This document shows, piece by piece, positions 1 through 64,000 of a stretch of DNA of 64,000 bases. The position numbers and the translations under genes were made by a program. How positions within the stretch are numbered: the first letter of the stretch is position 1; every line of letters starts with the position of its first letter. The notes under the pieces were generated by a model. The model saw nothing but the letters and a program-made list of their open reading frames with translations, was not told where the DNA came from and searched no databases. Origin of the DNA: Phycisphaerae bacterium (lineage in GTDB: Bacteria > Planctomycetota > Phycisphaerae > Sedimentisphaerales > Anaerobacaceae); contig JAGOLX010000034.1 in the NCBI GenBank assembly GCA_017993835.1, forward strand, positions 1-64,000. The letters are read 5' to 3'.

Positions 1-130
1 CGCACGTCCGGTTCGATGAGCGGGACGTGGAAACGGAGCAAGGTAGAGCTACTGAGGCACCGGCAGACGAAAGGGCCGGAAACAGATAGGCTCCCCCTAA
101 ACCACCGCGCCACGTCTCGACTCTACCACG
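1..130 (+). mobile_element. probable 3' end of a group II intron (domain V 3' strand onward)
   Basis: The window opens with CGCACGTCCGGTTC (1-14), which matches the 3' strand of the conserved group II intron domain V hairpin, followed by GATGAGCGGGA, a common sequence after domain V in bacterial introns. A hairpin with CCGGC/GCCGG arms lies at 60-79. The matching 5' strand, the GAAA loop and any reverse transcriptase would lie before base 1, so only the tail is visible. The 3' splice boundary cannot be placed and the end given is a guess. The identification rests on motif recall, not on a fold. Confidence 0.5.
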
Positions 131-146
131 AATCCCTTTGGGAGAA

Positions 147-167
147 GGTGGGCACAGCCCACCCTAC
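147..167 (-). repeat. small palindromic repeat, GGTAGGGTG family (copy 1)
   Basis: A 7-bp perfect stem (GGTGGGC / GCCCACC) with a 3-nt loop is followed by CTAC on the plus strand, so the unit reads GTAGGGTGGGC...GCCCACC on the minus strand. Related copies lie at 27638-27659 and 27816-27837. All three are outside genes. Confidence 0.6.
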
Positions 168-184
168 ATGTGCCTGCCCTTGCC

Positions 185-696
185 CTTCTCTTCATACGGC
201 CACGGACGCAAGGGCGGGACGCCCTCGCCACGCCGCGTCACACGCCGCTGAAGGCGGAGAAGCCGCCGTCCACGGGGACTGTGATTCCCGTAACGAACTT
301 CGACGCGTCGCTGAGCAGCCAGAACATCGCGCCGAGCAGCTCGTCGGGCGACCCGAATCGGCCCATCGGCGTGTGGCCCACCACCTGCTCGCCGCGAGGG
401 GTCAGACCGCCGGTCTTTTCGTCGGTGAGCAGGAATCGGTTCTGCTCGGTCAGGAAGAAGCCCGGCGCGATCGCGTTGACGCGGATGTCCTTCGCGTAGT
501 TCTGGCACATGTGGACCGCCAGCCACTGCGTGAAGTTGCCGATGGCGGCCTTGGCGGCCGAGTACGCCGGGATCTTCGTCAGCGGACGCAGCGCGTTCAT
601 ACTCGAGACGTTCAGGATGATGCCCGCCTTCTGCTCGGCCATCAGCCTGCCGAAGACCTGCGTCGGCAGCAGGGTGCCCAGGAAGTTCAGGTCGAA
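185..696 (-). pseudogene. truncated duplicate of the SDR oxidoreductase gene at 16818
   Basis: This 512-nt stretch is the reverse-oriented counterpart of 17178-17689 and has exactly the same length. It encodes the C-terminal part of a short-chain dehydrogenase (open from an internal ATG at 642 to a stop at 238). Over those 134 residues only six differ from the intact gene. The catalytic Y-S-A-A-K motif is kept but the Rossmann nucleotide-binding half is absent, and homology stops abruptly at 696. About 50 nt of 3' flank is duplicated too. It cannot bind NAD(P) normally and is most simply a pseudogene left by a segmental duplication. The adjacent intron tail and tRNA may mark a recombination-prone spot (inference). 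Confidence 0.85.
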
Positions 697-784
697 GTTC
701 GCGGTACCCGCTGGCGGGGAACAAGGTACGCGCGTTCGACCGGCGTGTCAAGACGCGATCCGAGACTCGCGCTGATGATCCCCA

Positions 785-859
785 TCGGGGTGACTGGACT
801 TGAACCAGCGACCTCGTGCGCCCAAGGCACGCGCTCTAGCCAAACTGAGCTACACCCCG
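785..859 (-). tRNA. tRNA-Pro (anticodon UGG)
   Basis: The minus strand folds as a full cloverleaf: acceptor CGGGGTG/CACCCCG, D stem GCTC/GAGC, anticodon stem CGTGC/GCACG around loop CTTGGGC (anticodon TGG), and T stem GCTGG/CCAGT with loop TTCAAGT. The discriminator base is A and CCA is not encoded. C1-G72 and the overall sequence fit bacterial proline tRNA, and all stems close with at most one G-U pair. Confidence 0.95.
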
Positions 860-1036
860 TCGGAACCTTTCAACGCGAGGCATTATACCGCAGCAGGGTG
901 GTCCGCTGCAACTGAAGTGATTCAAGAAGTCAGCGTTTCGCGGGCTTGCAGGAGGAGACGGAGGGTGGTAAGCTACGAGCATCGTTTCCGCAAACCGAGC
1001 ACAAGCTCTGTGCATGTATATAGAATGGAAGAAGAT

Positions 1037-3379
1037 ATGCAGATCAGTCTGACCCCGGTGGAGGAGGTTGCCGTCCGGGCCTCGTCCTTCGACGCCCTCT
1101 ACCCGCCGACGGAAAGAATCCCCACGATTGTCGTAGAGAACTTCCCCTCTCTGGGCAAGCTGGCGGCGATGCGGTTCATCGAGTGGGCCCAGCAGCACCC
1201 GGACGGCGTGATTTCCCTGCCGACCGGCAAGACGCCGGAACACTTCATCAAGTGGGTCCGCCGATTGCTGGCCGAGTGGGAGACGCCCGAGGTCCAGCAG
1301 ACCCTCCGCGAGGCAGGCGTCGATCCGACGAAGAAGCCCGACATGACGGGCCTGCACTTCGTTCAGATCGACGAGTTCTACCCCATGGACTCCTCCCAGC
1401 ACAACAGCTTCACCCACTACGTGAAGCACTTCTACATCGAGGGCTTCGGGCTGGACCCCGCCAAGGCCCTTCTGGTCGATCCGTGTACGATCGGCCTGGG
1501 GCCGGGCGAGACGCTGGCGGCGGCCTGGCCGGGCAATCGCGTGGACCTGACGCTGCGGTACCGCCAGGCGACGAACCAGCTCGAATCCCGCCAGAAGACC
1601 CTGCTGGCCCAGATCGACCAGTGGTGCATGGAGTACGAACAACGAGTTCGCGACCTGGGCGGCATCGGGTTCTTTCTCGGCGGAATCGGTCCTGACGGGC
1701 ACATCGGTTTCAATATCCGCGGCTCGGACCACTACTCGACGACCCGCCTGTGCCCGACGAACTACGAAACGCAGGCGGCCGCCGCGACGGACCTGGGCGG
1801 AATCGAGATCGCCCGTCAGAGCCTGGTGATTACCATCGGGCTCGATACGATCACGTACAATCGCGACTGCACCGCGATCATCCTGGCGGCCGGCCAGGCG
1901 AAGGCCGCGCTGGCGGCCCAGGCCATCCAGTCCGCCAAGACGATCGAGACGCCCGCGAGCTGTCTGCAAGGCCTGCCCCATGCGCGGTTCTACATCACGC
2001 GGGGGGCCGCCGCACACCTGATCGAGCGACAGGTCCGCGTTCTCGAAACGACGACGGCCGTCGTGGACACGGATGTGGAGAAGGCCCTGGTCGACCTGGC
2101 GGTGCGATGCCACAAGCGCGTGCTGGACCTGACCGAAACCGATTGTCATTCCGACCGGCCGGCCGCGGTCGTCCTCAAGCGACGGCGCGAGCCGCTGGCC
2201 CGCCTGACCGCCATGGTGCACGAACGACTCGCGGCCAAGATCGAGGCCGGCCTGCGGGTCTACCGGGACAAGCGATTCCTGCACACCGAGCCGCACCACG
2301 ACGACGTCATGCTCGGGTACTTCGCCCAGATCGTCCGCCACTTCCGCCAGGCCAGCAACGAGCACTATTTCATGACGCTCACGAGCGGCTTTACGTCCGT
2401 CACCAATCAGTTCATGCGGTCCCAGATGGCCGGCCTGCGACGGTTCCTGCACACGCCCACGTTCAAGACTCTGTGGGACCAGAACTACTTCGTGCGGGAC
2501 AACGAGATCGACCGCAACCGCGACGTATGGCAGTACCTTGACGGCGTGGCCGCACACGACGAGGACGACAAGGCGGAGGGCTGCGCCCGTCGGATGCTGC
2601 GCAACCTCGTCGAGCTGACCGGCGTGGATTCGCTCCAGGATGTGGATCGCTGCGTCGCGGAGCTCGAGGAGTACTTCGCGTCCGCCTATCCGGGCAAGAA
2701 AGACCCCGAGCGCATCCAGCGGCTCAAGGGAATGAGCCGGGAATGGGAGGCGGAGTGCGTCTGGGGATACTACGGATGGCAATGCCAGAACATCCGGCAC
2801 CTCCGCCTGAGCTTCTACACCGGCGACATCTTCACCAAGGAACCCACCATGGCGCAGGACGTGCCGCCCATCGTCGGGGAGCTGGAGAGGCTCGATCCCG
2901 ACGTGGTTGCGGTCGCTTTCGATCCGGAGGCCAGCGGGCCGGACACGCACTACAAGGTTATGCAGGCGCTGGCCGAGGCGATCCGGGTCCATCTGCGGAC
3001 CTCGTCGAAGCCCAACATGAAGATCTGGGGTTACCGCAACGTCTGGTTCCGCTTTGATCCTTCCGAGGCCAACCTCTTCGTCCCGGTGAGCCTGGCCATG
3101 TTCTCGGTGATGCACAACGCCTTCATGGACTCCTTCATCACGCAGAAAGACGCCTCGTTCCCGAGTTACGAGTACGACGGGCCCTTCTCGCAACTGGCCC
3201 AGCGGATTCAGGTGGAGCAATATCAGAAGATCAAGACGTGCCTGGGTCGCGAGTGGTTCTACAACCATCCGAAGGCGGTGATCCGCGCGACCCGCGGCCT
3301 GGTCTTCCTGCGGGAGATGTCGCCCGCGGAATTCCTTAGCTCCTGCCGGGAGCTGCGTAAGTCGGTTGAAGACCGCTGA
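1037..3379 (+). CDS. glucosamine-6-phosphate deaminase-like protein fused to a PIG-L-type deacetylase domain
   Basis: The 780-residue protein has an N-terminal NagB/6-phosphogluconolactonase-type domain (about residues 15-360) with L-P-T-G-K-T-P near residue 60, an I-D-E-F acidic motif, and a G-P-D-G-H-I-G-F-N active-site loop. The C-terminal part carries H-H-D-D in a PIG-L/LmbE context (about residue 420), the zinc motif of N-acetylglucosaminyl deacetylases. Similar NagB-PIG-L fusions are known in Bacteroidetes and planctomycetes. The likely role is deamination/isomerisation of glucosamine-6-phosphate coupled to amide hydrolysis in amino-sugar use; the actual substrate is not proven. The ATG at 1037 is preferred because GGAAG lies 5 nt upstream; an ATG at 1025 is possible. 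The protein looks cytoplasmic. Confidence 0.8.
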   Translation: MQISLTPVEEVAVRASSFDALYPPTERIPTIVVENFPSLGKLAAMRFIEWAQQHPDGVISLPTGKTPEHFIKWVRRLLAEWETPEVQQTLREAGVDPTKKPDMTGLHFVQIDEFYPMDSSQHNSFTHYVKHFYIEGFGLDPAKALLVDPCTIGLGPGETLAAAWPGNRVDLTLRYRQATNQLESRQKTLLAQIDQWCMEYEQRVRDLGGIGFFLGGIGPDGHIGFNIRGSDHYSTTRLCPTNYETQAAAATDLGGIEIARQSLVITIGLDTITYNRDCTAIILAAGQAKAALAAQAIQSAKTIETPASCLQGLPHARFYITRGAAAHLIERQVRVLETTTAVVDTDVEKALVDLAVRCHKRVLDLTETDCHSDRPAAVVLKRRREPLARLTAMVHERLAAKIEAGLRVYRDKRFLHTEPHHDDVMLGYFAQIVRHFRQASNEHYFMTLTSGFTSVTNQFMRSQMAGLRRFLHTPTFKTLWDQNYFVRDNEIDRNRDVWQYLDGVAAHDEDDKAEGCARRMLRNLVELTGVDSLQDVDRCVAELEEYFASAYPGKKDPERIQRLKGMSREWEAECVWGYYGWQCQNIRHLRLSFYTGDIFTKEPTMAQDVPPIVGELERLDPDVVAVAFDPEASGPDTHYKVMQALAEAIRVHLRTSSKPNMKIWGYRNVWFRFDPSEANLFVPVSLAMFSVMHNAFMDSFITQKDASFPSYEYDGPFSQLAQRIQVEQYQKIKTCLGREWFYNHPKAVIRATRGLVFLREMSPAEFLSSCRELRKSVEDR

Positions 3380-3405
3380 TTCCGTTGTGAATCACTCATG
3401 CACTC

Positions 3406-3434
3406 TTGCCTTTTCCGGCGGATTCACCCATAAT
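3406..3434 (+). promoter_or_regulatory. sigma70-like promoter upstream of the 81-aa protein
   Basis: TTGCCT (3406-3411), a 17-nt spacer, then CATAAT (3429-3434), about 45 nt before the ATG at 3482. Fit to consensus is good but untested. Confidence 0.45.
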
Positions 3435-3481
3435 AGTATTGGCTGAAACGATGGAAACGGCTCGAATCTGAGGACAGAGGC

Positions 3482-3727
3482 ATGGACTTGGAAGGCGTTC
3501 GAGAGGCATTGTTGCGTCGGCCATTTGAGCCCTTCAAAATGTGCTTGGCCGATGGCCGATCCTTGGCTGTGCGTCATCCGGAGATGGTCGCGGTAGGCAA
3601 GCGGCGAATCGTCGTCGTTGGGCCGGACGATTCCACCCTGTTTGTCGAGCCGCTCTTGATTGTCTCTCTGGACTTCAACGGCGAGCATCCTGCGAAAAAG
3701 AACGACCGCGAGAAGGGAGCCGGATAG
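3482..3727 (+). CDS. small conserved hypothetical protein (81 aa)
   Basis: The protein is 81 residues, with a R-R-P-F-E-P-F motif near the N-terminus followed by a short beta-rich region (L-A-D-G-R, a hydrophobic V-V-V strand, then L-F-V-E-P-L-L-I-V-S-L). Small proteins with the pattern R-P-F-x-P-F...L-A-D-G-R...H-P are common in planctomycete genomes, usually without known function. It has its own promoter-like sequence and a GGACAGAGG stretch just before the ATG. No catalytic motif, signal peptide or membrane segment is present. Function is unknown. Confidence 0.65.
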   Translation: MDLEGVREALLRRPFEPFKMCLADGRSLAVRHPEMVAVGKRRIVVVGPDDSTLFVEPLLIVSLDFNGEHPAKKNDREKGAG

Positions 3728-4349
3728 GGCAGTCTATCCCGACGAGACCGGTCCGCCGCAGACGATGGCATTGTTTGCGGAGGAACGTCTCGTTCGGTGC
3801 GCGGTCATGCAGCCTGGCATTTGCCCCGCCCATTTTTTTCTTCCCATCCCAGTTCGTCGGGCGTATGATAGTGGGTACTCGTATGTGCTTCCCCACCCGG
3901 CCGCGCCGGCGGGAAGGACATCTGCAACTTCGCTCCACATCCGTGATTCGAGACAGAACGGTTCGCTTTTTCACAAGACGGCCAACGCATCCTTTGCAAC
4001 GTCGTGTGCATCAGTCCGCAAGGACCGGCCATCCCCATCGGGACGCCTCCGGCGGCTGAGAGCAGGAATCAGGATTGTGCTGCTGCCCATCCGGCGCAGC
4101 GGCACCACTGCGTTCCATACGCGTCATATACCACAGGATGTGACACAAGGGCGGCCATCGCGTGAGCCCGCGCAAACGGCCTTCGCAGCGGCAGAAAGGA
4201 GGCATATCGGCTGCTGTGGAAGACCAGCGCTCAACCAGCAGCCCCTTGTTGCGATGTGGAGTCGAACCCTCCAGAGCAAGGAGCACCCGTCGAGACATGG
4301 TCGCACGCGGAGACCCAACGACGAGAGGAAGCACAAAAGGAGAACGAAC
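3728..4349. other. intergenic region, no gene recognised
   Basis: This 622-nt stretch separates the small conserved protein from the caspase-like gene. Open frames cross it, but none has a plausible start, ribosome binding site or recognisable protein. A good Shine-Dalgarno (AAAAGGAG, about 4335-4342) for the next gene is at its end. No hairpin terminator or structured RNA was recognised. Confidence 0.5.
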
Positions 4350-5480
4350 ATGAAGATCGGAAAACTGGAATTCAAGGGATATGCGGCGAAGAAACCGCTG
4401 ATGGTATCGTCGACCGGAGCATTTCTCACCGCGGCGGATGTTCTGTCTCAACCCAGCCTGGGGCGCGCGTCCACACTCGCGTTGAGCCCGACGTCTCAGG
4501 TTGATCTGGCGGTGGCCCGGTACGCACTGGAGCCCGATTTCAATCTCGGGGTCATCGGGAAAGGACTGTACTCGAAAGACGACATCATCGACCACCTCAA
4601 GAAACAGACCGACTTCGGCCAGGAGGTGCTCCAGGCCGAGATGAAGTACTGCACCGATTTGCTCTTCACGCTGGGGCCGCAGGGTGTCACCTCCGAGCCG
4701 AAGATCCCCAAAGAGCCTGTCCGTAAGGTGCCAGATTGGAAGCCGGTGAAGAAGTGCATCTGGATCAAGCTCAAGACGCGGGCCCTGTTCTGCGAGAACA
4801 CCACGGACGGCGTGACGGCGCCCTTCGCCCAGTATCGCATCGCCAATGTCCATCCCGTGTTCAAGAAGAGGGGATTCACGGTCATCGCTCTCACCGGTGT
4901 CGACGACGTGCGAAACAACTTCGTCCCTCACGCCAAGAACACGCTCACCGTATACCTCAGCGGCATCGGACACGGCAACTACACCACCTACACCGGCCAT
5001 GGGGGCAATCACATTCTGGAAGTCGGTCAGTATGACCCCGCGGAGGTCAGGGGCAAGGCCATCCATTTCCTCAGTTGCCAGACCGCGGGCAAGCTCGGCC
5101 CGGACACGGTGGCCAAGGGCGCGAAGTGCTATGCCGGCTATACGGAGAACTTCACGTTCGTCTGGGAGGATCCGAAGACCCCGATGCAGGACTTCCTGCT
5201 GTTCGCGAAGGCCGACAGCATCTATGACATCATGATGGCCAACGGTACCACGGCCCAGCAAGCATACAACGCGGCCTACCAGTTGTTCACGGCCGGCGCC
5301 AATCAGGTTCCCAATACCGCTGCAGCCACTTGGCTGATCTATGACAGGGACCACCTGAAGTTGCATGGGAATGCGGCCACCAGGATCCTGCCGTACCGCT
5401 ACGTCAAAGTGTGCTTCCCGCTCGTCAGCGCCGAGCAGGAAGACGCCCTGGTGGGAGCAGGCGAACTCGTCGAGGAGTAG
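4350..5480 (+). CDS. caspase/gingipain-like (clan CD) cysteine peptidase with N-terminal shared module
   Basis: The 376-residue protein has no signal peptide or membrane segment and probably acts in the cytoplasm. Residues 190-275 carry the clan CD signature: a beta strand ending V-Y-L-S-G-I-G-H-G, then Y-T-G-H-G (His217), then a hydrophobic strand ending F-L-S-C-Q-T-A (Cys243). The His-Cys spacing resembles gingipain (family C25) more than metacaspases. Residues 75-108 form a compact module (S-K-D-D...F-G...A-E...Y) that recurs, without gaps, in the 112-aa protein just downstream. The start at 4350 is supported by AAAAGGAG 8 nt upstream. Substrate is unknown. The dyad assignment is by motif only; a pseudo-enzyme is possible. 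Confidence 0.65.
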   Translation: MKIGKLEFKGYAAKKPLMVSSTGAFLTAADVLSQPSLGRASTLALSPTSQVDLAVARYALEPDFNLGVIGKGLYSKDDIIDHLKKQTDFGQEVLQAEMKYCTDLLFTLGPQGVTSEPKIPKEPVRKVPDWKPVKKCIWIKLKTRALFCENTTDGVTAPFAQYRIANVHPVFKKRGFTVIALTGVDDVRNNFVPHAKNTLTVYLSGIGHGNYTTYTGHGGNHILEVGQYDPAEVRGKAIHFLSCQTAGKLGPDTVAKGAKCYAGYTENFTFVWEDPKTPMQDFLLFAKADSIYDIMMANGTTAQQAYNAAYQLFTAGANQVPNTAAATWLIYDRDHLKLHGNAATRILPYRYVKVCFPLVSAEQEDALVGAGELVEE

Positions 5481-5525
5481 CGTGTCGAAGACCGAGGGTC
5501 TGTCGGGGACCGTCGCATGACCGCG

Positions 5526-5555
5526 GAGGAGCCGCCTGCGCGCGGGCGGCTCCTC
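5526..5555 (+). terminator. strong hairpin after the caspase-like gene
   Basis: A perfect 11-bp GC-rich stem (GAGGAGCCGCC / GGCGGCTCCTC) with an 8-nt loop starts 45 nt after the stop codon. The run of U expected for an intrinsic terminator is weak (TCATTG), so it may instead be an mRNA-stabilising or attenuating structure between the peptidase and the next gene. Confidence 0.5.
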
Positions 5556-5686
5556 TCATTGCGCAGAGGCCTCTTCTGGGAAACACGAGGACGCGGTACA
5601 ATCATGACGGTGGACGCGGACAGCCAACACAGGAACGTGGGGTTGTCCGGGAAGTCGAACAGGGACGAAAGGAGTGGTGCCGGACC

Positions 5687-6025
5687 ATGGCGATACCAGA
5701 ACCTGATAAAGCCAATCGCAAGAAACCGTTGTGCTATGATCCCGCCAGGAGGAAGTTCATCCTCTTCGACGACATCGTTTCGGGCAGAGAGAAGATCGTT
5801 CCGCTGGAATCTCTGTCCCAGGACGACCTGAAGAAGCTCGTGATCGAGCGGCATCGAGCCGGTCCGGACTACCGTGTGCAGGCCGACTGGGGCAGCCCGG
5901 CGCAATCTCGCGACGACGTGGTCCGAGCCATCGAGCGGGATGAGCCTTTCGGCCGGATCACAGTAGAGGCTGAGACGTCGTACTTGCGGGAGTACCTCGC
6001 CACCATCCAGAAGGACCTGATGTGA
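5687..6025 (+). CDS. 112-aa protein sharing a module with the upstream caspase-like peptidase
   Basis: The start at 5687 has AAAGGAG 11 nt upstream. The N-terminal half (residues 10-65) contains a C-Y-D-P-A-R-R-K-F-I-L-F-D stretch of unknown type. Residues 74-107 (S-R-D-D...F-G...A-E...Y...T-I) align without gaps with residues 75-108 of the caspase-like protein: ten identities by eye and many conservative changes. There is no signal peptide or membrane segment. The simplest reading is an adaptor, inhibitor or regulator that meets the peptidase through a homotypic contact, but this is inference from the shared module and adjacency only. Confidence 0.6.
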   Translation: MAIPEPDKANRKKPLCYDPARRKFILFDDIVSGREKIVPLESLSQDDLKKLVIERHRAGPDYRVQADWGSPAQSRDDVVRAIERDEPFGRITVEAETSYLREYLATIQKDLM

Positions 6026-6148
6026 TGCAACCGCCCGGACAGGCCATCTGTCCAAAGCCCCGGCGCCGCGTGCGGATCTGGAACGACAAGCTCCCCCCTG
6101 CGACGTGAAAACATCCAGTAGGGCAAGGCGTCCGAAGTCGGAAGAGCC

Positions 6149-7477
6149 CTATTTCTTCTTTCCGAAGAAGCTCTTCTTTTCCTTGGCTGGCTTTTCCGCC
6201 TTGGCGGGCTTCTCAGCCTTGGCCTTCTTCTCCTTCTTGGGCTTCTCGGCCTTGGCTTTCTTGGTCTTGACAGGGGCTTCACCTCGCTCGCGGCCGGCCA
6301 TGAAGGACACACCGACCACGATCAGCGAAACGACGATCGCCCCGCCCAGAAGATACCAGATCATCCCTTGAATCGACGAGAGGATCGACGGGGTCACGTG
6401 ACGCAGGCCCGCGACCACGACAATCGTCGTGTAGAGCAGGGCCAGCATGGGCAGGAACAGGAGCATGCCGAGGATGTTGCTCTGGGCATCCGGGGCTGCC
6501 TCCGCGTAGACGGCGCCCATCATCGCCGGCATAATCGCTACCGGCTCGGGCGCAGGCATCTCCTCTTCGGCGCCGGCGGGATGCTCCGCCTCGGCTGTGA
6601 TGTCGTCAAATGAAGCGCCTTCTTCTCCGACCTCGGCGACCGGTGCCTCGCCGGAACCTTCGCCGCCCTCTCCTCCCTCGCTGGTGTAGATCTCATCGAG
6701 GATCCCGCCGAGAGACGTATCATCAGCCTGCAGAGACAGGTCGAGAAGGCCCGAGCCGCTCCCGAAGCTATCCAGGCTCACGTCGTCCTCGATCTCTTCC
6801 AGGGAGGCTTCCGCGCTCGAACCCGCGGGTCCGATCGCGGTCTCGGCAAGCGAATCCTCTGTCACGTTGAAGTCGGAACTGCTGGATTCGCCGAGAACGT
6901 TCACCCCCTCCCCGGTGGTCAACGCGGTGTCGGCGTCGGTTATGTCACTGCCTGAGGCCAGGATGCCGGATTCTGCGGCCAGCGAGATCTCCTCGCTGTC
7001 TTCCCCAGTCGCTTCCGCGGTCCCTCCGGCCGTGATCTCCGCGGAACCGTCGGCGGCGGGTTGATCCTCGTCCAGCAGCAGCAACTCCTCTTCTCCGGCG
7101 GCGGTCTCGTCTGTCCCCGTCTCCTCGGGCGCCAAGCCCAACTCGGACGTGGCTTCGACCTCAGCCGTCGGCTCCAGCGCCGGAGGCTCTTCCTCGTCCA
7201 GTTTGAACAGATCTTCGTCCGCCAGGGGGATGGCCTCTTCCTCGGCGGCCTCGACAGGCTGCTCTTCCGCCGGGGCCTCTTCGGTCAGCTCCACCGCTTC
7301 CAACCCCATGTCGATGCCCTCGTCGACCAGGGCGTTGACCTCGTCGATCTTGAACAGCAGATTGGCCCCGTCGCGGAACTCGCGGAGTCGGCCCTCCTTG
7401 ACCAGTTGCTTGACCTGGTCTTCGGATTTGCCGAGCTTCTGAGCGGTTTCCTTCAGCGAAAAGAACATCCCAGACAT
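6149..7477 (-). CDS. HTH-domain protein with long acidic linker, two membrane segments and lysine-rich tail
   Basis: The 442-residue protein begins with an excisionase/MerR-like helix-turn-helix (residues 5-55: F-S-L-K-E-T-A-Q-K-L-G-K-S ... V-K-E-G-R-L-R-E-F). About 270 residues of very acidic, low-complexity sequence follow. Two hydrophobic segments lie near residues 337-362 and 372-394, and the tail (about 400-442) is Lys/Ala-rich with repeated A-K-A-E-K-P-K. The layout suggests a membrane-anchored DNA- or ligand-binding protein; similar proteins occur in Phycisphaerae without assigned function. GGAG lies about 9 nt before the ATG. The charge contrast between linker and tail is striking. 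Confidence 0.7.
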   Translation of the reverse strand: MSGMFFSLKETAQKLGKSEDQVKQLVKEGRLREFRDGANLLFKIDEVNALVDEGIDMGLEAVELTEEAPAEEQPVEAAEEEAIPLADEDLFKLDEEEPPALEPTAEVEATSELGLAPEETGTDETAAGEEELLLLDEDQPAADGSAEITAGGTAEATGEDSEEISLAAESGILASGSDITDADTALTTGEGVNVLGESSSSDFNVTEDSLAETAIGPAGSSAEASLEEIEDDVSLDSFGSGSGLLDLSLQADDTSLGGILDEIYTSEGGEGGEGSGEAPVAEVGEEGASFDDITAEAEHPAGAEEEMPAPEPVAIMPAMMGAVYAEAAPDAQSNILGMLLFLPMLALLYTTIVVVAGLRHVTPSILSSIQGMIWYLLGGAIVVSLIVVGVSFMAGRERGEAPVKTKKAKAEKPKKEKKAKAEKPAKAEKPAKEKKSFFGKKK

Positions 7478-7797
7478 AGAACTTTCTCCACGGACAGAGT
7501 TTCCCAGTGCGACCCGGTCGCGTCCGGGACCCGTCCCAACGCTTTTGCGGGGCGTCTTGGACCCCCCGAATCGTGGTTCTCTAGGATACGTATTTTACCG
7601 CAGCCACGTAGTTTATGCAATCTTTTTTTGCACAACCTGCCCCTACGGCACAGGCAGACTCCTCAGGCCGGGAGTCACTGCTGCCGGATCAGCCATTTTC
7701 GGACGTAGCGGTCCGCTCCGCCATGCTCCAGCCGGTCCCGCAACGCCGGGTCATCGTGCCCCGGACAGGTCCACAAGGGACCCCATCTGCATCAGGA
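7478..7797. other. intergenic region, no gene recognised
   Basis: This is the 5' leader region of the HTH-membrane gene and the 3' side of the giant exported protein gene, both on the minus strand. It contains a T-rich patch (about 7621-7630). No gene, RNA or convincing terminator was recognised. Confidence 0.4.
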
Positions 7798-10700
7798 TCA
7801 GTTGCCTGCGTCCTGCTGGTAGAGCGATAGAACCTCGGATTCCGAGAGCGCCACGTCGTAGAGGCGAACGTCGTCCAGTGTCCCTTTGAAAAACGCTGTG
7901 GAGGAGGATGGGTTGAGGGCTCCCAGCGTCAGAGGCTGCTGCTTGTTTGTGGGCGTGAAGGAGTAGTCCTGGCTCCCAGCCGGCACGCCATCGATGTACA
8001 GAAGCGCCTTGGACCCGTCGCGGACCGCGGCGATGTGGACCCAGCGACCGCTCGGGATCGCTGCGGCGGTGCCAACCGTCACGGTCTTGATCGTGGAATC
8101 CGTGAAGTAGAACTCGACGCGTCCGTCCGCCGTGCAGGCCAGCGTGTAATCCCGCAGAGCCATCATGCCCTGCGCTTTGCCGATCAGGTATCCCTTCGAC
8201 GACGGCGTCGAGGGCAAGAAGGCCCAAAGGGCGAGAGTCATCTTCTCCGGGGCCAGGACATCGGCATTCCCGCAGTTCACGTAGTCGTTCTTCCCGTCAA
8301 ACTGGAGCGCCCCGCCGATCTTGCCGTCCACGTAGGTGGGAGCGTGGATCGTCCCATCGATCGTCCCATCGTTCGTGCCGGCGGAGTCTTCCGCGGTCAT
8401 CCCCGGCGTATCATCGAACTGCCAATGCGCCACCGGCATGAAGGCAGGTCGTCCGGCGGGCGCAAAGACCGCACACGCCGCGGAGTTGTTCCCTTCGTCC
8501 GACTCCAAAACACTGCCGGGGGAGTCCAGAACCACGAAGACCTGGCCTCCTTCGTTGGGGTCGAGATCGTAGCTCAAATCCCAGATGGTCGAGACTTCGC
8601 AGGCCCCGCCGGCCACCAGCATCTGGACCTCGCTGGAGCCAATCTCGTTGCCGTCCGGCGTATTCAACCGCCAGGAGACCTGGAAAGGCCCGCTCAGGAT
8701 CGCGCCTGTGTTTGTCACTCTGGCCGTCAGGAGGGCCTCCCTGGGCGAGAAATCGCTGCTCCAGCAGGTCTCGACCGTCAGGTCGGGCAGGACGGTCAGC
8801 TTGGACACCCTGTTGTTCTCGGGATCCCGGTCGCTCACCGTACCATAGGGATCGACCACGACGAAGACCCTGTGCGATTGTTCGCCGGAGGGAACGGTCC
8901 ACGATGTGAGCACATCCTGCTTGCCGCCGGCGATGAGGATTCCAGACAAGACCTGGACATCGCCAATGAGCGTATCGCCGCTGTTCGGATCGCCATCATA
9001 GAATGCCACTTGCACATCCTGCAGGGGCAGGTCGCCCGCGTTCTCGATGGTCGCGGTGATGGTCGCTGTCTGGCCTGGCGAGGGATTGCCGGGCTCGACT
9101 GCGACGGACCCGGCAACTACGGCCGCATCCCGTGCCGGCGTGTGACGCAACATGCACAGATCAACCCGGCCGGGCTGTGGAACGTTCTCGATGTGCGTCA
9201 TCTGGCCATTGATCTCGACGTCCATATCCTCGCGGACCGTCTGCGTCTTGAGATAGGCCAGCACGAGGTCGTTCCCATCGCACGTCAGAGATAGCGCGCT
9301 CTCGGCGTGCTCGTCATGTGTCAGTTGGCGGGGCTGGGACCACAGGTCCAGATCGGCGTCGTAGAACGACGCGACGATGTCCACCCCGTTAGGACCCTGC
9401 GTGGTGTACGCGATCGCGCCGCCCACGGGTAAGGTAACGCCCGCCAGAGCCATGCAGTCGTTCGCATCCGTGGCCTCGTTGTAGACCACTCTCGGATTCC
9501 ACGGGTCCAAACGCGAGTACGTCGCAGTCCCATTGGCATCCCACACGCACATCGGAACACCCTTCGGCGTCAGGAGAGCCGGGCTGGAGTCTTCCACGTC
9601 ATCCTCGGTCAGCCGCAGGGCCTCCTGCCACACGCCGTTGACGGTGGCCATCGCGTAGAGCTCGGAGTCCGCAGTGGTGTCCAGGTCGCCATCTTCATCG
9701 ACGGTCAGGACGACATGCCCCTCGCCGGCGCTGTCCGCGACGAACGCGAAGTCCATGATCCCCTTCGGGCCGGACCAGAGAGTCTCCGGTGCCTGCCACG
9801 CGGCGCCGTCCCACCGGGCAAACAGGAGCCGGTCGCCATTGTTGGCGTCCCCTATGCTGGCCTGGCCCTGATTCTGAATCCACAGGATTCCCTGCGTCGG
9901 ACCCAAGACAACAGGCAATGGGTCGCGATCGACCACGGAGTTGAATGTCAGTTGCTCGGGCACCGTCCACAGCCCTGTGTTCTGATCCAATCGCGCCGTC
10001 ACAATCTCCAGGTGCGGCGTCACCTCGTCGGGGCTGGTTGTGCCCGATATATCGCCCGAAATCCGAGTCCAGGCAACAAGCGCAGGCTCTGTCCCGATGA
10101 TCTCGGGTCCGAACTCGGCCGCGTCGTCGTCCGCGATCCGATCCAGAGCCCACTCCCCATCGGGAACCTTCGTCGCCACACCAATATCCGTCGCCGCGTA
10201 CCAAGGTTTGTTCGGATCGTGCAGCGCAAACAGGACAACAGTCTGCGCCGGATTTGAGAGCACCGTCGGTGCCGCCAGATTGGTGACGTTTTCCGCAATG
10301 ATGTCCTCTGCCGAGACCGTCGGATCGTCGGCTGAGAGTATCCTGATCCCTCCCAGCCCTCTCTTCTCAGCCACACGATTTGCCTCACCCCATCGCAGGT
10401 AGCTGGCGTCCATCGGCGACCAAGGCAAGTCGTCTTCCTGGGCCCAGAGAACATCATCCATGTGCCCCGAGACGGAAAGGCGACGTGCAATCGAACGCGG
10501 CAACTCCGACATGCCCGCCATCTTCGTCTTGCCACCTGCCTCAAAACGCAACTCCGCGCCATATTCTTCGCGGAAGGAGAACAATGGAGCCCACGCGTAG
10601 ACACCGACATATGCCCTCAACGTAAGAGCCTCAAATGCGAAGTCGGGACATATTTGAAACTCCGGCGTCCCCGTGCCACCAACATAAACCCCCGCACCTG

Positions 10701-12909
10701 TTATCTTCAGATCGAGGACAGCGTGTGCTTCAGCCCCGGCGGTGAGTGCTCCCTTGAGGGATGTGGTGCCGAGGAAGCAGTCGCCGGTTCGCCCCCCCTC
10801 GTACTCACCCGAGATCGTGCCTCCCAAAACCACGTAGAGGCGGACTTTCAAATCACCTATGACCGGCAGGTAGCTCAGAGCACTACCCAGACCTGGCACG
10901 ACAACGTCCAGGATGACAATCGCAGGCAAACCGACTCCAGCCTTTCCCGTACATGAGACTGACCATCCTGGCGTTATCCTTGGGCTGTCGCATCCCGCGA
11001 ACGAAATACTGAGTGTCCCCATCCCGTCCAGACGTCCCTCGCCCAGCAATTCCCACTTGCTTCCGGGTATGTCCAAGTCCAAGCTGTACCCCCCAAATCC
11101 GCCAAGGGATCCAACAAAGATCCCGGCCAGCAGATCATAGCTCAGCCCCCCCTGGAACCCCAAGAACGCCTCTAACTGGAGAACATCCGTAGGAATCGGC
11201 AGTTGCCAGTGGAGACCCCGTTCATGCACGTAAGTCAGCTTGAGACCCGATGGCGTCCATGGGATGTTGTCGCGGTACCACGGAACAACAATCCCGGGAA
11301 TCGGGGAGAAGCGCACCCCAGCGTTCATATACGTTGTCTCGCCTTCGCCATTGGTGACCTCTACCGTCACCTCGCTACAGGCTAAGACCGCGGACGGAGC
11401 TGGGATCGTCAGGCTGGCACGTGCTTTGCTGCCGCCGAGGTCGGTGATCGTCGTATCATGCCATTCTCCGGCCACCTGGAAACGCACCGATCCGGGCGTC
11501 CCATTCCATGCGACGGTGACCCCGAATCTGAGATCGCCGGGCATCCCTTCGATGAAGTGTTTGCCGTCTGGAGAGGTGAAATCGGTCGCCGACGGCCCGT
11601 CCGACTGACGCGTCAACCTGATCTCAACCTGCTTCGTCTCTCCGCTCGCAAGATCGACCGCCTCGCTGTTATCATAGAAGTAGACCTTCTTTGCTGTGGC
11701 CGTGTATTTCCCCGGCTCCAGGTCGCTGAAGGCAAATTGACCCTGGGCATCCGTGGTCGCCGTCCATGGCCCGGGGCCAGACGCCCACTGGAGATCGACC
11801 GTCGCACCGGCAACCGAACCCAGTGCTCGTCCTTGAGCATCGACCCCGATCACCGACCCGATGATAGTACCCTTTCGCGACGGTGCCGGCACTCGGAAGC
11901 ACTCGGGATCTCCTGCGTCACTCCCGGCCGCGTTCCTCGCTTCGGCAACGCAACACACCTCGGCATCGGGGATGAGCGTGCCGGTCCATGCGGTCAAGTC
12001 GATCGTACTGCTGAACACGGCTCCCTCTTTGGCGCCGTACTGCCAAGGCGTGTAGACCGATACTTTTGGACCGAGCCTCTTGAGATAGCACCGGAACCGA
12101 TACTGGCACGTGCCGCCGCCGTCGTCCTCCAATCGGCCGCGAAACGTAACCGATGTCGAGGTCACAATCGGCGGCAGCGTCGAAACCCGCGGGCTGACCA
12201 TCGTCGGGGCCGAACCCCCAGTTCCACCCCAGACCTCCGTAATGTACGCACCCTTATTGTTCATGCCCAGGTCGACGAAGTCGAACTGCGTTAGACTGCC
12301 GTCATCCGCTTCCCCGACCACGTCTCCGTCGTAGGTAATCACCCAGTGGCCACCTTCATCCCGAGACGCCTCCACGTTGTGGTATGCGCCGTCCCACGGC
12401 ACTGCCTTCTCCACCAGTATCACTGTATTCGAATGAGTGAAACAGACGCGCACGGTCTGAAGGTTCCCAGTGGGCAGTCCGTACATCAGACAGTAGTAAT
12501 TCTGAAGATATCCCTTTCCTAGAAACATAGCGGCATAGTCCGATTCATCGTCTTGGCCGTTTCCCTGCGCCTTGCCACAGAAGCCAAAACTGATGGCAGT
12601 GCTGTTGGTGGGCGAGAGAACCGCTTTGAGATGAGCGGACGCGGCGGGATAATCGTCCCGAGCAGTCAATTCGCCGTCTGAGCAGATCACAGGATTACTC
12701 CCGCCCGCTTGTTCCCAGACGGGTCCGAAGACGCAGTCGTCGAAATCCTCCTGAAACGGGAAGGGAAGCGTGTCACCCGACGCAATGACCGAGAGCCAGA
12801 GAACCAAGACGAGCCTCCAGACCCAGGGCGACTGACACAGCGACATGTGGCTGGTCCTCGGAAACAGCGAGAAGTGAAGGACGACGGGGAAGCTTCTTGT
12901 CGATGCCAT
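7798..12909 (-). CDS. giant exported multidomain protein (carboxypeptidase-regulatory-like, CARDB-like and LamG domains)
   Basis: The 1703-residue protein has an N-terminal hydrophobic export signal (residues about 28-44, W-R-L-V-L-V-L-W-L-S-V-I-A-S-G). A jelly-roll-like region follows (about 50-235), then a carboxypeptidase regulatory-like beta domain near residues 345-440 (G-A-T-V-D-L...G-Q-F-A-F-S-D-L-E-P-G-K-Y). A long middle of beta-rich sequence may fold as a propeller (about 800-1270). Two CARDB-like domains (about 1275-1480) contain N-A-G-D-L-P-L and N-T-G-A-I-L, and a C-terminal LamG/concanavalin domain (about 1495-1703) contains H-W-Q-F-D-D and A-L-Q-F-D-G-K-N-D-Y-V. It is probably a cell-surface or secreted binding protein; no enzyme motif was seen. 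GGAG precedes the start at 12909, but an ATG at 12846, also with a GAGGA upstream, would put the signal peptide at the very N-terminus. Confidence 0.75.
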   Translation of the reverse strand: MASTRSFPVVLHFSLFPRTSHMSLCQSPWVWRLVLVLWLSVIASGDTLPFPFQEDFDDCVFGPVWEQAGGSNPVICSDGELTARDDYPAASAHLKAVLSPTNSTAISFGFCGKAQGNGQDDESDYAAMFLGKGYLQNYYCLMYGLPTGNLQTVRVCFTHSNTVILVEKAVPWDGAYHNVEASRDEGGHWVITYDGDVVGEADDGSLTQFDFVDLGMNNKGAYITEVWGGTGGSAPTMVSPRVSTLPPIVTSTSVTFRGRLEDDGGGTCQYRFRCYLKRLGPKVSVYTPWQYGAKEGAVFSSTIDLTAWTGTLIPDAEVCCVAEARNAAGSDAGDPECFRVPAPSRKGTIIGSVIGVDAQGRALGSVAGATVDLQWASGPGPWTATTDAQGQFAFSDLEPGKYTATAKKVYFYDNSEAVDLASGETKQVEIRLTRQSDGPSATDFTSPDGKHFIEGMPGDLRFGVTVAWNGTPGSVRFQVAGEWHDTTITDLGGSKARASLTIPAPSAVLACSEVTVEVTNGEGETTYMNAGVRFSPIPGIVVPWYRDNIPWTPSGLKLTYVHERGLHWQLPIPTDVLQLEAFLGFQGGLSYDLLAGIFVGSLGGFGGYSLDLDIPGSKWELLGEGRLDGMGTLSISFAGCDSPRITPGWSVSCTGKAGVGLPAIVILDVVVPGLGSALSYLPVIGDLKVRLYVVLGGTISGEYEGGRTGDCFLGTTSLKGALTAGAEAHAVLDLKITGAGVYVGGTGTPEFQICPDFAFEALTLRAYVGVYAWAPLFSFREEYGAELRFEAGGKTKMAGMSELPRSIARRLSVSGHMDDVLWAQEDDLPWSPMDASYLRWGEANRVAEKRGLGGIRILSADDPTVSAEDIIAENVTNLAAPTVLSNPAQTVVLFALHDPNKPWYAATDIGVATKVPDGEWALDRIADDDAAEFGPEIIGTEPALVAWTRISGDISGTTSPDEVTPHLEIVTARLDQNTGLWTVPEQLTFNSVVDRDPLPVVLGPTQGILWIQNQGQASIGDANNGDRLLFARWDGAAWQAPETLWSGPKGIMDFAFVADSAGEGHVVLTVDEDGDLDTTADSELYAMATVNGVWQEALRLTEDDVEDSSPALLTPKGVPMCVWDANGTATYSRLDPWNPRVVYNEATDANDCMALAGVTLPVGGAIAYTTQGPNGVDIVASFYDADLDLWSQPRQLTHDEHAESALSLTCDGNDLVLAYLKTQTVREDMDVEINGQMTHIENVPQPGRVDLCMLRHTPARDAAVVAGSVAVEPGNPSPGQTATITATIENAGDLPLQDVQVAFYDGDPNSGDTLIGDVQVLSGILIAGGKQDVLTSWTVPSGEQSHRVFVVVDPYGTVSDRDPENNRVSKLTVLPDLTVETCWSSDFSPREALLTARVTNTGAILSGPFQVSWRLNTPDGNEIGSSEVQMLVAGGACEVSTIWDLSYDLDPNEGGQVFVVLDSPGSVLESDEGNNSAACAVFAPAGRPAFMPVAHWQFDDTPGMTAEDSAGTNDGTIDGTIHAPTYVDGKIGGALQFDGKNDYVNCGNADVLAPEKMTLALWAFLPSTPSSKGYLIGKAQGMMALRDYTLACTADGRVEFYFTDSTIKTVTVGTAAAIPSGRWVHIAAVRDGSKALLYIDGVPAGSQDYSFTPTNKQQPLTLGALNPSSSTAFFKGTLDDVRLYDVALSESEVLSLYQQDAGN

Positions 12910-13280
12910 ACATGGTCTCCTTCAAAGGTAGTGGAACCTTCCGACATACGACGACACACTGACTCCACCTGCACAAGAGCCCTGGCGCAGTCACAAGAAA
13001 TGGTGCTGTGCTGCCACGTAGTGACGATGATGCCATCACTCCTCACGATGTCAATGAGGCATGCTTCCGGAGTATGAATCGTATTCTACTGCCCTGCGCC
13101 GACATGAATCAAGTAGGTACTTCTACGTATTTCTCTGTCGGCCGCTACACATGGGGCATGCGAGCATGTCCGCGCAAAACGTCGGACCTGTCGCGGTATA
13201 TGCAGGGCGGTGTTTGCTTGCCGTCGAACCGCGAGTCGATATAATCACATCGGGGGTGTTCCTGGTGTTGGGGAAGAACC
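12910..13280. other. divergent intergenic region
   Basis: This region separates the minus-strand giant protein from the plus-strand kinase and so should hold both promoters. A good plus-strand promoter is visible at 13218-13245. No gene or structured RNA was recognised. Confidence 0.5.
13218..13245 (+). promoter_or_regulatory. sigma70-like promoter for the Ser/Thr kinase gene
   Basis: TTGCCG (13218-13223), a 16-nt spacer and a perfect TATAAT (13240-13245) lie about 35 nt before the kinase start at 13281. Confidence 0.6.
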
Positions 13281-16200
13281 ATGGACGACGCTCAGAAGGA
13301 AGACCGCAACGACGTGAGGGACGAAAGAGTTCCCACGGCCGAATACGGCGAGGCCGGCATCGGACCGGGGGCTCAGATCGGACACTATAAGCTCGTCCGC
13401 ATCCTCGGCGAAGGCGGATTTGGCATCGTCTACCTTGCCGAGCAACTGGAGCCGGTCCGGCGTGAGGTGGCCCTGAAGGTCATCAAGCCCGGCATGGATA
13501 CCAAACAGGTCATCGCCCGCTTCGAAGCGGAACGTCAGGCACTGGCCCTGCTGGATCATCCCCACATCGCTCACGTCTTCGACGCCGGGGCGACCAGCGC
13601 CGGGCACCCCTATTTCGCCATGGAGTACGTCACCGGGATTCCAATTACCGAGTACTGTGATCGGTACAAGCTGGGCACCCGGGCACGTCTGGAGCTATTC
13701 ATTTCCCTCTGTCAGGCCATTCAGTACGCCCATCAAAAGGGTATCGTGCACCGCGACATCAAGCCGTCCAATGTGCTGGTGACGCTCCAAGACGGCAAGC
13801 CCGCCCTGAAGATCATCGACTTCGGTGTCGCCAAGGCGCTCAATCAGCATCTCACGGCGAAGACCCTCTTCACCGAGAAGGGGGAGTTCATCGGCACACC
13901 GGAGTACATGAGTCCCGAGCAGGCGGGGACGACAGGTCTGGACATTGACACACGAGCGGATATCTACTCCCTGGGGGTGCTGTTGTACGAACTTCTGACA
14001 GGGTTCACCCCCTTCGATGGCAAGGAACTGCGAAGCAAAGGCTACGCGGAGATTCAGCGCATCCTGTCCGAACAGGACCCGGTCAAGCCCTCGACCCGAT
14101 TGACGACCCTCGGCAAGCAGGTGGAGGAGGTCGCCAAGTCCCGAGCCGCGACGCCGGAGCAGTTGCGCAAGTCGGTGCGAGGCGACCTGGACTGGATTGT
14201 AATGAAGACGCTGGAGAAGGACCGGACGCGCCGCTACAGCACCGCGGACGGCTTGGCGATGGATGTCGAACGGTATCTCAACTACGAACCTGTTCTGGCT
14301 TCGCCCCCAAGTGCTATGTACCGCCTGCAAAAGCTCGTCCAGCGAAATCGCGTGGTGATTATGCCAGCACTGTTTGTTCTGATTTCTCTCGCCGTGGGCA
14401 CGATTGTATCTACCATGTCGGCCATAGGCCAGGCCCGTGCCAGAGAAGAAGCGGACAGACAGAGCCGAATCGCCCAGACCACCGTCGACTTTCTTACTGA
14501 AGATCTGCTTGCCTCCATCGATCCTGAGAAGGCGCGTGGCCGAGAGGTGACAGTCCGAGAAATACTGGATATGGCCGCTGAGGAGGTCGGCAGTCGCTTC
14601 GGTCACGAGCCGGTGATCGAGGCATCAATACGGATGACCCTCGGCAGAACCTATGAGGCACTGGGTGAGTACCCGAAGGCGGTTAAGCACCTGCTGCGTG
14701 CCCACGAACTGTGCGAGACGAGTCTTCCCGCCGAGCATCCCACCAGTCTTCGGTCGCTTGGAGCCTTAGGCTGGGTCTGCTTTCGCCAGGGACTCCATGA
14801 AGACGCCGCAGTCCTGCTCTCTGAAGCTCTGAGGATCAGCACGCAGGTACTCGGTGCGGACAATCCGGCGACTCTTGAGATCATGGCCAACCTCGCATCT
14901 GTATACGTCGCTACGGGTGGGTTCACAGAGGCGGAGCAGTTGTATCTAAGAGTAGTGGAGGCAAGCGAGAGTGTGCTCGGGGAAGTCCACTCTTTCACGT
15001 TGGCGACCAAGAACAATCTGGCCGATCTATACACACTCGTGTTGCGCGACGAAGAGGCAGAGAAACTGTATCGCGAAACGCTTGCGCAGCAGGAACGCAT
15101 TCACGGTGCAGACCATCCGAAGACCCTTATGTCTATGAATGACCTGGGGTATCTGCTCACACGACACAACCAGTGGCAAGAGGCCGAGGCCTTGTACGTG
15201 AGAGCGCTGGACACTAGCAAACGCGTGATGGGCACCGGGCATACCATCACGCTAAACCTCATGGGCAACCTCGCAGTCCTCTATGAGCACGAAGGACGCT
15301 ACACAGAGAGCGAGGCTCTCAGCCGCGAGACACTCGAAATCTGTAGGCGTGTGTTGGGGGAGAAGCACCCGGATACTCTCAGTGCCATGTACAACCTTGG
15401 GTGTCTGTATGCGGCGCGCGGTCATCATACCGACGCGGAAGTGCTACTCCTCCAGACAGCAATCGATCGAGAGCATGTGCTTGGCTCCTGGCATAATGAT
15501 ACTGCGCAAGCGTACCTGTCTCTCAAATCGCTGTACCGCGACTGGGACAAACCTCAGCACGCGCGCGAATGGGCGAAGAAGTTGGAGGGCAGGTTTCTGT
15601 ATTCCCATTATTTTGCGACCCAGGAAAGGAGGAAGAACGCAATAGTGGAGTCGCAATATGCGATTCCGCTGGCGAATCAGGAAATCCCTGAGGAGTTGCG
15701 TTCGTGTGCATACAACCTGGAGCAGATCCATATGGCGATACTCCGGTATCGAGGGGACAAAGGCAGACTCCCAGATTGGTTGTCCGACCTTGTTCCAGTG
15801 TATCTAGATCAAGACACACTGTTGTGCCCACAGAATCGAGACTCTCAATCCCCTTATTCACCTGACCCGCATTCACCCTGCAGCTACTCCTGGGAGTTGT
15901 CGCTGGATCCGATCCCCGCTGGCTGGGACGCAACAGGCAGGAAGGTCTACCGCGATTGGAGGATGCGTCAGACGAAGCTCTTCGGGAACGTGGTGCCCAT
16001 GGTCCGTTGCACTCACCATGGTGAGGAGAAGGTCCTGAGTCTGTCCATGGGCGGCCAGGTCTACTGGGGTCCGCTCGGTTGGGAGAGTATGTTCAAGAAG
16101 GACTACCGTTTCGGAGATGAAGACAGAGTACCGAGGGGGAGCGACCCCAACGAACGATCCTCTGTCTGGGCTGTGGCTGCCGGAATCGTGCGAGAAGGTG

Positions 16201-16760
16201 TAGCACGCTCGATGGGGAAGGACACCAATGACGTGACTGCTGAGGACTACCAGCGGATCGAATGCCTTGACCTCTCTAACATGCCGATCTCCGAACTTGA
16301 GCCCCTGCGAGGCATGGCGAGGCTCAAGAGGCTCTACCTGCACCAGACACAGGCGAGCGACTTGGCCCCCCTTGCCTCACTCACCGGCCTGCGAGAGCTC
16401 AGCCTTTCGCAGACCCGAGTGAGCACTCTGGAGCCATTGACGGCTATGACGAACCTGAAGATGCTCTGGCTGGATGACACAGACGCGGCGGACCTTGGAC
16501 CTCTGAGGAACCTGACCAGCCTGGAGGTGTTACATCTGGGTCGCACGCCGGTGACGGACTTGGAGCCTTTGCGGAGCCTCGCCAATCTGCGGACTCTCCA
16601 TCTCTGCGGCACGAAGGTGACGGACCTGGAACCACTGCATGGTCTCGCCAACCTGGAGACGCTGGACATCAGGAAGTCCGGAGCTGGCGACGAACAAGTA
16701 ACCAGATTGCAGAACGCCCTGCCGAAACTGAAGATTGCTCGCGATGCGGACGATCGTTGA
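13281..16760 (+). CDS. membrane Ser/Thr protein kinase with TPR, pseudopilin-like and leucine-rich repeat regions
   Basis: The 1159-residue protein begins with a complete Hanks-type kinase domain: glycine loop G-E-G-G-F-G (43-48), A-L-K lysine 66, H-R-D (157-159) and D-F-G (180-182). A transmembrane helix spans about residues 357-379. About ten tetratricopeptide repeats follow (about 440-755), of the kinesin-light-chain-like type (Y-x-x-A-L...L-G-x-x-H-P-x-T-L). Residues about 793-950 resemble the C-terminal part of planctomycete pseudopilins (C-x-x-N-L-x-Q-I...L-P-x-x-L...C-P). Residues about 985-1150 are leucine-rich repeats of about 22 residues (L-x-x-L-x-L-x-x-T-x-V-x-D-L-x-P-L). It is probably a sensory kinase with an intracellular kinase and an exposed repeat region; ligands and substrates are unknown. 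Confidence 0.85.
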   Translation: MDDAQKEDRNDVRDERVPTAEYGEAGIGPGAQIGHYKLVRILGEGGFGIVYLAEQLEPVRREVALKVIKPGMDTKQVIARFEAERQALALLDHPHIAHVFDAGATSAGHPYFAMEYVTGIPITEYCDRYKLGTRARLELFISLCQAIQYAHQKGIVHRDIKPSNVLVTLQDGKPALKIIDFGVAKALNQHLTAKTLFTEKGEFIGTPEYMSPEQAGTTGLDIDTRADIYSLGVLLYELLTGFTPFDGKELRSKGYAEIQRILSEQDPVKPSTRLTTLGKQVEEVAKSRAATPEQLRKSVRGDLDWIVMKTLEKDRTRRYSTADGLAMDVERYLNYEPVLASPPSAMYRLQKLVQRNRVVIMPALFVLISLAVGTIVSTMSAIGQARAREEADRQSRIAQTTVDFLTEDLLASIDPEKARGREVTVREILDMAAEEVGSRFGHEPVIEASIRMTLGRTYEALGEYPKAVKHLLRAHELCETSLPAEHPTSLRSLGALGWVCFRQGLHEDAAVLLSEALRISTQVLGADNPATLEIMANLASVYVATGGFTEAEQLYLRVVEASESVLGEVHSFTLATKNNLADLYTLVLRDEEAEKLYRETLAQQERIHGADHPKTLMSMNDLGYLLTRHNQWQEAEALYVRALDTSKRVMGTGHTITLNLMGNLAVLYEHEGRYTESEALSRETLEICRRVLGEKHPDTLSAMYNLGCLYAARGHHTDAEVLLLQTAIDREHVLGSWHNDTAQAYLSLKSLYRDWDKPQHAREWAKKLEGRFLYSHYFATQERRKNAIVESQYAIPLANQEIPEELRSCAYNLEQIHMAILRYRGDKGRLPDWLSDLVPVYLDQDTLLCPQNRDSQSPYSPDPHSPCSYSWELSLDPIPAGWDATGRKVYRDWRMRQTKLFGNVVPMVRCTHHGEEKVLSLSMGGQVYWGPLGWESMFKKDYRFGDEDRVPRGSDPNERSSVWAVAAGIVREGVARSMGKDTNDVTAEDYQRIECLDLSNMPISELEPLRGMARLKRLYLHQTQASDLAPLASLTGLRELSLSQTRVSTLEPLTAMTNLKMLWLDDTDAADLGPLRNLTSLEVLHLGRTPVTDLEPLRSLANLRTLHLCGTKVTDLEPLHGLANLETLDIRKSGAGDEQVTRLQNALPKLKIARDADDR

Positions 16761-16785
16761 AATCGCTCGTTCGCTCGGGTATAGT
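16757..16785 (+). promoter_or_regulatory. sigma70-like promoter for the SDR gene
   Basis: TTGAAA (16757-16762), a 17-nt spacer and TATAGT (16780-16785) overlap the kinase stop codon and lie about 33 nt before the SDR start. This suggests the SDR/LarA-like pair is transcribed separately from the kinase. Confidence 0.5.
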
Positions 16786-16817
16786 CGGGCGACATGGTTT
16801 GAATCGAAAGGTCTGCG

Positions 16818-17636
16818 ATGAGCGATTCGTTCAGTGTGAAAGACAAAGTGGTCGTCGTCACCGGCGGCGGCGGAATTCTGTGCGGCACGATGGCCAAGGC
16901 CCTCGGCGCCGCGGGCGCGAAGGTCGCGATCCTCGATCTGTCCGAGGCTGCGGCGGCGAAAGTGGCCGGCGAGATCGCCGCCCAGGGCGGGTCCGCACTC
17001 GCGGTCCCCTGCAACGTCCTGGACAAGGCCAGCATCGAGAAGGCACGCGACAAGGTCGTCGCGGCGTTCGGGCGGGTCGATATCCTCGTCAACGGCGCCG
17101 GCGGCAACAAGAAGGAGGCGACCACGTCGCCGCAGTTGTCGTTCTTCGATCTGCCGGCGGAGGCCGTGCGGTTCGTCTTCGACCTGAACTTCCTCGGCAC
17201 CCTGCTGCCGACGCAGGTCTTCGGCAAGCTGATGGCCGAGCAGAAGGCGGGCATCATCCTGAACATCTCGAGCATGAACGCCTTGCGTCCGCTGACGAAG
17301 ATCCCGGCATACTCGGCCGCGAAAGCCGCGATAGGCAACTTCACGCAGTGGCTCGCGGTTCATATGTGCCAAAACTACGCCAGGGACATCCGCGTCAACG
17401 CGATCGCGCCGGGCTTCTTCCTGACCGAGCAGAACCGATTCCTGCTCACCGACGAGAAGACCGGTGCCCTGACCCCTCGCGGCGAGACCGTGGTCGGCCA
17501 CACGCCCATGGGCCGATTCGGATCGCCCGACGAGCTGCTCGGCGCGATGTTCTGGCTGCTGAGCGACGCGTCGAAGTTCGTCACGGGCGTGACCATCCCC
17601 GTCGACGGCGGCTTCTCCGCCTTCAGCGGCGTGTGA
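16818..17636 (+). CDS. SDR-family oxidoreductase, D-mannonate oxidoreductase (fructuronate reductase)-like
   Basis: The 272-residue short-chain dehydrogenase has a Rossmann entry T-G-G-G-G-I-L-C-G at about residues 16-24, N-G-A-G-G near 95, and a catalytic Y-S-A-A-K near 177-181 preceded by the expected serine. G-G-G-G-I/V-L-C is characteristic of the SDR group annotated as D-mannonate oxidoreductase, which interconverts D-fructuronate and D-mannonate in hexuronate breakdown. GAAAGG lies 5 nt before the ATG. The next gene is a LarA-like hydroxyacid epimerase candidate, which fits aldonate/uronate metabolism. A near-identical truncated copy lies at 185-696. Exact substrate is inference. Confidence 0.8.
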   Translation: MSDSFSVKDKVVVVTGGGGILCGTMAKALGAAGAKVAILDLSEAAAAKVAGEIAAQGGSALAVPCNVLDKASIEKARDKVVAAFGRVDILVNGAGGNKKEATTSPQLSFFDLPAEAVRFVFDLNFLGTLLPTQVFGKLMAEQKAGIILNISSMNALRPLTKIPAYSAAKAAIGNFTQWLAVHMCQNYARDIRVNAIAPGFFLTEQNRFLLTDEKTGALTPRGETVVGHTPMGRFGSPDELLGAMFWLLSDASKFVTGVTIPVDGGFSAFSGV

Positions 17637-17745
17637 TCCAGCGTGGCGAGGGCGTCCCGCCCTTGCGTCCGTGGCCGTATGAAGAGAAGAGCACGTGCAG
17701 TACGCCATCCATCCCAGAGTGGTAGGCAATGGTTGCGGACACCGT

Positions 17746-17797
17746 TTGGAGTTCCGCCTTCAGGCGGGTTAAGACCGCGTAAACGCGGAACTCCGAA
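17746..17797. repeat. cruciform palindromic element between SDR and LarA-like genes
   Basis: A 10-bp inverted repeat (GGAGTTCCGC 17748-17757 / GCGGAACTCC 17785-17794) encloses two further hairpins: CGCC-TTCA-GGCG and CCGCG-TAAA-CGCGG. The result is a three-way, clover-like fold. Such structures are typical of dispersed REP/MITE-like elements. Only one copy was noticed in this window. Confidence 0.55.
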
Positions 17798-17870
17798 CAG
17801 GCCATAGGTGGATATGCTGCCCACCGGATCAACGTGGACGGCGCACTACATAATCAACGAATGGTGGGAT

Positions 17871-19133
17871 ATGCTCTATTATAGCCGTGGAAGTGAACAC
17901 GAGAACCTCAGCGGCGACGACCTCAAGCAAGGTCTGCACACCGCCCTCGACAAGCTGGGCGTGAGACGCAAGGTCCTCGCCCTGCCGCCGGACATTACGA
18001 GGCTCCACTCGCGAGCGGGCGAACTCACCCGCTACGCGTGGCAGTACTACGGCAAGGCCCTGACCGACGTCCTGCCTGCGCTCGGGACGCACTTCGCGAT
18101 GGCCGGGCCCGAGATCGCCAAGATGTATGGCGAGGTGCCCGCCGAGCTGTTCCGCGTCCACGACTGGCGCAACGGCTTCGCCACGCTGGGCGAGGTCCCC
18201 CCCGCTTTCATTCACGAGGTCAGCGAGGGCAAGCTCGATTGGCCCTGGCCGGCGCAGGTCAGCAAGCTGATCGCCGAGGGCGGGCACGACCTGATCCTCT
18301 CGCTCGGCCAGGTCGTGCCCCACGAGGTCATCGGCATGGCCAGCTACAACAAGAACGTCTTCATCGGCACCGGCGGCTCGGAGGGCATCAACAAGAGCCA
18401 CTTCCTCGGCGCAGTCTACGGCATGGAGCGGATCATGGGCCGGGCTGACACCCCGGTTCGCAAGGTGCTCAACTACGCGTCCGACCATTTCGCGAAGCAC
18501 CTGCCCATCGTCTACGTCCTGACGGTCGTCGGCGCAACGCAGTCGGGTCCGGTCACAAGGGGCCTCTTCATCGGGGACGATATCGAGTGCTTCTATCGAG
18601 CCTGCGAGCTGGCCCTGAAGGTGAACTTCACGATGCTCGACGAGCCGCTCAAGAAGGTCGTCGTCTGGCTCGACCCGGAAGAGTTCAAGAGCACATGGCT
18701 CGGCAATAAGAGCATCTACCGCACGCGGATGGCGATGGCCGATGGCGGCGAGCTGATCGTCCTGGCCCCCGGTCTGAGGGAGTTCGGCGAGGACAAAGGC
18801 ATCGACAGGATGATCCGCAAGTACGGCTACGTGGGCACGGACCGCGTCCTGCAACTCGTGCGGGAGAACGAGGACCTGCGATCCAGCCTCGGCGCCGCGG
18901 CCCACCTGATCCACGGATCAACCGAGGGCCGCTTCACGGTGACCTATTGTCCCGGCTCGCTGACGAAGCAGGAGATCGAGAGCGTGAACATGCAATACGC
19001 CGACCTGCGCACGATGGCCAAGTACGACCCGAAAAGGTTGAAAGACGGCCCGAACCAAGTCGCCGGCGAAGACATCTTCTACATCTCGAACCCGGGCCTG
19101 GGCCTCTGGTCCACGAGGGCACGGTTCAGATAG
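17871..19133 (+). CDS. LarA-family (nickel-pincer) 2-hydroxyacid racemase/epimerase-like protein
   Basis: The 420-residue protein matches the lactate racemase LarA family (DUF2088). The D-I-T-R motif corresponds to Asp72/Arg75 of LarA. Three histidines and one lysine sit where the nickel-pincer ligands are expected: His in A-L-G-T-H, His in V-V-P-H-E, Lys ten residues later in Y-N-K-N, and His sixteen residues after that in K-S-H-F. These spacings match His174/Lys184/His200. The enzyme should therefore need the LarB/C/E-made cofactor, whose genes are not in this window. LarA homologues acting on hydroxyacids other than lactate are known, and the adjacent mannonate-oxidoreductase-like SDR suggests an aldonate such as mannonate/gluconate (inference). 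The ATG at 17871 has a GGTGGGA just upstream; earlier in-frame GTG/ATG codons are less likely. Confidence 0.75.
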   Translation: MLYYSRGSEHENLSGDDLKQGLHTALDKLGVRRKVLALPPDITRLHSRAGELTRYAWQYYGKALTDVLPALGTHFAMAGPEIAKMYGEVPAELFRVHDWRNGFATLGEVPPAFIHEVSEGKLDWPWPAQVSKLIAEGGHDLILSLGQVVPHEVIGMASYNKNVFIGTGGSEGINKSHFLGAVYGMERIMGRADTPVRKVLNYASDHFAKHLPIVYVLTVVGATQSGPVTRGLFIGDDIECFYRACELALKVNFTMLDEPLKKVVVWLDPEEFKSTWLGNKSIYRTRMAMADGGELIVLAPGLREFGEDKGIDRMIRKYGYVGTDRVLQLVRENEDLRSSLGAAAHLIHGSTEGRFTVTYCPGSLTKQEIESVNMQYADLRTMAKYDPKRLKDGPNQVAGEDIFYISNPGLGLWSTRARFR

Positions 19134-19391
19134 AAGTGAGGCTCACATTGAGAGTCCTTGGAATGGGTGCTTGACAGAAGACTCGATTGAACCGATACCA
19201 TGTGTGCAGACTCGGCCGAGGGGCTGCCACGGTGGTCCCGAAAGCATTGTCTCCTTCTTTTTGCCCTCATCTCGCCTCGCAGGGATATGAACCCGCGGAG
19301 AGTGTGTCGTCAAGCCAATTCCGCTGTGGTTCTGCACGCTGGCGCCGATTCACCTTTTTCCAAGCCGGGCTATGACCGGGTGAGGAGGTCG

Positions 19392-21167
19392 TCACGGGCC
19401 GCCGAACCTGAGGATAGCGAGGGTCCCGCTGCAGACGAAACCGGCGCCGCCGGTCAAGTCGCCGGCGACGCGGATGGTGAATTGGCCGCAGCCTTCGGTG
19501 GCCGCCAGGAGGCCGGGGGTGTCGAAGAAGCACAGGATCTTGCCCTGTGTGCTCGAGCCATAGATCTTCATACTGGACGACTGCACGTTGCCCGGCGTCA
19601 GGACGAGCGGGGCATCGACGATCCTCTCCTTGCCGTAACCTTCGGGCAGGTGGATGACGATCCTCAGGCTCTGCGTGGCCTGCGACGGGTTGCGCCAGAG
19701 GTAGGTGGGTTCGAGGAACATCTGAGCGCGGACGGCTCCGTCGGTGACGGCCACGTCGGCGCGTGCCCGGCTGACGGCTGCCTGTCTGCTCGTAATCGAG
19801 ACCACATTGCTGACCACCGTCCCGGTCTCGACCGAGTTGTCCACCTGGGCGACCAGCTCCAGACGGAGTTGGCCGCCGGCGGTGAGCAGCGGATAGACCC
19901 AGGTGTAGGTGTGGGCCTTGGCGTCGTAAGAGCCGGACTTGCCATCGCCCTGGGCCCAGACGAAGGCCATCTCAGGCGGCAATTCGTCCACGATCGTCAA
20001 CTGCGTGACCGCCGCAGTTCGTGAGGGATTGCGGAGCTGGATGGCGTACGTGACCTGCTCGCCCGCTCCCACGCACGGGCGGTCCCGCTCATTCAGCTCA
20101 TCGATCGGGCTGACGACGATCTTCTCGACCTCGATTGCCTCATAGGCGACGGTTACCTCCGCTTCCGCGTTCACCTGGGTGTTGTGGAACGGGATGGCCA
20201 GCCCGGTGGGTCGGCCGATCTGTTCGATGACCTGAAGCTGCCTGAGGTCCGCATCGAAGACCATGAGGTCCTTGCCGCCTTCGCGGTTGTCCCGGCCGGT
20301 GGTGAGGTAGATCAGACCCGTTTCGAGATCGACGCCGAGTCCCATGACACCGGCGTTCGGATCGACGAGCACCTCCCGGGTCTCGCCGCCGGACAGTTGG
20401 TGCCGCGTCAGATAGAAACTGTCGAGGAAGCCGCCGCCGTAGTAGAGACAATCCCTCGCGGGGTCCACCGCGATGCTCAACGCGATCCGATTCACCGGCA
20501 GACTCCGCACGAGGCTCCAGTCCCAGGTGCTGTAGACGAGGATCTCCCGGGTCGGCCCGGCGACGTACAGCAGGTCGTTGTACTCGTCCAGTGCGATGCC
20601 GAAGGCCTGTGCGCCTTGGAGTGGGAAGGGCGAACCCAAAGTCGGGGTCAGCAGGCATTTGTCGGGGTCCCATCTCATCGCGTACAGCGTCTCGCCGCCG
20701 CAATCGGTGCAGTAGAGCAGTCCCTTCTCGTGGTCGTACACCACGCCCGCCAGGTTCGAGGCGTTTGAGACTGCCAGGATGGCCTCCTGCTCCAGAGTGG
20801 TCGCATCGACCACGAGGATGCGTCCGGAGTTCTCATAGGTGCAGAACAGGTGGCCGGAATCGGAATCCATGGCAATGCCCACCATGCCGGCGGAGAGGAA
20901 AGGCGCGAGGAATTCGGTCTGGTAGGTCAGCTTTCCGTCGGTTCCGATGTCGTAGACGTGAATGGGGAGTTTGCCATCAAGGAAGTTGACGATCTGAGCG
21001 ATCACGTACATGGATTTGCCGGCGGCCACGCCAGCGGTCGCAGCCAGGAACAGCAGGACGATCGCCATGCATCGCGTGGAAAACCCGCGTTCGCAGCCTG
21101 GACGCCGACAGAACCATAGCGCCCCCCGCATCCATCGCCCGGTTGTATTGTGCGATTCGACCTTCAT
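19392..21167 (-). CDS. exported beta-propeller protein with DUF11-like C-terminal domain
   Basis: The 591-residue protein has an N-terminal export signal ending near A-A-T-A-G-V-A-A-G (about residue 50; an unusually long charged lead). About 300 residues follow of repeating strands such as G-V-V-Y-D-H-E-K-G-L-L-Y-C-T and A-V-D-P-A-R-D-C-L-Y-Y-G-G, typical of a 6-7-bladed beta-propeller. Residues about 365-500 look like a DUF11/invasin-type beta domain (V-T-Y-A-I-Q-L-R-N-P-S...V-D-E-L-P-P). No catalytic motif was seen. GGAGGGG lies about 5 nt before the start at 21167, and a strong promoter is at 21194-21222. It is probably a surface or secreted binding protein. Confidence 0.7.
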   Translation of the reverse strand: MKVESHNTTGRWMRGALWFCRRPGCERGFSTRCMAIVLLFLAATAGVAAGKSMYVIAQIVNFLDGKLPIHVYDIGTDGKLTYQTEFLAPFLSAGMVGIAMDSDSGHLFCTYENSGRILVVDATTLEQEAILAVSNASNLAGVVYDHEKGLLYCTDCGGETLYAMRWDPDKCLLTPTLGSPFPLQGAQAFGIALDEYNDLLYVAGPTREILVYSTWDWSLVRSLPVNRIALSIAVDPARDCLYYGGGFLDSFYLTRHQLSGGETREVLVDPNAGVMGLGVDLETGLIYLTTGRDNREGGKDLMVFDADLRQLQVIEQIGRPTGLAIPFHNTQVNAEAEVTVAYEAIEVEKIVVSPIDELNERDRPCVGAGEQVTYAIQLRNPSRTAAVTQLTIVDELPPEMAFVWAQGDGKSGSYDAKAHTYTWVYPLLTAGGQLRLELVAQVDNSVETGTVVSNVVSITSRQAAVSRARADVAVTDGAVRAQMFLEPTYLWRNPSQATQSLRIVIHLPEGYGKERIVDAPLVLTPGNVQSSSMKIYGSSTQGKILCFFDTPGLLAATEGCGQFTIRVAGDLTGGAGFVCSGTLAILRFGGP

Positions 21168-21193
21168 CACGCCCCTCCAGAGCCGTTTCTCAT

Positions 21194-21222
21194 ATTGTAG
21201 CAACCTTCACCCGGCCTGTCAA
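21194..21222 (-). promoter_or_regulatory. strong sigma70-like promoter for the beta-propeller gene
   Basis: On the minus strand: perfect TTGACA (21222-21217), a 17-nt spacer and TACAAT (21199-21194). The -10 lies about 27 nt before the start codon at 21167. Its -35 is only 14 nt from the -35 of the divergent exopolysaccharide promoter. Confidence 0.7.
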
Positions 21223-21236
21223 TGTGAATGGGTGCC

Positions 21237-21266
21237 TTGACAGGGGGGATGGACCGGAACTATAGT
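21237..21266 (+). promoter_or_regulatory. sigma70-like promoter for the exopolysaccharide operon
   Basis: Perfect TTGACA (21237-21242), an 18-nt spacer and TATAGT (21261-21266), about 87 nt before the first gene at 21354. It faces away from the minus-strand promoter at 21194-21222, so the two transcription units start back to back. Confidence 0.65.
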
Positions 21267-21353
21267 ACCGTTTTCGCATCCCGACGCGGGCCCGCTGGGC
21301 AGGCGAAGGGGATGCCGGCGTCCTGCTTGGAGACCCTTTCGTAGCTGCCGATC

Positions 21354-22532
21354 ATGAGTGATAAGCGATCCAGAGCCTCAACGTTCGACCGATCCGACTG
21401 CAACGGCCTTGCGCCCGCGACGTCGGAGCCGGCGGTTCTGCGCTACCTGTGTCTGCTTTGGAGACACAGAGTCCTGATTGCCGTCGTGTCGATGATTCCC
21501 GCCGTGATCGTGGCCTTGGCGCTGTGCCTATGGCCGCGCAAGTACACGGCGGTGTTCGTCTACGAGCGTCCGCTGGCCGAGAGCCAGTACAGCGTGCTGC
21601 TGCAGCGGTTCTACAGTCAGGAGAACCTGGACAAGATCGCGGGTCGGCTCCGGGAGCAGGGGCTGGCGGACTACGCGGGACGACTGGACAAGGCCCGGTT
21701 CCGACAGGCTTTCGGCAAGCTGATCCGGTTCGAGGTCTCGCCGATGTACCCGCGCCGGCTCCAGACCACCGACCCGGCCACGTCGCTGCAAATCAGCAAT
21801 TTCCAGGCCGGACTCCTGCTGGTCCGGGTCTTCGGGGACTCCGAGCGGGAGGTCTTGAGAGCCTCCGCGATCGTGATGGGCAATATCGAGGACGTCCTGC
21901 CCCTCTACGACATCCGAAACGACCTGAGGGAATCCCTTCAGCGGCACCGCCGGCTGGCGGCCGAGATCGAGGACAAGCGGTTCACCTTGACGCTCGACCT
22001 CGAGAAGGAGCAGGCGAAGCTGAAGAAGCTCCAGGCCGTCGAAGGGGTCGCGTCGGAAGGGGCGCAGCAGGGCATCGTGCTGCAATTCAACGATGTCGAG
22101 GGCAGCCACCAGTTTCTACCCCTGTCCTACCAGGTTCGCGCGGTCCAGTCTCGGATCATCGAGCTTGAGGAAACCCTGGCGGGCGACGCCAGGAAATACG
22201 CGTTCTACCTCCAGGTTCTGGATCTGAACGGCCGATTGCTGGATCAGATCGAGCAGAACGTGCTGACCTACTCCACCTCACAGCAATTCCTGGACTCGCT
22301 CCGGGAGCAACTGCAGGCGTGCGAGAAGACGGACGAGACGGCTCTCACGGACTATCTCAAGTCCTACATTCGCAAGACGGAAAACCTGGTCCTGGTGAAT
22401 ACACGTGCCGGCGAGCGGCCTGTCATCTACCCTGTGGGCAGGGGTGTCGTGAGGAATAGCGGCCTGACCTTCGCGGTGTCTCTGATGGCAGCCATGCTGG
22501 CGGCGGTTCTGTCCGAGTATCGGCGATGCTGA
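21354..22532 (+). CDS. Wzz-like polysaccharide chain-length determinant protein
   Basis: The 392-residue protein has the Wzz/GumC topology: a cytoplasmic N-terminus, a first membrane helix near residues 38-60 (V-L-I-A-V-V-S-M-I-P-A-V-I-V-A-L), a long periplasmic part with coiled-coil helices (about 180-330), and a second membrane helix at the C-terminus (about 368-388). It lacks a C-terminal tyrosine-kinase domain. It starts a five-gene operon; its stop overlaps the next start. Such proteins set the chain length of Wzx/Wzy-made polysaccharides in the inner membrane. Assignment is by topology and context more than by a signature. Confidence 0.65.
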   Translation: MSDKRSRASTFDRSDCNGLAPATSEPAVLRYLCLLWRHRVLIAVVSMIPAVIVALALCLWPRKYTAVFVYERPLAESQYSVLLQRFYSQENLDKIAGRLREQGLADYAGRLDKARFRQAFGKLIRFEVSPMYPRRLQTTDPATSLQISNFQAGLLLVRVFGDSEREVLRASAIVMGNIEDVLPLYDIRNDLRESLQRHRRLAAEIEDKRFTLTLDLEKEQAKLKKLQAVEGVASEGAQQGIVLQFNDVEGSHQFLPLSYQVRAVQSRIIELEETLAGDARKYAFYLQVLDLNGRLLDQIEQNVLTYSTSQQFLDSLREQLQACEKTDETALTDYLKSYIRKTENLVLVNTRAGERPVIYPVGRGVVRNSGLTFAVSLMAAMLAAVLSEYRRC

Positions 22533-23827
22533 ACACACTCAAAGCCACCTGGGGTCGCAACCGCACGGTCATCGGGAATTTCTTCACGCTATCCGTCGTT
22601 CAGTTCGCCAACTACCTGGTCCCGCTGATCCTGATCCCGTATCTGACCCGGGTCCTGGGCCTCTCCCGATATGGCCTCGTGGAACTGGCCCGCGCCGTCA
22701 GCGTGTACTTTCTTCTGCTCACGGATTACGGATTCAGCCTGTCGGCCACGCGGGAGGTCTCCGTTCATCGGAATGATCCGAAGAGACTATCCGAGGTGTT
22801 CTCTTCGGTGATGACCCTGAAATGCCTGCTGGTCCTCCTGAGCACGGCAGTTCTCTCGGGGATCGTGTTCACAGTCCCCCGGCTCAGGCCCGACTGGCCG
22901 GTGTACTACCTTTCCTTCGCCAGCGTGCTCGGCATGTGGTTGTTCCCGATGTGGCTGTTCCAGGGCATGGAACGCATGAAGCCTATCGCGGTCGTGACCG
23001 TCGTGGCGAAATCGCTCGTCGTCGTGGCCACGGTCCTGTTCGTTCGCGACCCGGACGACTACCTGTATGTCCCGCTCCTGCACTCGGGGGGCAATCTGCT
23101 CATCGGTCTGGCCGGTCTGGCGATTGCCCTGCGGAGTTTCCCTATCCGATTTCGACTGCCCTCCGCCGGCGTGCTCTGGCGAGAGTTCATGGATGGACGG
23201 CACGTGTTCGCGTCCCGGATCTCGACAACCCTCTACACGACGAGCAACGTCGTCATTCTGGGCCTGTTCGCCGACAATGTGCTGGTCGCATACTTCGCGG
23301 CGGGCGAGAAGATCGTCCGGGCGGCCACCGACGGGCTCATGATCCCGCTGTCCCAGGCGATCTTCCCCCACATCGGCCGGCTGGCGTCACAGTCGAAGCA
23401 GGCGGCGCTGCGGTTCGCCGCCCGGGTCGCGGGCGCGCTGAGCATCGTGACCGCGATGATCTCCGCGGCCCTTTTGTTCGGTGCCCCGTACATCGCGCAG
23501 GCCGTGCTCGACGAGGACTGGCAGGGCGGCGCCTTGGTGATTCGCATCCTGTCGTTCTTGCCGTTCATCATCGGGCTGAGCAACGTCTTCGGCGTCCAGA
23601 TCATGGTCAATTTCGGACTCCAGCAGACCCTCACGAGGATTCTGACCGCAGCGGGCCTGTTCAACCTGATCGTTGCATTGTCTTTGGTCGTGCCCTTGCG
23701 CCATGCCGGCGTCGCCGTCGCAACGCTGTTGACGGAGGTCTTCGTCACCACGACCATGTTCGTGTCGTTGCGAAGGAGCGGACTGGACCTCATCCGCAGC
23801 GCCAGGGGAGGGGGTTGCGATGGCTGA
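22526..23827 (+). CDS. Wzx-type polysaccharide flippase (MATE/MOP superfamily)
   Basis: The 433-residue protein has about 12 predicted membrane helices and begins with a typical RfbX/Wzx N-terminus (F-F-T-L-S-V-V-Q-F-A-N-Y-L-V-P-L...P-Y-L-T-R-V-L-G). It would move lipid-linked sugar repeat units across the inner membrane. The ATG overlaps the end of the chain-length gene by 7 nt (ATGCTGA) and its own end overlaps glf by 8 nt, so translation is probably coupled. Substrate is unknown, although the neighbouring glf suggests galactofuranose in the repeat. Confidence 0.85.
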   Translation: MLNTLKATWGRNRTVIGNFFTLSVVQFANYLVPLILIPYLTRVLGLSRYGLVELARAVSVYFLLLTDYGFSLSATREVSVHRNDPKRLSEVFSSVMTLKCLLVLLSTAVLSGIVFTVPRLRPDWPVYYLSFASVLGMWLFPMWLFQGMERMKPIAVVTVVAKSLVVVATVLFVRDPDDYLYVPLLHSGGNLLIGLAGLAIALRSFPIRFRLPSAGVLWREFMDGRHVFASRISTTLYTTSNVVILGLFADNVLVAYFAAGEKIVRAATDGLMIPLSQAIFPHIGRLASQSKQAALRFAARVAGALSIVTAMISAALLFGAPYIAQAVLDEDWQGGALVIRILSFLPFIIGLSNVFGVQIMVNFGLQQTLTRILTAAGLFNLIVALSLVVPLRHAGVAVATLLTEVFVTTTMFVSLRRSGLDLIRSARGGGCDG

Positions 23828-24914
23828 CTGGCTCGTCGTCGGCGCCGGGTTGGCAGGCTGCGTCCTCGCGGAGCGGATCGCGAACATCGTGCAGCAGAAG
23901 GTGCTCCTGATCGACCGGCGCAATCACATCGGCGGCAACGCATACGATTATCGCGACGAGCATGGCCTGTTCGTTCAGAAATACGGGCCGCACATCTTTC
24001 ATACGAACATCGAGCCGGTCTGGGACTACCTGTCCCGATTCACCGCGTGGAACGGGTACACGCATCGCGTGCTGGCCAACGTCGCGGGCAAAGAAGTGCC
24101 TCTGCCGATCAGCATCGAGACGATGGAACGCCTGTACGGCCGTGCGTTCACGCCCGAGCAGCTCCGCGAGCACTTCGAGCAGCGACGACTCAGGCTCCCG
24201 AAGATCGAGAACGCCCGCGACGTGGTCGTCTCCCAGGTCGGCACGGAACTCTACGAGCTGCTCTATCGCAACTACACGAGGAAGCAGTGGGGACTCGACC
24301 CCGAGCAGCTCGATCCGCAGGTCACCGGGCGCCTGCCCGTCCGGTTCGACCGGGACACCCGCTATTTCACCGATCCGCACCAGGGCCTGCCGGACGAGGG
24401 CTACACGCGGATGTTTGAGCGAATGCTGGACAGTCCGAACATCGAGGTCCGTCTCGGCACGGAGTACCGGGATATCGCCAAGGGCACGTATCCGGGCGGG
24501 CGCATATTCACCGGTCCGATCGACGAGTTCTTCAACTTCCGGCATGGCCGCCTGCCCTACAGGAGCCTGCGGTTTCGTTTCGAGACGGCGGCCGTCGAGC
24601 GGTTTCAGAACGCCGGCGTTGTCAATTACCCCGACGAGCAGGACCACACGCGGATCACGGAGTTCAAGCATCTGTATCTCCAGGAGCATCCGTACACCAC
24701 GATCTGCTACGAGTACGGCACCGCGGAGGGCCCCCCGTGCTACCCGGTCCCGACGCCGGCCAACCGCGCCCTGTACGAGAGGTACAGGGCCCTCGCGGAC
24801 GGGCTGGACGGCACGCACTTTGTCGGTAGACTGGCGCAATACGAGTATCTGAACATGGATCAGGTCGTCTGTCGCGCCTTGGCGCTTTTCGAGAAGATAC
24901 GGGACCGTGCCTGA
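23820..24914 (+). CDS. glf: UDP-galactopyranose mutase
   Basis: The 364-residue flavoenzyme converts UDP-galactopyranose to UDP-galactofuranose. The N-terminus has the FAD-binding V-V-G-A-G-L-A-G motif, R-R-N-H-I-G-G-N-A-Y-D, and Y-G-P-H-I-F-H-T-N, which is diagnostic for Glf. Later motifs include N-Y-T-R-K-Q-W and L-P-Y-R-S-L-R-F, and the C-terminal R-L-A-Q-Y-E-Y-L-N-M-D also fits. Length is close to the usual 360-390. It overlaps both neighbours by 8 nt and feeds the GT2 galactofuranosyltransferase-like gene next to it. Confidence 0.95.
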   Translation: MADWLVVGAGLAGCVLAERIANIVQQKVLLIDRRNHIGGNAYDYRDEHGLFVQKYGPHIFHTNIEPVWDYLSRFTAWNGYTHRVLANVAGKEVPLPISIETMERLYGRAFTPEQLREHFEQRRLRLPKIENARDVVVSQVGTELYELLYRNYTRKQWGLDPEQLDPQVTGRLPVRFDRDTRYFTDPHQGLPDEGYTRMFERMLDSPNIEVRLGTEYRDIAKGTYPGGRIFTGPIDEFFNFRHGRLPYRSLRFRFETAAVERFQNAGVVNYPDEQDHTRITEFKHLYLQEHPYTTICYEYGTAEGPPCYPVPTPANRALYERYRALADGLDGTHFVGRLAQYEYLNMDQVVCRALALFEKIRDRA

Positions 24915-25923
24915 GAGCCGACGAGAGAAGATCGCTGCGGTTGTCGTGACGTACAACAGGCAACGCCTGCTCGGGGAGTGTCTGGACTCGCTTCTGACGC
25001 AGACGCACCCTCTGGACGGGCTCTACATCGTCGACAACCGCTCGACCGATGGGACGCACGAGTACCTGGTGGGCCGGGGTCTGGCGGGCCCGCTCGATGA
25101 GCCGTTCGACGGACCCCGGGAGACAGTGTGCTCCATCGAGCCGTCCGGATTCCCTGGTCGGCGCATCGAGGTCCATTCCGTGACGATGCCCGAGAACACC
25201 GGCGGCGCCGGCGGGTTCCATGAAGGGATGAAGCGGGCCGCGGGGGCAGGCTTCGACTGGCTCTGGCTGATGGACGACGATCTGCTGGCGGCCCCCGACG
25301 CCCTGGAGGTTCTGGTGCGCCAGGCCAACGCCCTGCGAAGCCGAGGCCAGGAGTCCTTCGTGCTCGGCTCGCTGGCCTTCGCCCGCGATCAGGCGGACGG
25401 GGACACCCTGGCGTTCCCCCTGCAGGAGCTGTCTATGTCTCGCCATCCGAAATCCGGAATCCATGAGCATCGAAGGGGGATCTACCACTGGCGGCTCTCC
25501 GAGGTCCGCGACCAGGTGAAGGACGGGCTCTATCGCTGGGTCTGCCCGTTCAACGGGACCTACGTCCCCGCGCGGGCGGTGGCCGAGATCGGCCTGCCCA
25601 ACAAGGATTTCTTCATCTGGGGCGACGAGAGGGACTGGCTCTGGCGGGCGGCCGGGCGATACGACCTCTACACCGCGGTGGACAGCAGGGCCCTTCATCC
25701 GCGAATCTGCATCACTCGCTTCGACTGGAAGCAGTACTACTACATCCGCAACGCGATCGTCGTGAACCGGCACTTCCGGTTCACCTCGCTGCGGAACCTG
25801 CGGTTCATCGTGCTGAGTCTCGCGCGGGGTGCGCGACACGGAAGGGCCGGCCTGATCCTCGTTCTTCGCGCCGTTCGCGACGGACTGACCGGACGACTGG
25901 GCAGGAGGCCGGGATACCCGTGA
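24907..25923 (+). CDS. GT2 glycosyltransferase, galactofuranosyltransferase-like
   Basis: The 338-residue GT-A enzyme starts at GTG 24907, which overlaps the glf stop. It has V-V-V-T-Y-N-R near residue 11, D-N-R-S-T-D-G-T (about 40-47), the metal-binding W-L-M-D-D-D-L (about 117-123), and a catalytic-region F-F-I-W-G-D-E-R-D-W. The I-W-G-D-E/D signature is typical of the GlfT/rhamnosyl-like GT2 branch. Directly after glf, it most likely transfers galactofuranose from UDP-Galf to a lipid-linked acceptor on the cytoplasmic face; the acceptor is unknown. Confidence 0.8.
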   Translation: MPESRREKIAAVVVTYNRQRLLGECLDSLLTQTHPLDGLYIVDNRSTDGTHEYLVGRGLAGPLDEPFDGPRETVCSIEPSGFPGRRIEVHSVTMPENTGGAGGFHEGMKRAAGAGFDWLWLMDDDLLAAPDALEVLVRQANALRSRGQESFVLGSLAFARDQADGDTLAFPLQELSMSRHPKSGIHEHRRGIYHWRLSEVRDQVKDGLYRWVCPFNGTYVPARAVAEIGLPNKDFFIWGDERDWLWRAAGRYDLYTAVDSRALHPRICITRFDWKQYYYIRNAIVVNRHFRFTSLRNLRFIVLSLARGARHGRAGLILVLRAVRDGLTGRLGRRPGYP

Positions 25924-27305
25924 TCGGGCCCACGACCCCTGGGCCTGGCTTCGACTTTCAATGTCCGCGTCTCGGGTTTTCCTGTACACTGGTCGCCATG
26001 ATTCGTTGCCTTGTGAATCCGTTGGGCCTGTTCCTTCTCGTCTGGGGGACTGCCGGCGCACTGTACGCGGTCGGGGTGGTCAACGGGATGTTCGTCCCGC
26101 CGGCAGTCCTCACCGTTGCCTCGGTCCTTCTGAGCGTTGCGACCTTCTCGCTCGGGTATTTCACCTGGACCCTGTTCCATGGCCTGGGCGCGAGGCCGGA
26201 GACTCTCACCGCGGACTGGTCCCGACCGCTGCGTCAGGACTCGGTGGCGAGGGCGTTGAATTTCGCCCTTGCGGCGGGGGGGATCGCTCTGCTCCTCGAG
26301 GGGTATCGGCTCGTTCTGATCGCCCGCCACTTCGACACGACCTGGTTCGAACTGGTGACCCATCCCGGCCTGTTCCGCATCCGCCTGGTCACCTTCATCC
26401 AAGAAAACCTCTTCCAGGCCAGCGGCACCGTCATGCTGTTGTCCATTACGAACAGCCTGTTCTCGATCGGATTCGTTCTGCTGGGCGTGTTTCTCCACCT
26501 CGACCGGACCCGAAGGAAGTACGTGTACCTCGCTGCCTTCCTCGCCATCTCGCTGACCGTCGGGGTGATCCATCTGAGCCGTTACGAGACCACGTCGAAC
26601 ATCCTGTACCTGGTCTTCGCCTACTGCTTCATGGCATTGCTGCCCGAACCGTCGGCGCCAGTCTCTCGCGGCACAAGGCCCTCTTCACGTTTCCTGGCCG
26701 GCGCTTCTTTCCTGCGCCTGGCGGTCCCCATGGCCGCTGTCGTGTTCCTGTTCGCCGTCATCGACATCCTGCTCCGCAAGAGCAGTGAGTACGACCAGCC
26801 GAACCGCCTGGAGGGTCTCGTCTTTCACTTCTACTGGTACCTTGCCTCGCCCCTGGCGGCCTTCAATGAGTTCGTGACCAGCTTCACCGGCAACTATCTG
26901 TGGGGCCAGAGCACGTTCTTCCCGCTGTACAAGTGGCTCTGCCGGTTCGACCTGGTCCCGGAGGCCGAGTTCTCCTACTATGGCGAGCGGGCCCTGCTCC
27001 CCTACATGGCGAACACCTACACCTATCTGCGGAACTTCTATGAAGACTTCGGCCTTCTGGGCGTCGCGGTCATCCCCTACCTGCTCGGGTGGGCTGTCGC
27101 TGCGGTCCGCGAGCGGGCCCGGCGGCACTTCCAGTACCTCAACCTCTACGTCGTTCTCCTGCTGTTCATCTTCTTCTCGTTCTACAACTTCTTCTTCGTC
27201 TCCAACCAGGTGTACCTCCAGGTCCTCTTCGGCTTCGTCCTGTTCCGGTATCGAATTGACCTGAGCCCTCAGGAGGCGTATAAAGAGGTCCCTGAACGAA
27301 ACTGA
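25920..27305 (+). CDS. Wzy-like polysaccharide polymerase (oligosaccharide repeat-unit polymerase)
   Basis: The 461-residue integral membrane protein has about 11-12 hydrophobic segments and a large extracytoplasmic loop in the second half (about 260-350), as in Wzy/O-antigen polymerases. The start is uncertain. GTG 25920 overlaps the upstream stop (GTGA), matching the overlap pattern of the rest of the operon, while ATG 25998 would give a more hydrophobic N-terminus. It would polymerise repeat units on the outer face of the inner membrane. Wzy proteins share little sequence, so the call rests on topology and location. Confidence 0.7.
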   Translation: MIGPTTPGPGFDFQCPRLGFSCTLVAMIRCLVNPLGLFLLVWGTAGALYAVGVVNGMFVPPAVLTVASVLLSVATFSLGYFTWTLFHGLGARPETLTADWSRPLRQDSVARALNFALAAGGIALLLEGYRLVLIARHFDTTWFELVTHPGLFRIRLVTFIQENLFQASGTVMLLSITNSLFSIGFVLLGVFLHLDRTRRKYVYLAAFLAISLTVGVIHLSRYETTSNILYLVFAYCFMALLPEPSAPVSRGTRPSSRFLAGASFLRLAVPMAAVVFLFAVIDILLRKSSEYDQPNRLEGLVFHFYWYLASPLAAFNEFVTSFTGNYLWGQSTFFPLYKWLCRFDLVPEAEFSYYGERALLPYMANTYTYLRNFYEDFGLLGVAVIPYLLGWAVAAVRERARRHFQYLNLYVVLLLFIFFSFYNFFFVSNQVYLQVLFGFVLFRYRIDLSPQEAYKEVPERN

Positions 27306-27323
27306 AACTCTGGGATTTTCCTG

Positions 27324-27590
27324 ATGGCCGATACACGACGAAACACCTGGATGGCGAAACTCAAGAGGACGCTCACCTGCCTGCTGCCGGTCTCGAACCG
27401 CCGGCGGGGCCAGTGCATCAATTGCGGCGCCTGCTGCAAACTGCCCAACGTCTGCTGGTTCCTCAAAACCGGCGCCGATGGCAAGGGCTATTGCGGCGTC
27501 TACCCCCTGCGCCCGCTGAACTGCCGCAAGTACCCTCGCACCGAATCCGAGCACATCACGAAAGACACCTGCGGCTTCCACTTCGACTGA
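27324..27590 (+). CDS. small YkgJ-like cysteine cluster protein
   Basis: The 88-residue protein has C-x-x-C-x-x-C-C (C-I-N-C-G-A-C-C) followed by C-W-F-L, G-Y-C-G-V-Y-P-L-R-P-L-N-C-R-K-Y-P and a final C-G-F. This is the cysteine layout of the YkgJ/zinc- or iron-chelating family (UPF0153). It follows the polysaccharide polymerase by 18 nt and may be co-transcribed with it, although the family is usually metal-related housekeeping. The role here is unknown. Confidence 0.75.
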   Translation: MADTRRNTWMAKLKRTLTCLLPVSNRRRGQCINCGACCKLPNVCWFLKTGADGKGYCGVYPLRPLNCRKYPRTESEHITKDTCGFHFD

Positions 27591-27637
27591 TGGCCGGCGG
27601 CTGAACCACGTCCGCCTTGTCCGCAAGTCTCAAGAAT

Positions 27638-27659
27638 GGTGTGCGGAGCACACCCTACC
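27638..27659 (-). repeat. small palindromic repeat, GGTAGGGTG family (copy 2)
   Basis: GGTGTGC / GCACACC 7-bp stem with a 3-nt loop and flanking CTACC. Read on the minus strand it is GGTAGGGTGTGC...GCACACC. Confidence 0.6.
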
Positions 27660-27815
27660 GCTATCGCCGTATCGTGTCGCCATTGCATACGATGAGGCCC
27701 GTTGGCTGCAGCAGGTTCTCCAGCAAGGGACATTCAACGCAACATAGCGGAAGCTGTGAATCCCGGTGAGTATGTTCGACACTGTATTACGAGGGACCGT
27801 CGGCCAAGCGACTGC

Positions 27816-27837
27816 GGTAGGGTGGGCTATGCCCACC
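27816..27837 (+). repeat. small palindromic repeat, GGTAGGGTG family (copy 3)
   Basis: GGTAGGGTGGGC-TAT-GCCCACC with a 7-bp stem. It is oriented opposite to copy 2 and the same as copy 1 when copy 1 is read on the minus strand. Confidence 0.6.
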
Positions 27838-28051
27838 GTTTCTTTGTTCATCCGCAGATTTACGCCGAGTGATGCGGATTGGGTGGAGAAGAAAGCCTTG
27901 CACCGCGCCGCCTTCGTGCGGTATCATGGAGATTCATACGGAGGCTCGTCGCACGGGCTCGCCACTCCAGACACATCTTCTATCGGCGGCCCCAGGGGAG
28001 CCAGGGCGGGCGGTTGGCATCAGGACCTTTCAAGAAAGGCAGGGTGCTTCG

Positions 28052-29659
28052 ATGAACCGATCTTGCATCACGCAAAGAGGACTCGTTCTGCTGCTGGTTG
28101 TTTCCACATCATGTCCGGTGCTCTACGCCGGTTTCAAGCCGGAGCAGCATGTCATCGTACAGAGTGAAACCAATGGCCCGACATCCGTCTACGCGGCGGA
28201 CTTGGACGGGGATGGCGACCTGGACGTCCTCTCGGCTTCTTACTGCAACCACAAGATTGCCTGGTATGCCAACGACGGGACGGGTCATTTCGGACCTCAG
28301 CAGGTGATTACCACAGAGGTCTATGGGGCACAATGCGTCTATGCGGCGGACTTGGACGGCGACGGCGACCTGGACGTCCTCTCGGCTTCTTCTGGCGACG
28401 GCAAGATTGCCTGGTATGCCAACGACGGCACGGGCCAGTTCGGAGCCCAGCAGGTGATCATCACAGAGGCCTGGAATGCGAAATCCGTCTATGCGGCGGA
28501 CTTGGACGGTGACGGTGATTTGGACGTCCTCTCGGCTGCGGGCAATACGGTTGCCTGGTATGCCAATGACGGCACGGGCCAGTTCGGACCCCAGCAGGTG
28601 ATCACCGCAGCGGCCGCTGGGGCCCGCTGTGTCTATGCCGCGGATTTGGACAGCGATGGCGACCTGGACGTCCTCTCGGCTTCTTCTGGGGACGACAAGA
28701 TCGCCCGGTATGCCAACGACGGAACGGGCCAGTTCGGCTCCCAGCAGGTGATCAGCACCGCGGCCGTTGGGGCGAACTGCGTCTATGCGGCGGACTTAGA
28801 CGGCGATGGCGACCTGGACATCCTCTCGGCTTCTTTTGGGGACGACAAGATCGCCTGGTATGCCAACGACGGGACGGGCGAGTTCGGCTCCCAGCAGGTG
28901 ATCACGACAGAAGCCGCTGCGGCGTACTGCGTCTATGCGGCGGACCTGGACGGCAATGGCGACCTGGACGTCCTCTCGGCATCTTTCGGCTCTTATCCTT
29001 CGTACGATGATAAGATCGCCTGGTATGACAACGACGGGACGGGCCAGTTCGGACCCCAGCAGGTGATCACCGCCGCAGCCGATGGGGCAGATTCCGTCTA
29101 CGCGGCGGACCTGGACGGCGATGGCGACCTGGACGTACTATCAGGTTCTACCTACAGGGTTGCCTGGTATGCGAACGACGGGACAGGCCAGTTCGGACCC
29201 CAGCAGGTGATCATCACAAAGGCCGCTGGGGCAAGCTGCGTTTATGCGGCGGACCTGGATGGCGATGGTGACATAGACGTCCTCTCGGCTTCTTGGGGGG
29301 ACGACAAGATTGCCTGGTATGCCAACGACGGGATGGGCCAGTTCGGACCCCAGCAGGTGATCACCACCGAGGCCGATTGGGCAGAGTGTGTCTATGCGGC
29401 GGACCTGGACGGCGATCTGGACGTCCTCTCGGCTTCCTACTATGACGACAAGATCGCTTGGTATGCCAACGACGGGACGGGCCAGTTCGGACCCCAGCAG
29501 GTGATCACGACAGAGGCCGCGTGGGCGCGCTGCGTCTATGCGGCGGACCTGGACGGCGATGGCGACCTGGATGTCCTCTCGGCTTCCGAGGGCGACGATA
29601 AGATCGCCTGGTACGAGAACGACCAAGTCGACCGCACGATTCCGTCGGCCTCTCCGTGA
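28052..29659 (+). CDS. exported FG-GAP/VCBS repeat protein with ten near-identical repeats
   Basis: The 535-residue protein has a signal peptide (about 1-26, L-V-L-L-L-V-V-S-T-S) and then about ten repeats of 48-55 residues. Each contains V-Y-A-A-D-L-D-G-D-G-D-L-D-V-L-S-A-S (a Dx[DN]xDG-like calcium-binding loop) and K-I-A-W-Y-A-N-D-G-T-G-Q-F-G-P-Q-Q-V-I. The repeats should form one or two beta-propellers, as in integrin-alpha-type FG-GAP proteins. The last repeat is cut short and no sorting domain was seen. Repeat 9 lacks two residues of the loop. It is probably a secreted or surface binding protein; the start has only a weak ribosome binding site. Confidence 0.8.
   Translation: MNRSCITQRGLVLLLVVSTSCPVLYAGFKPEQHVIVQSETNGPTSVYAADLDGDGDLDVLSASYCNHKIAWYANDGTGHFGPQQVITTEVYGAQCVYAADLDGDGDLDVLSASSGDGKIAWYANDGTGQFGAQQVIITEAWNAKSVYAADLDGDGDLDVLSAAGNTVAWYANDGTGQFGPQQVITAAAAGARCVYAADLDSDGDLDVLSASSGDDKIARYANDGTGQFGSQQVISTAAVGANCVYAADLDGDGDLDILSASFGDDKIAWYANDGTGEFGSQQVITTEAAAAYCVYAADLDGNGDLDVLSASFGSYPSYDDKIAWYDNDGTGQFGPQQVITAAADGADSVYAADLDGDGDLDVLSGSTYRVAWYANDGTGQFGPQQVIITKAAGASCVYAADLDGDGDIDVLSASWGDDKIAWYANDGMGQFGPQQVITTEADWAECVYAADLDGDLDVLSASYYDDKIAWYANDGTGQFGPQQVITTEAAWARCVYAADLDGDGDLDVLSASEGDDKIAWYENDQVDRTIPSASP
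28187..29619 (+). repeat. tandem coding repeat array (about 147-nt unit, 10 copies)
   Basis: The FG-GAP units are highly similar at the DNA level too, with long shared stretches such as the C-A-G-C-A-G-G-T-G-A-T-C segment in nearly every unit. This points to recent expansion or gene conversion rather than ancient repeats. Confidence 0.8.
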
Positions 29660-29978
29660 CGCAGATCCTGGCCGACCATGGGATTTGGGATCAGGCAGTC
29701 GTTAGCACGCCACCGCAGGCGAGTTTTTGGAGGAACCGTTTAGCGGGAAGACCCACAGGGCACCGTCCTTCAGTTCGGCGTCCAGACAAAATCCACCTCC
29801 GTGCCGTGCATAAATCGCCAGCAGATTGACGGCAAATTTGCTGGTGGTCTGTGCAGTTTTGCCCTGTTCTTTCTGCGATGAGACTCGAATCTTGGGGAAA
29901 TCATCGCGATTTCCCTGCATGACGGCCATTCTTCGGGTACAATAGTGCGATTTGGCTTTGTTGGGGATCGTCTGGTTT
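29660..29978. other. intergenic region before dxs
   Basis: This lies between the FG-GAP gene and dxs. A weak minus-strand small ORF lies inside (see 29702-29929). A TACAAT (29938-29943) may be the dxs -10, but no good -35 was seen. Confidence 0.4.
29702..29929 (-). CDS. possible small protein (about 75 aa), uncertain
   Basis: A minus-strand frame from ATG 29929 (or 29920) encodes a peptide with T-T-S-K-F-A-V-N-L-L-A-I-Y-A-R-H-G-G-G-F and A-L-W-V-F-P-L, which reads like real protein sequence more than noise. It has no recognisable family and only a weak ribosome binding site. It lies head to head with dxs. It may equally be chance. Confidence 0.3.
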   Translation of the reverse strand: MAVMQGNRDDFPKIRVSSQKEQGKTAQTTSKFAVNLLAIYARHGGGFCLDAELKDGALWVFPLNGSSKNSPAVAC

Positions 29979-32090
29979 ATGAGTGATACGTACCTGGAAA
30001 AAATCAACAGCCCGGCGGACCTGAAGAAGCTTTCGGTCGCCGAGCTGGAGAAACTGGCCGAGGAGATCCGCCAGTTCATATTGAATTCGGTCAGCAAGAC
30101 GGGCGGGCACCTGGCCAGTAACCTGGGCGCCGTCGAGCTGACGCTTGCGCTGCACTACGTCTTCGATTTCCAGCGGGACAAACTCCTGTGGGATGTCGGC
30201 CACCAGTGCTACACGCACAAAATCGTCACCGGCCGCAAGGCGGGTTTCGAGCGGTTGCGCCACGCCGGGGGCATCAGCGGCTTCCCCAATCCCGCCGAAA
30301 GCGACCAGGACCAGTTCACCGTCGGGCACGCCGGCACGTCCGTCGCGACCGCGATCGGCATGGCTCTGGGCGAGCAATTGAAGGCGACGGGATCGTCTCT
30401 CCTCCCTTGTCCCTCGTCGCTCGGGGAGCGAGGCCACGATGGCCTCGCGACGCAAGGGCGGGATGGCCTCGCCGCGAGCGACGAGCCCCGCCGCACAGCG
30501 GCCCTCCGGGCCGAGGCGACGCCTCTGCCCCGCATCTCGCCGCGGATCGTCGCCCTCGTCGGCGACGCCAGCATCGTCAACGGCGTCTCCTTCGAGGCGC
30601 TCAACAACCTCGGGCTGGTCAAGCGCCAGATGCTGATCGTCCTGAACGACAACAGCATGGCCATCGATGTGACGGTGGGTGCGGTGGCCAAGTACCTCTC
30701 GAAGGTGCGCCTCAGCCAGACGTATGAGGGCCTGCGTTCCACCACCAAGAGCATCCTCGAGCACCTGCCCGGCATTGGGCGGAGTGTCGAAGAGACCATC
30801 GAGCGGGTCAAGAAGAGCATCCGCATGGCGGTGCCGCCGAGCCAGTTGTTCGAGAGCCTCAACGTTCCGTACTTCGGCCCGGTGGACGGCCACGACATCG
30901 AGTCCCTGATCCGCCTGTTCAAGGCGCTGGGCCAGATCGACCATCCCGTCCTGCTGCACGTGTACACGAAAAAGGGCAAGGGCTTCCATCCTGCGGACAA
31001 GGGCCCGACCCGATTCCATTCGACCGGCCCGTTCAAGATCAACGGCGACAACTCCGTCGAGTGCAGCGCGGAGGCCCATGAGCCGAACTATACCGACGCC
31101 TTCGGCGAGTCGCTGACCGCCTTGGCCGAGCAGGACAAGAGGATCGTGGCCATCACCTCCGCGATGTGCGACGGCACCGGCCTCCAGGATTTCCGCAAGC
31201 GGTTTCCGGATCGGTTCTACGACGTGGGGATCGCCGAGAGCGCCGCGGTGGACATCGCCGCGGGTCTGGCCAAGGTCGGGATGAAACCCGTCGTCTGCAT
31301 CTACTCGACCTTCCTACAGCGGAGCTTCGACCAGATCTTCCAGGAGGTGTCACTGCAGAACCTGCCGGTGGTGTTCTGTGTGGACCGGGCGGGCATGGTC
31401 GGCGCCGACGGCGCGACGCACCACGGCCTAATGGACATCGGGTACCTGCGCATGCTGCCCAACGTGGTTCTGACGGCCCCTGCCGACGCGGTCGAGATGA
31501 AAGGGGCGCTGCGATTCGCGTTGGCCCATACGCAGCCGGTGGTGATTCGCTATCCGAAGGACTCTCTGCCCACCAAGCATCTGGCGGAGGCAGGGTCGGA
31601 GAGACCCTTTGAATTGGGCAAGAGCCTCGTGGTCCGGCGGGGCCTTCGATCCTCGCTGGTTATCGTGTCTTATGGGACCTTGCTGCCGGAGGCCCTGGAG
31701 GCGGCCGATGCTCTCGGTTCAGCGGGGATCGGTGCGGATGTGATCAACGCACGGTTCGCGGCGCCGATCGATGTGGAGCTGCTGGACCTCCTGACGGCTG
31801 GCAAGCGGATCATCACGGTCGAGGACCACTATCTGTCCTGTGGTTTCGGCTCGGCCCTGCTGGAGCTGGCCGCAACGAATGGCTGCGAACTGGGCCGGGT
31901 CCGCGTGCTGGGCGCACGACGGTGCTTCTTCGGCCACCACTCCCGCGCCGCCCAGCTTATGGAGGCCGGGGTTACTGCCGATGAGATAGTCAAAACGGCC
32001 AAGGAGCTGGTCATTGAGCGGGAAATCAGGTCAACTCGGCGTCCGACGGGGCAGGTCACTGCCTCGGTTGATCCTGTTCGGCAATCCTGA
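29979..32090 (+). CDS. dxs: 1-deoxy-D-xylulose-5-phosphate synthase with an internal insertion
   Basis: The 703-residue thiamine-diphosphate enzyme makes DXP from pyruvate and glyceraldehyde-3-phosphate (MEP isoprenoid pathway). Visible family motifs are W-D-V-G-H-Q-C-Y-T-H-K-I, the G-H-A-G-T-S motif, the ThDP/Mg motif G-D-A-S...N-D-N-S-M-A-I-D, and the C-terminal transketolase part with Y-P-K-D. The protein is about 60-70 residues longer than usual because of an insertion at about residues 137-184, between I-G-M-A-L-G-E-Q-L and the R-I-V-A-L-V-G-D strand, encoded by a palindromic DNA element. The normal residue after G-D is often G; here it is A. The 3' end overlaps nadK by 77 nt. Confidence 0.9.
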   Translation: MSDTYLEKINSPADLKKLSVAELEKLAEEIRQFILNSVSKTGGHLASNLGAVELTLALHYVFDFQRDKLLWDVGHQCYTHKIVTGRKAGFERLRHAGGISGFPNPAESDQDQFTVGHAGTSVATAIGMALGEQLKATGSSLLPCPSSLGERGHDGLATQGRDGLAASDEPRRTAALRAEATPLPRISPRIVALVGDASIVNGVSFEALNNLGLVKRQMLIVLNDNSMAIDVTVGAVAKYLSKVRLSQTYEGLRSTTKSILEHLPGIGRSVEETIERVKKSIRMAVPPSQLFESLNVPYFGPVDGHDIESLIRLFKALGQIDHPVLLHVYTKKGKGFHPADKGPTRFHSTGPFKINGDNSVECSAEAHEPNYTDAFGESLTALAEQDKRIVAITSAMCDGTGLQDFRKRFPDRFYDVGIAESAAVDIAAGLAKVGMKPVVCIYSTFLQRSFDQIFQEVSLQNLPVVFCVDRAGMVGADGATHHGLMDIGYLRMLPNVVLTAPADAVEMKGALRFALAHTQPVVIRYPKDSLPTKHLAEAGSERPFELGKSLVVRRGLRSSLVIVSYGTLLPEALEAADALGSAGIGADVINARFAAPIDVELLDLLTAGKRIITVEDHYLSCGFGSALLELAATNGCELGRVRVLGARRCFFGHHSRAAQLMEAGVTADEIVKTAKELVIEREIRSTRRPTGQVTASVDPVRQS
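30391..30532. repeat. palindromic element inserted in frame in dxs
   Basis: The insert includes an 11-bp perfect inverted repeat, CTCGTCGCTCG (30413-30423) / CGAGCGACGAG (30475-30485). Between the arms lies a GAGGCCA-CGA-TGGCCTC hairpin, and within it CGCAAGGGCGGGA-TGGCCTCGCC, which resembles the GGACGCAAGGGCGGGACGCCCTCGCC sequence next to the SDR copies at 204-229 and 17645-17670. Boundaries are estimated from the protein gap. Confidence 0.55.
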
Positions 32091-32910
32091 GAGGCAGCCG
32101 GTGGCCGAGGCCATGCGGGACTTCTCCCAATTCCTCGAAGGCCGGGCGGAGGTCCTCGCCAGTTGTCGCATCGAGAAATGCACGCGTGACGTCCTGCGGG
32201 ACTGTGACTTCGCGGTCGTTCTGGGCGGGGACGGCACGATCATCTCCGCCGCCAAGGATCTCAGCGAGGCGCAGGTGCCGGTGATCGGCGTCAACCTCGG
32301 GAAACTCGGGTATCTGGCCGAGTTCAGCGTGGACGAGTTCAAGCGGATGTTCGCGGACATCGTCTCGGGCGCAGCGCCCGTCGAGAAGCGGATGATGCTC
32401 GGCTGTCGCGTGTCGCAGGGAGGGTGCGAGAAGTTCTGTTCCAGGGCGGTGAACGACGTCTTCGTCGCGGCCGGGCCGCCGTTTCGCGTGATCGAACTGA
32501 AAATCGCGGTGGACGGCCGGGAGGTGGCCAGTTGCGTCAGCGATGGGCTGATCGTCTCGACGCCGACCGGTTCGACCGCATACAACCTCTCCGCAGGTGG
32601 GCCGATCCTTGACGGCTCGATGGAGGCCATGGTGATTACGCCGATCTGCCCCCATTCGCTGAGCTTCCGGCCCATCGTGATCGACGCGGCCGGCGTGGTC
32701 GAGATCCGCCTCTTGCGGATCAATGAGGGCACGACCGTCTCCATGGACGGCCAGGCGTCCTCCAGTCTGGCGATCGACGATGTCGTGCGGATTGCGAGGG
32801 AGGCGGACTCCTTTCTGGTGGTGAATAACCCGATGCGAACGCCATGGGAGACGCTGGCCACGAAGCTGGGCTGGGCGAAGCGGCCGAGGTACGTGAGCGA
32901 GTCGAGCTGA
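32014..32910 (+). CDS. nadK: NAD kinase
   Basis: The 298-residue NAD(H) kinase has V-V-L-G-G-D-G-T (about 68-75), V-N-L-G-K-L-G-Y-L-A-E-F (about 94-105) and S-D-G-L-I-V-S-T-P-T-G-S-T-A-Y-N, the NAD kinase signature. It phosphorylates NAD+ to NADP+. The start is a TTG at 32014 with AAGGAG 8 nt upstream, so it starts inside dxs and overlaps it by 77 nt. This suggests translational coupling. A later start is possible but would leave the ribosome binding site unused. Confidence 0.9.
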   Translation: MSGKSGQLGVRRGRSLPRLILFGNPERQPVAEAMRDFSQFLEGRAEVLASCRIEKCTRDVLRDCDFAVVLGGDGTIISAAKDLSEAQVPVIGVNLGKLGYLAEFSVDEFKRMFADIVSGAAPVEKRMMLGCRVSQGGCEKFCSRAVNDVFVAAGPPFRVIELKIAVDGREVASCVSDGLIVSTPTGSTAYNLSAGGPILDGSMEAMVITPICPHSLSFRPIVIDAAGVVEIRLLRINEGTTVSMDGQASSSLAIDDVVRIAREADSFLVVNNPMRTPWETLATKLGWAKRPRYVSESS

Positions 32911-33017
32911 AGCAGGCTTCCCAGCGATGGGGTAGTCGCGAGCGGATCGTGAACCTGCGGGACGAGATTGCCGATATCCGTGCATATGAGCGTTTCTCTG
33001 CACAGGAGTGGCATCGT

Positions 33018-34616
33018 ATGAACGGTTACCAGTTTCATGCAAGGTCCGGCAGGGCGTCGGTGGCGTTTTCAGCACTGATACTCCTGGTCCTGGCGGCCGG
33101 GGCCTTCGGGGCAAGGACGAATTCCGCCGCCCGTGCGACGACACCGCCGAGCAGTTATCAGAATGGCCTGATCGACACGTCCCATACCACGGACCAGTCG
33201 GGCAACCTCGCGATGACCGGCAACGTCCCCGGCGGTCAGCATTTCCGCGGGAACGTCCCATATCGTTCCACGAACAGCTTCGGCGCTCCGCTGGGCTCGA
33301 CGAGCCTGGATTCGTTCCTCCGCTACTCCACGGTGCCGGAAGGGCTGACCGGGTATCCCCAGAACTACAGTCCCTACTACTCGTCGACGAGGACCGTGAC
33401 CACGACCTCGCCGGGCTATTCAGGGATCTTCACGGCGCCCAGTCCGAAGATCGCCGACGGATTGACGTCGCTTCCGATGGACCGAACGACCGCAACGATG
33501 TCCGTGGCCGAGATCCCGCAACGTCCGACTTCGACGGACGACCTTGGTGGCGCAGTCGGCTCGATGGCGTGGCAACCGTCGCGTCTGCCCTCCTGGCCAG
33601 TGCCCACAGGACTCAGTGATGCGAAGGATGCACCCTCTGGTGAAACGGGCGGTCTGTCGATCCGGTGTCCATCGGGTTCCTTGGACGATCCGCTCATGCC
33701 TCCGCAGGAGTATCAGCGCCGCCTCCAAGTGCTGCTCGAGGATCTCGAAAGGGCGCGTCAGAACGCCTCGCAGATCGAGCAACGGCTCGATGTGGGCAAG
33801 ACAGAAGCACAGCCCCAGCCGCCGGCAGAGGCGATCTCTCCGGCGGGCGAGGTCACCGGTCTGACGCTCTACGATCCGTCCGTCCGTTCGGAGAACGCTC
33901 TGCCCCAGCCGCCAGCCTATGCGGGCGAGATCCGGCCCAGCGTGATGGACTTCCGCAGTGATTCCGTCGCCCAGCCATCCTCTTTGGCTACCACCCTGCA
34001 ACGCGTCTCCGAGTATGCGGCGCGTCTCCAGGCCGCATCGAGGACCGACCGGACGGCTCAGAGCCCGGCACTCCCCGACGCCAGCCCGGCCGAGACCGCC
34101 TCCGCACCACAGCCGCCGGCGGAGGCTGTGCCGCAGACCAGTGAGAATGGGGGATCGATCACCCAGCAGCAGTTCGACCAGTACCTTGCGGCGGCCGAAT
34201 CGAGCGTGCGCCAGGGCCGCTACGACCGAGCGGCGGAATCTTTCGCCCTCGCGTCCGTTTACGTCCCCTACGATGTGCGTCCGCACCTCGGCAAGAGCCA
34301 CGCTCTGCTGGCCGTCGGGGATTTCGTCAACGGCGCCCTGTCTCTGGCGCGAGCCATCGAACTCGACGCGAAAGCGGGTCTGGCGAGGGTGGATCTGGTG
34401 GAGGCGGTCGGCGGACCCGATGCATTTGTGGCGCGGATCGCAAAACTCGAAGAACTCGCTCAGGGCAATCCCTCGCCCGCGTTCCAATTCCTGCTGGCCT
34501 ATGTCTACTATCAGATGGATCGCCCGACTGAGGCGAGGGTCGCGATAGAATCTGCCCGCACAGGGATGATGTCCCGCATCGCCGTAGACCGGCTCGCCGC
34601 CGCCCTCGGCCGGTGA
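33018..34616 (+). CDS. exported TPR-containing protein of unknown function
   Basis: The 532-residue protein starts at ATG 33018 (GGAG 9 nt upstream) with a signal-like N-terminus (A-S-V-A-F-S-A-L-I-L-L-V-L-A-A-G). Residues about 40-380 are Pro/Ser/Thr/Gln-rich and probably disordered, with a short coiled segment near 230-265. Residues about 385-525 contain two to three TPR-like helical pairs (A-A-E-S-S-V-R-Q-G-R-Y-D-R-A-A-E). It may be an envelope assembly or scaffold protein. It follows nadK by about 105 nt. Function is not known. Confidence 0.65.
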   Translation: MNGYQFHARSGRASVAFSALILLVLAAGAFGARTNSAARATTPPSSYQNGLIDTSHTTDQSGNLAMTGNVPGGQHFRGNVPYRSTNSFGAPLGSTSLDSFLRYSTVPEGLTGYPQNYSPYYSSTRTVTTTSPGYSGIFTAPSPKIADGLTSLPMDRTTATMSVAEIPQRPTSTDDLGGAVGSMAWQPSRLPSWPVPTGLSDAKDAPSGETGGLSIRCPSGSLDDPLMPPQEYQRRLQVLLEDLERARQNASQIEQRLDVGKTEAQPQPPAEAISPAGEVTGLTLYDPSVRSENALPQPPAYAGEIRPSVMDFRSDSVAQPSSLATTLQRVSEYAARLQAASRTDRTAQSPALPDASPAETASAPQPPAEAVPQTSENGGSITQQQFDQYLAAAESSVRQGRYDRAAESFALASVYVPYDVRPHLGKSHALLAVGDFVNGALSLARAIELDAKAGLARVDLVEAVGGPDAFVARIAKLEELAQGNPSPAFQFLLAYVYYQMDRPTEARVAIESARTGMMSRIAVDRLAAALGR

Positions 34617-34643
34617 CTCTCTACGGGCGAAACACCTTCAGTT

Positions 34644-34964
34644 TCAACTCTTGCGGAAGACGGCGACGATGTTCTGGACCTCGACGACGAAGAGGCGGTT
34701 GTCCCCCTCGAAGTCGACCGGAATGGCCCCCTTGGGATTGAACAGGACTTTGTCGTACTTTCGCAGCGGCAGGTCCGGCGCGTGTTCGACCTCCGCGGAG
34801 ACCGCGACGATGCGTCCGGTGATTGTGGGGATCTCGATGTTGTCGGGCAGCTTGATCCCGCCCTTGGTCTCCTTCTTGTCCTGGTCCTTGCGGATCAGGA
34901 CGCGCTTGCCAATTGGCTCGACCGTTTCGAAGTCCGTGCTCTCTGTGTTCCGTTCGTCTTTCAT
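34644..34964 (-). CDS. GroES-like co-chaperonin
   Basis: The 106-residue Cpn10 protein has the family features P-I-G-K-R-V-L-I-R, a mobile-loop region K-K-E-T-K-G-G-I-K-L-P-D, and K-Y-D-K-V-L-F-N. Length is normal. It stands alone without groEL and lies convergent to the TPR gene. As several planctomycetes have extra groES copies, it may be a second copy. It has a slightly extended acidic N-terminus. Confidence 0.85.
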   Translation of the reverse strand: MKDERNTESTDFETVEPIGKRVLIRKDQDKKETKGGIKLPDNIEIPTITGRIVAVSAEVEHAPDLPLRKYDKVLFNPKGAIPVDFEGDNRLFVVEVQNIVAVFRKS

Positions 34965-35059
34965 CGTCGGTCAGGATATCCGGCTAGGCCGCCCAGGTCA
35001 AGCGGCGTGAGCCTGGCCCGCGACGGAGCCGCGTCGCTCCTGGTTGTCGACGACGCCCG

Positions 35060-37171
35060 TCAGAGACCCGGGTTTGCGAGAGGCTTTGCGTCGGGACCCC
35101 ATGCGTCGATCTGTCGGAGGCCCTTCTCTCGCAGCGCCCGGTAGCAGTCGGGCAGGTCGAAGGCCGACAGGACGTTGGGCACGAGCGTCGAGAGCGGCCA
35201 GGCATACTGGCTCGATTCTGCCACTTCCTGGTAGGAGATCAGCGCGTTCTTCAAAGTCACTTGTGTGACCCGGTCGGACAGGACGCTCGCGAATGTTGCC
35301 GGCAGGGCGCCCCAGCCCTTGCCGACCACGTGGATCTCGTTGTGACCGATGCTGCCAAGCCAGTCGAGCACGCGGAGGACATCGTGCGTCTTCTGCCCGA
35401 TGTACGGGCGGTCCAGCATGATCGAATGGATCGAGTAGAAGTAGTCGCTGCCGTAGAGCGACAGGAACGAGTCTTCGTCGCACGTGTCCGGACGGGATTC
35501 ACCGATGCCGCGGACATCGACCGTATAGAAGGCGGTGTCGGGCTCCATCTTCATCAGTCCCGCCAGGAGCAGCTCGGTTCGCAACTCCGCGTCGCTGGAC
35601 TGATGGGCGACATACAGAATGGCCCGCCTGCTGTCGGCGTTCGGGCGGGACAGCAGTTGCTCGCTGCCCAAGCGATAGACAACCGCCTGAATGCCCGGCT
35701 CGGTCTCGACCACAAAGGTGGTCCATCGCGGTCTCGGATACCCGCGCGATCGCCAGTTTCGCAGGACCCGGCAGGGCGGAGTCGATGTCGTTTGCACATC
35801 GGGCAAGCGAAGCAGCTCGCGAACCCGGGCGCGAAGCTGCGGCAAGGTGAACTCCTTCGGTCGTTTCGCGGCCAGGGCCTTTGCGGTCTCGGCCGTGAAA
35901 GCGTAGACCGGCCGCGAATTCAACTCACAGATCTGTCCCTTTGGTGAGCACCAGAGTGTCTCGTCTTTCTCGACGGTCAGATTCGGCTCGGACCGGGCGT
36001 CGCTGACGCCGGTAGCGCGATTGAACCAACGGTACATGGCCTCCCGGCTCTCCTGAGAGTAGCCGTGATAGCCTGGCCCGGTGAAGAGGCTCACGTTTTG
36101 CTCTCTGCCCAGCAGGCCATAGAGCCGCCGGAGGTGAGCGTAGGCGGTCTCGCTGCCGCGGATGTCGAAAAAGTCCATTTCCTTGGCCAGGATGATGACC
36201 GGTTTGGGCGCCATCGCCGCCAGGAAATCGCAGTGGTCCAGACCGAGAGCCAGCGCCCTGGGCGGGCACTGTTCCGTGTCTGCGGGCAGCTCGTTCTCGG
36301 TGTTCCGCAGGAACGTCGTGACGAAGCAGCTCGGCGCCGCCATGGTCCATCGTCGCTCGACGCCGCAGAGCCACGTGGTCATCGTGCCGCCGCCGGAGCA
36401 GCCGGTGATGCCGACGTGCTTGGGATCGACCTCCTCGCGGCTGAGCAGGTAGTCGAGGGCGCGGATGCCGTCCCAGGCCCGCCAGGACCCGAAGAACTCG
36501 CCGACGAGGAACTGCTGGTTGCCCGCGTAAAGGTGCTCGCGGACGCCGACGCCGATGCGGGATTTGAGCTGCTCGTCGGGGTATTGGAGCCGCTCGCCCT
36601 GGCCGATGGGGTCGTAGATGAGCACGGCGTAGCCTTGTCGCGCCAGGCCCTGGGCGAAGCCCTGGTAGGGTTCCGCGGCCTTGCCGTTGGCGGAATGGCC
36701 GCAGGTGCCGACCACGCCGGGAAGCGGAAGGGTGCGTCCCTTCGGTACATAGAGATTCGCCGTGACAAGAAAGCCCGGCCGGCTCTCGAAGATCACATTC
36801 TCGATTCTGTACTGGTCCCGCTCGACCACGTTGGTAACGCGAGGGTTCAGCGGGGTCTTGGCGGGCCAGGGTCCGAAACACGAGTCGATTTTCTCGCGGA
36901 CGGTGCGGACGTAGGCTTCCGCGTCTTCGCGATCCGCAAGCTCGGCGTATCGCCGGTCCACGTCCGCATTCACCTTGCGGACCTGATCGACGAAGTACTC
37001 CTGAACCATGCGTGGGAATCGATTCAACGGTTCGAGCGAGTTTGCGGTCGATGCGGCTCTCCCAGCCCGGCTCATCCCGACCCCAAGGCCGGCGACTGCG
37101 AGCCCCCACAGGACAAGACCGGTGAATCTCCGCGAATACGGGTGTTGTGGCGGCCGGCTGATTCGAGACAT
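35060..37171 (-). CDS. exported tandem alpha/beta hydrolase (acetylxylan-esterase-like)
   Basis: The 703-residue protein starts at 37171 (GGAGGA 7 nt upstream) with a Tat-like signal, S-R-R-F-T-G-L-V-L-W-G-L-A-V-A-G. The N-terminal part (about 60-395) is a prolyl-oligopeptidase/AXE1-type alpha/beta hydrolase with a G-C-S-G-G-G nucleophile elbow. The C-terminal part (about 440-680) looks like a second alpha/beta hydrolase in which the nucleophile position is G-K-G-W-G (Trp for Ser), so probably inactive. It likely acts as an extracellular esterase on carbohydrate esters; substrate is unknown. Confidence 0.75.
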   Translation of the reverse strand: MSRISRPPQHPYSRRFTGLVLWGLAVAGLGVGMSRAGRAASTANSLEPLNRFPRMVQEYFVDQVRKVNADVDRRYAELADREDAEAYVRTVREKIDSCFGPWPAKTPLNPRVTNVVERDQYRIENVIFESRPGFLVTANLYVPKGRTLPLPGVVGTCGHSANGKAAEPYQGFAQGLARQGYAVLIYDPIGQGERLQYPDEQLKSRIGVGVREHLYAGNQQFLVGEFFGSWRAWDGIRALDYLLSREEVDPKHVGITGCSGGGTMTTWLCGVERRWTMAAPSCFVTTFLRNTENELPADTEQCPPRALALGLDHCDFLAAMAPKPVIILAKEMDFFDIRGSETAYAHLRRLYGLLGREQNVSLFTGPGYHGYSQESREAMYRWFNRATGVSDARSEPNLTVEKDETLWCSPKGQICELNSRPVYAFTAETAKALAAKRPKEFTLPQLRARVRELLRLPDVQTTSTPPCRVLRNWRSRGYPRPRWTTFVVETEPGIQAVVYRLGSEQLLSRPNADSRRAILYVAHQSSDAELRTELLLAGLMKMEPDTAFYTVDVRGIGESRPDTCDEDSFLSLYGSDYFYSIHSIMLDRPYIGQKTHDVLRVLDWLGSIGHNEIHVVGKGWGALPATFASVLSDRVTQVTLKNALISYQEVAESSQYAWPLSTLVPNVLSAFDLPDCYRALREKGLRQIDAWGPDAKPLANPGL

Positions 37172-37261
37172 CGCGAGTCCTCCATACAAGACCGAGTGCT
37201 CCTTGCCTGTTCACTCGGCCCATTCTACCATTCCCATGCGCGGCGGATAAGTCACTTTTGT

Positions 37262-37290
37262 TTGCCCCCGGTCAGAAGGGCAATTACTAT
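37262..37290 (+). promoter_or_regulatory. possible promoter for the POT transporter gene
   Basis: TTGCCC (37262-37267), a 17-nt spacer and TACTAT (37285-37290), about 42 nt before the ATG. Confidence 0.4.
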
Positions 37291-37332
37291 GGCCGCCATT
37301 GACGGTTGATTTCAGGAGCAGATAGGACGACC

Positions 37333-38673
37333 ATGGCCCAGAGCAAACACCTCAGCGTGCCGCTGGCGACGACGAAAATGCCGCCGAGCGTCCCGTACAT
37401 CTTTGTCAACGAAGCAGCGGAGCGGTTCGCCTTCTATGGCATGACGTCGATCCTCGTCGTCTTCATGACCTCCTTTCTCAGGGGTCCTGGCGGCGCCATG
37501 AGCGACGAACAGGCAACGGAATGGTTTCACTGGTTCAACTCCGCAGCATACTTCCTGCCGTTCGTGGGTGCCTTGATCTCCGACATCTGGCTGGCCAAGT
37601 ACAGGACCATCGTCTATTTCTCGCTGGTGTATTGCGTCGGCCTGATCGCGATAACGGTGGACGACACGCGTCTTGGCCTCGGGCTGGGTCTGGTCCTGAC
37701 GGCGATCGGCGCAGGGATCATCAAGCCCTGTGTCGCCGCCAATGTGGGCGACCAGTTCGGAGAGAAGAACAAGCACCTGATGTCCAAATTCTACGGATGG
37801 TTCTACTTCGCCATCAACCTCGGGGCGGCGATTTCCATGTTCCTGTGCCCCTGGCTGCTCCATCAAGTCAGTCCCTTTGCGGGGTTTGCCGTGCCGGCCG
37901 TGGCGATGATCGTCGCGACGGTCGCCTATTGGGCGGGCCGAACGAAACTCGTCAATATTCCCCCCGCGGGTTCGCGGTTCGTCCGACAGACCTTCGGCGG
38001 CGAGGCCCCGCGGGTGATCGGCCGGCTTTCGCTGATCTACGTGTTCATCATTATGTTCTGGGCCTTGTACAATCAGTCACAGTCGTCGTGGGTCCTGCAG
38101 GCCCAGAATATGAACCTGCGATGGCTGGGGTTCACTTGGCTGCCGGAGTGGCCCCAGGCGATCAATTCCGTTCTCGTCATGGTCATGATCCCCCTGTTCT
38201 CCTACGCCATCTACCCGGTTATCGAGAGAATCTTCCCCCTCAGCCCACTTCGCAAGATCGCCATCGGCTTGTTTGTCACCGCTTTGTCATTCGTGGTTCC
38301 CGCCTGGATCGAGATGCGCATCACCGCAGGCCTCAGACCGAGCCTCGGCTGGCAGGCATTGGCCTACGTATTTCTGACCGCCGCTGAGATCATGGTCTCG
38401 ATCACCGCGCTGGAGTTCTCCTATACTCAAGCGCCGAAGGAGATGAAATCGCTTGTCCAAGCGATCTTCCTTCTGTCCATCTCACTGGGCAACGCTTTCA
38501 CCGCTGTCGTCAACTGGTTCATCCGCAACCCGGACGGCACCAGCAAACTGCCGGGCGCGAGTTACTATTGGTTCTTCGCCATTGCCATGCTGGTGACCTC
38601 GTTCCTGTTCATTCCGGTTGCACTGGCGTACAAGCAGAAGGAATACATCCAGGACGAGGCCCCCGCCGCATAG
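37333..38673 (+). CDS. proton-dependent oligopeptide transporter (POT/PTR family)
   Basis: The 446-residue inner-membrane protein has 12 or more predicted helices and the PTR family motifs N-E-A-A-E-R-F-A-F-Y-G-M near the N-terminus (the E-x-x-E-R-F-x-Y-Y-like proton-coupling motif), with W-L-A-K-Y-R-T-I and G-A-G-I-I-K-P-C-V-A-A later. It would import di/tripeptides with protons. The ATG at 37333 is chosen; a weaker in-frame TTG is 27 nt upstream. Together with the tricorn/M2/OPT cluster near the window end it points to peptide scavenging. Confidence 0.85.
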   Translation: MAQSKHLSVPLATTKMPPSVPYIFVNEAAERFAFYGMTSILVVFMTSFLRGPGGAMSDEQATEWFHWFNSAAYFLPFVGALISDIWLAKYRTIVYFSLVYCVGLIAITVDDTRLGLGLGLVLTAIGAGIIKPCVAANVGDQFGEKNKHLMSKFYGWFYFAINLGAAISMFLCPWLLHQVSPFAGFAVPAVAMIVATVAYWAGRTKLVNIPPAGSRFVRQTFGGEAPRVIGRLSLIYVFIIMFWALYNQSQSSWVLQAQNMNLRWLGFTWLPEWPQAINSVLVMVMIPLFSYAIYPVIERIFPLSPLRKIAIGLFVTALSFVVPAWIEMRITAGLRPSLGWQALAYVFLTAAEIMVSITALEFSYTQAPKEMKSLVQAIFLLSISLGNAFTAVVNWFIRNPDGTSKLPGASYYWFFAIAMLVTSFLFIPVALAYKQKEYIQDEAPAA

Positions 38674-38925
38674 GTGCGTGTCACACATCGTCCAAGTCCG
38701 TACTGCCCGATGGCTGGATGGCCTGCTTTGCTCGCTGCAACTGGTCGAATCGGTGTCCTGCGGTAGTCTCCCGGATTTACCTGGAATTTACTGTGATCCA
38801 GTCAACTCCGGGGATACCATTGTCGTCTATACAGGCGGACGAACTGGCGGCCTCAATGGGGCGTTCATCCGGGGCCCGGTTGAGACGAGTTCTGTGGAAC
38901 CGAGACAGAAAGGACGGGAAAGGCA

Positions 38926-40440
38926 ATGAACCAGAGGAAGTTCTTCCAGACCATCGCGATCGTTGTGCTGGCATTTGGCACAGGCGCATCGGGCGAATCG
39001 TCCCTGACAATCTACAACCAAAACTTCGCGGTCGTGCGGGAGCAGGTGCCGCTCGATCTCAAAGCAGGGAGCAACGAGGTCCGCGTGACCCAGATCACCG
39101 CCCACGTCGAGCCGGACTCGGTGATCCTCCGCGATCCGCAAGGCAAGCGGGCCCTCCAGATCCTCGAGCAGAACTACCGCGCCGACCCGATCTCCCAGGG
39201 CTTGCTGCTATCCCTGTACGAAGGCAAGGAGATCGATTTCCTCGTGCGGAAGAACGACGGCAAGGACGAGATCGTCCGCGGGCGGATCATCCGCAGCGGC
39301 TACGTTCCCCACCAGTCGGGGATGCAGCAGTACGGCGAGGCCTATCGCATGAGTCAGATGAGAATGGCCCAGGGCTCCTCCGGCCAGTCCATCGTCGAGG
39401 TGGACGGCAGGTTGCGGTTCAGCCTTCCGGGCGAGCCGCTGTTTCCCTCGCTGGCCGACGACGCGATCCTCAAACCGACGATCCACTGGCTGCTCGAAAC
39501 AGACAAGGCGGGCAAGCTCGACGCGGAACTGAGCTACGTCACGGGCGGCATGAGCTGGGAGGCCGACTACAACATGCTCGCCGGAGACAAGGACGACACG
39601 ATCGACGTGATCGGCTGGGTCACGATGGACAACCAGAGCGGCCGGACCTTCGAGAACGCCCAGATCAAGCTCATGGCCGGCGATGTCAGCAAGATCCAGC
39701 CGGAGCAGCGGGCTGCGCTCTATGCCATGGCGGAGGCCGATTACGCAGGCGGCATGGGACCTGCCCCCGTCTCCGAGAAGGCATTCGACGAGTACCACCT
39801 GTATACGCTCGCTCGCGCAACGACGCTGCACGACCGCGAGACCAAGCAGGTCGAGTTCCTCCGGGCCGAGGGCGTCCGGTCCCAGCGGCTCTATGTCTAC
39901 GACGGCGCCAAGATCGACCGGAACCGCTATCGGGGCAGCAGAGACCTTCGCAACGAACGGGAGTACGGCACGCAAAGCAATCCCAAGGTCTGGGTGATGA
40001 GAGAGTTCAAGAACTCCCAGGATAACCGCCTGGGGATTCCGCTGCCGAAGGGTCGGGTGCGGTTCTATCGTCAGGATGACGACGGCCGACACGAGTTCAC
40101 CGGCGAGAACGTGATCGACCACACCCCTCGCGACGAAACCGTCCGCCTGTACACGGGCGACGCCTTCGACCTCGTCGGCGAGCGCCGCAGGACCAACTAT
40201 CAGATCGACATGAGCCGCAACTGGCTCGATGAGTCCTTCGAGATCAAGCTTCGCAATCGCAAGGAGCAGGGGACCGTCGAGGTCCGCGTGGTCGAGCACC
40301 TGTATCGCTGGAGCACCTGGGAGATCGTCGAGAAATCGAACACCTTCCTCAAGACGGACAGTCAGACCATCGAGTTTCGCATCCAGGTCCCGGCGGGCGA
40401 AGAGAAGGTCATCACGTACAAGGTCCACTACACATGGTGA
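38926..40440 (+). CDS. exported DUF4139-domain protein
   Basis: The 504-residue protein begins with a signal peptide (about 1-24) and T-I-Y-N-Q-N-F-A-V-V-R-E, and ends with strands such as N-T-F-L-K-T-D-S-Q-T-I-E-F and E-E-K-V-I-T-Y-K-V-H-Y-T-W. This layout and the A-E-L-S-Y-V-T-G-G-M-S-W-E-A-D-Y segment are typical of DUF4139 proteins in planctomycetes and other bacteria. It is exported, but no function is known. GGAAAGG lies just before the ATG. Confidence 0.75.
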   Translation: MNQRKFFQTIAIVVLAFGTGASGESSLTIYNQNFAVVREQVPLDLKAGSNEVRVTQITAHVEPDSVILRDPQGKRALQILEQNYRADPISQGLLLSLYEGKEIDFLVRKNDGKDEIVRGRIIRSGYVPHQSGMQQYGEAYRMSQMRMAQGSSGQSIVEVDGRLRFSLPGEPLFPSLADDAILKPTIHWLLETDKAGKLDAELSYVTGGMSWEADYNMLAGDKDDTIDVIGWVTMDNQSGRTFENAQIKLMAGDVSKIQPEQRAALYAMAEADYAGGMGPAPVSEKAFDEYHLYTLARATTLHDRETKQVEFLRAEGVRSQRLYVYDGAKIDRNRYRGSRDLRNEREYGTQSNPKVWVMREFKNSQDNRLGIPLPKGRVRFYRQDDDGRHEFTGENVIDHTPRDETVRLYTGDAFDLVGERRRTNYQIDMSRNWLDESFEIKLRNRKEQGTVEVRVVEHLYRWSTWEIVEKSNTFLKTDSQTIEFRIQVPAGEEKVITYKVHYTW

Positions 40441-40570
40441 CGACGACGCCTCTGGAGGTGGCGGCATGAGGGTCTTGACAGAAGGCGGCCTGCAGGCTAC
40501 TTGGGGGGCAACTGGGGTGCATGACCGTTGTTGCGGCCACTCACATCGTGACGAGGCATGGGCTGGACAC

Positions 40571-40654
40571 TGTCATTCCTGCGAAGCAGGAATCCAGCAA
40601 CCACGGTATGCGACAAATCCCAGGAAGTGGATTCCCGCGTGCGCGGGAATGACA
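40571..40654. repeat. 84-nt MITE-like inverted-repeat element
   Basis: Two inverted copies, about 26-27 nt each: TGTCATTCCTGCGAAGCAGG... (40571-40596) and ...GCGCGGGAATGACA (40628-40654). Each is itself a hairpin (ATTCCTGC/GCAGGAAT; ATTCCCGC/GCGGGAAT). The TGTCATTCC(C/T)GCG motif is a well-known dispersed repeat in many bacterial genomes. It lies between the DUF4139 gene and the FucU-like gene. Confidence 0.7.
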
Positions 40655-40740
40655 ATCCAGGGGCTTCGTGAACCCGTACTGCACGCGTGAAAGTGTGGTT
40701 AGGCGCCCGGACGACTATCCCTCCATGAAAGGTGGTCTGT

Positions 40741-41166
40741 ATGCTGAAGAACATCCCGGCGATCCTGTCGCCTGAGTTGTTGAAGATCCTGATGGAAATG
40801 GGGCACGGCGACGAGATCGTGCTGGCCGACGGGAACTTTCCCGCTGCGTCGGTTGCCCAGAGGCTCGTCCGCTGCGACGGCCACGGCGTGCCCGAACTGC
40901 TGGAGGCGGTCCTGAAGCTCTTTCCCCTGGATACCTTTGTCGCCCAGCCGGTGGCTCTGATGGCGGTCGTGCCAGGCGACAAGACCCAACCCACGATCTG
41001 GGAGACTTACCGCACCCTCGTCAAGAGCAGCGGCGAGCGGTTCTCCGACTTCGAGTTCATCGAGCGATTCGCCTTCTACGAGCGGGCGAAGAAGGCCTAC
41101 GCAGTCGTCGCGACCAGCGAAAAGGCCCTCTACGCCAACGTCATCCTGAAAAAGGGCGTGCTCTGA
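40741..41166 (+). CDS. L-fucose mutarotase (FucU/RbsD family)
   Basis: The 141-residue protein starts at ATG 40741 with GAAAGG upstream. It has the family N-terminus L-K-N-I-P-A-I-L-S-P-E-L-L-K-I-L and M-G-H-G-D-E-I-V-L-A-D-G-N-F-P, containing the histidine/aspartate of the active site. Such enzymes interconvert the alpha and beta anomers of fucose or ribose and are cytosolic decamers. There are no fucose pathway genes next to it, so whether the sugar is fucose is not shown. Confidence 0.85.
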   Translation: MLKNIPAILSPELLKILMEMGHGDEIVLADGNFPAASVAQRLVRCDGHGVPELLEAVLKLFPLDTFVAQPVALMAVVPGDKTQPTIWETYRTLVKSSGERFSDFEFIERFAFYERAKKAYAVVATSEKALYANVILKKGVL

Positions 41167-41226
41167 TGTTCCAGCCGCCCTGGGGAACGAGTGGGCAGTC
41201 TGCTTCCGCCGGATTGGTTTTTGCCG

Positions 41227-41254
41227 TTGACACGACGGAAACGCATGATAGAAT
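41227..41254 (+). promoter_or_regulatory. sigma70-like promoter for the pseudopilin gene
   Basis: Perfect TTGACA (41227-41232), a 16-nt spacer and TAGAAT (41249-41254). It predicts a leader of about 205 nt before the ATG at 41467. Confidence 0.6.
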
Positions 41255-41466
41255 AGACAGAAGTGGCGGTACGAGATCGTGTGTGGCCCAGCCGTGGCGT
41301 GAGCATGGGTAGAATGGGTCATTCCGTAAGAGGTTGTCACGGGACCGGTGCATCATCGCGGCAGGGGAACGGAACGCAGTCCGAAGCGAGCACATCCCAC
41401 AGGTGCTCGACGGGTGGCGACTGGGTGAGGTCCGAGAGTCGGTGGAGACAGTATAGGAGCCATGAG

Positions 41467-42333
41467 ATGCGTAAAAACAAGGGGTTTACACTGATCGAGC
41501 TGCTGGTTGTCATCGCCATCATCGCGGTGCTTATGTCGATTCTGATGCCGACTCTGAGCCGTGTGAGGAAGCAAGCGAGACTGGCGGCCTGTCTGTCCAA
41601 CCTGAGGCAGTGGGGCTTGATGTTCTCCATGTACTGCCAAGACAACGATGGCAACTTCTTCACGGGTGAGGTGAGGGGGGGGCGACCGGGTAGTGTGACC
41701 GCAACGATATTCGGGGTGACTCGCGCATACCAGGTGGGATCGGGTGGATTCTGGCGAATCGTTATGGCGCCGTACTCCAAGGACGCGAAGATGTGGCTCT
41801 GTCCGCAGGCAGTGAAGCCTCGACCGACTGGGGGAATTCCCTCGGGCGGATGGTCCTACACGGCGTGGGAAACAGATAGTATCACGGGTAGTTATGGCCT
41901 GAATGGGTGGATACTGAATCTCAAAGGCGCCAAGAGTTACCGGACCGATGGTTGGGGCCGGAGCGATCTGGATACGCAGCGCAGATCCCGGCACTGGGGT
42001 GCGCCATCGAGCCAGTACGGCAGTCAATCCCCGGTGTTTACGGGCAGTTGGTGGGTGGATTCGTGGCCTCTGGACACGGATCAGCCGCCGCGGCTTGAGA
42101 GCGGGCCCGGCGACACGCCCGGCTCCAACGAGATGAACCGTGTCTGTGTCGACCGTCACAACGGATTTGTGAATTCCCTGTTCGCCGACTGGTCCGCGCG
42201 TAAGGTGGGTATGAAGGAACTCTGGACCCTCAAATGGCATCGGACCTACAATACCAGCGGCATGTGGACGAAGGCCGGAGGATGTGACGCGGCCGCCTGG
42301 CCGCAGTGGATGAGGGTTTACAAAGACTACTGA
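41467..42333 (+). CDS. type II pseudopilin-like protein (prepilin N-terminal cleavage/methylation domain)
   Basis: The 288-residue protein starts with M-R-K-N-K-G then F-T-L-I-E-L-L-V-V-I-A-I-I-A-V-L (prepilin peptidase cleavage after Gly6, helix to about residue 30). The C-terminal part has the pattern V-D-R-H-N-G-F-V-N-S-L-F-A-D-W-S and E-L-W-T-L-K-W-H-R that marks the large Phycisphaerae/Sedimentisphaerales family of these proteins. AGGAG lies 8 nt before the ATG. They are secreted or surface-anchored by a type II-like system; individual functions are unknown. Confidence 0.85.
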   Translation: MRKNKGFTLIELLVVIAIIAVLMSILMPTLSRVRKQARLAACLSNLRQWGLMFSMYCQDNDGNFFTGEVRGGRPGSVTATIFGVTRAYQVGSGGFWRIVMAPYSKDAKMWLCPQAVKPRPTGGIPSGGWSYTAWETDSITGSYGLNGWILNLKGAKSYRTDGWGRSDLDTQRRSRHWGAPSSQYGSQSPVFTGSWWVDSWPLDTDQPPRLESGPGDTPGSNEMNRVCVDRHNGFVNSLFADWSARKVGMKELWTLKWHRTYNTSGMWTKAGGCDAAAWPQWMRVYKDY

Positions 42334-42442
42334 TTCGTTGATCGGGCCGAGGCAAAATGCCGTGGTGGTTGGATGATGCCGAGGACCGCAGTTCCCATTT
42401 GAGTCCTGCTCAGAGAGGCTGTTCTTGTTCCGCGGGCGATTC

Positions 42443-42640
42443 CTACGAGCGGGCCTTGGCGTTGATCAGGGCGGCCAGCAGGATGTGTCGGAGCCGGTCG
42501 AGAGGGAGATTGTCGAGGTAGTCGTCGGAGAAGTCCAGCTTGAACCGGCCTCGGAAGTCCTTGATCCGCGTCTTCAGTTCCTCCCTGCCCAAGGCGGCGA
42601 TGGAGACCACGAGTTGTTCAAACTGTCCCTGCGGGCTCAT
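42443..42640 (-). CDS. small conserved hypothetical protein (65 aa)
   Basis: The protein is 65 residues from ATG 42640. It has R-E-E-L-K-T-R-I-K-D-F-R-G-R-F-K-L-D-F and L-D-R-L-R-H-I-L-L-A-A-L-I-N-A-K. It is helical and basic, with no signal peptide. Very similar short proteins seem common in planctomycetes, so it is probably a real gene, but no function is known. An in-frame start 9 residues earlier also exists. Confidence 0.6.
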   Translation of the reverse strand: MSPQGQFEQLVVSIAALGREELKTRIKDFRGRFKLDFSDDYLDNLPLDRLRHILLAALINAKARS

Positions 42641-42898
42641 GGTGTTGACCTTGCGAAAAGCTGGCAATCATCCGAGTCGATCCGTCGAGCGTCCTGCGGG
42701 ATGCGTCATGGGAAATCGCATCGGGCACGCAGGACGTGCGACGCGACCCGAAACACGAGGGTCGCACCGGAGCTATCGGATGGGATGCCGGGGGGCTTGC
42801 GGAAAAACATCCGCCGGCCTGCGATACCCGCCGGGATGAGGCGATTATTGGGCGGGAAATTTTTTGTTCCGGCCCACGGGGTCTGATAATCTGTCGTC

Positions 42899-43951
42899 AT
42901 GAAGACGAATCAGCTCGATTATGAACTACCGTCCGAGTTAATCGCCCAGGACCCCGCTGGGGTTCGCAGCGAATCACGACTGCTGGTCGTGGATCGGGTC
43001 TCCGGCAGCGTCACCGACAGCCGATTCAGCCGGATCGTCGAGTACTTGCGACCGGGTGACTGTCTTGTCGTAAATAATACGAAAGTCCTGCCTGCGAGGT
43101 TCTTTGCGCGTCGCGCCACCGGAGGCGGACTCGAAGCGTTGTTCCTGTCCGAGACCTCCACCGCCGGCGTGTGGGAAGTCATGCTCAAAGGCGTCCGCAA
43201 GCTCAAGCCCGATGAAACCATCCGCATCGTCGATGGCCGCGAGCAGGATTACTGCACCGCCAGGGTGATCGACCGGCAAAAGGAAGGCGTCTGTCTGCTG
43301 GAGCTTGACGTCAAGGACGCCGCCGAGACGGTCCTGGACGAAATCGGCTTTCCGCCCTTGCCGCCGTACATTCGACGGGACCACGACTGGTCGAAGGCCC
43401 AGACCGACCGAAAGCGATACCAGACGGTCTACGCCCGCGCCAGCGGGGCGGTGGCGGCGCCGACCGCGGGACTGCACTTCACGGAGGACCTGCTCGGCCG
43501 GCTGAGCGCACTGGGCGTTCGGCTCGCCTACGTGACTCTGCACGTGGGGGCCGGGACGTTCAAGCCGATTACCGCCGAGAACGTCGAGGAGCACGAGATT
43601 CACCATGAGTGGTATCGCATCGACGAGGCCAACGCGCAGATCATCAACGCATCCCGAGCGGCGGGCGGGCGGATCATTGCGGTGGGGACGACCGTGACGC
43701 GGGTGCTGGAGACGGTCGCTCGGGACGGCCGGACGCTGGCCTGCGAGGGCACGACGAACCTGTTCGTCCTGCCCGGCTACCGGTTCCAGATTGTCGACGC
43801 CATGATTACGAACTTCCACCTGCCCAAGTCCACGCTGCTGGCGCTGGTGGGCGCGTTCGCGGGTCTGGAGCGGATGCTCGCAGCCTATCGGCACGCGATC
43901 GAGCAGCGATACCGCTTCTACTCCTACGGCGATGCGATGCTGATCCTGTGA
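42899..43951 (+). CDS. queA: S-adenosylmethionine:tRNA ribosyltransferase-isomerase
   Basis: The 350-residue enzyme of queuosine biosynthesis transfers and isomerises the ribose of SAM onto preQ1 in tRNA. Family motifs are the N-terminus F/L-D-Y-E-L-P-x-E-L-I-A, R-Y-Q-T-V-Y-A, G-A-V-A-A-P-T-A-G-L-H-F-T, H-V-G-A-G-T-F-x-P, and T-N-F-H-L-P-K-S-T-L. Length is normal. A GATAAT ends about 8 nt before the ATG, so the transcript may have almost no leader. Confidence 0.95.
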   Translation: MKTNQLDYELPSELIAQDPAGVRSESRLLVVDRVSGSVTDSRFSRIVEYLRPGDCLVVNNTKVLPARFFARRATGGGLEALFLSETSTAGVWEVMLKGVRKLKPDETIRIVDGREQDYCTARVIDRQKEGVCLLELDVKDAAETVLDEIGFPPLPPYIRRDHDWSKAQTDRKRYQTVYARASGAVAAPTAGLHFTEDLLGRLSALGVRLAYVTLHVGAGTFKPITAENVEEHEIHHEWYRIDEANAQIINASRAAGGRIIAVGTTVTRVLETVARDGRTLACEGTTNLFVLPGYRFQIVDAMITNFHLPKSTLLALVGAFAGLERMLAAYRHAIEQRYRFYSYGDAMLIL

Positions 43952-43988
43952 TCCACACGACGCGGCTTGTTCGGAGAGAGTCTGGCCT

Positions 43989-45065
43989 ATGCGACGATTG
44001 CTGGTGTTGACAGGGTGTCTGTGTTCCGTGTGCGGTTGCAGTCTCGGACCGGTCAATACCTCGCCGTTCTCCAGCGACTCTGCTGTCCGTCGCATCGATC
44101 CGAACGATGCGCCGTTCAAGATCATCGAGATCCACGCGCCCGATCCCAACACGGGACAAGTGCGTTTGACGCGGGCCGTTCAGTGGGGGGAGGCGGAGAT
44201 CAAGTCGAGTCTCGATGGTCCTCGGACATTCACAGCGAGGTATCGAGACTTCGATTACCGTTTGTTCAGCAAGGTCCTCGTGCGGATTCGACTGGGGGAC
44301 GGGCACAGGTGCTGGGCCTGGGTGGACACCGGCTGTCCGATGGGGCTCTACGTCAACGACGCTGTGGTGCGGGACTGCGATCTGGCGGTCTTCCCTCTCG
44401 GCACGCATACGGCGACGGGGTGTCCTGTGGGGATTTGTGAAGTCCCCGTCCTGCAGATCGGACAAGCCGCTGTGACGAATCCGCCCTGCTGGTATGAGCA
44501 GAGGCAGTGGGAGTTCCGCGTCTTCGGGCGACCGCTCTACCGCGACCGGACCGTACTCCTCGGGCTGCGATTCCTGCGCGTGTTCCCCTATGTCCTGTTC
44601 GACAACGCGGGGCGCGAGGCGGTTTTCGGTCTGTACGATGCGTTCGAGCCGAATGATCCGTCGGAGTGGGTTTCGCTGCCGTTCGTTTTGGAGCAAGCGG
44701 ATGGCGGTCCTCGCATGATGATCGACATCTTCCTCGGAGAGCGCAAGACTCATGTCGAGTTCGACACAGGCGGCGCCAAGCCGGGGTTGATCCTGCGAGA
44801 GAGCGTCTGGCAGGAACTGGGAGGCGCCGCGGGGACCAAGGGAAGACATGCGTCCTATCAGTTCGGCTGGCTTGCGTGCCGTCGTGTGGTCGTCCCGGAG
44901 CTGCGCGTGGGACCGCTGACCCTGAGAAACCGCAAGGCGGACGTCCTCGCGCACGACAGCCCTCTCATGGAGAGCTTGGAGGGAATCTTGAGTCTGGACT
45001 ACTTCAAGAGAACCACGGTGGTCCTCGACTTCCGCAAGAACCTGATTTGGATCCGCAAATCCTGA
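43989..45065 (+). CDS. two-lobed retropepsin-like aspartic-protease-type lipoprotein
   Basis: The 358-residue protein has a probable lipobox (V-C-G-C at 14-17). It contains two D-T-G motifs: W-V-D-T-G (Asp113) and F-D-T-G-G (Asp259). Each is followed by an Ile-Leu-Gly/Ser-Leu-x-x-L/F signature (L-L-G-L-R-F-L and I-L-S-L-D-Y-F) of a retropepsin-like fold. The two halves look like a duplicated, fused version of a retroviral-type protease, as in eukaryotic pepsins. It is probably envelope-anchored. Whether both lobes are catalytically competent is not shown. Confidence 0.6.
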   Translation: MRRLLVLTGCLCSVCGCSLGPVNTSPFSSDSAVRRIDPNDAPFKIIEIHAPDPNTGQVRLTRAVQWGEAEIKSSLDGPRTFTARYRDFDYRLFSKVLVRIRLGDGHRCWAWVDTGCPMGLYVNDAVVRDCDLAVFPLGTHTATGCPVGICEVPVLQIGQAAVTNPPCWYEQRQWEFRVFGRPLYRDRTVLLGLRFLRVFPYVLFDNAGREAVFGLYDAFEPNDPSEWVSLPFVLEQADGGPRMMIDIFLGERKTHVEFDTGGAKPGLILRESVWQELGGAAGTKGRHASYQFGWLACRRVVVPELRVGPLTLRNRKADVLAHDSPLMESLEGILSLDYFKRTTVVLDFRKNLIWIRKS

Positions 45066-45100
45066 TCCGTCTTGACGTCCGGCAGCGAACCTGCACAATG

Positions 45101-46252
45101 CTACAGCACCCGCCGGACCCCAGGGAATTGCCGGATCAGGGCGGCCAGTCCGAAGCACAGAGGCACGAGGATCATGGTTGTGAGGGCGAACTTCAGCAGC
45201 GGATACAGGTGAATGTCGCGGACCATCAGCGTGAAGACCAGGAGTACCGGGGCATGGATCACGTAGACCGCGTAGGAATTGGCGGAAGCCGCCTCGCTCA
45301 GCCGATTGTGCCGGTTCAGCCGTTCGCGGAACAACACCAGCAGGCCGACGGTCAACAGCACGCCGAGCGACTGCTCCCACAGGGCCATCGCGAGAGCTTG
45401 CCAGTGCGGCCCGCCCAAGAACCTGGAGACATCGCCCTGCGCCCCGCCCAGGGTGACCATCAAGGGCGACAGGACGAACGCAAATACAGCCGCGAGAATC
45501 AACGACGACCTGCCGACGGTCGTCGAGAGCTGCGTCAACCACTGCCGACGGTGGGCGACGACACCCAGGACGAACATGACGATGTACTGCGGGAAGAAGG
45601 GGAACTGGAAGTTCAGAGGCTCGTAGGACCACCCGATGGGTTTCCACAGTCGCACGAGAAAGGAGACGATCCCCAGAGATGCGGCCAGAACCGCCATGTG
45701 CATGCCTCTTGGCGTTGCGGATGTGCCGGCGGACGGCGGAGTCGCGGTCCGGCGTATGAGTCGCCACATCATGTACACGATGCTGAACAGGAGCAGGGCC
45801 TCGGCGAACCACAGGGGTCCTCTGCCGATGTGAAATGTGCTGTAGTAGCTCGCGGCCCAGTTGCGGAATGAGCCCAGATCGATCACGTCGTTCCGCGCAA
45901 GCCAATAGATCATGAAAGGGTGGATGACGAGGTCGTAGAATAGCATCGGGATGCCCAGCCGCAGAAGGCGGTCGATGAGGAATCGGCGGGGGCCCTTGCG
46001 GTCCAACGAGGCCGGCGTGAAGTAACCCGAGACCAGGAACAGGCATCCCATGAAGAACGACTGGTTCACAGCATTGTGCGCCGTCAGCACGATGCCGCTG
46101 AGCGGGTCGGGCTTGCCTTCCTTGTAGTACCACGACCCCTCGCCGCCGTAGGTGACGGAGAGGTGGACCATGATTACCAGAATGATGATCACGGTCCGGA
46201 GATTGTCGATGAATGCTAGACGTGGGCTGGCTGCTGCAGTGGTCGATGTCAC
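45101..46252 (-). CDS. acyltransferase-3 family membrane protein (OpgC/OafA-like)
   Basis: The 383-residue protein starts at a GTG (46252, AGGGA upstream) and has about 10-11 predicted membrane helices. Acyltransferase-3 features are I-D-N-L-R-T-V-I-I-I-L-V-I-M-V-H-L near the N-terminus (conserved His) and M-G-C-L-F-L-V-S-G-Y-F. It probably modifies a surface glycan with acyl or succinyl groups at the inner membrane. It is third in the minus-strand operon with the xylose-isomerase-like and sulfatase genes (44-nt gap to the sulfatase). Confidence 0.8.
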   Translation of the reverse strand: MTSTTAAASPRLAFIDNLRTVIIILVIMVHLSVTYGGEGSWYYKEGKPDPLSGIVLTAHNAVNQSFFMGCLFLVSGYFTPASLDRKGPRRFLIDRLLRLGIPMLFYDLVIHPFMIYWLARNDVIDLGSFRNWAASYYSTFHIGRGPLWFAEALLLFSIVYMMWRLIRRTATPPSAGTSATPRGMHMAVLAASLGIVSFLVRLWKPIGWSYEPLNFQFPFFPQYIVMFVLGVVAHRRQWLTQLSTTVGRSSLILAAVFAFVLSPLMVTLGGAQGDVSRFLGGPHWQALAMALWEQSLGVLLTVGLLVLFRERLNRHNRLSEAASANSYAVYVIHAPVLLVFTLMVRDIHLYPLLKFALTTMILVPLCFGLAALIRQFPGVRRVL

Positions 46253-46296
46253 GGAATATCCCTGATTGATGACCTCGTCGAGTTTTCGAGTGCGGT

Positions 46297-47925
46297 CTAT
46301 GCGCCGGGCTTCTTGACGGGCCAGGGCAGGACGCCGCAACGCTGGGCCCAGCCGTTGTACAGGGCCGTGAGTCTGTCGACTTCGTCCGGATGCTCGCTTG
46401 CCATGTCGTGCAGTTCCGTGCGGTCGGCCTCCAGGTCATAGAGTTCCCAAGGCTTGCCGTGGGCCGCCACGAGCTTCCACTTGCCCTGTCGCGCCGCCCG
46501 GTTGCCCTCGTGTTCCCAGAAGAGGGCCTCATGTCCCTGTCGGCGGCCTTCCCGAAAGACCGGCAGCAGGCTCCTGCCTTCCAACGCGGTTAGTTCGCGG
46601 CCATTCTGGGTCTTGGGGTATGCGATGCCACCGACGTCTAGACATGTCGCCATCACGTCGATGAGGTGGCTTACCTCATCGGTGATCGTTCCTCGGCTCT
46701 GGATTACGGCGGGCCAATAGGCGATGAACGGCGTGGCGATACCGCCCTCATGGACCCAGTGCTTGTACCGCCGGAAAGGCGTGTTGCTGGCGTTGGCCCA
46801 GGATTGTCCGTAGCTCATGAATGAGTCTACCCCGCCGGGCGGAAGGCCGTTCTTGCGATTGTCGAAACCCGAGGGCCCGCCCTCGGCGCAGCCGCCGTTG
46901 TCGGACAGGAACATGACGAGTGTGTTCTCCTGCTTGCCCAGGTCCCTGATCTTGTCGAGCACTCGCCCGATCCCGCGATCCATCCGCTCGATCTGGGCGG
47001 CGTAGACCGCCATCTTGAGGTCCATCAGCTCCTGGTCCTTCTCCTCGGACCAGGGCGGATTCTCTCCATCTCGCGGCGACATTTTCCATTGGTCGCGGAT
47101 GAGCCCCATTTTGACCATTCGCTGATATCGCTCTTCGCGGATGGCGTCCCACCCTTTGGAGTACTTGCCCCTGTACCTGGCGATGTCCTCGGGCAGCGCG
47201 TGCAGCGGCCAGTGCGGCGCGGTGTAGGCCAGGTAGAGGAAGACGGGTCTCTCGTCCCGACCGTGCTCGTCCAGGAGTTGCACCGCGTGGTCGCTGAAGG
47301 CGTCGGTGATGTAGAAGCCTTCCCTCGGCGGCCTATACGGCTGGTCGTCGATAGCCATCTTGCGGACGACGTTCTTGGCCTTGTCCTGGGTGATGTCGAA
47401 GTAGTTGGCGCCGCCGCTGATCAGGCCGAAATGGTGGTCGAATCCGCGGTCAACGGGCCAGTGCGGCCGGTTCTCGCCCACGTGCCATTTGCCCGCCATC
47501 AGCGTGTGATAGCCCGCGGGTTTGAGTGCTTCCGCGATGGTCAGACAACGATCGTTGAGGTAGCCTTGGTACGCAGGGTGACCTTGGTCGGCCACCATGT
47601 GCCCGATGCCGGCCTGATGGGGATACAGGCCGGTCAATAGCGACGCCCGTGTGGGACAGCACCTCGCGGCGTTGTAGAACTGCGAGAACCGCAGGCCGCC
47701 CATGGCGAGCCGATCCAGATTGGGGGTGTGGACCTCGCCGCCGTAGGAGCCGATGTCCGAGTAGCCCATGTCATCAGCCATGATCAGCACGATGTTGGGC
47801 CGTTCCACGGGCCTGATTCCGGCCTGAACGTCAGCCGTGCCAAGGCACTCGCGCAGAGGCGAGAGGATCGCCCCTGCGCCGAGCACCTTCAAGAATTCCC
47901 TGCGTGTCGAGTGTCCTCGGATCAT
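46297..47925 (-). CDS. arylsulfatase (S1 family, formylglycine-dependent), exported
   Basis: The 542-residue protein starts at 47925 (GGAG upstream) with a Tat signal S-T-R-R-E-F-L-K-V-L-G-A-G-A-I. The metal site N-I-V-L-I-M-A-D-D-M-G and the formylglycine motif C-C-P-T-R-A-S-L-L-T-G are intact. K-W-H-V-G and the C-terminal D-G/N motifs also fit. It should hydrolyse sulfate esters, probably on a polysaccharide, in the periplasm or outside. A separate formylglycine-generating enzyme is needed. It lies between the xylose-isomerase-like and acyltransferase genes. Confidence 0.9.
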   Translation of the reverse strand: MIRGHSTRREFLKVLGAGAILSPLRECLGTADVQAGIRPVERPNIVLIMADDMGYSDIGSYGGEVHTPNLDRLAMGGLRFSQFYNAARCCPTRASLLTGLYPHQAGIGHMVADQGHPAYQGYLNDRCLTIAEALKPAGYHTLMAGKWHVGENRPHWPVDRGFDHHFGLISGGANYFDITQDKAKNVVRKMAIDDQPYRPPREGFYITDAFSDHAVQLLDEHGRDERPVFLYLAYTAPHWPLHALPEDIARYRGKYSKGWDAIREERYQRMVKMGLIRDQWKMSPRDGENPPWSEEKDQELMDLKMAVYAAQIERMDRGIGRVLDKIRDLGKQENTLVMFLSDNGGCAEGGPSGFDNRKNGLPPGGVDSFMSYGQSWANASNTPFRRYKHWVHEGGIATPFIAYWPAVIQSRGTITDEVSHLIDVMATCLDVGGIAYPKTQNGRELTALEGRSLLPVFREGRRQGHEALFWEHEGNRAARQGKWKLVAAHGKPWELYDLEADRTELHDMASEHPDEVDRLTALYNGWAQRCGVLPWPVKKPGA

Positions 47926-47943
47926 GAGACACTCCAATTGGAC

Positions 47944-47976
47944 GCATAGGACCTATGGGACTGACGGGTCCTATGC
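47944..47976 (-). terminator. 10-bp perfect hairpin between the xylose-isomerase-like and sulfatase genes
   Basis: GCATAGGACC (47944-47953) and GGTCCTATGC (47967-47976) form a perfect stem with a 13-nt loop. It starts at the stop codon of the upstream gene and ends about 19 nt before the sulfatase start. There is no U-run, so it may act as an attenuator or RNA processing site rather than a full terminator. Confidence 0.5.
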
Positions 47977-49103
47977 TACCTGTACATCTCGTCGAAATAC
48001 TTCTGGGCGTCCACGACCGCGGCTCGCATCATGTCCTCGGCCGTCGCGGTGTCGCGGCTGGCCAGGGCCTTCATCAGGTCCTTCGTCTTGAGTTCCTTGG
48101 CCGCCCGCGCACAGGCCTCCCAGCTCAGGACACTGCGGATCACGCGGTTGATTGCCTGTTCGGTGTTGTCGTAGGCGCGGGCCTGCATGTCGTGGCCCTT
48201 CCAGCGATTGTAGCCCGCCTGCTGGATCAGGCCGGCGATGGCGACGTTCATCCCGTTGACGCGGGCGCCGTGGTCGATGTCGTACTTGCCGGGACCGCCG
48301 AGGATGATGCCGTCGTTGTAGCCCTGGCTGTTCAGGTGCATGTGGACGAGCATGCCGTTGTCGATCTCTTCGACGGTATCCGCGACGTGGTCCAGGCCGA
48401 TCATTTCGGAGTGGCCGAATTCCTTGTTGACGCCCTTGTTCTTGATCGAGACCCCGAACTCCTGCTCGACCTTGCGCCAAAAGACGATCGCGCTGGCGAC
48501 GGTCGGGATCAGCATGGCCGGGTGTCCCTCGTTGGGCTTGGGCTCGAACGCGATGCGAAGCTGGCCGCCCTTCTTGGTTTCATACTTGCACAGGCCGGCG
48601 ACGCTCTCCTTGAGGTTCTGGTACATCTGCTTGATGGCGACGGTCGCGATGTCGTAGCCGAACGAGCCGTTCCAAATCACGAACGCCGGCGGCGTATCCG
48701 GGGCCCACGCCTTGCGGAGGGTCCCGTAGGCCAGGTCGACCGTCCGCACCCCAAGTTCCTCAGCAGCCTTTCGCTCCTGGCGGTCCAGCGAGCAGATGCC
48801 GCCGTAGGCAAAGTGCGAGTGCGCGCCGGGCGTCAGCATCGCGAGGGCCAGCTTGTTGCCGACCAGCGCGTCGGCGACCGCTTCGGCCGTGCTGTCACAA
48901 ACCTCCGCGTCGTAGTGCAGCTCGATGCCGAGCTGGACATTGCGGGGCAGGCGAGGCCGGATCTTCTTGGCTACCAGCTCGATCATTTCCGGCGTGCCGA
49001 ACTTGCTACCCGCCCAGTCGGGTCGGATATCCGCAGGGACAAAACCGCCTTTACCCGCGTTGAACGTCCATCGGCATATGCTGTGTAGGGATTTCTTGGC
49101 CAT
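47976..49103 (-). CDS. xylose isomerase-like sugar isomerase
   Basis: The 375-residue TIM-barrel protein has the XylA metal-site motif A-F-E-P-K-P-N-E-G-H followed by an E-F-G-H-S-E-M-I-G segment and L-V-H-M-H-L-N-S-Q, matching E-P-K-P-N-E...G-H-E...H-I-D-L-N. The N-terminus (S-L-H-S-I-C-R-W-T-F-N-A-G-K-G-G-F-V-P) is the planctomycete-type version. It probably interconverts an aldose and ketose (xylose/xylulose or a related sugar). ATG at 49103 with AGGAG 8 nt upstream. It leads the operon with the sulfatase and acyltransferase. Confidence 0.8.
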   Translation of the reverse strand: MAKKSLHSICRWTFNAGKGGFVPADIRPDWAGSKFGTPEMIELVAKKIRPRLPRNVQLGIELHYDAEVCDSTAEAVADALVGNKLALAMLTPGAHSHFAYGGICSLDRQERKAAEELGVRTVDLAYGTLRKAWAPDTPPAFVIWNGSFGYDIATVAIKQMYQNLKESVAGLCKYETKKGGQLRIAFEPKPNEGHPAMLIPTVASAIVFWRKVEQEFGVSIKNKGVNKEFGHSEMIGLDHVADTVEEIDNGMLVHMHLNSQGYNDGIILGGPGKYDIDHGARVNGMNVAIAGLIQQAGYNRWKGHDMQARAYDNTEQAINRVIRSVLSWEACARAAKELKTKDLMKALASRDTATAEDMMRAAVVDAQKYFDEMYR

Positions 49104-49523
49104 TTTGTTGCTCCTACCTATTTTAACACTCCGTTTGTTCTCCTCCCACAACGACCGGAACTGGACAGAACCAGCTCTGTGACGGACGTCCGTGAGACTG
49201 CAGGCCAATAGTACACGAACATAAGGGACGAGTAAACCACAAATGCGCGGGCCACCCCAAGAATGAAACCGTGTAAGACTTTGGCTTCTCCCTGGTTTAT
49301 AAGTGTGGATTGGTGTGTCGAATCCTCAGGTCACACGATCACGATCTTTGACAACCAAATACGAACGTGGACGGATTCCTTCGCTGGCGCGAGGGGCAAT
49401 GATCAACGATGCCTTTCGGCTTCCTTCCATCTGGTTTCATCACCTTGAACAGATGAAGGGTAGTTTTCGACTCTCCGCATGCGTGCGTAAAGAACCTCGA
49501 ACCTACTGTTAAGGAGTTCTATC
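49104..49523. other. divergent intergenic region
   Basis: The minus-strand side contains a possible promoter for the xylose-isomerase-like gene (TTTACT, 17 nt, TACTAT at 49236-49208). The plus-strand side leads to a small protein with a good AAGGAG. No gene or structured RNA was recognised. Confidence 0.4.
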
Positions 49524-49721
49524 ATGGATAGTGCAACACTCAACAGGAACGACATGGTCTGCCTCATGATCCAGTTCAGCGATGGCGGCAAGTTCTTCAA
49601 CGTTGGTGCCCGGTTCAAGGTCGTCGGCAGTGACGGCCCGCTCGTGACGCTTCGGGTCCCGGCGGGCTCGTACCGCATCAGCGTTCGCCGCCAGGTGGTG
49701 AAACGAGTCGACCTCAACTGA
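49524..49721 (+). CDS. small hypothetical protein (65 aa)
   Basis: The protein has 65 residues and a good ribosome binding site (AAGGAG, 9 nt before the ATG). It reads as beta-rich (V-C-L-M-I-Q-F-S-D-G-G-K-F-F-N-V-G-A-R-F-K-V-V-G) with a basic C-terminus (R-R-Q-V-V-K-R-V). There is no signal peptide or known motif. It precedes the ECF sigma gene by about 200 nt. Confidence 0.6.
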   Translation: MDSATLNRNDMVCLMIQFSDGGKFFNVGARFKVVGSDGPLVTLRVPAGSYRISVRRQVVKRVDLN

Positions 49722-49922
49722 TGTCCGCCGCACTCAGGGCGGGTTCTGGCAGCCATCGTGGTCTGTACACAGCCCGCTCTGTGCCTGTCAAACGATGTCA
49801 ACTGTCCGGTGGAGGGGAACGGATGCGCGACCAGAGGCATCTATACAGTTGGTAGCATAGGATGCGATGCATCCCTTGGGTTGAATGTGTGTAGAATTTG
49901 TTTCCCTGACGGAGGTAAGGGC

Positions 49923-50768
49923 ATGAAAGTCTGTGAGGAATTCAAATCGAATGAACCACAAAAGCGATGGAATCTGAACGCTATCATGTTCCGATGTGCC
50001 GTCTGCCAGCTTGGGCGGGACAAGGGGCGGTGTGCTGTCCAGCATGCCTGGAGTAGAATGCACGCGGAACCGCATCTCTTTGTTGGCTGTGCGGCAGGTA
50101 CGCGTCCAGGCGAAGATCTCACGCTCTACGCTCTCGCGGTCACAGCCGGTGTTTCCGAGCGCAGGTGCACCCTCAATGGTGAATGTCTGTGGCCGCTTGT
50201 CTCGCCGGGCGGTCCCCGCTGTCCACCCCCCTCATATCCTGCCTGCCGCCCCGGTTGGCCTGGTGAATCGTGGAGCTTGGACCAGATCCTGCACCGGTAT
50301 GTCGCCGTTCTGGTTAACAAATCACATGTGGATGATGTTGTCCAGGAGACTTGGCTCGCTCTCACCAAATATCCTCACCGGCTCATCTACATTGGTGCGG
50401 GCTCCGACCCCCAGCGCGCCATGACGCGGTATGTCCGCGTCGTTGCCAAGAGCAAAGCCAGGAATCTTCTGCGCGGCTTGCGCTTGGACGCCGCCACCCG
50501 CGCTTCCTTAGCGGCTGTTCTCACCCAGGAAGACTTGGAACTCCCGGACGCAAATGCTCTCTGCCTGGATCCTGATGCCCGCGACTTGATCCATTCCGGC
50601 CTCGCTTCTCTTCGGCCTCGCGATCGGCGGCTCATGTTGCTTCGGCTGGCGGGCTGGTCCTACGCCGCCATCGGGCAGGCCTTGTCCATGTCACCCACCG
50701 CTGTCGGCGCGGCCTTGTCTCGGGCTCATCAGGCCCTCTCTGCTGTTGTCCGCGCGTTGCTCTCGTGA
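49923..50768 (+). CDS. ECF-type RNA polymerase sigma factor, possibly with a Cys-rich N-terminal extension
   Basis: The C-terminal half (about residues 115-280) has sigma-70 region 2 (H-V-D-D-V-V-Q-E-T-W-L-A-L) and region 4 (L-R-L-A-G-W-S-Y-A-A-I-G-Q-A-L-S-M-S-P-T-A-V), so it should direct RNA polymerase to particular promoters. A perfect Shine-Dalgarno GGAGGTAAGG lies just before ATG 49923, giving a 281-residue protein with an unusual N-terminal 110 residues carrying C-x-x-C and several more Cys. A later start or an upstream frameshift is possible. It is followed by an intrinsic terminator and overlaps the convergent 130-aa gene. Confidence 0.65.
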   Translation: MKVCEEFKSNEPQKRWNLNAIMFRCAVCQLGRDKGRCAVQHAWSRMHAEPHLFVGCAAGTRPGEDLTLYALAVTAGVSERRCTLNGECLWPLVSPGGPRCPPPSYPACRPGWPGESWSLDQILHRYVAVLVNKSHVDDVVQETWLALTKYPHRLIYIGAGSDPQRAMTRYVRVVAKSKARNLLRGLRLDAATRASLAAVLTQEDLELPDANALCLDPDARDLIHSGLASLRPRDRRLMLLRLAGWSYAAIGQALSMSPTAVGAALSRAHQALSAVVRALLS

Positions 50769-51121
50769 GCTTCCTCTTGTGCCTTGCCGCTTTTTTCGAC
50801 CCGTGCCCTCTGGGCGCGGGTCTTTTTTTGTCCCTTTTCTGTCGCCTGGGCCGCAGCTACAAGGGCGTCCCAATCGATCATGCCCTTTCGTGTCCCCGCG
50901 ACCATCAAGGTGATCAGGTTCAGTTGTAGCCTCAGATCTGCCCTTGCCTCTTCAGGTCCTTGAAAACGCCGTACGTACTGTCCGGGGTCGGGTGGCGGAT
51001 CTTCGTGAGTTAATAGCCGCGACTCATACTCGTTGACGTATGCAGCCACCAGCTTCTGGTAATCCGTGACAGGGTTGGTTAACGTCGTCTTCCTGCAAAT
51101 TGTTGTGTGCTTTCGGTTCAT
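50729..51121 (-). CDS. 130-aa protein convergent with and overlapping the sigma factor gene
   Basis: The protein has a helical N-terminal part (Y-Q-K-L-V-A-A-Y-V-N-E-Y-E-S-R-L-L-T-H-E, then R-L-Q-L-N-L-I-T-L-M-V) and a charged, probably disordered tail. Its last 40 nt overlap the sigma gene tail to tail, and the sigma gene's terminator hairpin lies inside its coding sequence. There is no signal peptide or known family. An anti-sigma-like role is only suggested by position. Confidence 0.45.
   Translation of the reverse strand: MNRKHTTICRKTTLTNPVTDYQKLVAAYVNEYESRLLTHEDPPPDPGQYVRRFQGPEEARADLRLQLNLITLMVAGTRKGMIDWDALVAAAQATEKGQKKTRAQRARVEKSGKAQEEAHESNARTTAERA
50799..50830 (+). terminator. intrinsic terminator of the sigma factor gene
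   Basis: A GACCCG...CGGGTC stem extended by TGCCC/GGGCG is followed by seven T residues (50824-50830), about 30 nt after the sigma stop codon. It is one of the clearest intrinsic terminators in the window. Confidence 0.8.
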
Positions 51122-51450
51122 GGGAAAGCTCTGGTCAAAGGTTATGGAAACGATACTCTGAGCGACTATCCACTTATATAAACAAACGGGTGCGTCAAAC
51201 GTTACACCTATATTGCAGACATCGCTGTTAAAAACACGATTTTATTCGCAGGGTAGGTGCTCAATACGCCTTGTTTGGCTGATCAGGAGGGCAAGGACTA
51301 CGCGCGGGGAGGCGAGCTTCGTCATCGACCCCGGATTCCTCACACGGGACATAAACCCTTTGAATACCGACGGATGCGTAACAAACGTAGACGCGAACCG
51401 AAGCCGGGGGGATGCGTAGCAGCCTGGCGTCGTGGACCGTCGGCACGCAC
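51122..51450. other. intergenic region, no gene recognised
   Basis: The sequence is AT-richer than its surroundings between about 51130 and 51250. Several short direct patterns (GCGTCAAACGTT, GCGTAACAAACGT) are visible. No gene or structured RNA was recognised. Confidence 0.35.
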
Positions 51451-52356
51451 TCACTCAGTGCAAGGGACCTTTACGATTTCGACACCGGGTTTGCTGCGCC
51501 AAAAATCCAAGACCGCGAGCCGGTCCTTGTCCTTTGCGTCGTGCGGCTTATCCGGGATGTCACTGATGATAACGTACTTACGCCCACTCTTGAAGTCGAA
51601 CGCATCTTCCCCGCTACCACCGCGAGGGGCGACGAGATTACCGTATTTGTCGGCCCATTTTGACCATTCAATAGGTATCAGGATAAGTGGAGACTTGATA
51701 CCTTTCAAATGTGCCACCTTTTCTTCGACTTCATACGGCTGGCGTGTCCAGAAGCCCTCCTTTGAGAGATGCATGAAGCTGACCACAACTGCATCCACAG
51801 ATTGATCTCCCAGTTGCTTGCTCTCCCCTTGCAGCCACGCGGTTGCGCGGTCAAACTGCGATCCCACAAGGTTTAAGATCATACTCTTGGGGTCGCAGTA
51901 CACGAAGCCCAGGAGGACCAGAATACTGGAGGTGAAGACCACCTCAATATGAAGCTCGTGTCTGCGGAGGAACAGGCATTCTGCGGTTTCATAGGCACTG
52001 ACGCCGCTTCCAAACACGATGGATTTGATCGGGTCATTGTGGTCTCTGAGATAGTCGACAGTCGCCTCCCCCAGGCGTCGTTTGACCATCATGGATGGGG
52101 TGCTGCGAAGGCGGAATCCGACATCGGTGCCCTCCCAAAGGCTTTCAAGGGCCAACGGTGGGAGAACAACCTTGCCACCCGAAGATGCGACGGGGATGCC
52201 AATGGATTGGAGTTCCCGGATGTCCGATTCAACCGTGGCCTTCGAACAGCGCGTCATGCTCTGAACGGTCTTGAGAGGGACTGGGCCATTGCTGATGGCA
52301 TGAGCCAATACGCGTGCTCTTCGCTCCCAAACTGTCTCCTTCGATCTCTTCGCCAT
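51451..52356 (-). CDS. DeoR-like transcriptional regulator with an unusual sensor domain
   Basis: The 301-residue protein has an N-terminal winged helix-turn-helix (about 10-60: V-L-A-H-A-I-S...K-A-T-V-E-S-D-I-R-E-L-Q-S-I-G-I-P) as in DeoR/HTH_11 repressors. The rest resembles the DeoR sugar-phosphate-binding domain only weakly (S-I-V-F-G-S-G-V-S-A-Y-E-T-A-E-C-L). It has a strong AGGAGG ribosome binding site and promoter, and is probably a repressor of a nearby or remote operon. The ligand is unknown. Confidence 0.65.
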   Translation of the reverse strand: MAKRSKETVWERRARVLAHAISNGPVPLKTVQSMTRCSKATVESDIRELQSIGIPVASSGGKVVLPPLALESLWEGTDVGFRLRSTPSMMVKRRLGEATVDYLRDHNDPIKSIVFGSGVSAYETAECLFLRRHELHIEVVFTSSILVLLGFVYCDPKSMILNLVGSQFDRATAWLQGESKQLGDQSVDAVVVSFMHLSKEGFWTRQPYEVEEKVAHLKGIKSPLILIPIEWSKWADKYGNLVAPRGGSGEDAFDFKSGRKYVIISDIPDKPHDAKDKDRLAVLDFWRSKPGVEIVKVPCTE

Positions 52357-52403
52357 CTGTGTGCCTCCTGCTTTTATCGACCGCTACTCAGCTAAACGGG
52401 CCT

Positions 52404-52432
52404 ATTATACGACCGACGAAGGCAAGGAGCAA
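52404..52432 (-). promoter_or_regulatory. sigma70-like promoter for the DeoR-like regulator
   Basis: On the minus strand: TTGCTC (52432-52427), a 17-nt spacer and a perfect TATAAT (52409-52404), about 47 nt before the ATG at 52356. Confidence 0.65.
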
Positions 52433-52567
52433 GCCCTTTTTGGCAGTTTGGTCGTCCAGATTACTGATTTCTGCCCGCATGTGTGCATCTGGCGATGCAC
52501 AACGGGTCCACGTTACTTGCAGGAAGCCAAGTTGCCAAAAATGGGCAGGCACGGTGTGACCTCTGAC

Positions 52568-53236
52568 CTATTCGGCGTCCTTGCCTGCGATGAGGACGAC
52601 GTACTCGCCTTTGGGGTTCTCCTCGATGCTGGCGATCAGTTCCGAAAGCCTGCCTCGCCGGACTGATTCGTAGACCTTGGTCAGTTCCTTGGCAATCGCG
52701 GCAGGGCGGTCGCCGAAGACTTCGAGAGCCTCCTCCAGCAGCTTCCGCAGACGGAATGGGCTCTCGTAGTAGATCAGTGTATAAGGCGACTCCCTATCCT
52801 CTTCCAGGAAGTGGCGTCGCTTGCCCGGTTTGTTGGGCGGGAAGCCTCGGAAGGTGAAACTGTGGACAGGCAGACCCGAGAGGACCAGGGCCATGACGAA
52901 GGCGGTCGCGCCCGGGATGGCGGTGATCTCGATGCCCGCGGCGATGGCGTCGCGGACGAGGACGAAGCCTGGGTCGGAAACTCCGGGCGTGCCCGCGCAC
53001 GTCACCAACGCGACTGATTTGCCCTCCTGGAGCAGTTGGATGATCCGCGGGGCGACCTGGCGCTCGTTGTGCTCGTGAAAAGCGATCTGCGGCTTGCTGA
53101 TCTCGAAGTGCTTGAGCAGAACGCCTGTGTGGCGAGTGTCTTCGCTGGCGACGTAGTCCACCTGTCGGAGCGTCTCCAGCGCCCGCACGGTGATGTCGCC
53201 CAGATTCCCGATCGGCGTCGATACGAGGTACAACAT
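52568..53236 (-). CDS. rsmI: 16S rRNA (cytidine1402-2'-O)-methyltransferase
   Basis: The 222-residue enzyme methylates the ribose of C1402 of 16S rRNA in the decoding site. It has the N-terminal [23 protein letters not shown] and the SAM-binding [11 protein letters not shown] typical of the tetrapyrrole-methylase-like RsmI family. It is somewhat shorter than E. coli RsmI at the C-terminus. It is third in the minus-strand operon after rsmE and the DUF6298-type gene. Confidence 0.95.
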
Positions 53237-53275
53237 TTTCGCGAATCATCCCTTCAGCAAAAGCAGCGTTATCCA

Positions 53276-54889
53276 TCAGGGCTCTTCGGCGGCGAGCCAG
53301 AGCGACCAACAGCGGTCATCAGGTGAAGCAAAGGACACAGTCGCCCCTCCCGACACGACGCCGTCGCCGGCCGGGGTCAGGTCTCCACTGCGAGGGTCGA
53401 ACCATCTGGCATTGAAGCGTTTGCCCGGTGTATCGGACAAATCGACGGAGATCGGGCCGCCTTGAGGTGCAAATGCGAGGTATTGTCGCCCTTTCTCGGC
53501 CAGGCACCAGCAACGATCCCCTTCACCGGCCGCAGCCAACGGCTTCATCCGGGCAAGCGAAGTCGCAAAGTGCTTGCGGAGAAAGTCGTACGTCGGCTGG
53601 ATCACGAGCGATTCCTCCGGTGCAATGTAGGTGTCTGGAGGCTCCCAAGGCTCCTTCGGCGGCGCGCTGTTGCGATACTGCATTCCTGAGATGATCATGG
53701 ACCCTCCGCCCATGAGAAAGGCCCACGCCTTTTCCACCTCGATGCGATGATGCTGGATGATGGCCTTGTCAGGGTATCGCAGCCGATACTCCTGGATCTG
53801 GCGATACAGCGACGCCGGACTCGTCGCATCGGGCAACTGGCCCGTGTAACGGCCCGCAACTTCCTTGCCTCCCTCGGGAGCATAGAGTGCGCCGTCGGCG
53901 TTGTACCACCAATAGCTCAGGCAGATGACCGAGACATGCGGTCCCCGCACTGGGTCGGCCAGAATCGCGTCAAGAACGTCCTTGGTTCCCACCAGCCCGA
54001 TCTTCACATGCTTGCCGGTCTGCTGCTGCCACTCCAGGATCGTATCGATCCAGAACTGCATGAAGGAAGCAGACCCGGTGTACTCCTGGCTCACGAGGTG
54101 GACGACGTTGGTCTGGTCGCCCAGTTCGTCGAGGCACTTGCGGATGTACGCGCGATGCAACTCCCGGCGTCGCGGGTCTGTGACATCGTAGAACGCGTTG
54201 GCCGCTGGGAAGGAGTCGGGCATTCCCGTTTCCTGCACGCAGTTGGCGGGTCGCCAGGGGAAGTCCACATAGTGGGCCTGTTGCTCCAGCAACGCGTGCT
54301 GCATGTAGAAATTGTGAAACAGAACACAGCCCTTCGCCCGACACAGCGAAGCCAACTCCTTCAAACGCGAGAAGTACCACTCATTGAAACGAGTCAGATC
54401 GTACTTGGGCAGGCCATCCCAGGCTGTGCCTTCTGAACTGCGTGCCCAGGGCTGCTCCAGGAAAGGTGGCTGCACCCGGTCGTCGGCTCGTTTCTCGGTG
54501 TCGTGATTGTCGCGCCGTCGGTCGAACCAAAGCCCGTAGTTGTGCTCGAACCCTGGATACCCATAGCGTACCATCGCGTCGGTGAGCTGGTCCAGGTCCT
54601 CGGTGAAGCTGGGTCCAACCCGGTCCGGATCCCGGCGACACAAGGCCGTTCGGACCTTGTAGTAATGCACCCAACTGTCATTGCGACGGTAACCACCCCA
54701 CCAGCCGTTGTGCTGGGCGGCGCCCCAGATCACGCGCCCCTCCTGGGTAAACCATCCGTTGACGATCTCCAGACCACCCGACTCGGCTGTTGCGACAGAC
54801 GAGAACGCCGCGAGGATTCCGAACACCAGGACCATATCCCTCCCGCCGGCGAATGTCCTTGTGCGAGATGTCGGATGCCGTCTTCTCAT
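53276..54889 (-). CDS. exported DUF6298-type (glycoside-hydrolase-like) protein
   Basis: The 537-residue protein has a signal sequence (M-V-L-V-F-G-I-L-A-A-F-S-S-V-A-T-A, from about residue 19). It has a TIM-barrel-like sequence with motifs such as W-G-A-A-Q-H-N-G-W-W-G-G-Y, Y-G-Y-P-G-F-E-H-N-Y-G-L-W-F-D-R-R and Q-E-Y-T-G-S-A-S-F-M-Q-F-W-I-D. DUF6298 is the family remembered as having this pattern; activity is unknown. Its start (ATG 54889) overlaps the rsmE stop as ATGA, and the alternative Met19 start (54835) has GGAGGG close upstream. The C-terminal part looks like a beta-sandwich. Confidence 0.75.
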   Translation of the reverse strand: MRRRHPTSRTRTFAGGRDMVLVFGILAAFSSVATAESGGLEIVNGWFTQEGRVIWGAAQHNGWWGGYRRNDSWVHYYKVRTALCRRDPDRVGPSFTEDLDQLTDAMVRYGYPGFEHNYGLWFDRRRDNHDTEKRADDRVQPPFLEQPWARSSEGTAWDGLPKYDLTRFNEWYFSRLKELASLCRAKGCVLFHNFYMQHALLEQQAHYVDFPWRPANCVQETGMPDSFPAANAFYDVTDPRRRELHRAYIRKCLDELGDQTNVVHLVSQEYTGSASFMQFWIDTILEWQQQTGKHVKIGLVGTKDVLDAILADPVRGPHVSVICLSYWWYNADGALYAPEGGKEVAGRYTGQLPDATSPASLYRQIQEYRLRYPDKAIIQHHRIEVEKAWAFLMGGGSMIISGMQYRNSAPPKEPWEPPDTYIAPEESLVIQPTYDFLRKHFATSLARMKPLAAAGEGDRCWCLAEKGRQYLAFAPQGGPISVDLSDTPGKRFNARWFDPRSGDLTPAGDGVVSGGATVSFASPDDRCWSLWLAAEEP

Positions 54890-55635
54890 GACTGCAATTC
54901 CCCCAATTCGTGGAGAACCAGAGCGGGAACAACTACCGCGGCGGTTTCCGTCCGCAGGATGCGCGGGCCCAGACCGATGGGCACGGCGCCGTGGTCGCAC
55001 ACCTGCCTGACCTCGTCGTCGCTGAATCCGCCTTCCGGACCGATCAGGACCGCGACGGAGACAAGTGGCTTGTCCCCTGGACTCAGAGCTTCCTTCAGCG
55101 AGCGTGTCGGGCCGGATGTGGCCGCGATGAGACAGCGGTCGAAATGAGCCAGATCGGAAAGCATGTCTTTGAACAGAGCGATCTGATCGAGATCCGGAAC
55201 CCGGCCCCGGTGCGACTGCTCCGCGGCTTCCAGCAGGATTCGATGCCAGCGGTCCAGCTTGTTGTCCTCGATGGTCTTCACCCGCACGAGGCTCCGCTCC
55301 GTCAGGACGGGCACGAATCGCGAGACGCCGACCTCCGTGCCCTTCTGGAGCACCCATTCGAATTTCTCCCGGGCCAGCACGCTCTGGAACAGGGTCAGGT
55401 GCACCGTCGGCTCGCCACGGGCCTGCCGGCTGGCGGTGACTTGCCCGACGACTGCTCGCTTCTCGACCGTCGTGAGCGTCACGTCGTACTCCATGCCGGT
55501 ACTGTCGAGTGCCACGATGCGGTCCCCGGTCCGCAGCCGCAGGACCTGCTGGACCTGGTGCGACTGCTCGGGGCTCAGGCGAACCCGGTCGTCCTGGAGA
55601 TCCGACGCCAGGATGAAGAATCGATTCGTGCTCAT
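54886..55635 (-). CDS. rsmE: 16S rRNA (uracil1498-N3)-methyltransferase
   Basis: The 249-residue SPOUT-class enzyme methylates U1498 of 16S rRNA in the decoding region. It has an N-terminal PUA-like part with S-x-E-Q-S-H-Q-V-Q-Q-V-L-R-L-R-T-G-D and a C-terminal trefoil-knot domain with L-I-G-P-E-G-G-F-S-D-D-E and L-G-P-R-I-L-R-T-E-T-A. The start is taken at Met (55635); an earlier Met lies 4 residues upstream. It is the first gene of an operon with the DUF6298-type gene and rsmI. Confidence 0.95.
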   Translation of the reverse strand: MSTNRFFILASDLQDDRVRLSPEQSHQVQQVLRLRTGDRIVALDSTGMEYDVTLTTVEKRAVVGQVTASRQARGEPTVHLTLFQSVLAREKFEWVLQKGTEVGVSRFVPVLTERSLVRVKTIEDNKLDRWHRILLEAAEQSHRGRVPDLDQIALFKDMLSDLAHFDRCLIAATSGPTRSLKEALSPGDKPLVSVAVLIGPEGGFSDDEVRQVCDHGAVPIGLGPRILRTETAAVVVPALVLHELGELQS

Positions 55636-55673
55636 GGCTGCTATCATAGTGCACTTGCCCCGAATCTGAAATA

Positions 55674-55702
55674 GTGACAGAGCTGCGCCGACTCTGTATT
55701 AT
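55674..55702 (+). promoter_or_regulatory. sigma70-like promoter for the small lipoprotein gene
   Basis: GTGACA (55674-55679), a 17-nt spacer and TATTAT (55697-55702), about 48 nt before the ATG. A TGTCAC just downstream makes an inverted repeat with the -35 element and could be an operator. Confidence 0.5.
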
Positions 55703-55750
55703 GTGTCACAAGCACGGGGACACCAAAGCATCCATCGAAAGGAGAAGCAC

Positions 55751-56107
55751 ATGGGATCGTTCAGGGTCGCCGGGATTGCCCTTGCTGTCGCTGTTGTCGG
55801 CTCGCTGATCGCGGGTTGTGCAACCGAGGGCGGCACCCACAGTCTGAGCACGCAGATAGGCACGAGGGCGCTGTCGCTGACCGCCACGGGGTCCGGCGAG
55901 TTCTCCCTGGACGTCAATCCGCCCTCCGACCATGGCGTCGTCATGCTCAACAAACACAAGATCGTCATCCAGGGCGACTCGGTCCTCCTCCACGGCAAGG
56001 AGGTCATGAAGCTGGCGCCCGAGTCCAAGAGGGTGGATATTGCCTATGAGGCCGGCCGGGTGACCATCAGCGACGGCATCAATCCCGCTCGAACCCTGCA
56101 CCTGTAG
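55751..56107 (+). CDS. small lipoprotein of unknown function
   Basis: The 118-residue protein starts at ATG 55751 (AAAGGAG 9 nt upstream) and has a clear lipobox L-I-A-G-C. The mature part is beta-rich (S-L-S-T-Q-I-G-T-R-A-L-S-L-T-A-T-G-S-G). It is probably anchored to a membrane. No family was recognised. A short hairpin follows the stop codon. Confidence 0.7.
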   Translation: MGSFRVAGIALAVAVVGSLIAGCATEGGTHSLSTQIGTRALSLTATGSGEFSLDVNPPSDHGVVMLNKHKIVIQGDSVLLHGKEVMKLAPESKRVDIAYEAGRVTISDGINPARTLHL

Positions 56108-56415
56108 TGCGGCGTCCCCTTGATCCGCAGCGCGCATTGTCGCACAATGCACGAGTCTTCGACCCGATACCGCCAGTCGTGCGGCTGCGTGTCCATGATC
56201 CTTGTTCTGGGTTGGATCACGTCGGGTCTTCGCACAGGCCCGCTGGTTCCTCTTTTCTCGGACTTTGCCCCGAACCATTCCCTGCCGGGACCCTATCTAT
56301 CAACAGGGGGGCCGGTAGCGCCTTCGCTCGTGTGGGCGCGAGAAAAGTCAAGAGGGCCGCTCTGGCTGTCGATATCACATGGGACAACCAGACCTGCAAT
56401 GGACTAGCAGTCCAC
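56108..56415. other. intergenic region before the DagK-like gene
   Basis: No gene was recognised. A 7-bp hairpin (GCATTGT-CGC-ACAATGC, 56134-56150) starts about 26 nt after the lipoprotein stop and may help end its transcript. Confidence 0.4.
56134..56150 (+). terminator. possible weak terminator hairpin
   Basis: GCATTGT-CGC-ACAATGC, a perfect 7-bp stem just after the lipoprotein gene. It has no U-run, so termination is uncertain. Confidence 0.35.
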
Positions 56416-56856
56416 ATGACTCAGAAGAAAGAACCGACAGGCGAAAAGCCCCCAGTTCCCTGCAACGGGAACCACGGGTCGTTCACGATATCGGGCCGGC
56501 TCAAGAGCGTGTGCAACGCTCTTCACGGCATGGCGCTGATGCTCCAGTCGCAGCACAACGCCTGGTTTCACGCCTTTGCCTCCCTGTGCGTCCTGATCCT
56601 CGGTCGGCTATTCCGACTGTCGGACGGGGAATGGTGCTGGATCATCCTGGCAATCATGGCCGTATGGACGGCCGAGGCCCTGAACACGGCGTTGGAGTTC
56701 CTGGCCGACGCGGCCAAGCCGGAGTTTCATCCCCTCGTCAAGGACGCCAAGGACGTCGCCGCCGGCGGCGTGCTCATCTCTGCGATCGGCTCGGTCGCCA
56801 TCGGTCTGCTGGTCCTCGGGCCCCATTTCATCGACGTTCTGCGAAACGCTTTCTGA
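56416..56856 (+). CDS. diacylglycerol/undecaprenol kinase (DagK family)
   Basis: The 146-residue protein has three membrane helices and the DagK signature W-T-A-E-A-L-N-T-A-L-E-F-L-A-D followed by K-D-A-K-D-V-A-A-G-G-V-L-I. The family phosphorylates diacylglycerol or undecaprenol at the inner membrane. It has a Lys/Pro-rich N-terminal extension of about 30 residues. The start at 56416 has no strong ribosome binding site. Confidence 0.85.
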   Translation: MTQKKEPTGEKPPVPCNGNHGSFTISGRLKSVCNALHGMALMLQSQHNAWFHAFASLCVLILGRLFRLSDGEWCWIILAIMAVWTAEALNTALEFLADAAKPEFHPLVKDAKDVAAGGVLISAIGSVAIGLLVLGPHFIDVLRNAF

Positions 56857-56899
56857 GAACCTCTCCCTCCTCGCTCCGTCCCGATCATCGCCAGCAGCC

Positions 56900-56928
56900 T
56901 TGATCTGGCCTGGAAAAGCTGATAGGAT
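56900..56928 (+). promoter_or_regulatory. sigma70-like promoter for the tricorn-like protease gene
   Basis: TTGATC (56900-56905), a 17-nt spacer and TAGGAT (56923-56928), 50 nt before the ATG at 56978. Confidence 0.5.
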
Positions 56929-56977
56929 GCCAACTCCGTGTTTTCAGTTCACTATTGTCGCGGGGTAAGGAGGTACG

Positions 56978-59900
56978 ATGAGATACGTATTGGCATCAAT
57001 CGCAGTCGTGTTGCTCTCGGCGGTTGTGTCCGCCGCTGGGACGGCGGATTCGACCCACACGCCGGACGCTCGGATGCTCCGGTTTCCGGATGTCAGCAGC
57101 AGCGAGATTGTCTTCGTCTATGCCGGCGACCTGTGGATTGTACCCAAGACCGGCGGCGTCGCCCGCAGGCTCAGCTCGCCCAAGGGCCAGGAACTGCTCC
57201 CGAAATTCTCTCCGGATGGATCGCTCATTGCTTTCAGCGGCAACTACGACGGCAACACGGATGTCTACACGATCTCCGTTCACGGCGGCTCGCCCACAAG
57301 ACTGACCCATCACCCCGACAGCGACAGCGTCGTCGAGTGGTATCCCGACGGCAAGAGCGTCTTGTACCGTTCCATGATGAGCAGTCCGTCCCGGCGGTTC
57401 AACCGGTTCTTCAAGCAGCCGATCTCGGGGGGGATGCCCGAGACGTTGCCGCTGGCGTATGCGGAGATGGCCAGCTTCAGTCCCGACGGGCTGCGAATGG
57501 CGTTCCAGTTCATCTCGACTGAATTCCGTACCTGGAAACGCTACCAGGGCGGCATGGCCAGCGATCTGTGGCTCTACGACTTCGTCAACAATACATCGGA
57601 GAGACTCACGGACTTCGCGGGGACGGACGCCGTGCCCATGTGGCACGAGGACATCATCTACTTTCTCTCCGACCGGGACGAGCACAGGAAGCTCAACCTC
57701 TGGGCCTACGACCTGCGGACGAAAGCAACCCGACAGGTTACCAGGTTCGCCGAGTACGACGTGAAATGGCCGAGCATCGGACCCGATGCCATCGTCTTCG
57801 AGAACGGTGGCCTCCTGTACCTCCTCGATCTGGCGACCGAGACCCCGAAGCCCTTGAGTATTCGGGTCCCGGACGATCTTCCGCAGATCCGCGCGGAACT
57901 CAAGAACGTCTCGAATCGCATCGAGAGCTGGTCGCTCTCGCCCAGCGGCAAGCGGGCGCTGTTCGGCGCCAGGGGCGAGGTGTTCACGATCCCGGAGAAG
58001 CACGGCAGCGTGCGGAACCTGACCAACACCTCCGGCGTGGCCGAGCGCGACCCGGTCTGGTCGCCCGACGGCAAGCAGATCGCCTACTTCTCCGACCGGA
58101 CGGGCGAGTACGAGCTGTACCTGCGTCCCGCCGACGGCAAAGGCGAGGAGAAGCAGCTCACCCACGGCGGGCTGGTGTTCCGCTATCAGCCCCTCTGGTC
58201 GCCCGACGGCAAGAAAATCGCCTTCAGCGACAAGACGGGCAGCCTGTACATCGTCGATGTCGAGAAGGGCGAGCCGACGTTCGTCGACAAGGACGAGTGG
58301 TTCAACATGGCCTCGTATTCCTGGTCGTCGGACAGTCGGTGGCTGGCCTATGCCAAGCGGGGCGCCAACCGCAACAGCAACGTTATGATCTGCGACGCCA
58401 ACGACGGAACGGTCCGCCAGGTCACCAGCGATTTCTACAACGAATCCGATCCCGTCTTCGACGCGGAGGGCAAGTACCTGTTCTTCACCTCCAACCGCCA
58501 GTTCGATCCCCTGTATGGCGACATGGATTCCACCTGGATCTATCCGGAATCGACGAAGCTCTACGTGGCGACCCTGAGGAAGGACGTCGAGTCCCTGCTG
58601 GCCCCGCGCAGCGACGAGGAGGAGGTCAAGAAGGAGAAGGAGGACGAGAAGAAAGACGGAGAGAAGAAAGAGCCGGAGAAGAAGGACGCAAATGACGTAG
58701 AGGGCAAGCCGGCCCAGGAGAACGCCGGTGGAGAGGATGCCCCCAAAGATGGGGAAGAAGCGAAGGCCCAGGAAGACAAGGCCGCAAGTGACGCGAAGAA
58801 AGAGGAGAAGGACAAAAAGGAAGACAAGAAACCCGAGGCGATCCGGATCGATTTCGAGGGGATCGAAGGGCGAGTGATCGAGCTGCCGATCCAGGCGGGC
58901 GATCTTGGCGGCCTGTCCTGCGTGGAAGGCAAGCTGCTCTTCCTTCGTCGGGTGCCACGAGGCGCCCGCAGGGGGGGCGGGTCCGCGGGTCGGCTGCTGT
59001 ACTTCGATCTGAAAGAGCGAGAAGAGAAGACCGTCATCGACGGGATCGACGGCTACACGCTTTCCGCGAATGGCAAGAAGATCCTCTACAGGAGCGGCGG
59101 GACCTACGGCATCATCGACGTCGGCGAGAACAAGAAGACCGGCGACGGCCGCATTGCGTCGGGCGACCTCCGGGCGTGGATCGATCCGCGAGAGGAGTGG
59201 CGACAGATGTTCACGGAAGCCTGGCGGATCGAACGCGACTACTTCTACGATCCTGCCATGCACGGCGTGAACTGGGAGGCGATGAAGCAGCGGTACGCGG
59301 CCCTGTTGCCCTACGTCGTGGATCGTGCGGATCTCAACTACGTGATCGGCGAGCTGATCGCCGAGCTGAACTGTTCGCACACCTACGTCAGCGGCGGGGA
59401 CATGGAGTACCCGAACAGCCTCTCCGTCGGTCTGCTGGGCTGCGATTTCGAGCTGGACCGGAAGAACAACTCCTACCGTATCGCCAAGATCTACGAGGGC
59501 GCCGCGTGGGACACTGAGGTTCGTTCCCCGCTGCGGGCGCCGGGCCTGAAGGTCAGCGAGGGTGACTACGTCCTGGCGGTCAACGGCCGGCCGATGGATA
59601 CCTCGATGGACCCGTGGGCCGCGTTCCAGGGACTGGCGGGCGAGGTCGTGCGACTGACGATCAGCCGCACGCCGGATGCGAACGACGCCAATGATGTCCT
59701 CGTCCAGCCGATGTCGAGCGAGTTCCGTCTCCGCAATCTCGCCTGGATCGAGAGCAACCGCAAGAAGGTCGAGGAAGCCACGCAGGGGCGCGTGGGATAT
59801 GTCTACGTGCCCGATACGGGCCAGAACGGCCAGAACGAGCTGGTCCGCCAGTTCGGGCCGCAATTCGACAAGGACGCCCTCGTCATCGACGAGCGGTTCA

Positions 59901-60397
59901 ACGGCGGCGGACAGATCCCGGATCGATTCATTGAATTGTTGAATCGTCCGACCTACAATTACTGGGCCCGTCGGGATCATCGCGACTGGCAGACGCCGGC
60001 GCTCTCGCACACCGGCCCGAAAGTGATGATTATGAACGGCTGGTCCGGCTCCGGCGGCGATGCCTTCCCGTACTACTTCCGCGAGGCGGGTCTCGGGCCC
60101 CTCGTCGGTACGCGGACCTGGGGCGGCCTGATCGGCATCAGTGGCAACCCGTCGCTGATCGACGGCGGCTCGGTCACCGCTCCGACGTTCGGAATGTACG
60201 AGAAGGATGGCTGGGCCGTCGAGGGTTACGGCGTCGATCCGGACTACGAGGTCGAGAACGTCCCGCACGAGCTGGTCGCGGGCCGTGATCCCCAGTTGGA
60301 GACGGCGGTCGCGGTGGCGTTGAAGTTGCTGGAGAAGAACCCGCCGGCGAGGCCGAAGAAACCGGCATATCCGGATCGTTCCGCGACCACGAAATGA
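56978..60397 (+). CDS. exported tricorn-like protease with K/E-rich insertion
   Basis: The 1139-residue protein has a signal peptide (about 1-22) and two regions of beta-propeller repeats (about 30-540; T-R-L-T-H-H-P-D-S, S-P-D-G-K-x-I-A-Y). A strongly charged Lys/Glu-rich insertion follows (about 545-625), then a PDZ-like region (about 790-920) and a C-terminal S41-type serine protease domain. His in E-L-N-C-S-H-T-Y and the G-W-S-G-S-G-G-D motif (about 1021-1028) match the tricorn active site. It should degrade peptides produced by other proteases, here outside the cytoplasm. It starts the peptide-use cluster with the M2-like and OPT genes. Confidence 0.85.
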   Translation: MRYVLASIAVVLLSAVVSAAGTADSTHTPDARMLRFPDVSSSEIVFVYAGDLWIVPKTGGVARRLSSPKGQELLPKFSPDGSLIAFSGNYDGNTDVYTISVHGGSPTRLTHHPDSDSVVEWYPDGKSVLYRSMMSSPSRRFNRFFKQPISGGMPETLPLAYAEMASFSPDGLRMAFQFISTEFRTWKRYQGGMASDLWLYDFVNNTSERLTDFAGTDAVPMWHEDIIYFLSDRDEHRKLNLWAYDLRTKATRQVTRFAEYDVKWPSIGPDAIVFENGGLLYLLDLATETPKPLSIRVPDDLPQIRAELKNVSNRIESWSLSPSGKRALFGARGEVFTIPEKHGSVRNLTNTSGVAERDPVWSPDGKQIAYFSDRTGEYELYLRPADGKGEEKQLTHGGLVFRYQPLWSPDGKKIAFSDKTGSLYIVDVEKGEPTFVDKDEWFNMASYSWSSDSRWLAYAKRGANRNSNVMICDANDGTVRQVTSDFYNESDPVFDAEGKYLFFTSNRQFDPLYGDMDSTWIYPESTKLYVATLRKDVESLLAPRSDEEEVKKEKEDEKKDGEKKEPEKKDANDVEGKPAQENAGGEDAPKDGEEAKAQEDKAASDAKKEEKDKKEDKKPEAIRIDFEGIEGRVIELPIQAGDLGGLSCVEGKLLFLRRVPRGARRGGGSAGRLLYFDLKEREEKTVIDGIDGYTLSANGKKILYRSGGTYGIIDVGENKKTGDGRIASGDLRAWIDPREEWRQMFTEAWRIERDYFYDPAMHGVNWEAMKQRYAALLPYVVDRADLNYVIGELIAELNCSHTYVSGGDMEYPNSLSVGLLGCDFELDRKNNSYRIAKIYEGAAWDTEVRSPLRAPGLKVSEGDYVLAVNGRPMDTSMDPWAAFQGLAGEVVRLTISRTPDANDANDVLVQPMSSEFRLRNLAWIESNRKKVEEATQGRVGYVYVPDTGQNGQNELVRQFGPQFDKDALVIDERFNGGGQIPDRFIELLNRPTYNYWARRDHRDWQTPALSHTGPKVMIMNGWSGSGGDAFPYYFREAGLGPLVGTRTWGGLIGISGNPSLIDGGSVTAPTFGMYEKDGWAVEGYGVDPDYEVENVPHELVAGRDPQLETAVAVALKLLEKNPPARPKKPAYPDRSATTK

Positions 60398-60433
60398 GAC
60401 GGAACGCTGGACAGGGACGACACCGGGATTGCC

Positions 60434-60460
60434 TGTCATGCTGAACGAAGTGAAGCATCC
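60434..60460. repeat. short dispersed repeat between tricorn and M2-like genes
   Basis: TGTCATGCTGAACGAAGTGA... through GAAGCATCC resembles a short repeat (GTCATGCTGA(A/G)CGAAG-type) common in bacterial genomes. Only one copy was seen here. Confidence 0.45.
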
Positions 60461-60511
60461 GGCCCACGGTCGAGAGGTGCAAGGACATTGATTTCAGGGA
60501 GTGCAACGATT

Positions 60512-62191
60512 ATGAAGAATCTGTTGATTTTGGCGGCGCTGGTCCTGACGATGGTTGCGCCGCGCGGGTATGCGGCTGATGCAAAGGAGAAAGCGTTGAA
60601 GGATTTCATTGCGGCTCACGTCGAGAAGATCCAGCCGCTGGAGAAGCAGGCGAATCTGGCGTGGTGGGACGCCGCGGTGACGGGTGACCCGAGCGCCTAC
60701 GACCGCTCCAGCGAACTCACACTCCAGATCCGCCGGATCTACAGCGACCCGAAGGACTTCGCGTTCCTGAAGGATCTCAAGGACTCCGGGAAGATCAAGG
60801 ACAGGCTGCTCGCCCGCCAGTTGACGGTGCTCTATAACAGCTATCTGGCGAATCAGATCGAGCCGGAACTGCTCAAGCAGATCGTCGAGCTGGGCACCCA
60901 GATCGAGAAGAACTTCAGCACGTTCCGCGGCGAGATCGACGGGCGAAAGGTCACCGACAACGAAATCAAGCAGATCCTCAAGGACGAAACCGACTCGGCC
61001 AGGCGACAACAGGTCTGGCTGGCGAGCAAGCAGGTGGGGCAGGCGGTGGCCGCCGACATCGTCCGACTCGTCAAGCTCCGCAACGAGGCCGCGAGGAAAC
61101 TCGGTTTCCCGAACTACCACACGATGACCCTCGCCACCGGCGAGCAGGATGTGAAGGAACTCGACAAGATCTTCGCGGAACTGTACGAGCTGACGAACGA
61201 ACCGTTCCGCAAGGTGAAGGCCGACCTGGACCGCGTGCTGGCCGCCAAGTACGGCGTCGAGCCCTCGCAGCTCATGCCCTGGCACTATCACGATCCGTTC
61301 TTCCAGGAGACGCCGATGGTCTACGACCTGGACCTGGACGTCTACTACAAGGACAAGAACATCGAGAAGCTGGCCGCGGCGTTCTACCAGGGGATCGGTC
61401 TGCCGGTCGAAGCGATCCTGGCCAAGAGCGACCTCTATGAGAAGGAGGGCAAGAACCCGCACGCCTTCTGCACCCACATCGACCGCGAGGGCGATGTCCG
61501 GATTCTGTGCAACATCCAGAGCAATGAGAGCTGGATGGAGACGGTGTTGCACGAGCTGGGTCACGGCGTATACGACAAGTATCTCGACTTTGACACGCCG
61601 TATCTGCTCCGCTCGCCCGCCCACCCGTTCACCACGGAGGCCATCGCGATGTTCTTCGGGCGACTGAGCCGCGATCCCGCCTGGATGCAGCAGATGCTGG
61701 GACTCTCCGATGCGCAACGGGCCGAGATCGAGAGAGTCAGCGACAAGTACATGCAGCTCAAGCAGCTCATCTTTGCCCGCTGGGACATGGTCATGTACGA
61801 GTTCGAGAAGGGGTTGTACGCGGATCCCGACCAGGACCTCAGCAAGCTGTGGTGGGACGTGGTCGAGAAGTACCAGTTCGTTCATCGGCCGGCGGGTCGG
61901 ACGAATCCCGATTGGGCTGCGAAGATCCACTTTGCCGCTGCCCCGTGCTACTATCACAACTACATGCTGGGCGAGCTGCTCGCATCCCAGTTGCACCACC
62001 AGTTGACGGCCAAGGTGCTCAAGGTCAAAGCGGGTCAGGACGTCAGCTACGTCGGACAGAAGAAGGCCGGGCGATTCCTGGAAGAGAAGGTCTTCGAGGC
62101 CGGCGATTCGTACGACTGGAACCGGATGATCGAGCGCGCCACAGGCGAGCCCTTGACCGCGAAGTACTTCGTGGAGCAGTTCGTGAAGTAG
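60512..62191 (+). CDS. exported zinc metallopeptidase (M2/M3-like)
   Basis: The 559-residue protein has a signal peptide (about 1-22) and an all-helical body. The zinc motif L-H-E-L-G-H is at residues 346-351, with the third ligand Glu in T-T-E-A-I-A-M-F at residue 376, a spacing typical of M2 (ACE-like) and M3 peptidases. N-I-Q-S-N-E-S-W-M-E-T just before the zinc motif is M2-like. It would trim peptides outside the cytoplasm. It starts at ATG 60512 with AGGGAG upstream. Confidence 0.8.
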   Translation: MKNLLILAALVLTMVAPRGYAADAKEKALKDFIAAHVEKIQPLEKQANLAWWDAAVTGDPSAYDRSSELTLQIRRIYSDPKDFAFLKDLKDSGKIKDRLLARQLTVLYNSYLANQIEPELLKQIVELGTQIEKNFSTFRGEIDGRKVTDNEIKQILKDETDSARRQQVWLASKQVGQAVAADIVRLVKLRNEAARKLGFPNYHTMTLATGEQDVKELDKIFAELYELTNEPFRKVKADLDRVLAAKYGVEPSQLMPWHYHDPFFQETPMVYDLDLDVYYKDKNIEKLAAAFYQGIGLPVEAILAKSDLYEKEGKNPHAFCTHIDREGDVRILCNIQSNESWMETVLHELGHGVYDKYLDFDTPYLLRSPAHPFTTEAIAMFFGRLSRDPAWMQQMLGLSDAQRAEIERVSDKYMQLKQLIFARWDMVMYEFEKGLYADPDQDLSKLWWDVVEKYQFVHRPAGRTNPDWAAKIHFAAAPCYYHNYMLGELLASQLHHQLTAKVLKVKAGQDVSYVGQKKAGRFLEEKVFEAGDSYDWNRMIERATGEPLTAKYFVEQFVK

Positions 62192-62221
62192 CCATGATGT
62201 GTTTTTGGAGACAGGTGTTTC

Positions 62222-64000
62222 ATGAGTGAGAACAGCAACGCACCACGGGAACTGTCGGTCCGGGTCATCTTCTTCGGCGTGATCTTGTCGGTGCTCCTAT
62301 CGGCGGCCAACGCCTACCTGGGCCTGTTCGCGGGGATGACTGTCTCGGCGGCGATCCCGGCGGCGGTCATGGCCCTGGGCATCATGCGGTTCTTTCGCAA
62401 CAGCTCGATCTACGAGTGCAACCTCGTCGGCACATGCGCCTCAGCGGGCGAATCGCTTGCGGCGGGCGTCATCTTCACGATGCCCGCTCTGCTTCTGATC
62501 GGATTTTGGGACCAATTCAGCTACTTCTGGGTTGCCGTGATCGCGGGGTTCGGCGGACTGCTCGGCACCCTGTTCACCATCCCGCTGCGGCGCTCGCTCA
62601 TCGTGGAGACGAAGCTCCAGTTTCCCGAGGGCGTCGCCACCGCGAAGGTCCTGGAGACCGGCCGCAAGGACACTTCCGGAATCAAGTACATCGTCAAGGC
62701 CGCCTTGGCCGGCGCGCTGTTCAAAGTGGGCGCCAACGCCCTGGGAATCTGGCCCGAGATCATGCAGGGCGCCCGGCGCGTGGGCGGGTCCATCGCCTAC
62801 TTCGGTTCCAACCTCAGTCCCGCACTGCTCTCCGTGGGGTACATCGTCGGACTCAACATCGCCTTGCTGATGTTCATTGGCGGCGCGCTCAACTGGTACG
62901 TTGCCATCCCGGTGGTTGCCGCTGGCGACGAGTGGCCGGAGTACCAACTCCTGAACAGGAACGTTCCACAGGGCGTGTCCGTCGCGGGCGCCGGCTTTGC
63001 GATGGTCGATCCCAACAACACCGCTGCCTGGGACAATCGTACGAATGAGCCGAAGCACTGGAATGTCTTCGTGCTCGAAACCCAGATGGCTGCTGCCGAT
63101 GCCTCGCCCGAGGACGTCAACGCGGTGCAGAAGCACAATGCCGCGGTCCTGGCCAGACTGGGCAAGCCTGTCCCCGCCAAGGACTACGCCCAGCGGATCT
63201 GGTCCAAGCGGACCCGCTACGCCGGGGTCGGCGGCATGCTCGTCGGCGGCCTCTGGACGATCTTTCGTCTGCGGAAGTCCCTCCTCAGCGGTATGACCAG
63301 CGGGCTGAAGGCCTACAAGCAGCTCAAGGACGGCAAGGGGGGCGCGGACCGGACCGAACGGGACCTGCCGATGCAGTGGATTATCGGAATGATCGTCGGC
63401 TCCATCGTCCCGTTGTTCCTGGTCTATCAGCACTACGTCCAGCAGGTGCACGTCTCGCTCATCATGGCCTTCGTCATGCTCGGCACCGGGTTCCTGTTCG
63501 CCGCGGTGGCGGGCTACATGGCCGGCCTGGTCGGTTCCTCGAACAATCCCATTTCCGGTGTCACCGTCTCGACGGTGCTGGTCTCGTCGGTGTTGCTGGT
63601 GCTGCTGATGGGCAAATCGGCGGCGAACGGCCCGGCTGCCGCGATCATCGTCGGCGCGGTCATCTGCTGCGCCGCCGCCATCGCAGGCGACGTGATGCAG
63701 GATCTCAAGTGCGGCCGGCTCGTCGGCACGACGCCCTGGAAGCAGCAGATCATGGAGATGATCGGAACCGCCTCGGCGGCTCTGACCATGGGACCCGTGC
63801 TCATCCTGCTCCAGGGCGCCTACGGTTTCGCGGGGATGAAGGGCGCCGGCTCGAAGGCCCTTTCGTCGCCCCAGGCGAATCTGATGGCCTCGGTGGCCAC
63901 GGGGGTCTTCGAGGGCGGATTGCCCTGGTCCTTCGTGATCCTGGGCATGGTCGCCGCGGTGGGGATCATCGCGCTGGACCAGTACCTCCAGGCCAAGAAC
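62222..64000 (+). CDS. OPT-family oligopeptide transporter (partial at window end)
   Basis: 593 residues are visible and the frame is open at the window end. It has many hydrophobic helices and the OPT N-terminus E-L-S-V-R-V-I-F-F-G-V-I-L-S-V-L-L-S-A-A-N-A-Y-L-G. L-V-G-S-S-N-N-P-I-S-G-V-T is a conserved OPT motif. It would import oligopeptides, fitting the two peptidases just upstream. The start at 62222 follows the M2-like stop by 30 nt. Confidence 0.85.
   Translation, partial: MSENSNAPRELSVRVIFFGVILSVLLSAANAYLGLFAGMTVSAAIPAAVMALGIMRFFRNSSIYECNLVGTCASAGESLAAGVIFTMPALLLIGFWDQFSYFWVAVIAGFGGLLGTLFTIPLRRSLIVETKLQFPEGVATAKVLETGRKDTSGIKYIVKAALAGALFKVGANALGIWPEIMQGARRVGGSIAYFGSNLSPALLSVGYIVGLNIALLMFIGGALNWYVAIPVVAAGDEWPEYQLLNRNVPQGVSVAGAGFAMVDPNNTAAWDNRTNEPKHWNVFVLETQMAAADASPEDVNAVQKHNAAVLARLGKPVPAKDYAQRIWSKRTRYAGVGGMLVGGLWTIFRLRKSLLSGMTSGLKAYKQLKDGKGGADRTERDLPMQWIIGMIVGSIVPLFLVYQHYVQQVHVSLIMAFVMLGTGFLFAAVAGYMAGLVGSSNNPISGVTVSTVLVSSVLLVLLMGKSAANGPAAAIIVGAVICCAAAIAGDVMQDLKCGRLVGTTPWKQQIMEMIGTASAALTMGPVLILLQGAYGFAGMKGAGSKALSSPQANLMASVATGVFEGGLPWSFVILGMVAAVGIIALDQYLQAKN

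Follow-up and report, generated by a model that had tools for sequence, protein, structure and literature searches.

A module shared by a clan CD-like peptidase and the product of an adjacent gene in bacteria of different phyla: a possible prodomain-only inhibitor

Introduction

Why would a bacterial caspase-like peptidase be followed by a gene whose product repeats the N-terminal region of the peptidase itself, and does that product act on its neighbor as an adaptor, an inhibitor or a trigger? The question is raised by a planctomycete contig of which a stretch of 64,000 nucleotides (hereafter the window) was analyzed, and for which an initial annotation had aligned a short segment of the two adjacent proteins and likened them to effector-associated domain (EAD) systems. 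Here we examine the homology, catalytic motifs, distribution and descent of this gene pair, together with the readings of its function that these features favor.

Results and discussion

The small protein as a homologue of the peptidase N-terminal module

The pair comprises the following elements of the window:
4350..5480, + strand: likely clan CD-like cysteine peptidase of 376 aa, an open reading frame with a Shine-Dalgarno sequence
4389..4673, + strand: N-terminal module of the peptidase (residues 14-108), delimited by homology to the small protein and by predicted structure
5687..6025, + strand: stand-alone module protein of 112 aa, adjoining a peptidase with N-terminal module at 5 of 5 loci

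Both genes are read from the same strand across a gap of 206 nt, and each has a good ribosome-binding site (AAAAGGAGAA at 4335-4344 for the peptidase; GAAAGGAG at 5667-5674 for the small protein). A gapless alignment of 34 residues with ten identities, pairing residues 75-108 of the peptidase with 74-107 of the small protein, had been proposed as a shared module; the best ungapped pair falls exactly there, scoring 59 with BLOSUM62, where 150 shuffles averaged 17.9 (sd 4.5) and did not exceed 33. While the homology is upheld, its extent proved to be about 100 residues rather than 34, or nearly the whole small protein: BLASTP aligned residues 12-107 of the small protein with 14-108 of the peptidase (28% identity, E 4e-8), and in 5000 shuffles of the small protein the gapped score was never reached. 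When a profile of five small proteins was compared with one of five peptidase N-termini, E was 2.2e-13, the catalytic core serving as negative control (E about 1). When the window's genome was queried with the small protein, only the protein itself and the peptidase N-terminus were returned. Together, these sequence comparisons support a real module common to the clan CD-like peptidase and its linked small protein.

Structure prediction, by which the two modules might have proved unrelated, gave the same order of elements in both proteins. The small-protein model (mean pLDDT 80.5) comprises a beta-hairpin, with strands at residues 14-18 and 23-26, and several helices, and the peptidase module is likewise predicted to be a hairpin followed by helices. 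Foldseek and VIA searches with the small-protein model identified no credible relative (best Z 2.5), an absence that does not prove a new fold. Similarly, the model does not have the look of a death fold (CARD, DED and DD being all-helical six-helix bundles) and had no Foldseek match, a missing match again being no proof. One segment is specific to the small protein:
5732..5755, + strand: codons 16-23 (CYDPARRK), the CYDP motif and basic turn of the predicted beta-hairpin, called from invariance and the model

Among the residues invariant in 5 of 5 small proteins but not in the peptidase module are C16, Y17, D18 and P19. Basic residues come next, where the model places the turn of the hairpin (motif CYDPxRKKF), and the peptidase module lacks this CYDP-basic turn.

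Catalytic motifs of the peptidase

The remainder of the peptidase was delimited from an alignment of seven relatives:
4728..5477, + strand: catalytic domain (residues 127-376)
4971..4973, + strand: catalytic His208 of the GHG motif (IGHGN), invariant in 7 of 7 relatives, including the G139 and archaeal-virus proteins described below
5076..5078, + strand: catalytic Cys243 of the LSC motif, invariant in 7 of 7 relatives

Across this alignment H208, G209 and C243 are all invariant (YLSGIGHGN...IHFLSC in the window), and the catalytic His (as HG) and Cys are each preceded by a hydrophobic strand, as is characteristic of clan CD. The catalytic pair had initially been read as His217 and Cys243; the cysteine holds, whereas position 217 is occupied by Tyr in the G139 relative and by Glu in the archaeal-virus relative, leaving His208 as the invariant histidine. 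The absence of a signal peptide, also noted earlier, is borne out in that none is apparent from the sequence.

Models of the peptidase core were poor (pLDDT below 50 over most of residues 187-275), and a Foldseek search with this low-confidence model found no significant match. A structural second look at the same low-confidence model with VIA placed SAVED-CHAT first (8tl0; Z 8.3 over 153 residues at 3.4 A), followed by caspase-4, caspase-6, CED-3, separase and a legumain-like ligase. Because the GHG and SC motifs are invariant and the VIA list is led by SAVED-CHAT and then by caspases, CED-3, separase and the legumain-like ligase, a clan CD-like identity is likely. The peptidase shares the His-Gly and Ser-Cys motifs of gingipain-type C25, CHAT and caspase peptidases (clan CD; PMC4357240), and clan CD entries lead its VIA list; it differs from them in having no significant match among Pfam peptidase models and in carrying motifs of its own family, ENTTD and LGPDTV. 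The Pfam C25 (gingipain) profile matched neither the window peptidase nor its close relatives; only the archaeal-virus relative matched it, under the cut-off (E 0.015), and profile-profile comparison (hhalign) against C25 proteins was not significant. A match of the peptidase core to Glyco_hydro_67C (E 5e-4), also under the Pfam cut-off, was treated as chance.

More generally, no family in Pfam, NCBIfam, PADLOC or PHROG was matched above cut-off by either protein, the PADLOC anti-phage defence models included. DUF7943 matched a single module under the cut-off (E 0.009, part of the profile covered), and PDB sequence searches were empty or returned chance matches. The module, the peptidase family and the hairpin in the gap described below are all without a match in the libraries searched.

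Linkage of the pair in five unrelated neighborhoods

The pair was identified, in the same gene order, in five unrelated neighborhoods, these being the pairs known in this analysis: two genera of the window's planctomycete family, a Sumerlaeota MAG, a Verrucomicrobia MAG and an IMG/VR contig. Scans of genome contigs recovered the Sumerlaeota and Verrucomicrobia relatives (L003 and L004), searching 89 genomes in the family of the window added one more (G039), and a viral-contig scan found the IMG/VR contig (L026; IMGVR_UViG_3300027985_001156, 1-5569). The peptidases of these four loci are 55-60% identical to that of the window over their full length. Each is followed, after 82 to 567 nt, by a module-only protein of about 110-120 aa, and the small proteins are 44-59% identical to that of the window. 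Homologues of the two genes that never occurred together would have spoken against a functional pair; instead, they are linked at five loci across phyla.

Flanking genes differ at every locus (names assigned by eye, except for the phage genes): in the window they encode a glucosamine-6-phosphate deaminase-like product and a membrane protein, in L003 they are mraZ and rsmH-like genes, in L004 they encode a nitroreductase-like product and a PQQ-repeat-like protein, in G039 a PEP-phosphotransferase-like gene is present, and L026 has HNH, small terminase (TerS) and large terminase (TerL) genes. No third conserved gene was found at any of the five loci. On L026, a 5.6-kb fragment, GC content jumps from about 35% (30-40%) at the pair to about 60% at the adjoining phage genes, and the pair there may be phage cargo, an insertion or a chimeric assembly. 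L003, L004 and G039 are themselves metagenome assemblies or incomplete genomes. The L003 contig also has a gene for a gingipain-like, C25-type secreted peptidase at 8876-11017 (- strand), some 1.2 kb away from the pair, probably a coincidence.

The two-gene system is rare. Of 392 genomes sampled from the window's phylum, 2 have the peptidase. The module, at E up to 0.02, was found in 1 of 338 genomes from the L004 phylum and, one weak match being left aside, in 1 of 40 from the L003 phylum. A plasmid collection held no relative, and further viral-contig scans revealed no second contig. Genome searches with the module returned exactly two matches each in G000, G480 and G481, with no third intact copy.

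Descent and probable transfer of the two lines

Identity between the catalytic cores of any two loci ranges from 52 to 65%, and at 63% the two loci of one family (those of the window and of G039) do not resemble each other more than loci of different phyla do. Since core identities do not track taxonomy, these sequences suggest that the pair has been horizontally transferred between very different bacteria. The small proteins are 41-59% identical among themselves and the N-terminal modules 42-55%; a small protein is only 21-23% identical to the N-terminal module of its own peptidase (mean 22.3%), compared with 20-25% (mean 23.2%) for foreign modules. As a small protein does not resemble the module of its own peptidase more than foreign modules, one old duplication preceded the spread of the pair, with both copies retained and the two lines kept apart since. 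Such separate conservation is expected of a partner with its own role, and not of an exchangeable copy. Distances of the two genes were also compared over the five loci, and their correlations were not significant.

The same data bear on whether the two genes might be historical neighbors only, a prodomain copy that arose long ago and has traveled with a peptidase of housekeeping or degradative function, the two lacking functional coupling. The loci are few, and in G039 a degraded, half-length copy of the small gene separates the intact one from the peptidase (L006, about 2826-3010; G039:C331:14671-14820), which indicates that copies can be lost. Against this, order and linkage have been kept at 52-65% identity across phyla in five unrelated neighborhoods, and both proteins and the hairpin in the gap have been retained. 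Mere historical proximity therefore appears very improbable.

A hairpin between the genes and the stretch upstream

Two non-coding features recur at the loci:
5525..5556, + strand: intergenic hairpin with a stem of about 14 pairs, a 4-nt loop and no T-run, one of the strong gap hairpins found at 5 of 5 loci
3728..4349, + strand: long stretch upstream of the peptidase with no convincing gene, a similar stretch being present at 5 of 5 loci

Gap hairpins of 12-17 pairs, none with a T-run, occur at all five loci (elsewhere at L003 7151-7188, L004 7270-7315, L006 2679-2712 and L026 1902-1929), and their sequences are unrelated between loci. At three loci the gap hairpin is the only one of its kind in the whole stretch examined. 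Of stretches of the same length taken from other parts of these loci, 0 to 3.4% had a hairpin as strong. As this background was all DNA and not intergenic DNA only, a terminator-like function is possible, although neighboring genes at the three loci have no such hairpins. An intrinsic terminator was not called by consensus, there being no T-run; the simplest reading is that the hairpin separates or balances the two products. Rfam had no match in the region. An integron attC-type site was considered and rejected, the hairpins being nearly perfect and located between the two genes only. Upstream of the peptidase, about 590-990 nt have no convincing gene in the window, L003, L004, L007 and L026; these five stretches share nothing above chance, and a conserved upstream RNA or peptide was accordingly discarded.

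Distant relatives and other architectures

Among six close peptidases the module is present in all, N-terminal in five and C-terminal in one (G139; L010 781-2067). The latter, identified by profile searches, has a likely signal peptide, and its module stands after the catalytic domain and before another domain. No separate small protein was seen on the short G139 contig, so a partner would not be universal. Profile searches also identified two exported-looking proteins (G159 and G195) that combine the module with the G139-type C-terminal domain and have no catalytic core; the module can hence occur without a peptidase. At L009 (1177-2121, - strand) and L011 (1207-2067) the module stands without a catalytic core, of whose end a short remnant may persist. 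The L009, L010 and L011 proteins are exported-looking and come from one small planctomycete order.

A stand-alone relative of the core, more distant than these peptidases, is encoded by a virus of archaea (Methanofastidiosa; L043 4905-5651, BK063666.1 vir519_00054); it has no module, and a membrane helix was recognized by eye at its C-terminus. Weak module matches (E above 1e-3) were obtained for G308, G190, G270, G261, G366, G1047 and others; that in G308 lies inside a long open reading frame resembling an HD-domain ribonuclease and is probably due to chance.

Adaptor, substrate or inhibitor

EADs of NTP-dependent conflict systems are homotypic domains common to an effector and its partner (PMC7159879), and the present module, a small non-enzymatic domain found in an effector peptidase and in the product of the adjacent gene at five loci, resembles them in this respect. 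In other respects the EAD reading proposed initially is not supported in its published sense. Pfam searches with 13 modules, in a library confirmed to include EAD4, gave no EAD match at E up to 10; no copy was seen joined to VMAP, iSTAND, Ubl or GAP1 as core component, the partner being module-only and no third intact copy of the module turning up in G000, G480 or G481; and adjacent copies are not closest relatives. The pair is best described among linked pairs of a protease and a prodomain paralogue.

Sequence does not settle the choice among adaptor, inhibitor and trigger. An adaptor or activator that co-assembles with the N-terminal module, gathers peptidases and activates them by proximity on a sensed signal, in the manner of EADs or CARD adaptors, would fit the published layout of an effector and partner with a common homotypic domain (PMC7159879), and long-prodomain caspases are activated by prodomain-binding adaptors (PMC4357240). 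We consider this role a less likely one, given that the small protein is module-only, with no sensor or second recruiting domain, that none of the loci has a conserved third gene, and that no EAD family was matched. Nevertheless, a module-only protein could equally act as a nucleator of activation.

The conserved, exposed basic turn after the invariant CYDP might alternatively mark a substrate or structural subunit, in which the peptidase would recognize the module of its partner and cut, perhaps at this turn, to free an active fragment. Cleavage after Arg or Lys is common among clan CD families (PMC4357240), and pairs of a protease and a cleaved partner are known in bacterial immunity (PMC12799240). 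The small protein lacks a second domain for release as an effector, and measures about 110-120 aa everywhere, which makes this proposal improbable, though less so than historical proximity.

The reading we rank first, and hold tentatively, is that the small protein may be a trans-acting, prodomain-only inhibitor of its peptidase. The following considerations favor it. The prodomain of the gingipain RgpB inhibits by an Arg-bearing loop that enters the S1 pocket (PMC4357240). A basic turn that is conserved in the small protein and lacking from the peptidase module is likened here to that inhibitory loop. The arrangement, in which a paralogue of a protease prodomain is encoded next to the protease, is that of CARD-only proteins and caspase-1 and, in logic, that of Spi and SpeB. 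CARD-only proteins (ICEBERG, INCA and COP/Pseudo-ICE) are stand-alone copies of a caspase N-terminal module that were duplicated near caspase-1 and act as decoys (PMC3775265). The present pair shares a stand-alone copy duplicated near the protease gene; it differs in being bacterial, in a predicted beta-hairpin and helices in place of the all-helical CARD, in copies that diverged anciently (about 22% identity) and not recently, and in that inhibition here is our inference. Spi is a propeptide analogue and inhibitor encoded beside SpeB (PMC2873492); there too a small protein akin to the N-terminal region of a protease is encoded adjacent to it, and protease-inhibitor pairs also ride on mobile elements. 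Unlike SpeB, which has a C10 papain-like fold, the present peptidase is clan CD-like and has no apparent signal peptide, and the module can be C-terminal (G139). Classic protease-inhibitor pairs are co-transcribed (PMC2873492), whereas here a hairpin separates the two genes, a difference that counts against an inhibitor.

On the inhibitor reading, the pair would constitute a compact, horizontally spreading system of two genes, one for a clan CD-like peptidase (His208/Cys243) that bears a regulatory module at its N-terminus and one for a stand-alone paralogue of that module. The small protein would bind the peptidase in trans, most likely via the module or the active-site face, with the basic hairpin turn as candidate bait loop, and the bound peptidase would stay silent until a trigger removes or outcompetes the small protein. 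The gap hairpin would probably uncouple the two products or set their ratio.

Implications

Taken further, this suggests a possible, though doubtful, picture of a mobile two-gene system in which a bacterial decoy that is prodomain-only, and that has a bait loop and a new small fold, restrains a caspase-like peptidase, their ratio being set by a sequence-independent RNA hairpin, and which may serve as a phage-carried defence or addiction unit. In animals, the regulation of caspases by stand-alone copies of their own recruitment domains is already known, and the homotypic coupling published for bacteria lies mostly within larger multi-component systems. If true, the pair would be a bacterial counterpart of a caspase and its CARD-only protein, and a peptidase with its prodomain paralogue alone, kept through cross-phylum transfer, would represent the simplest version of this homotypic-regulation logic.
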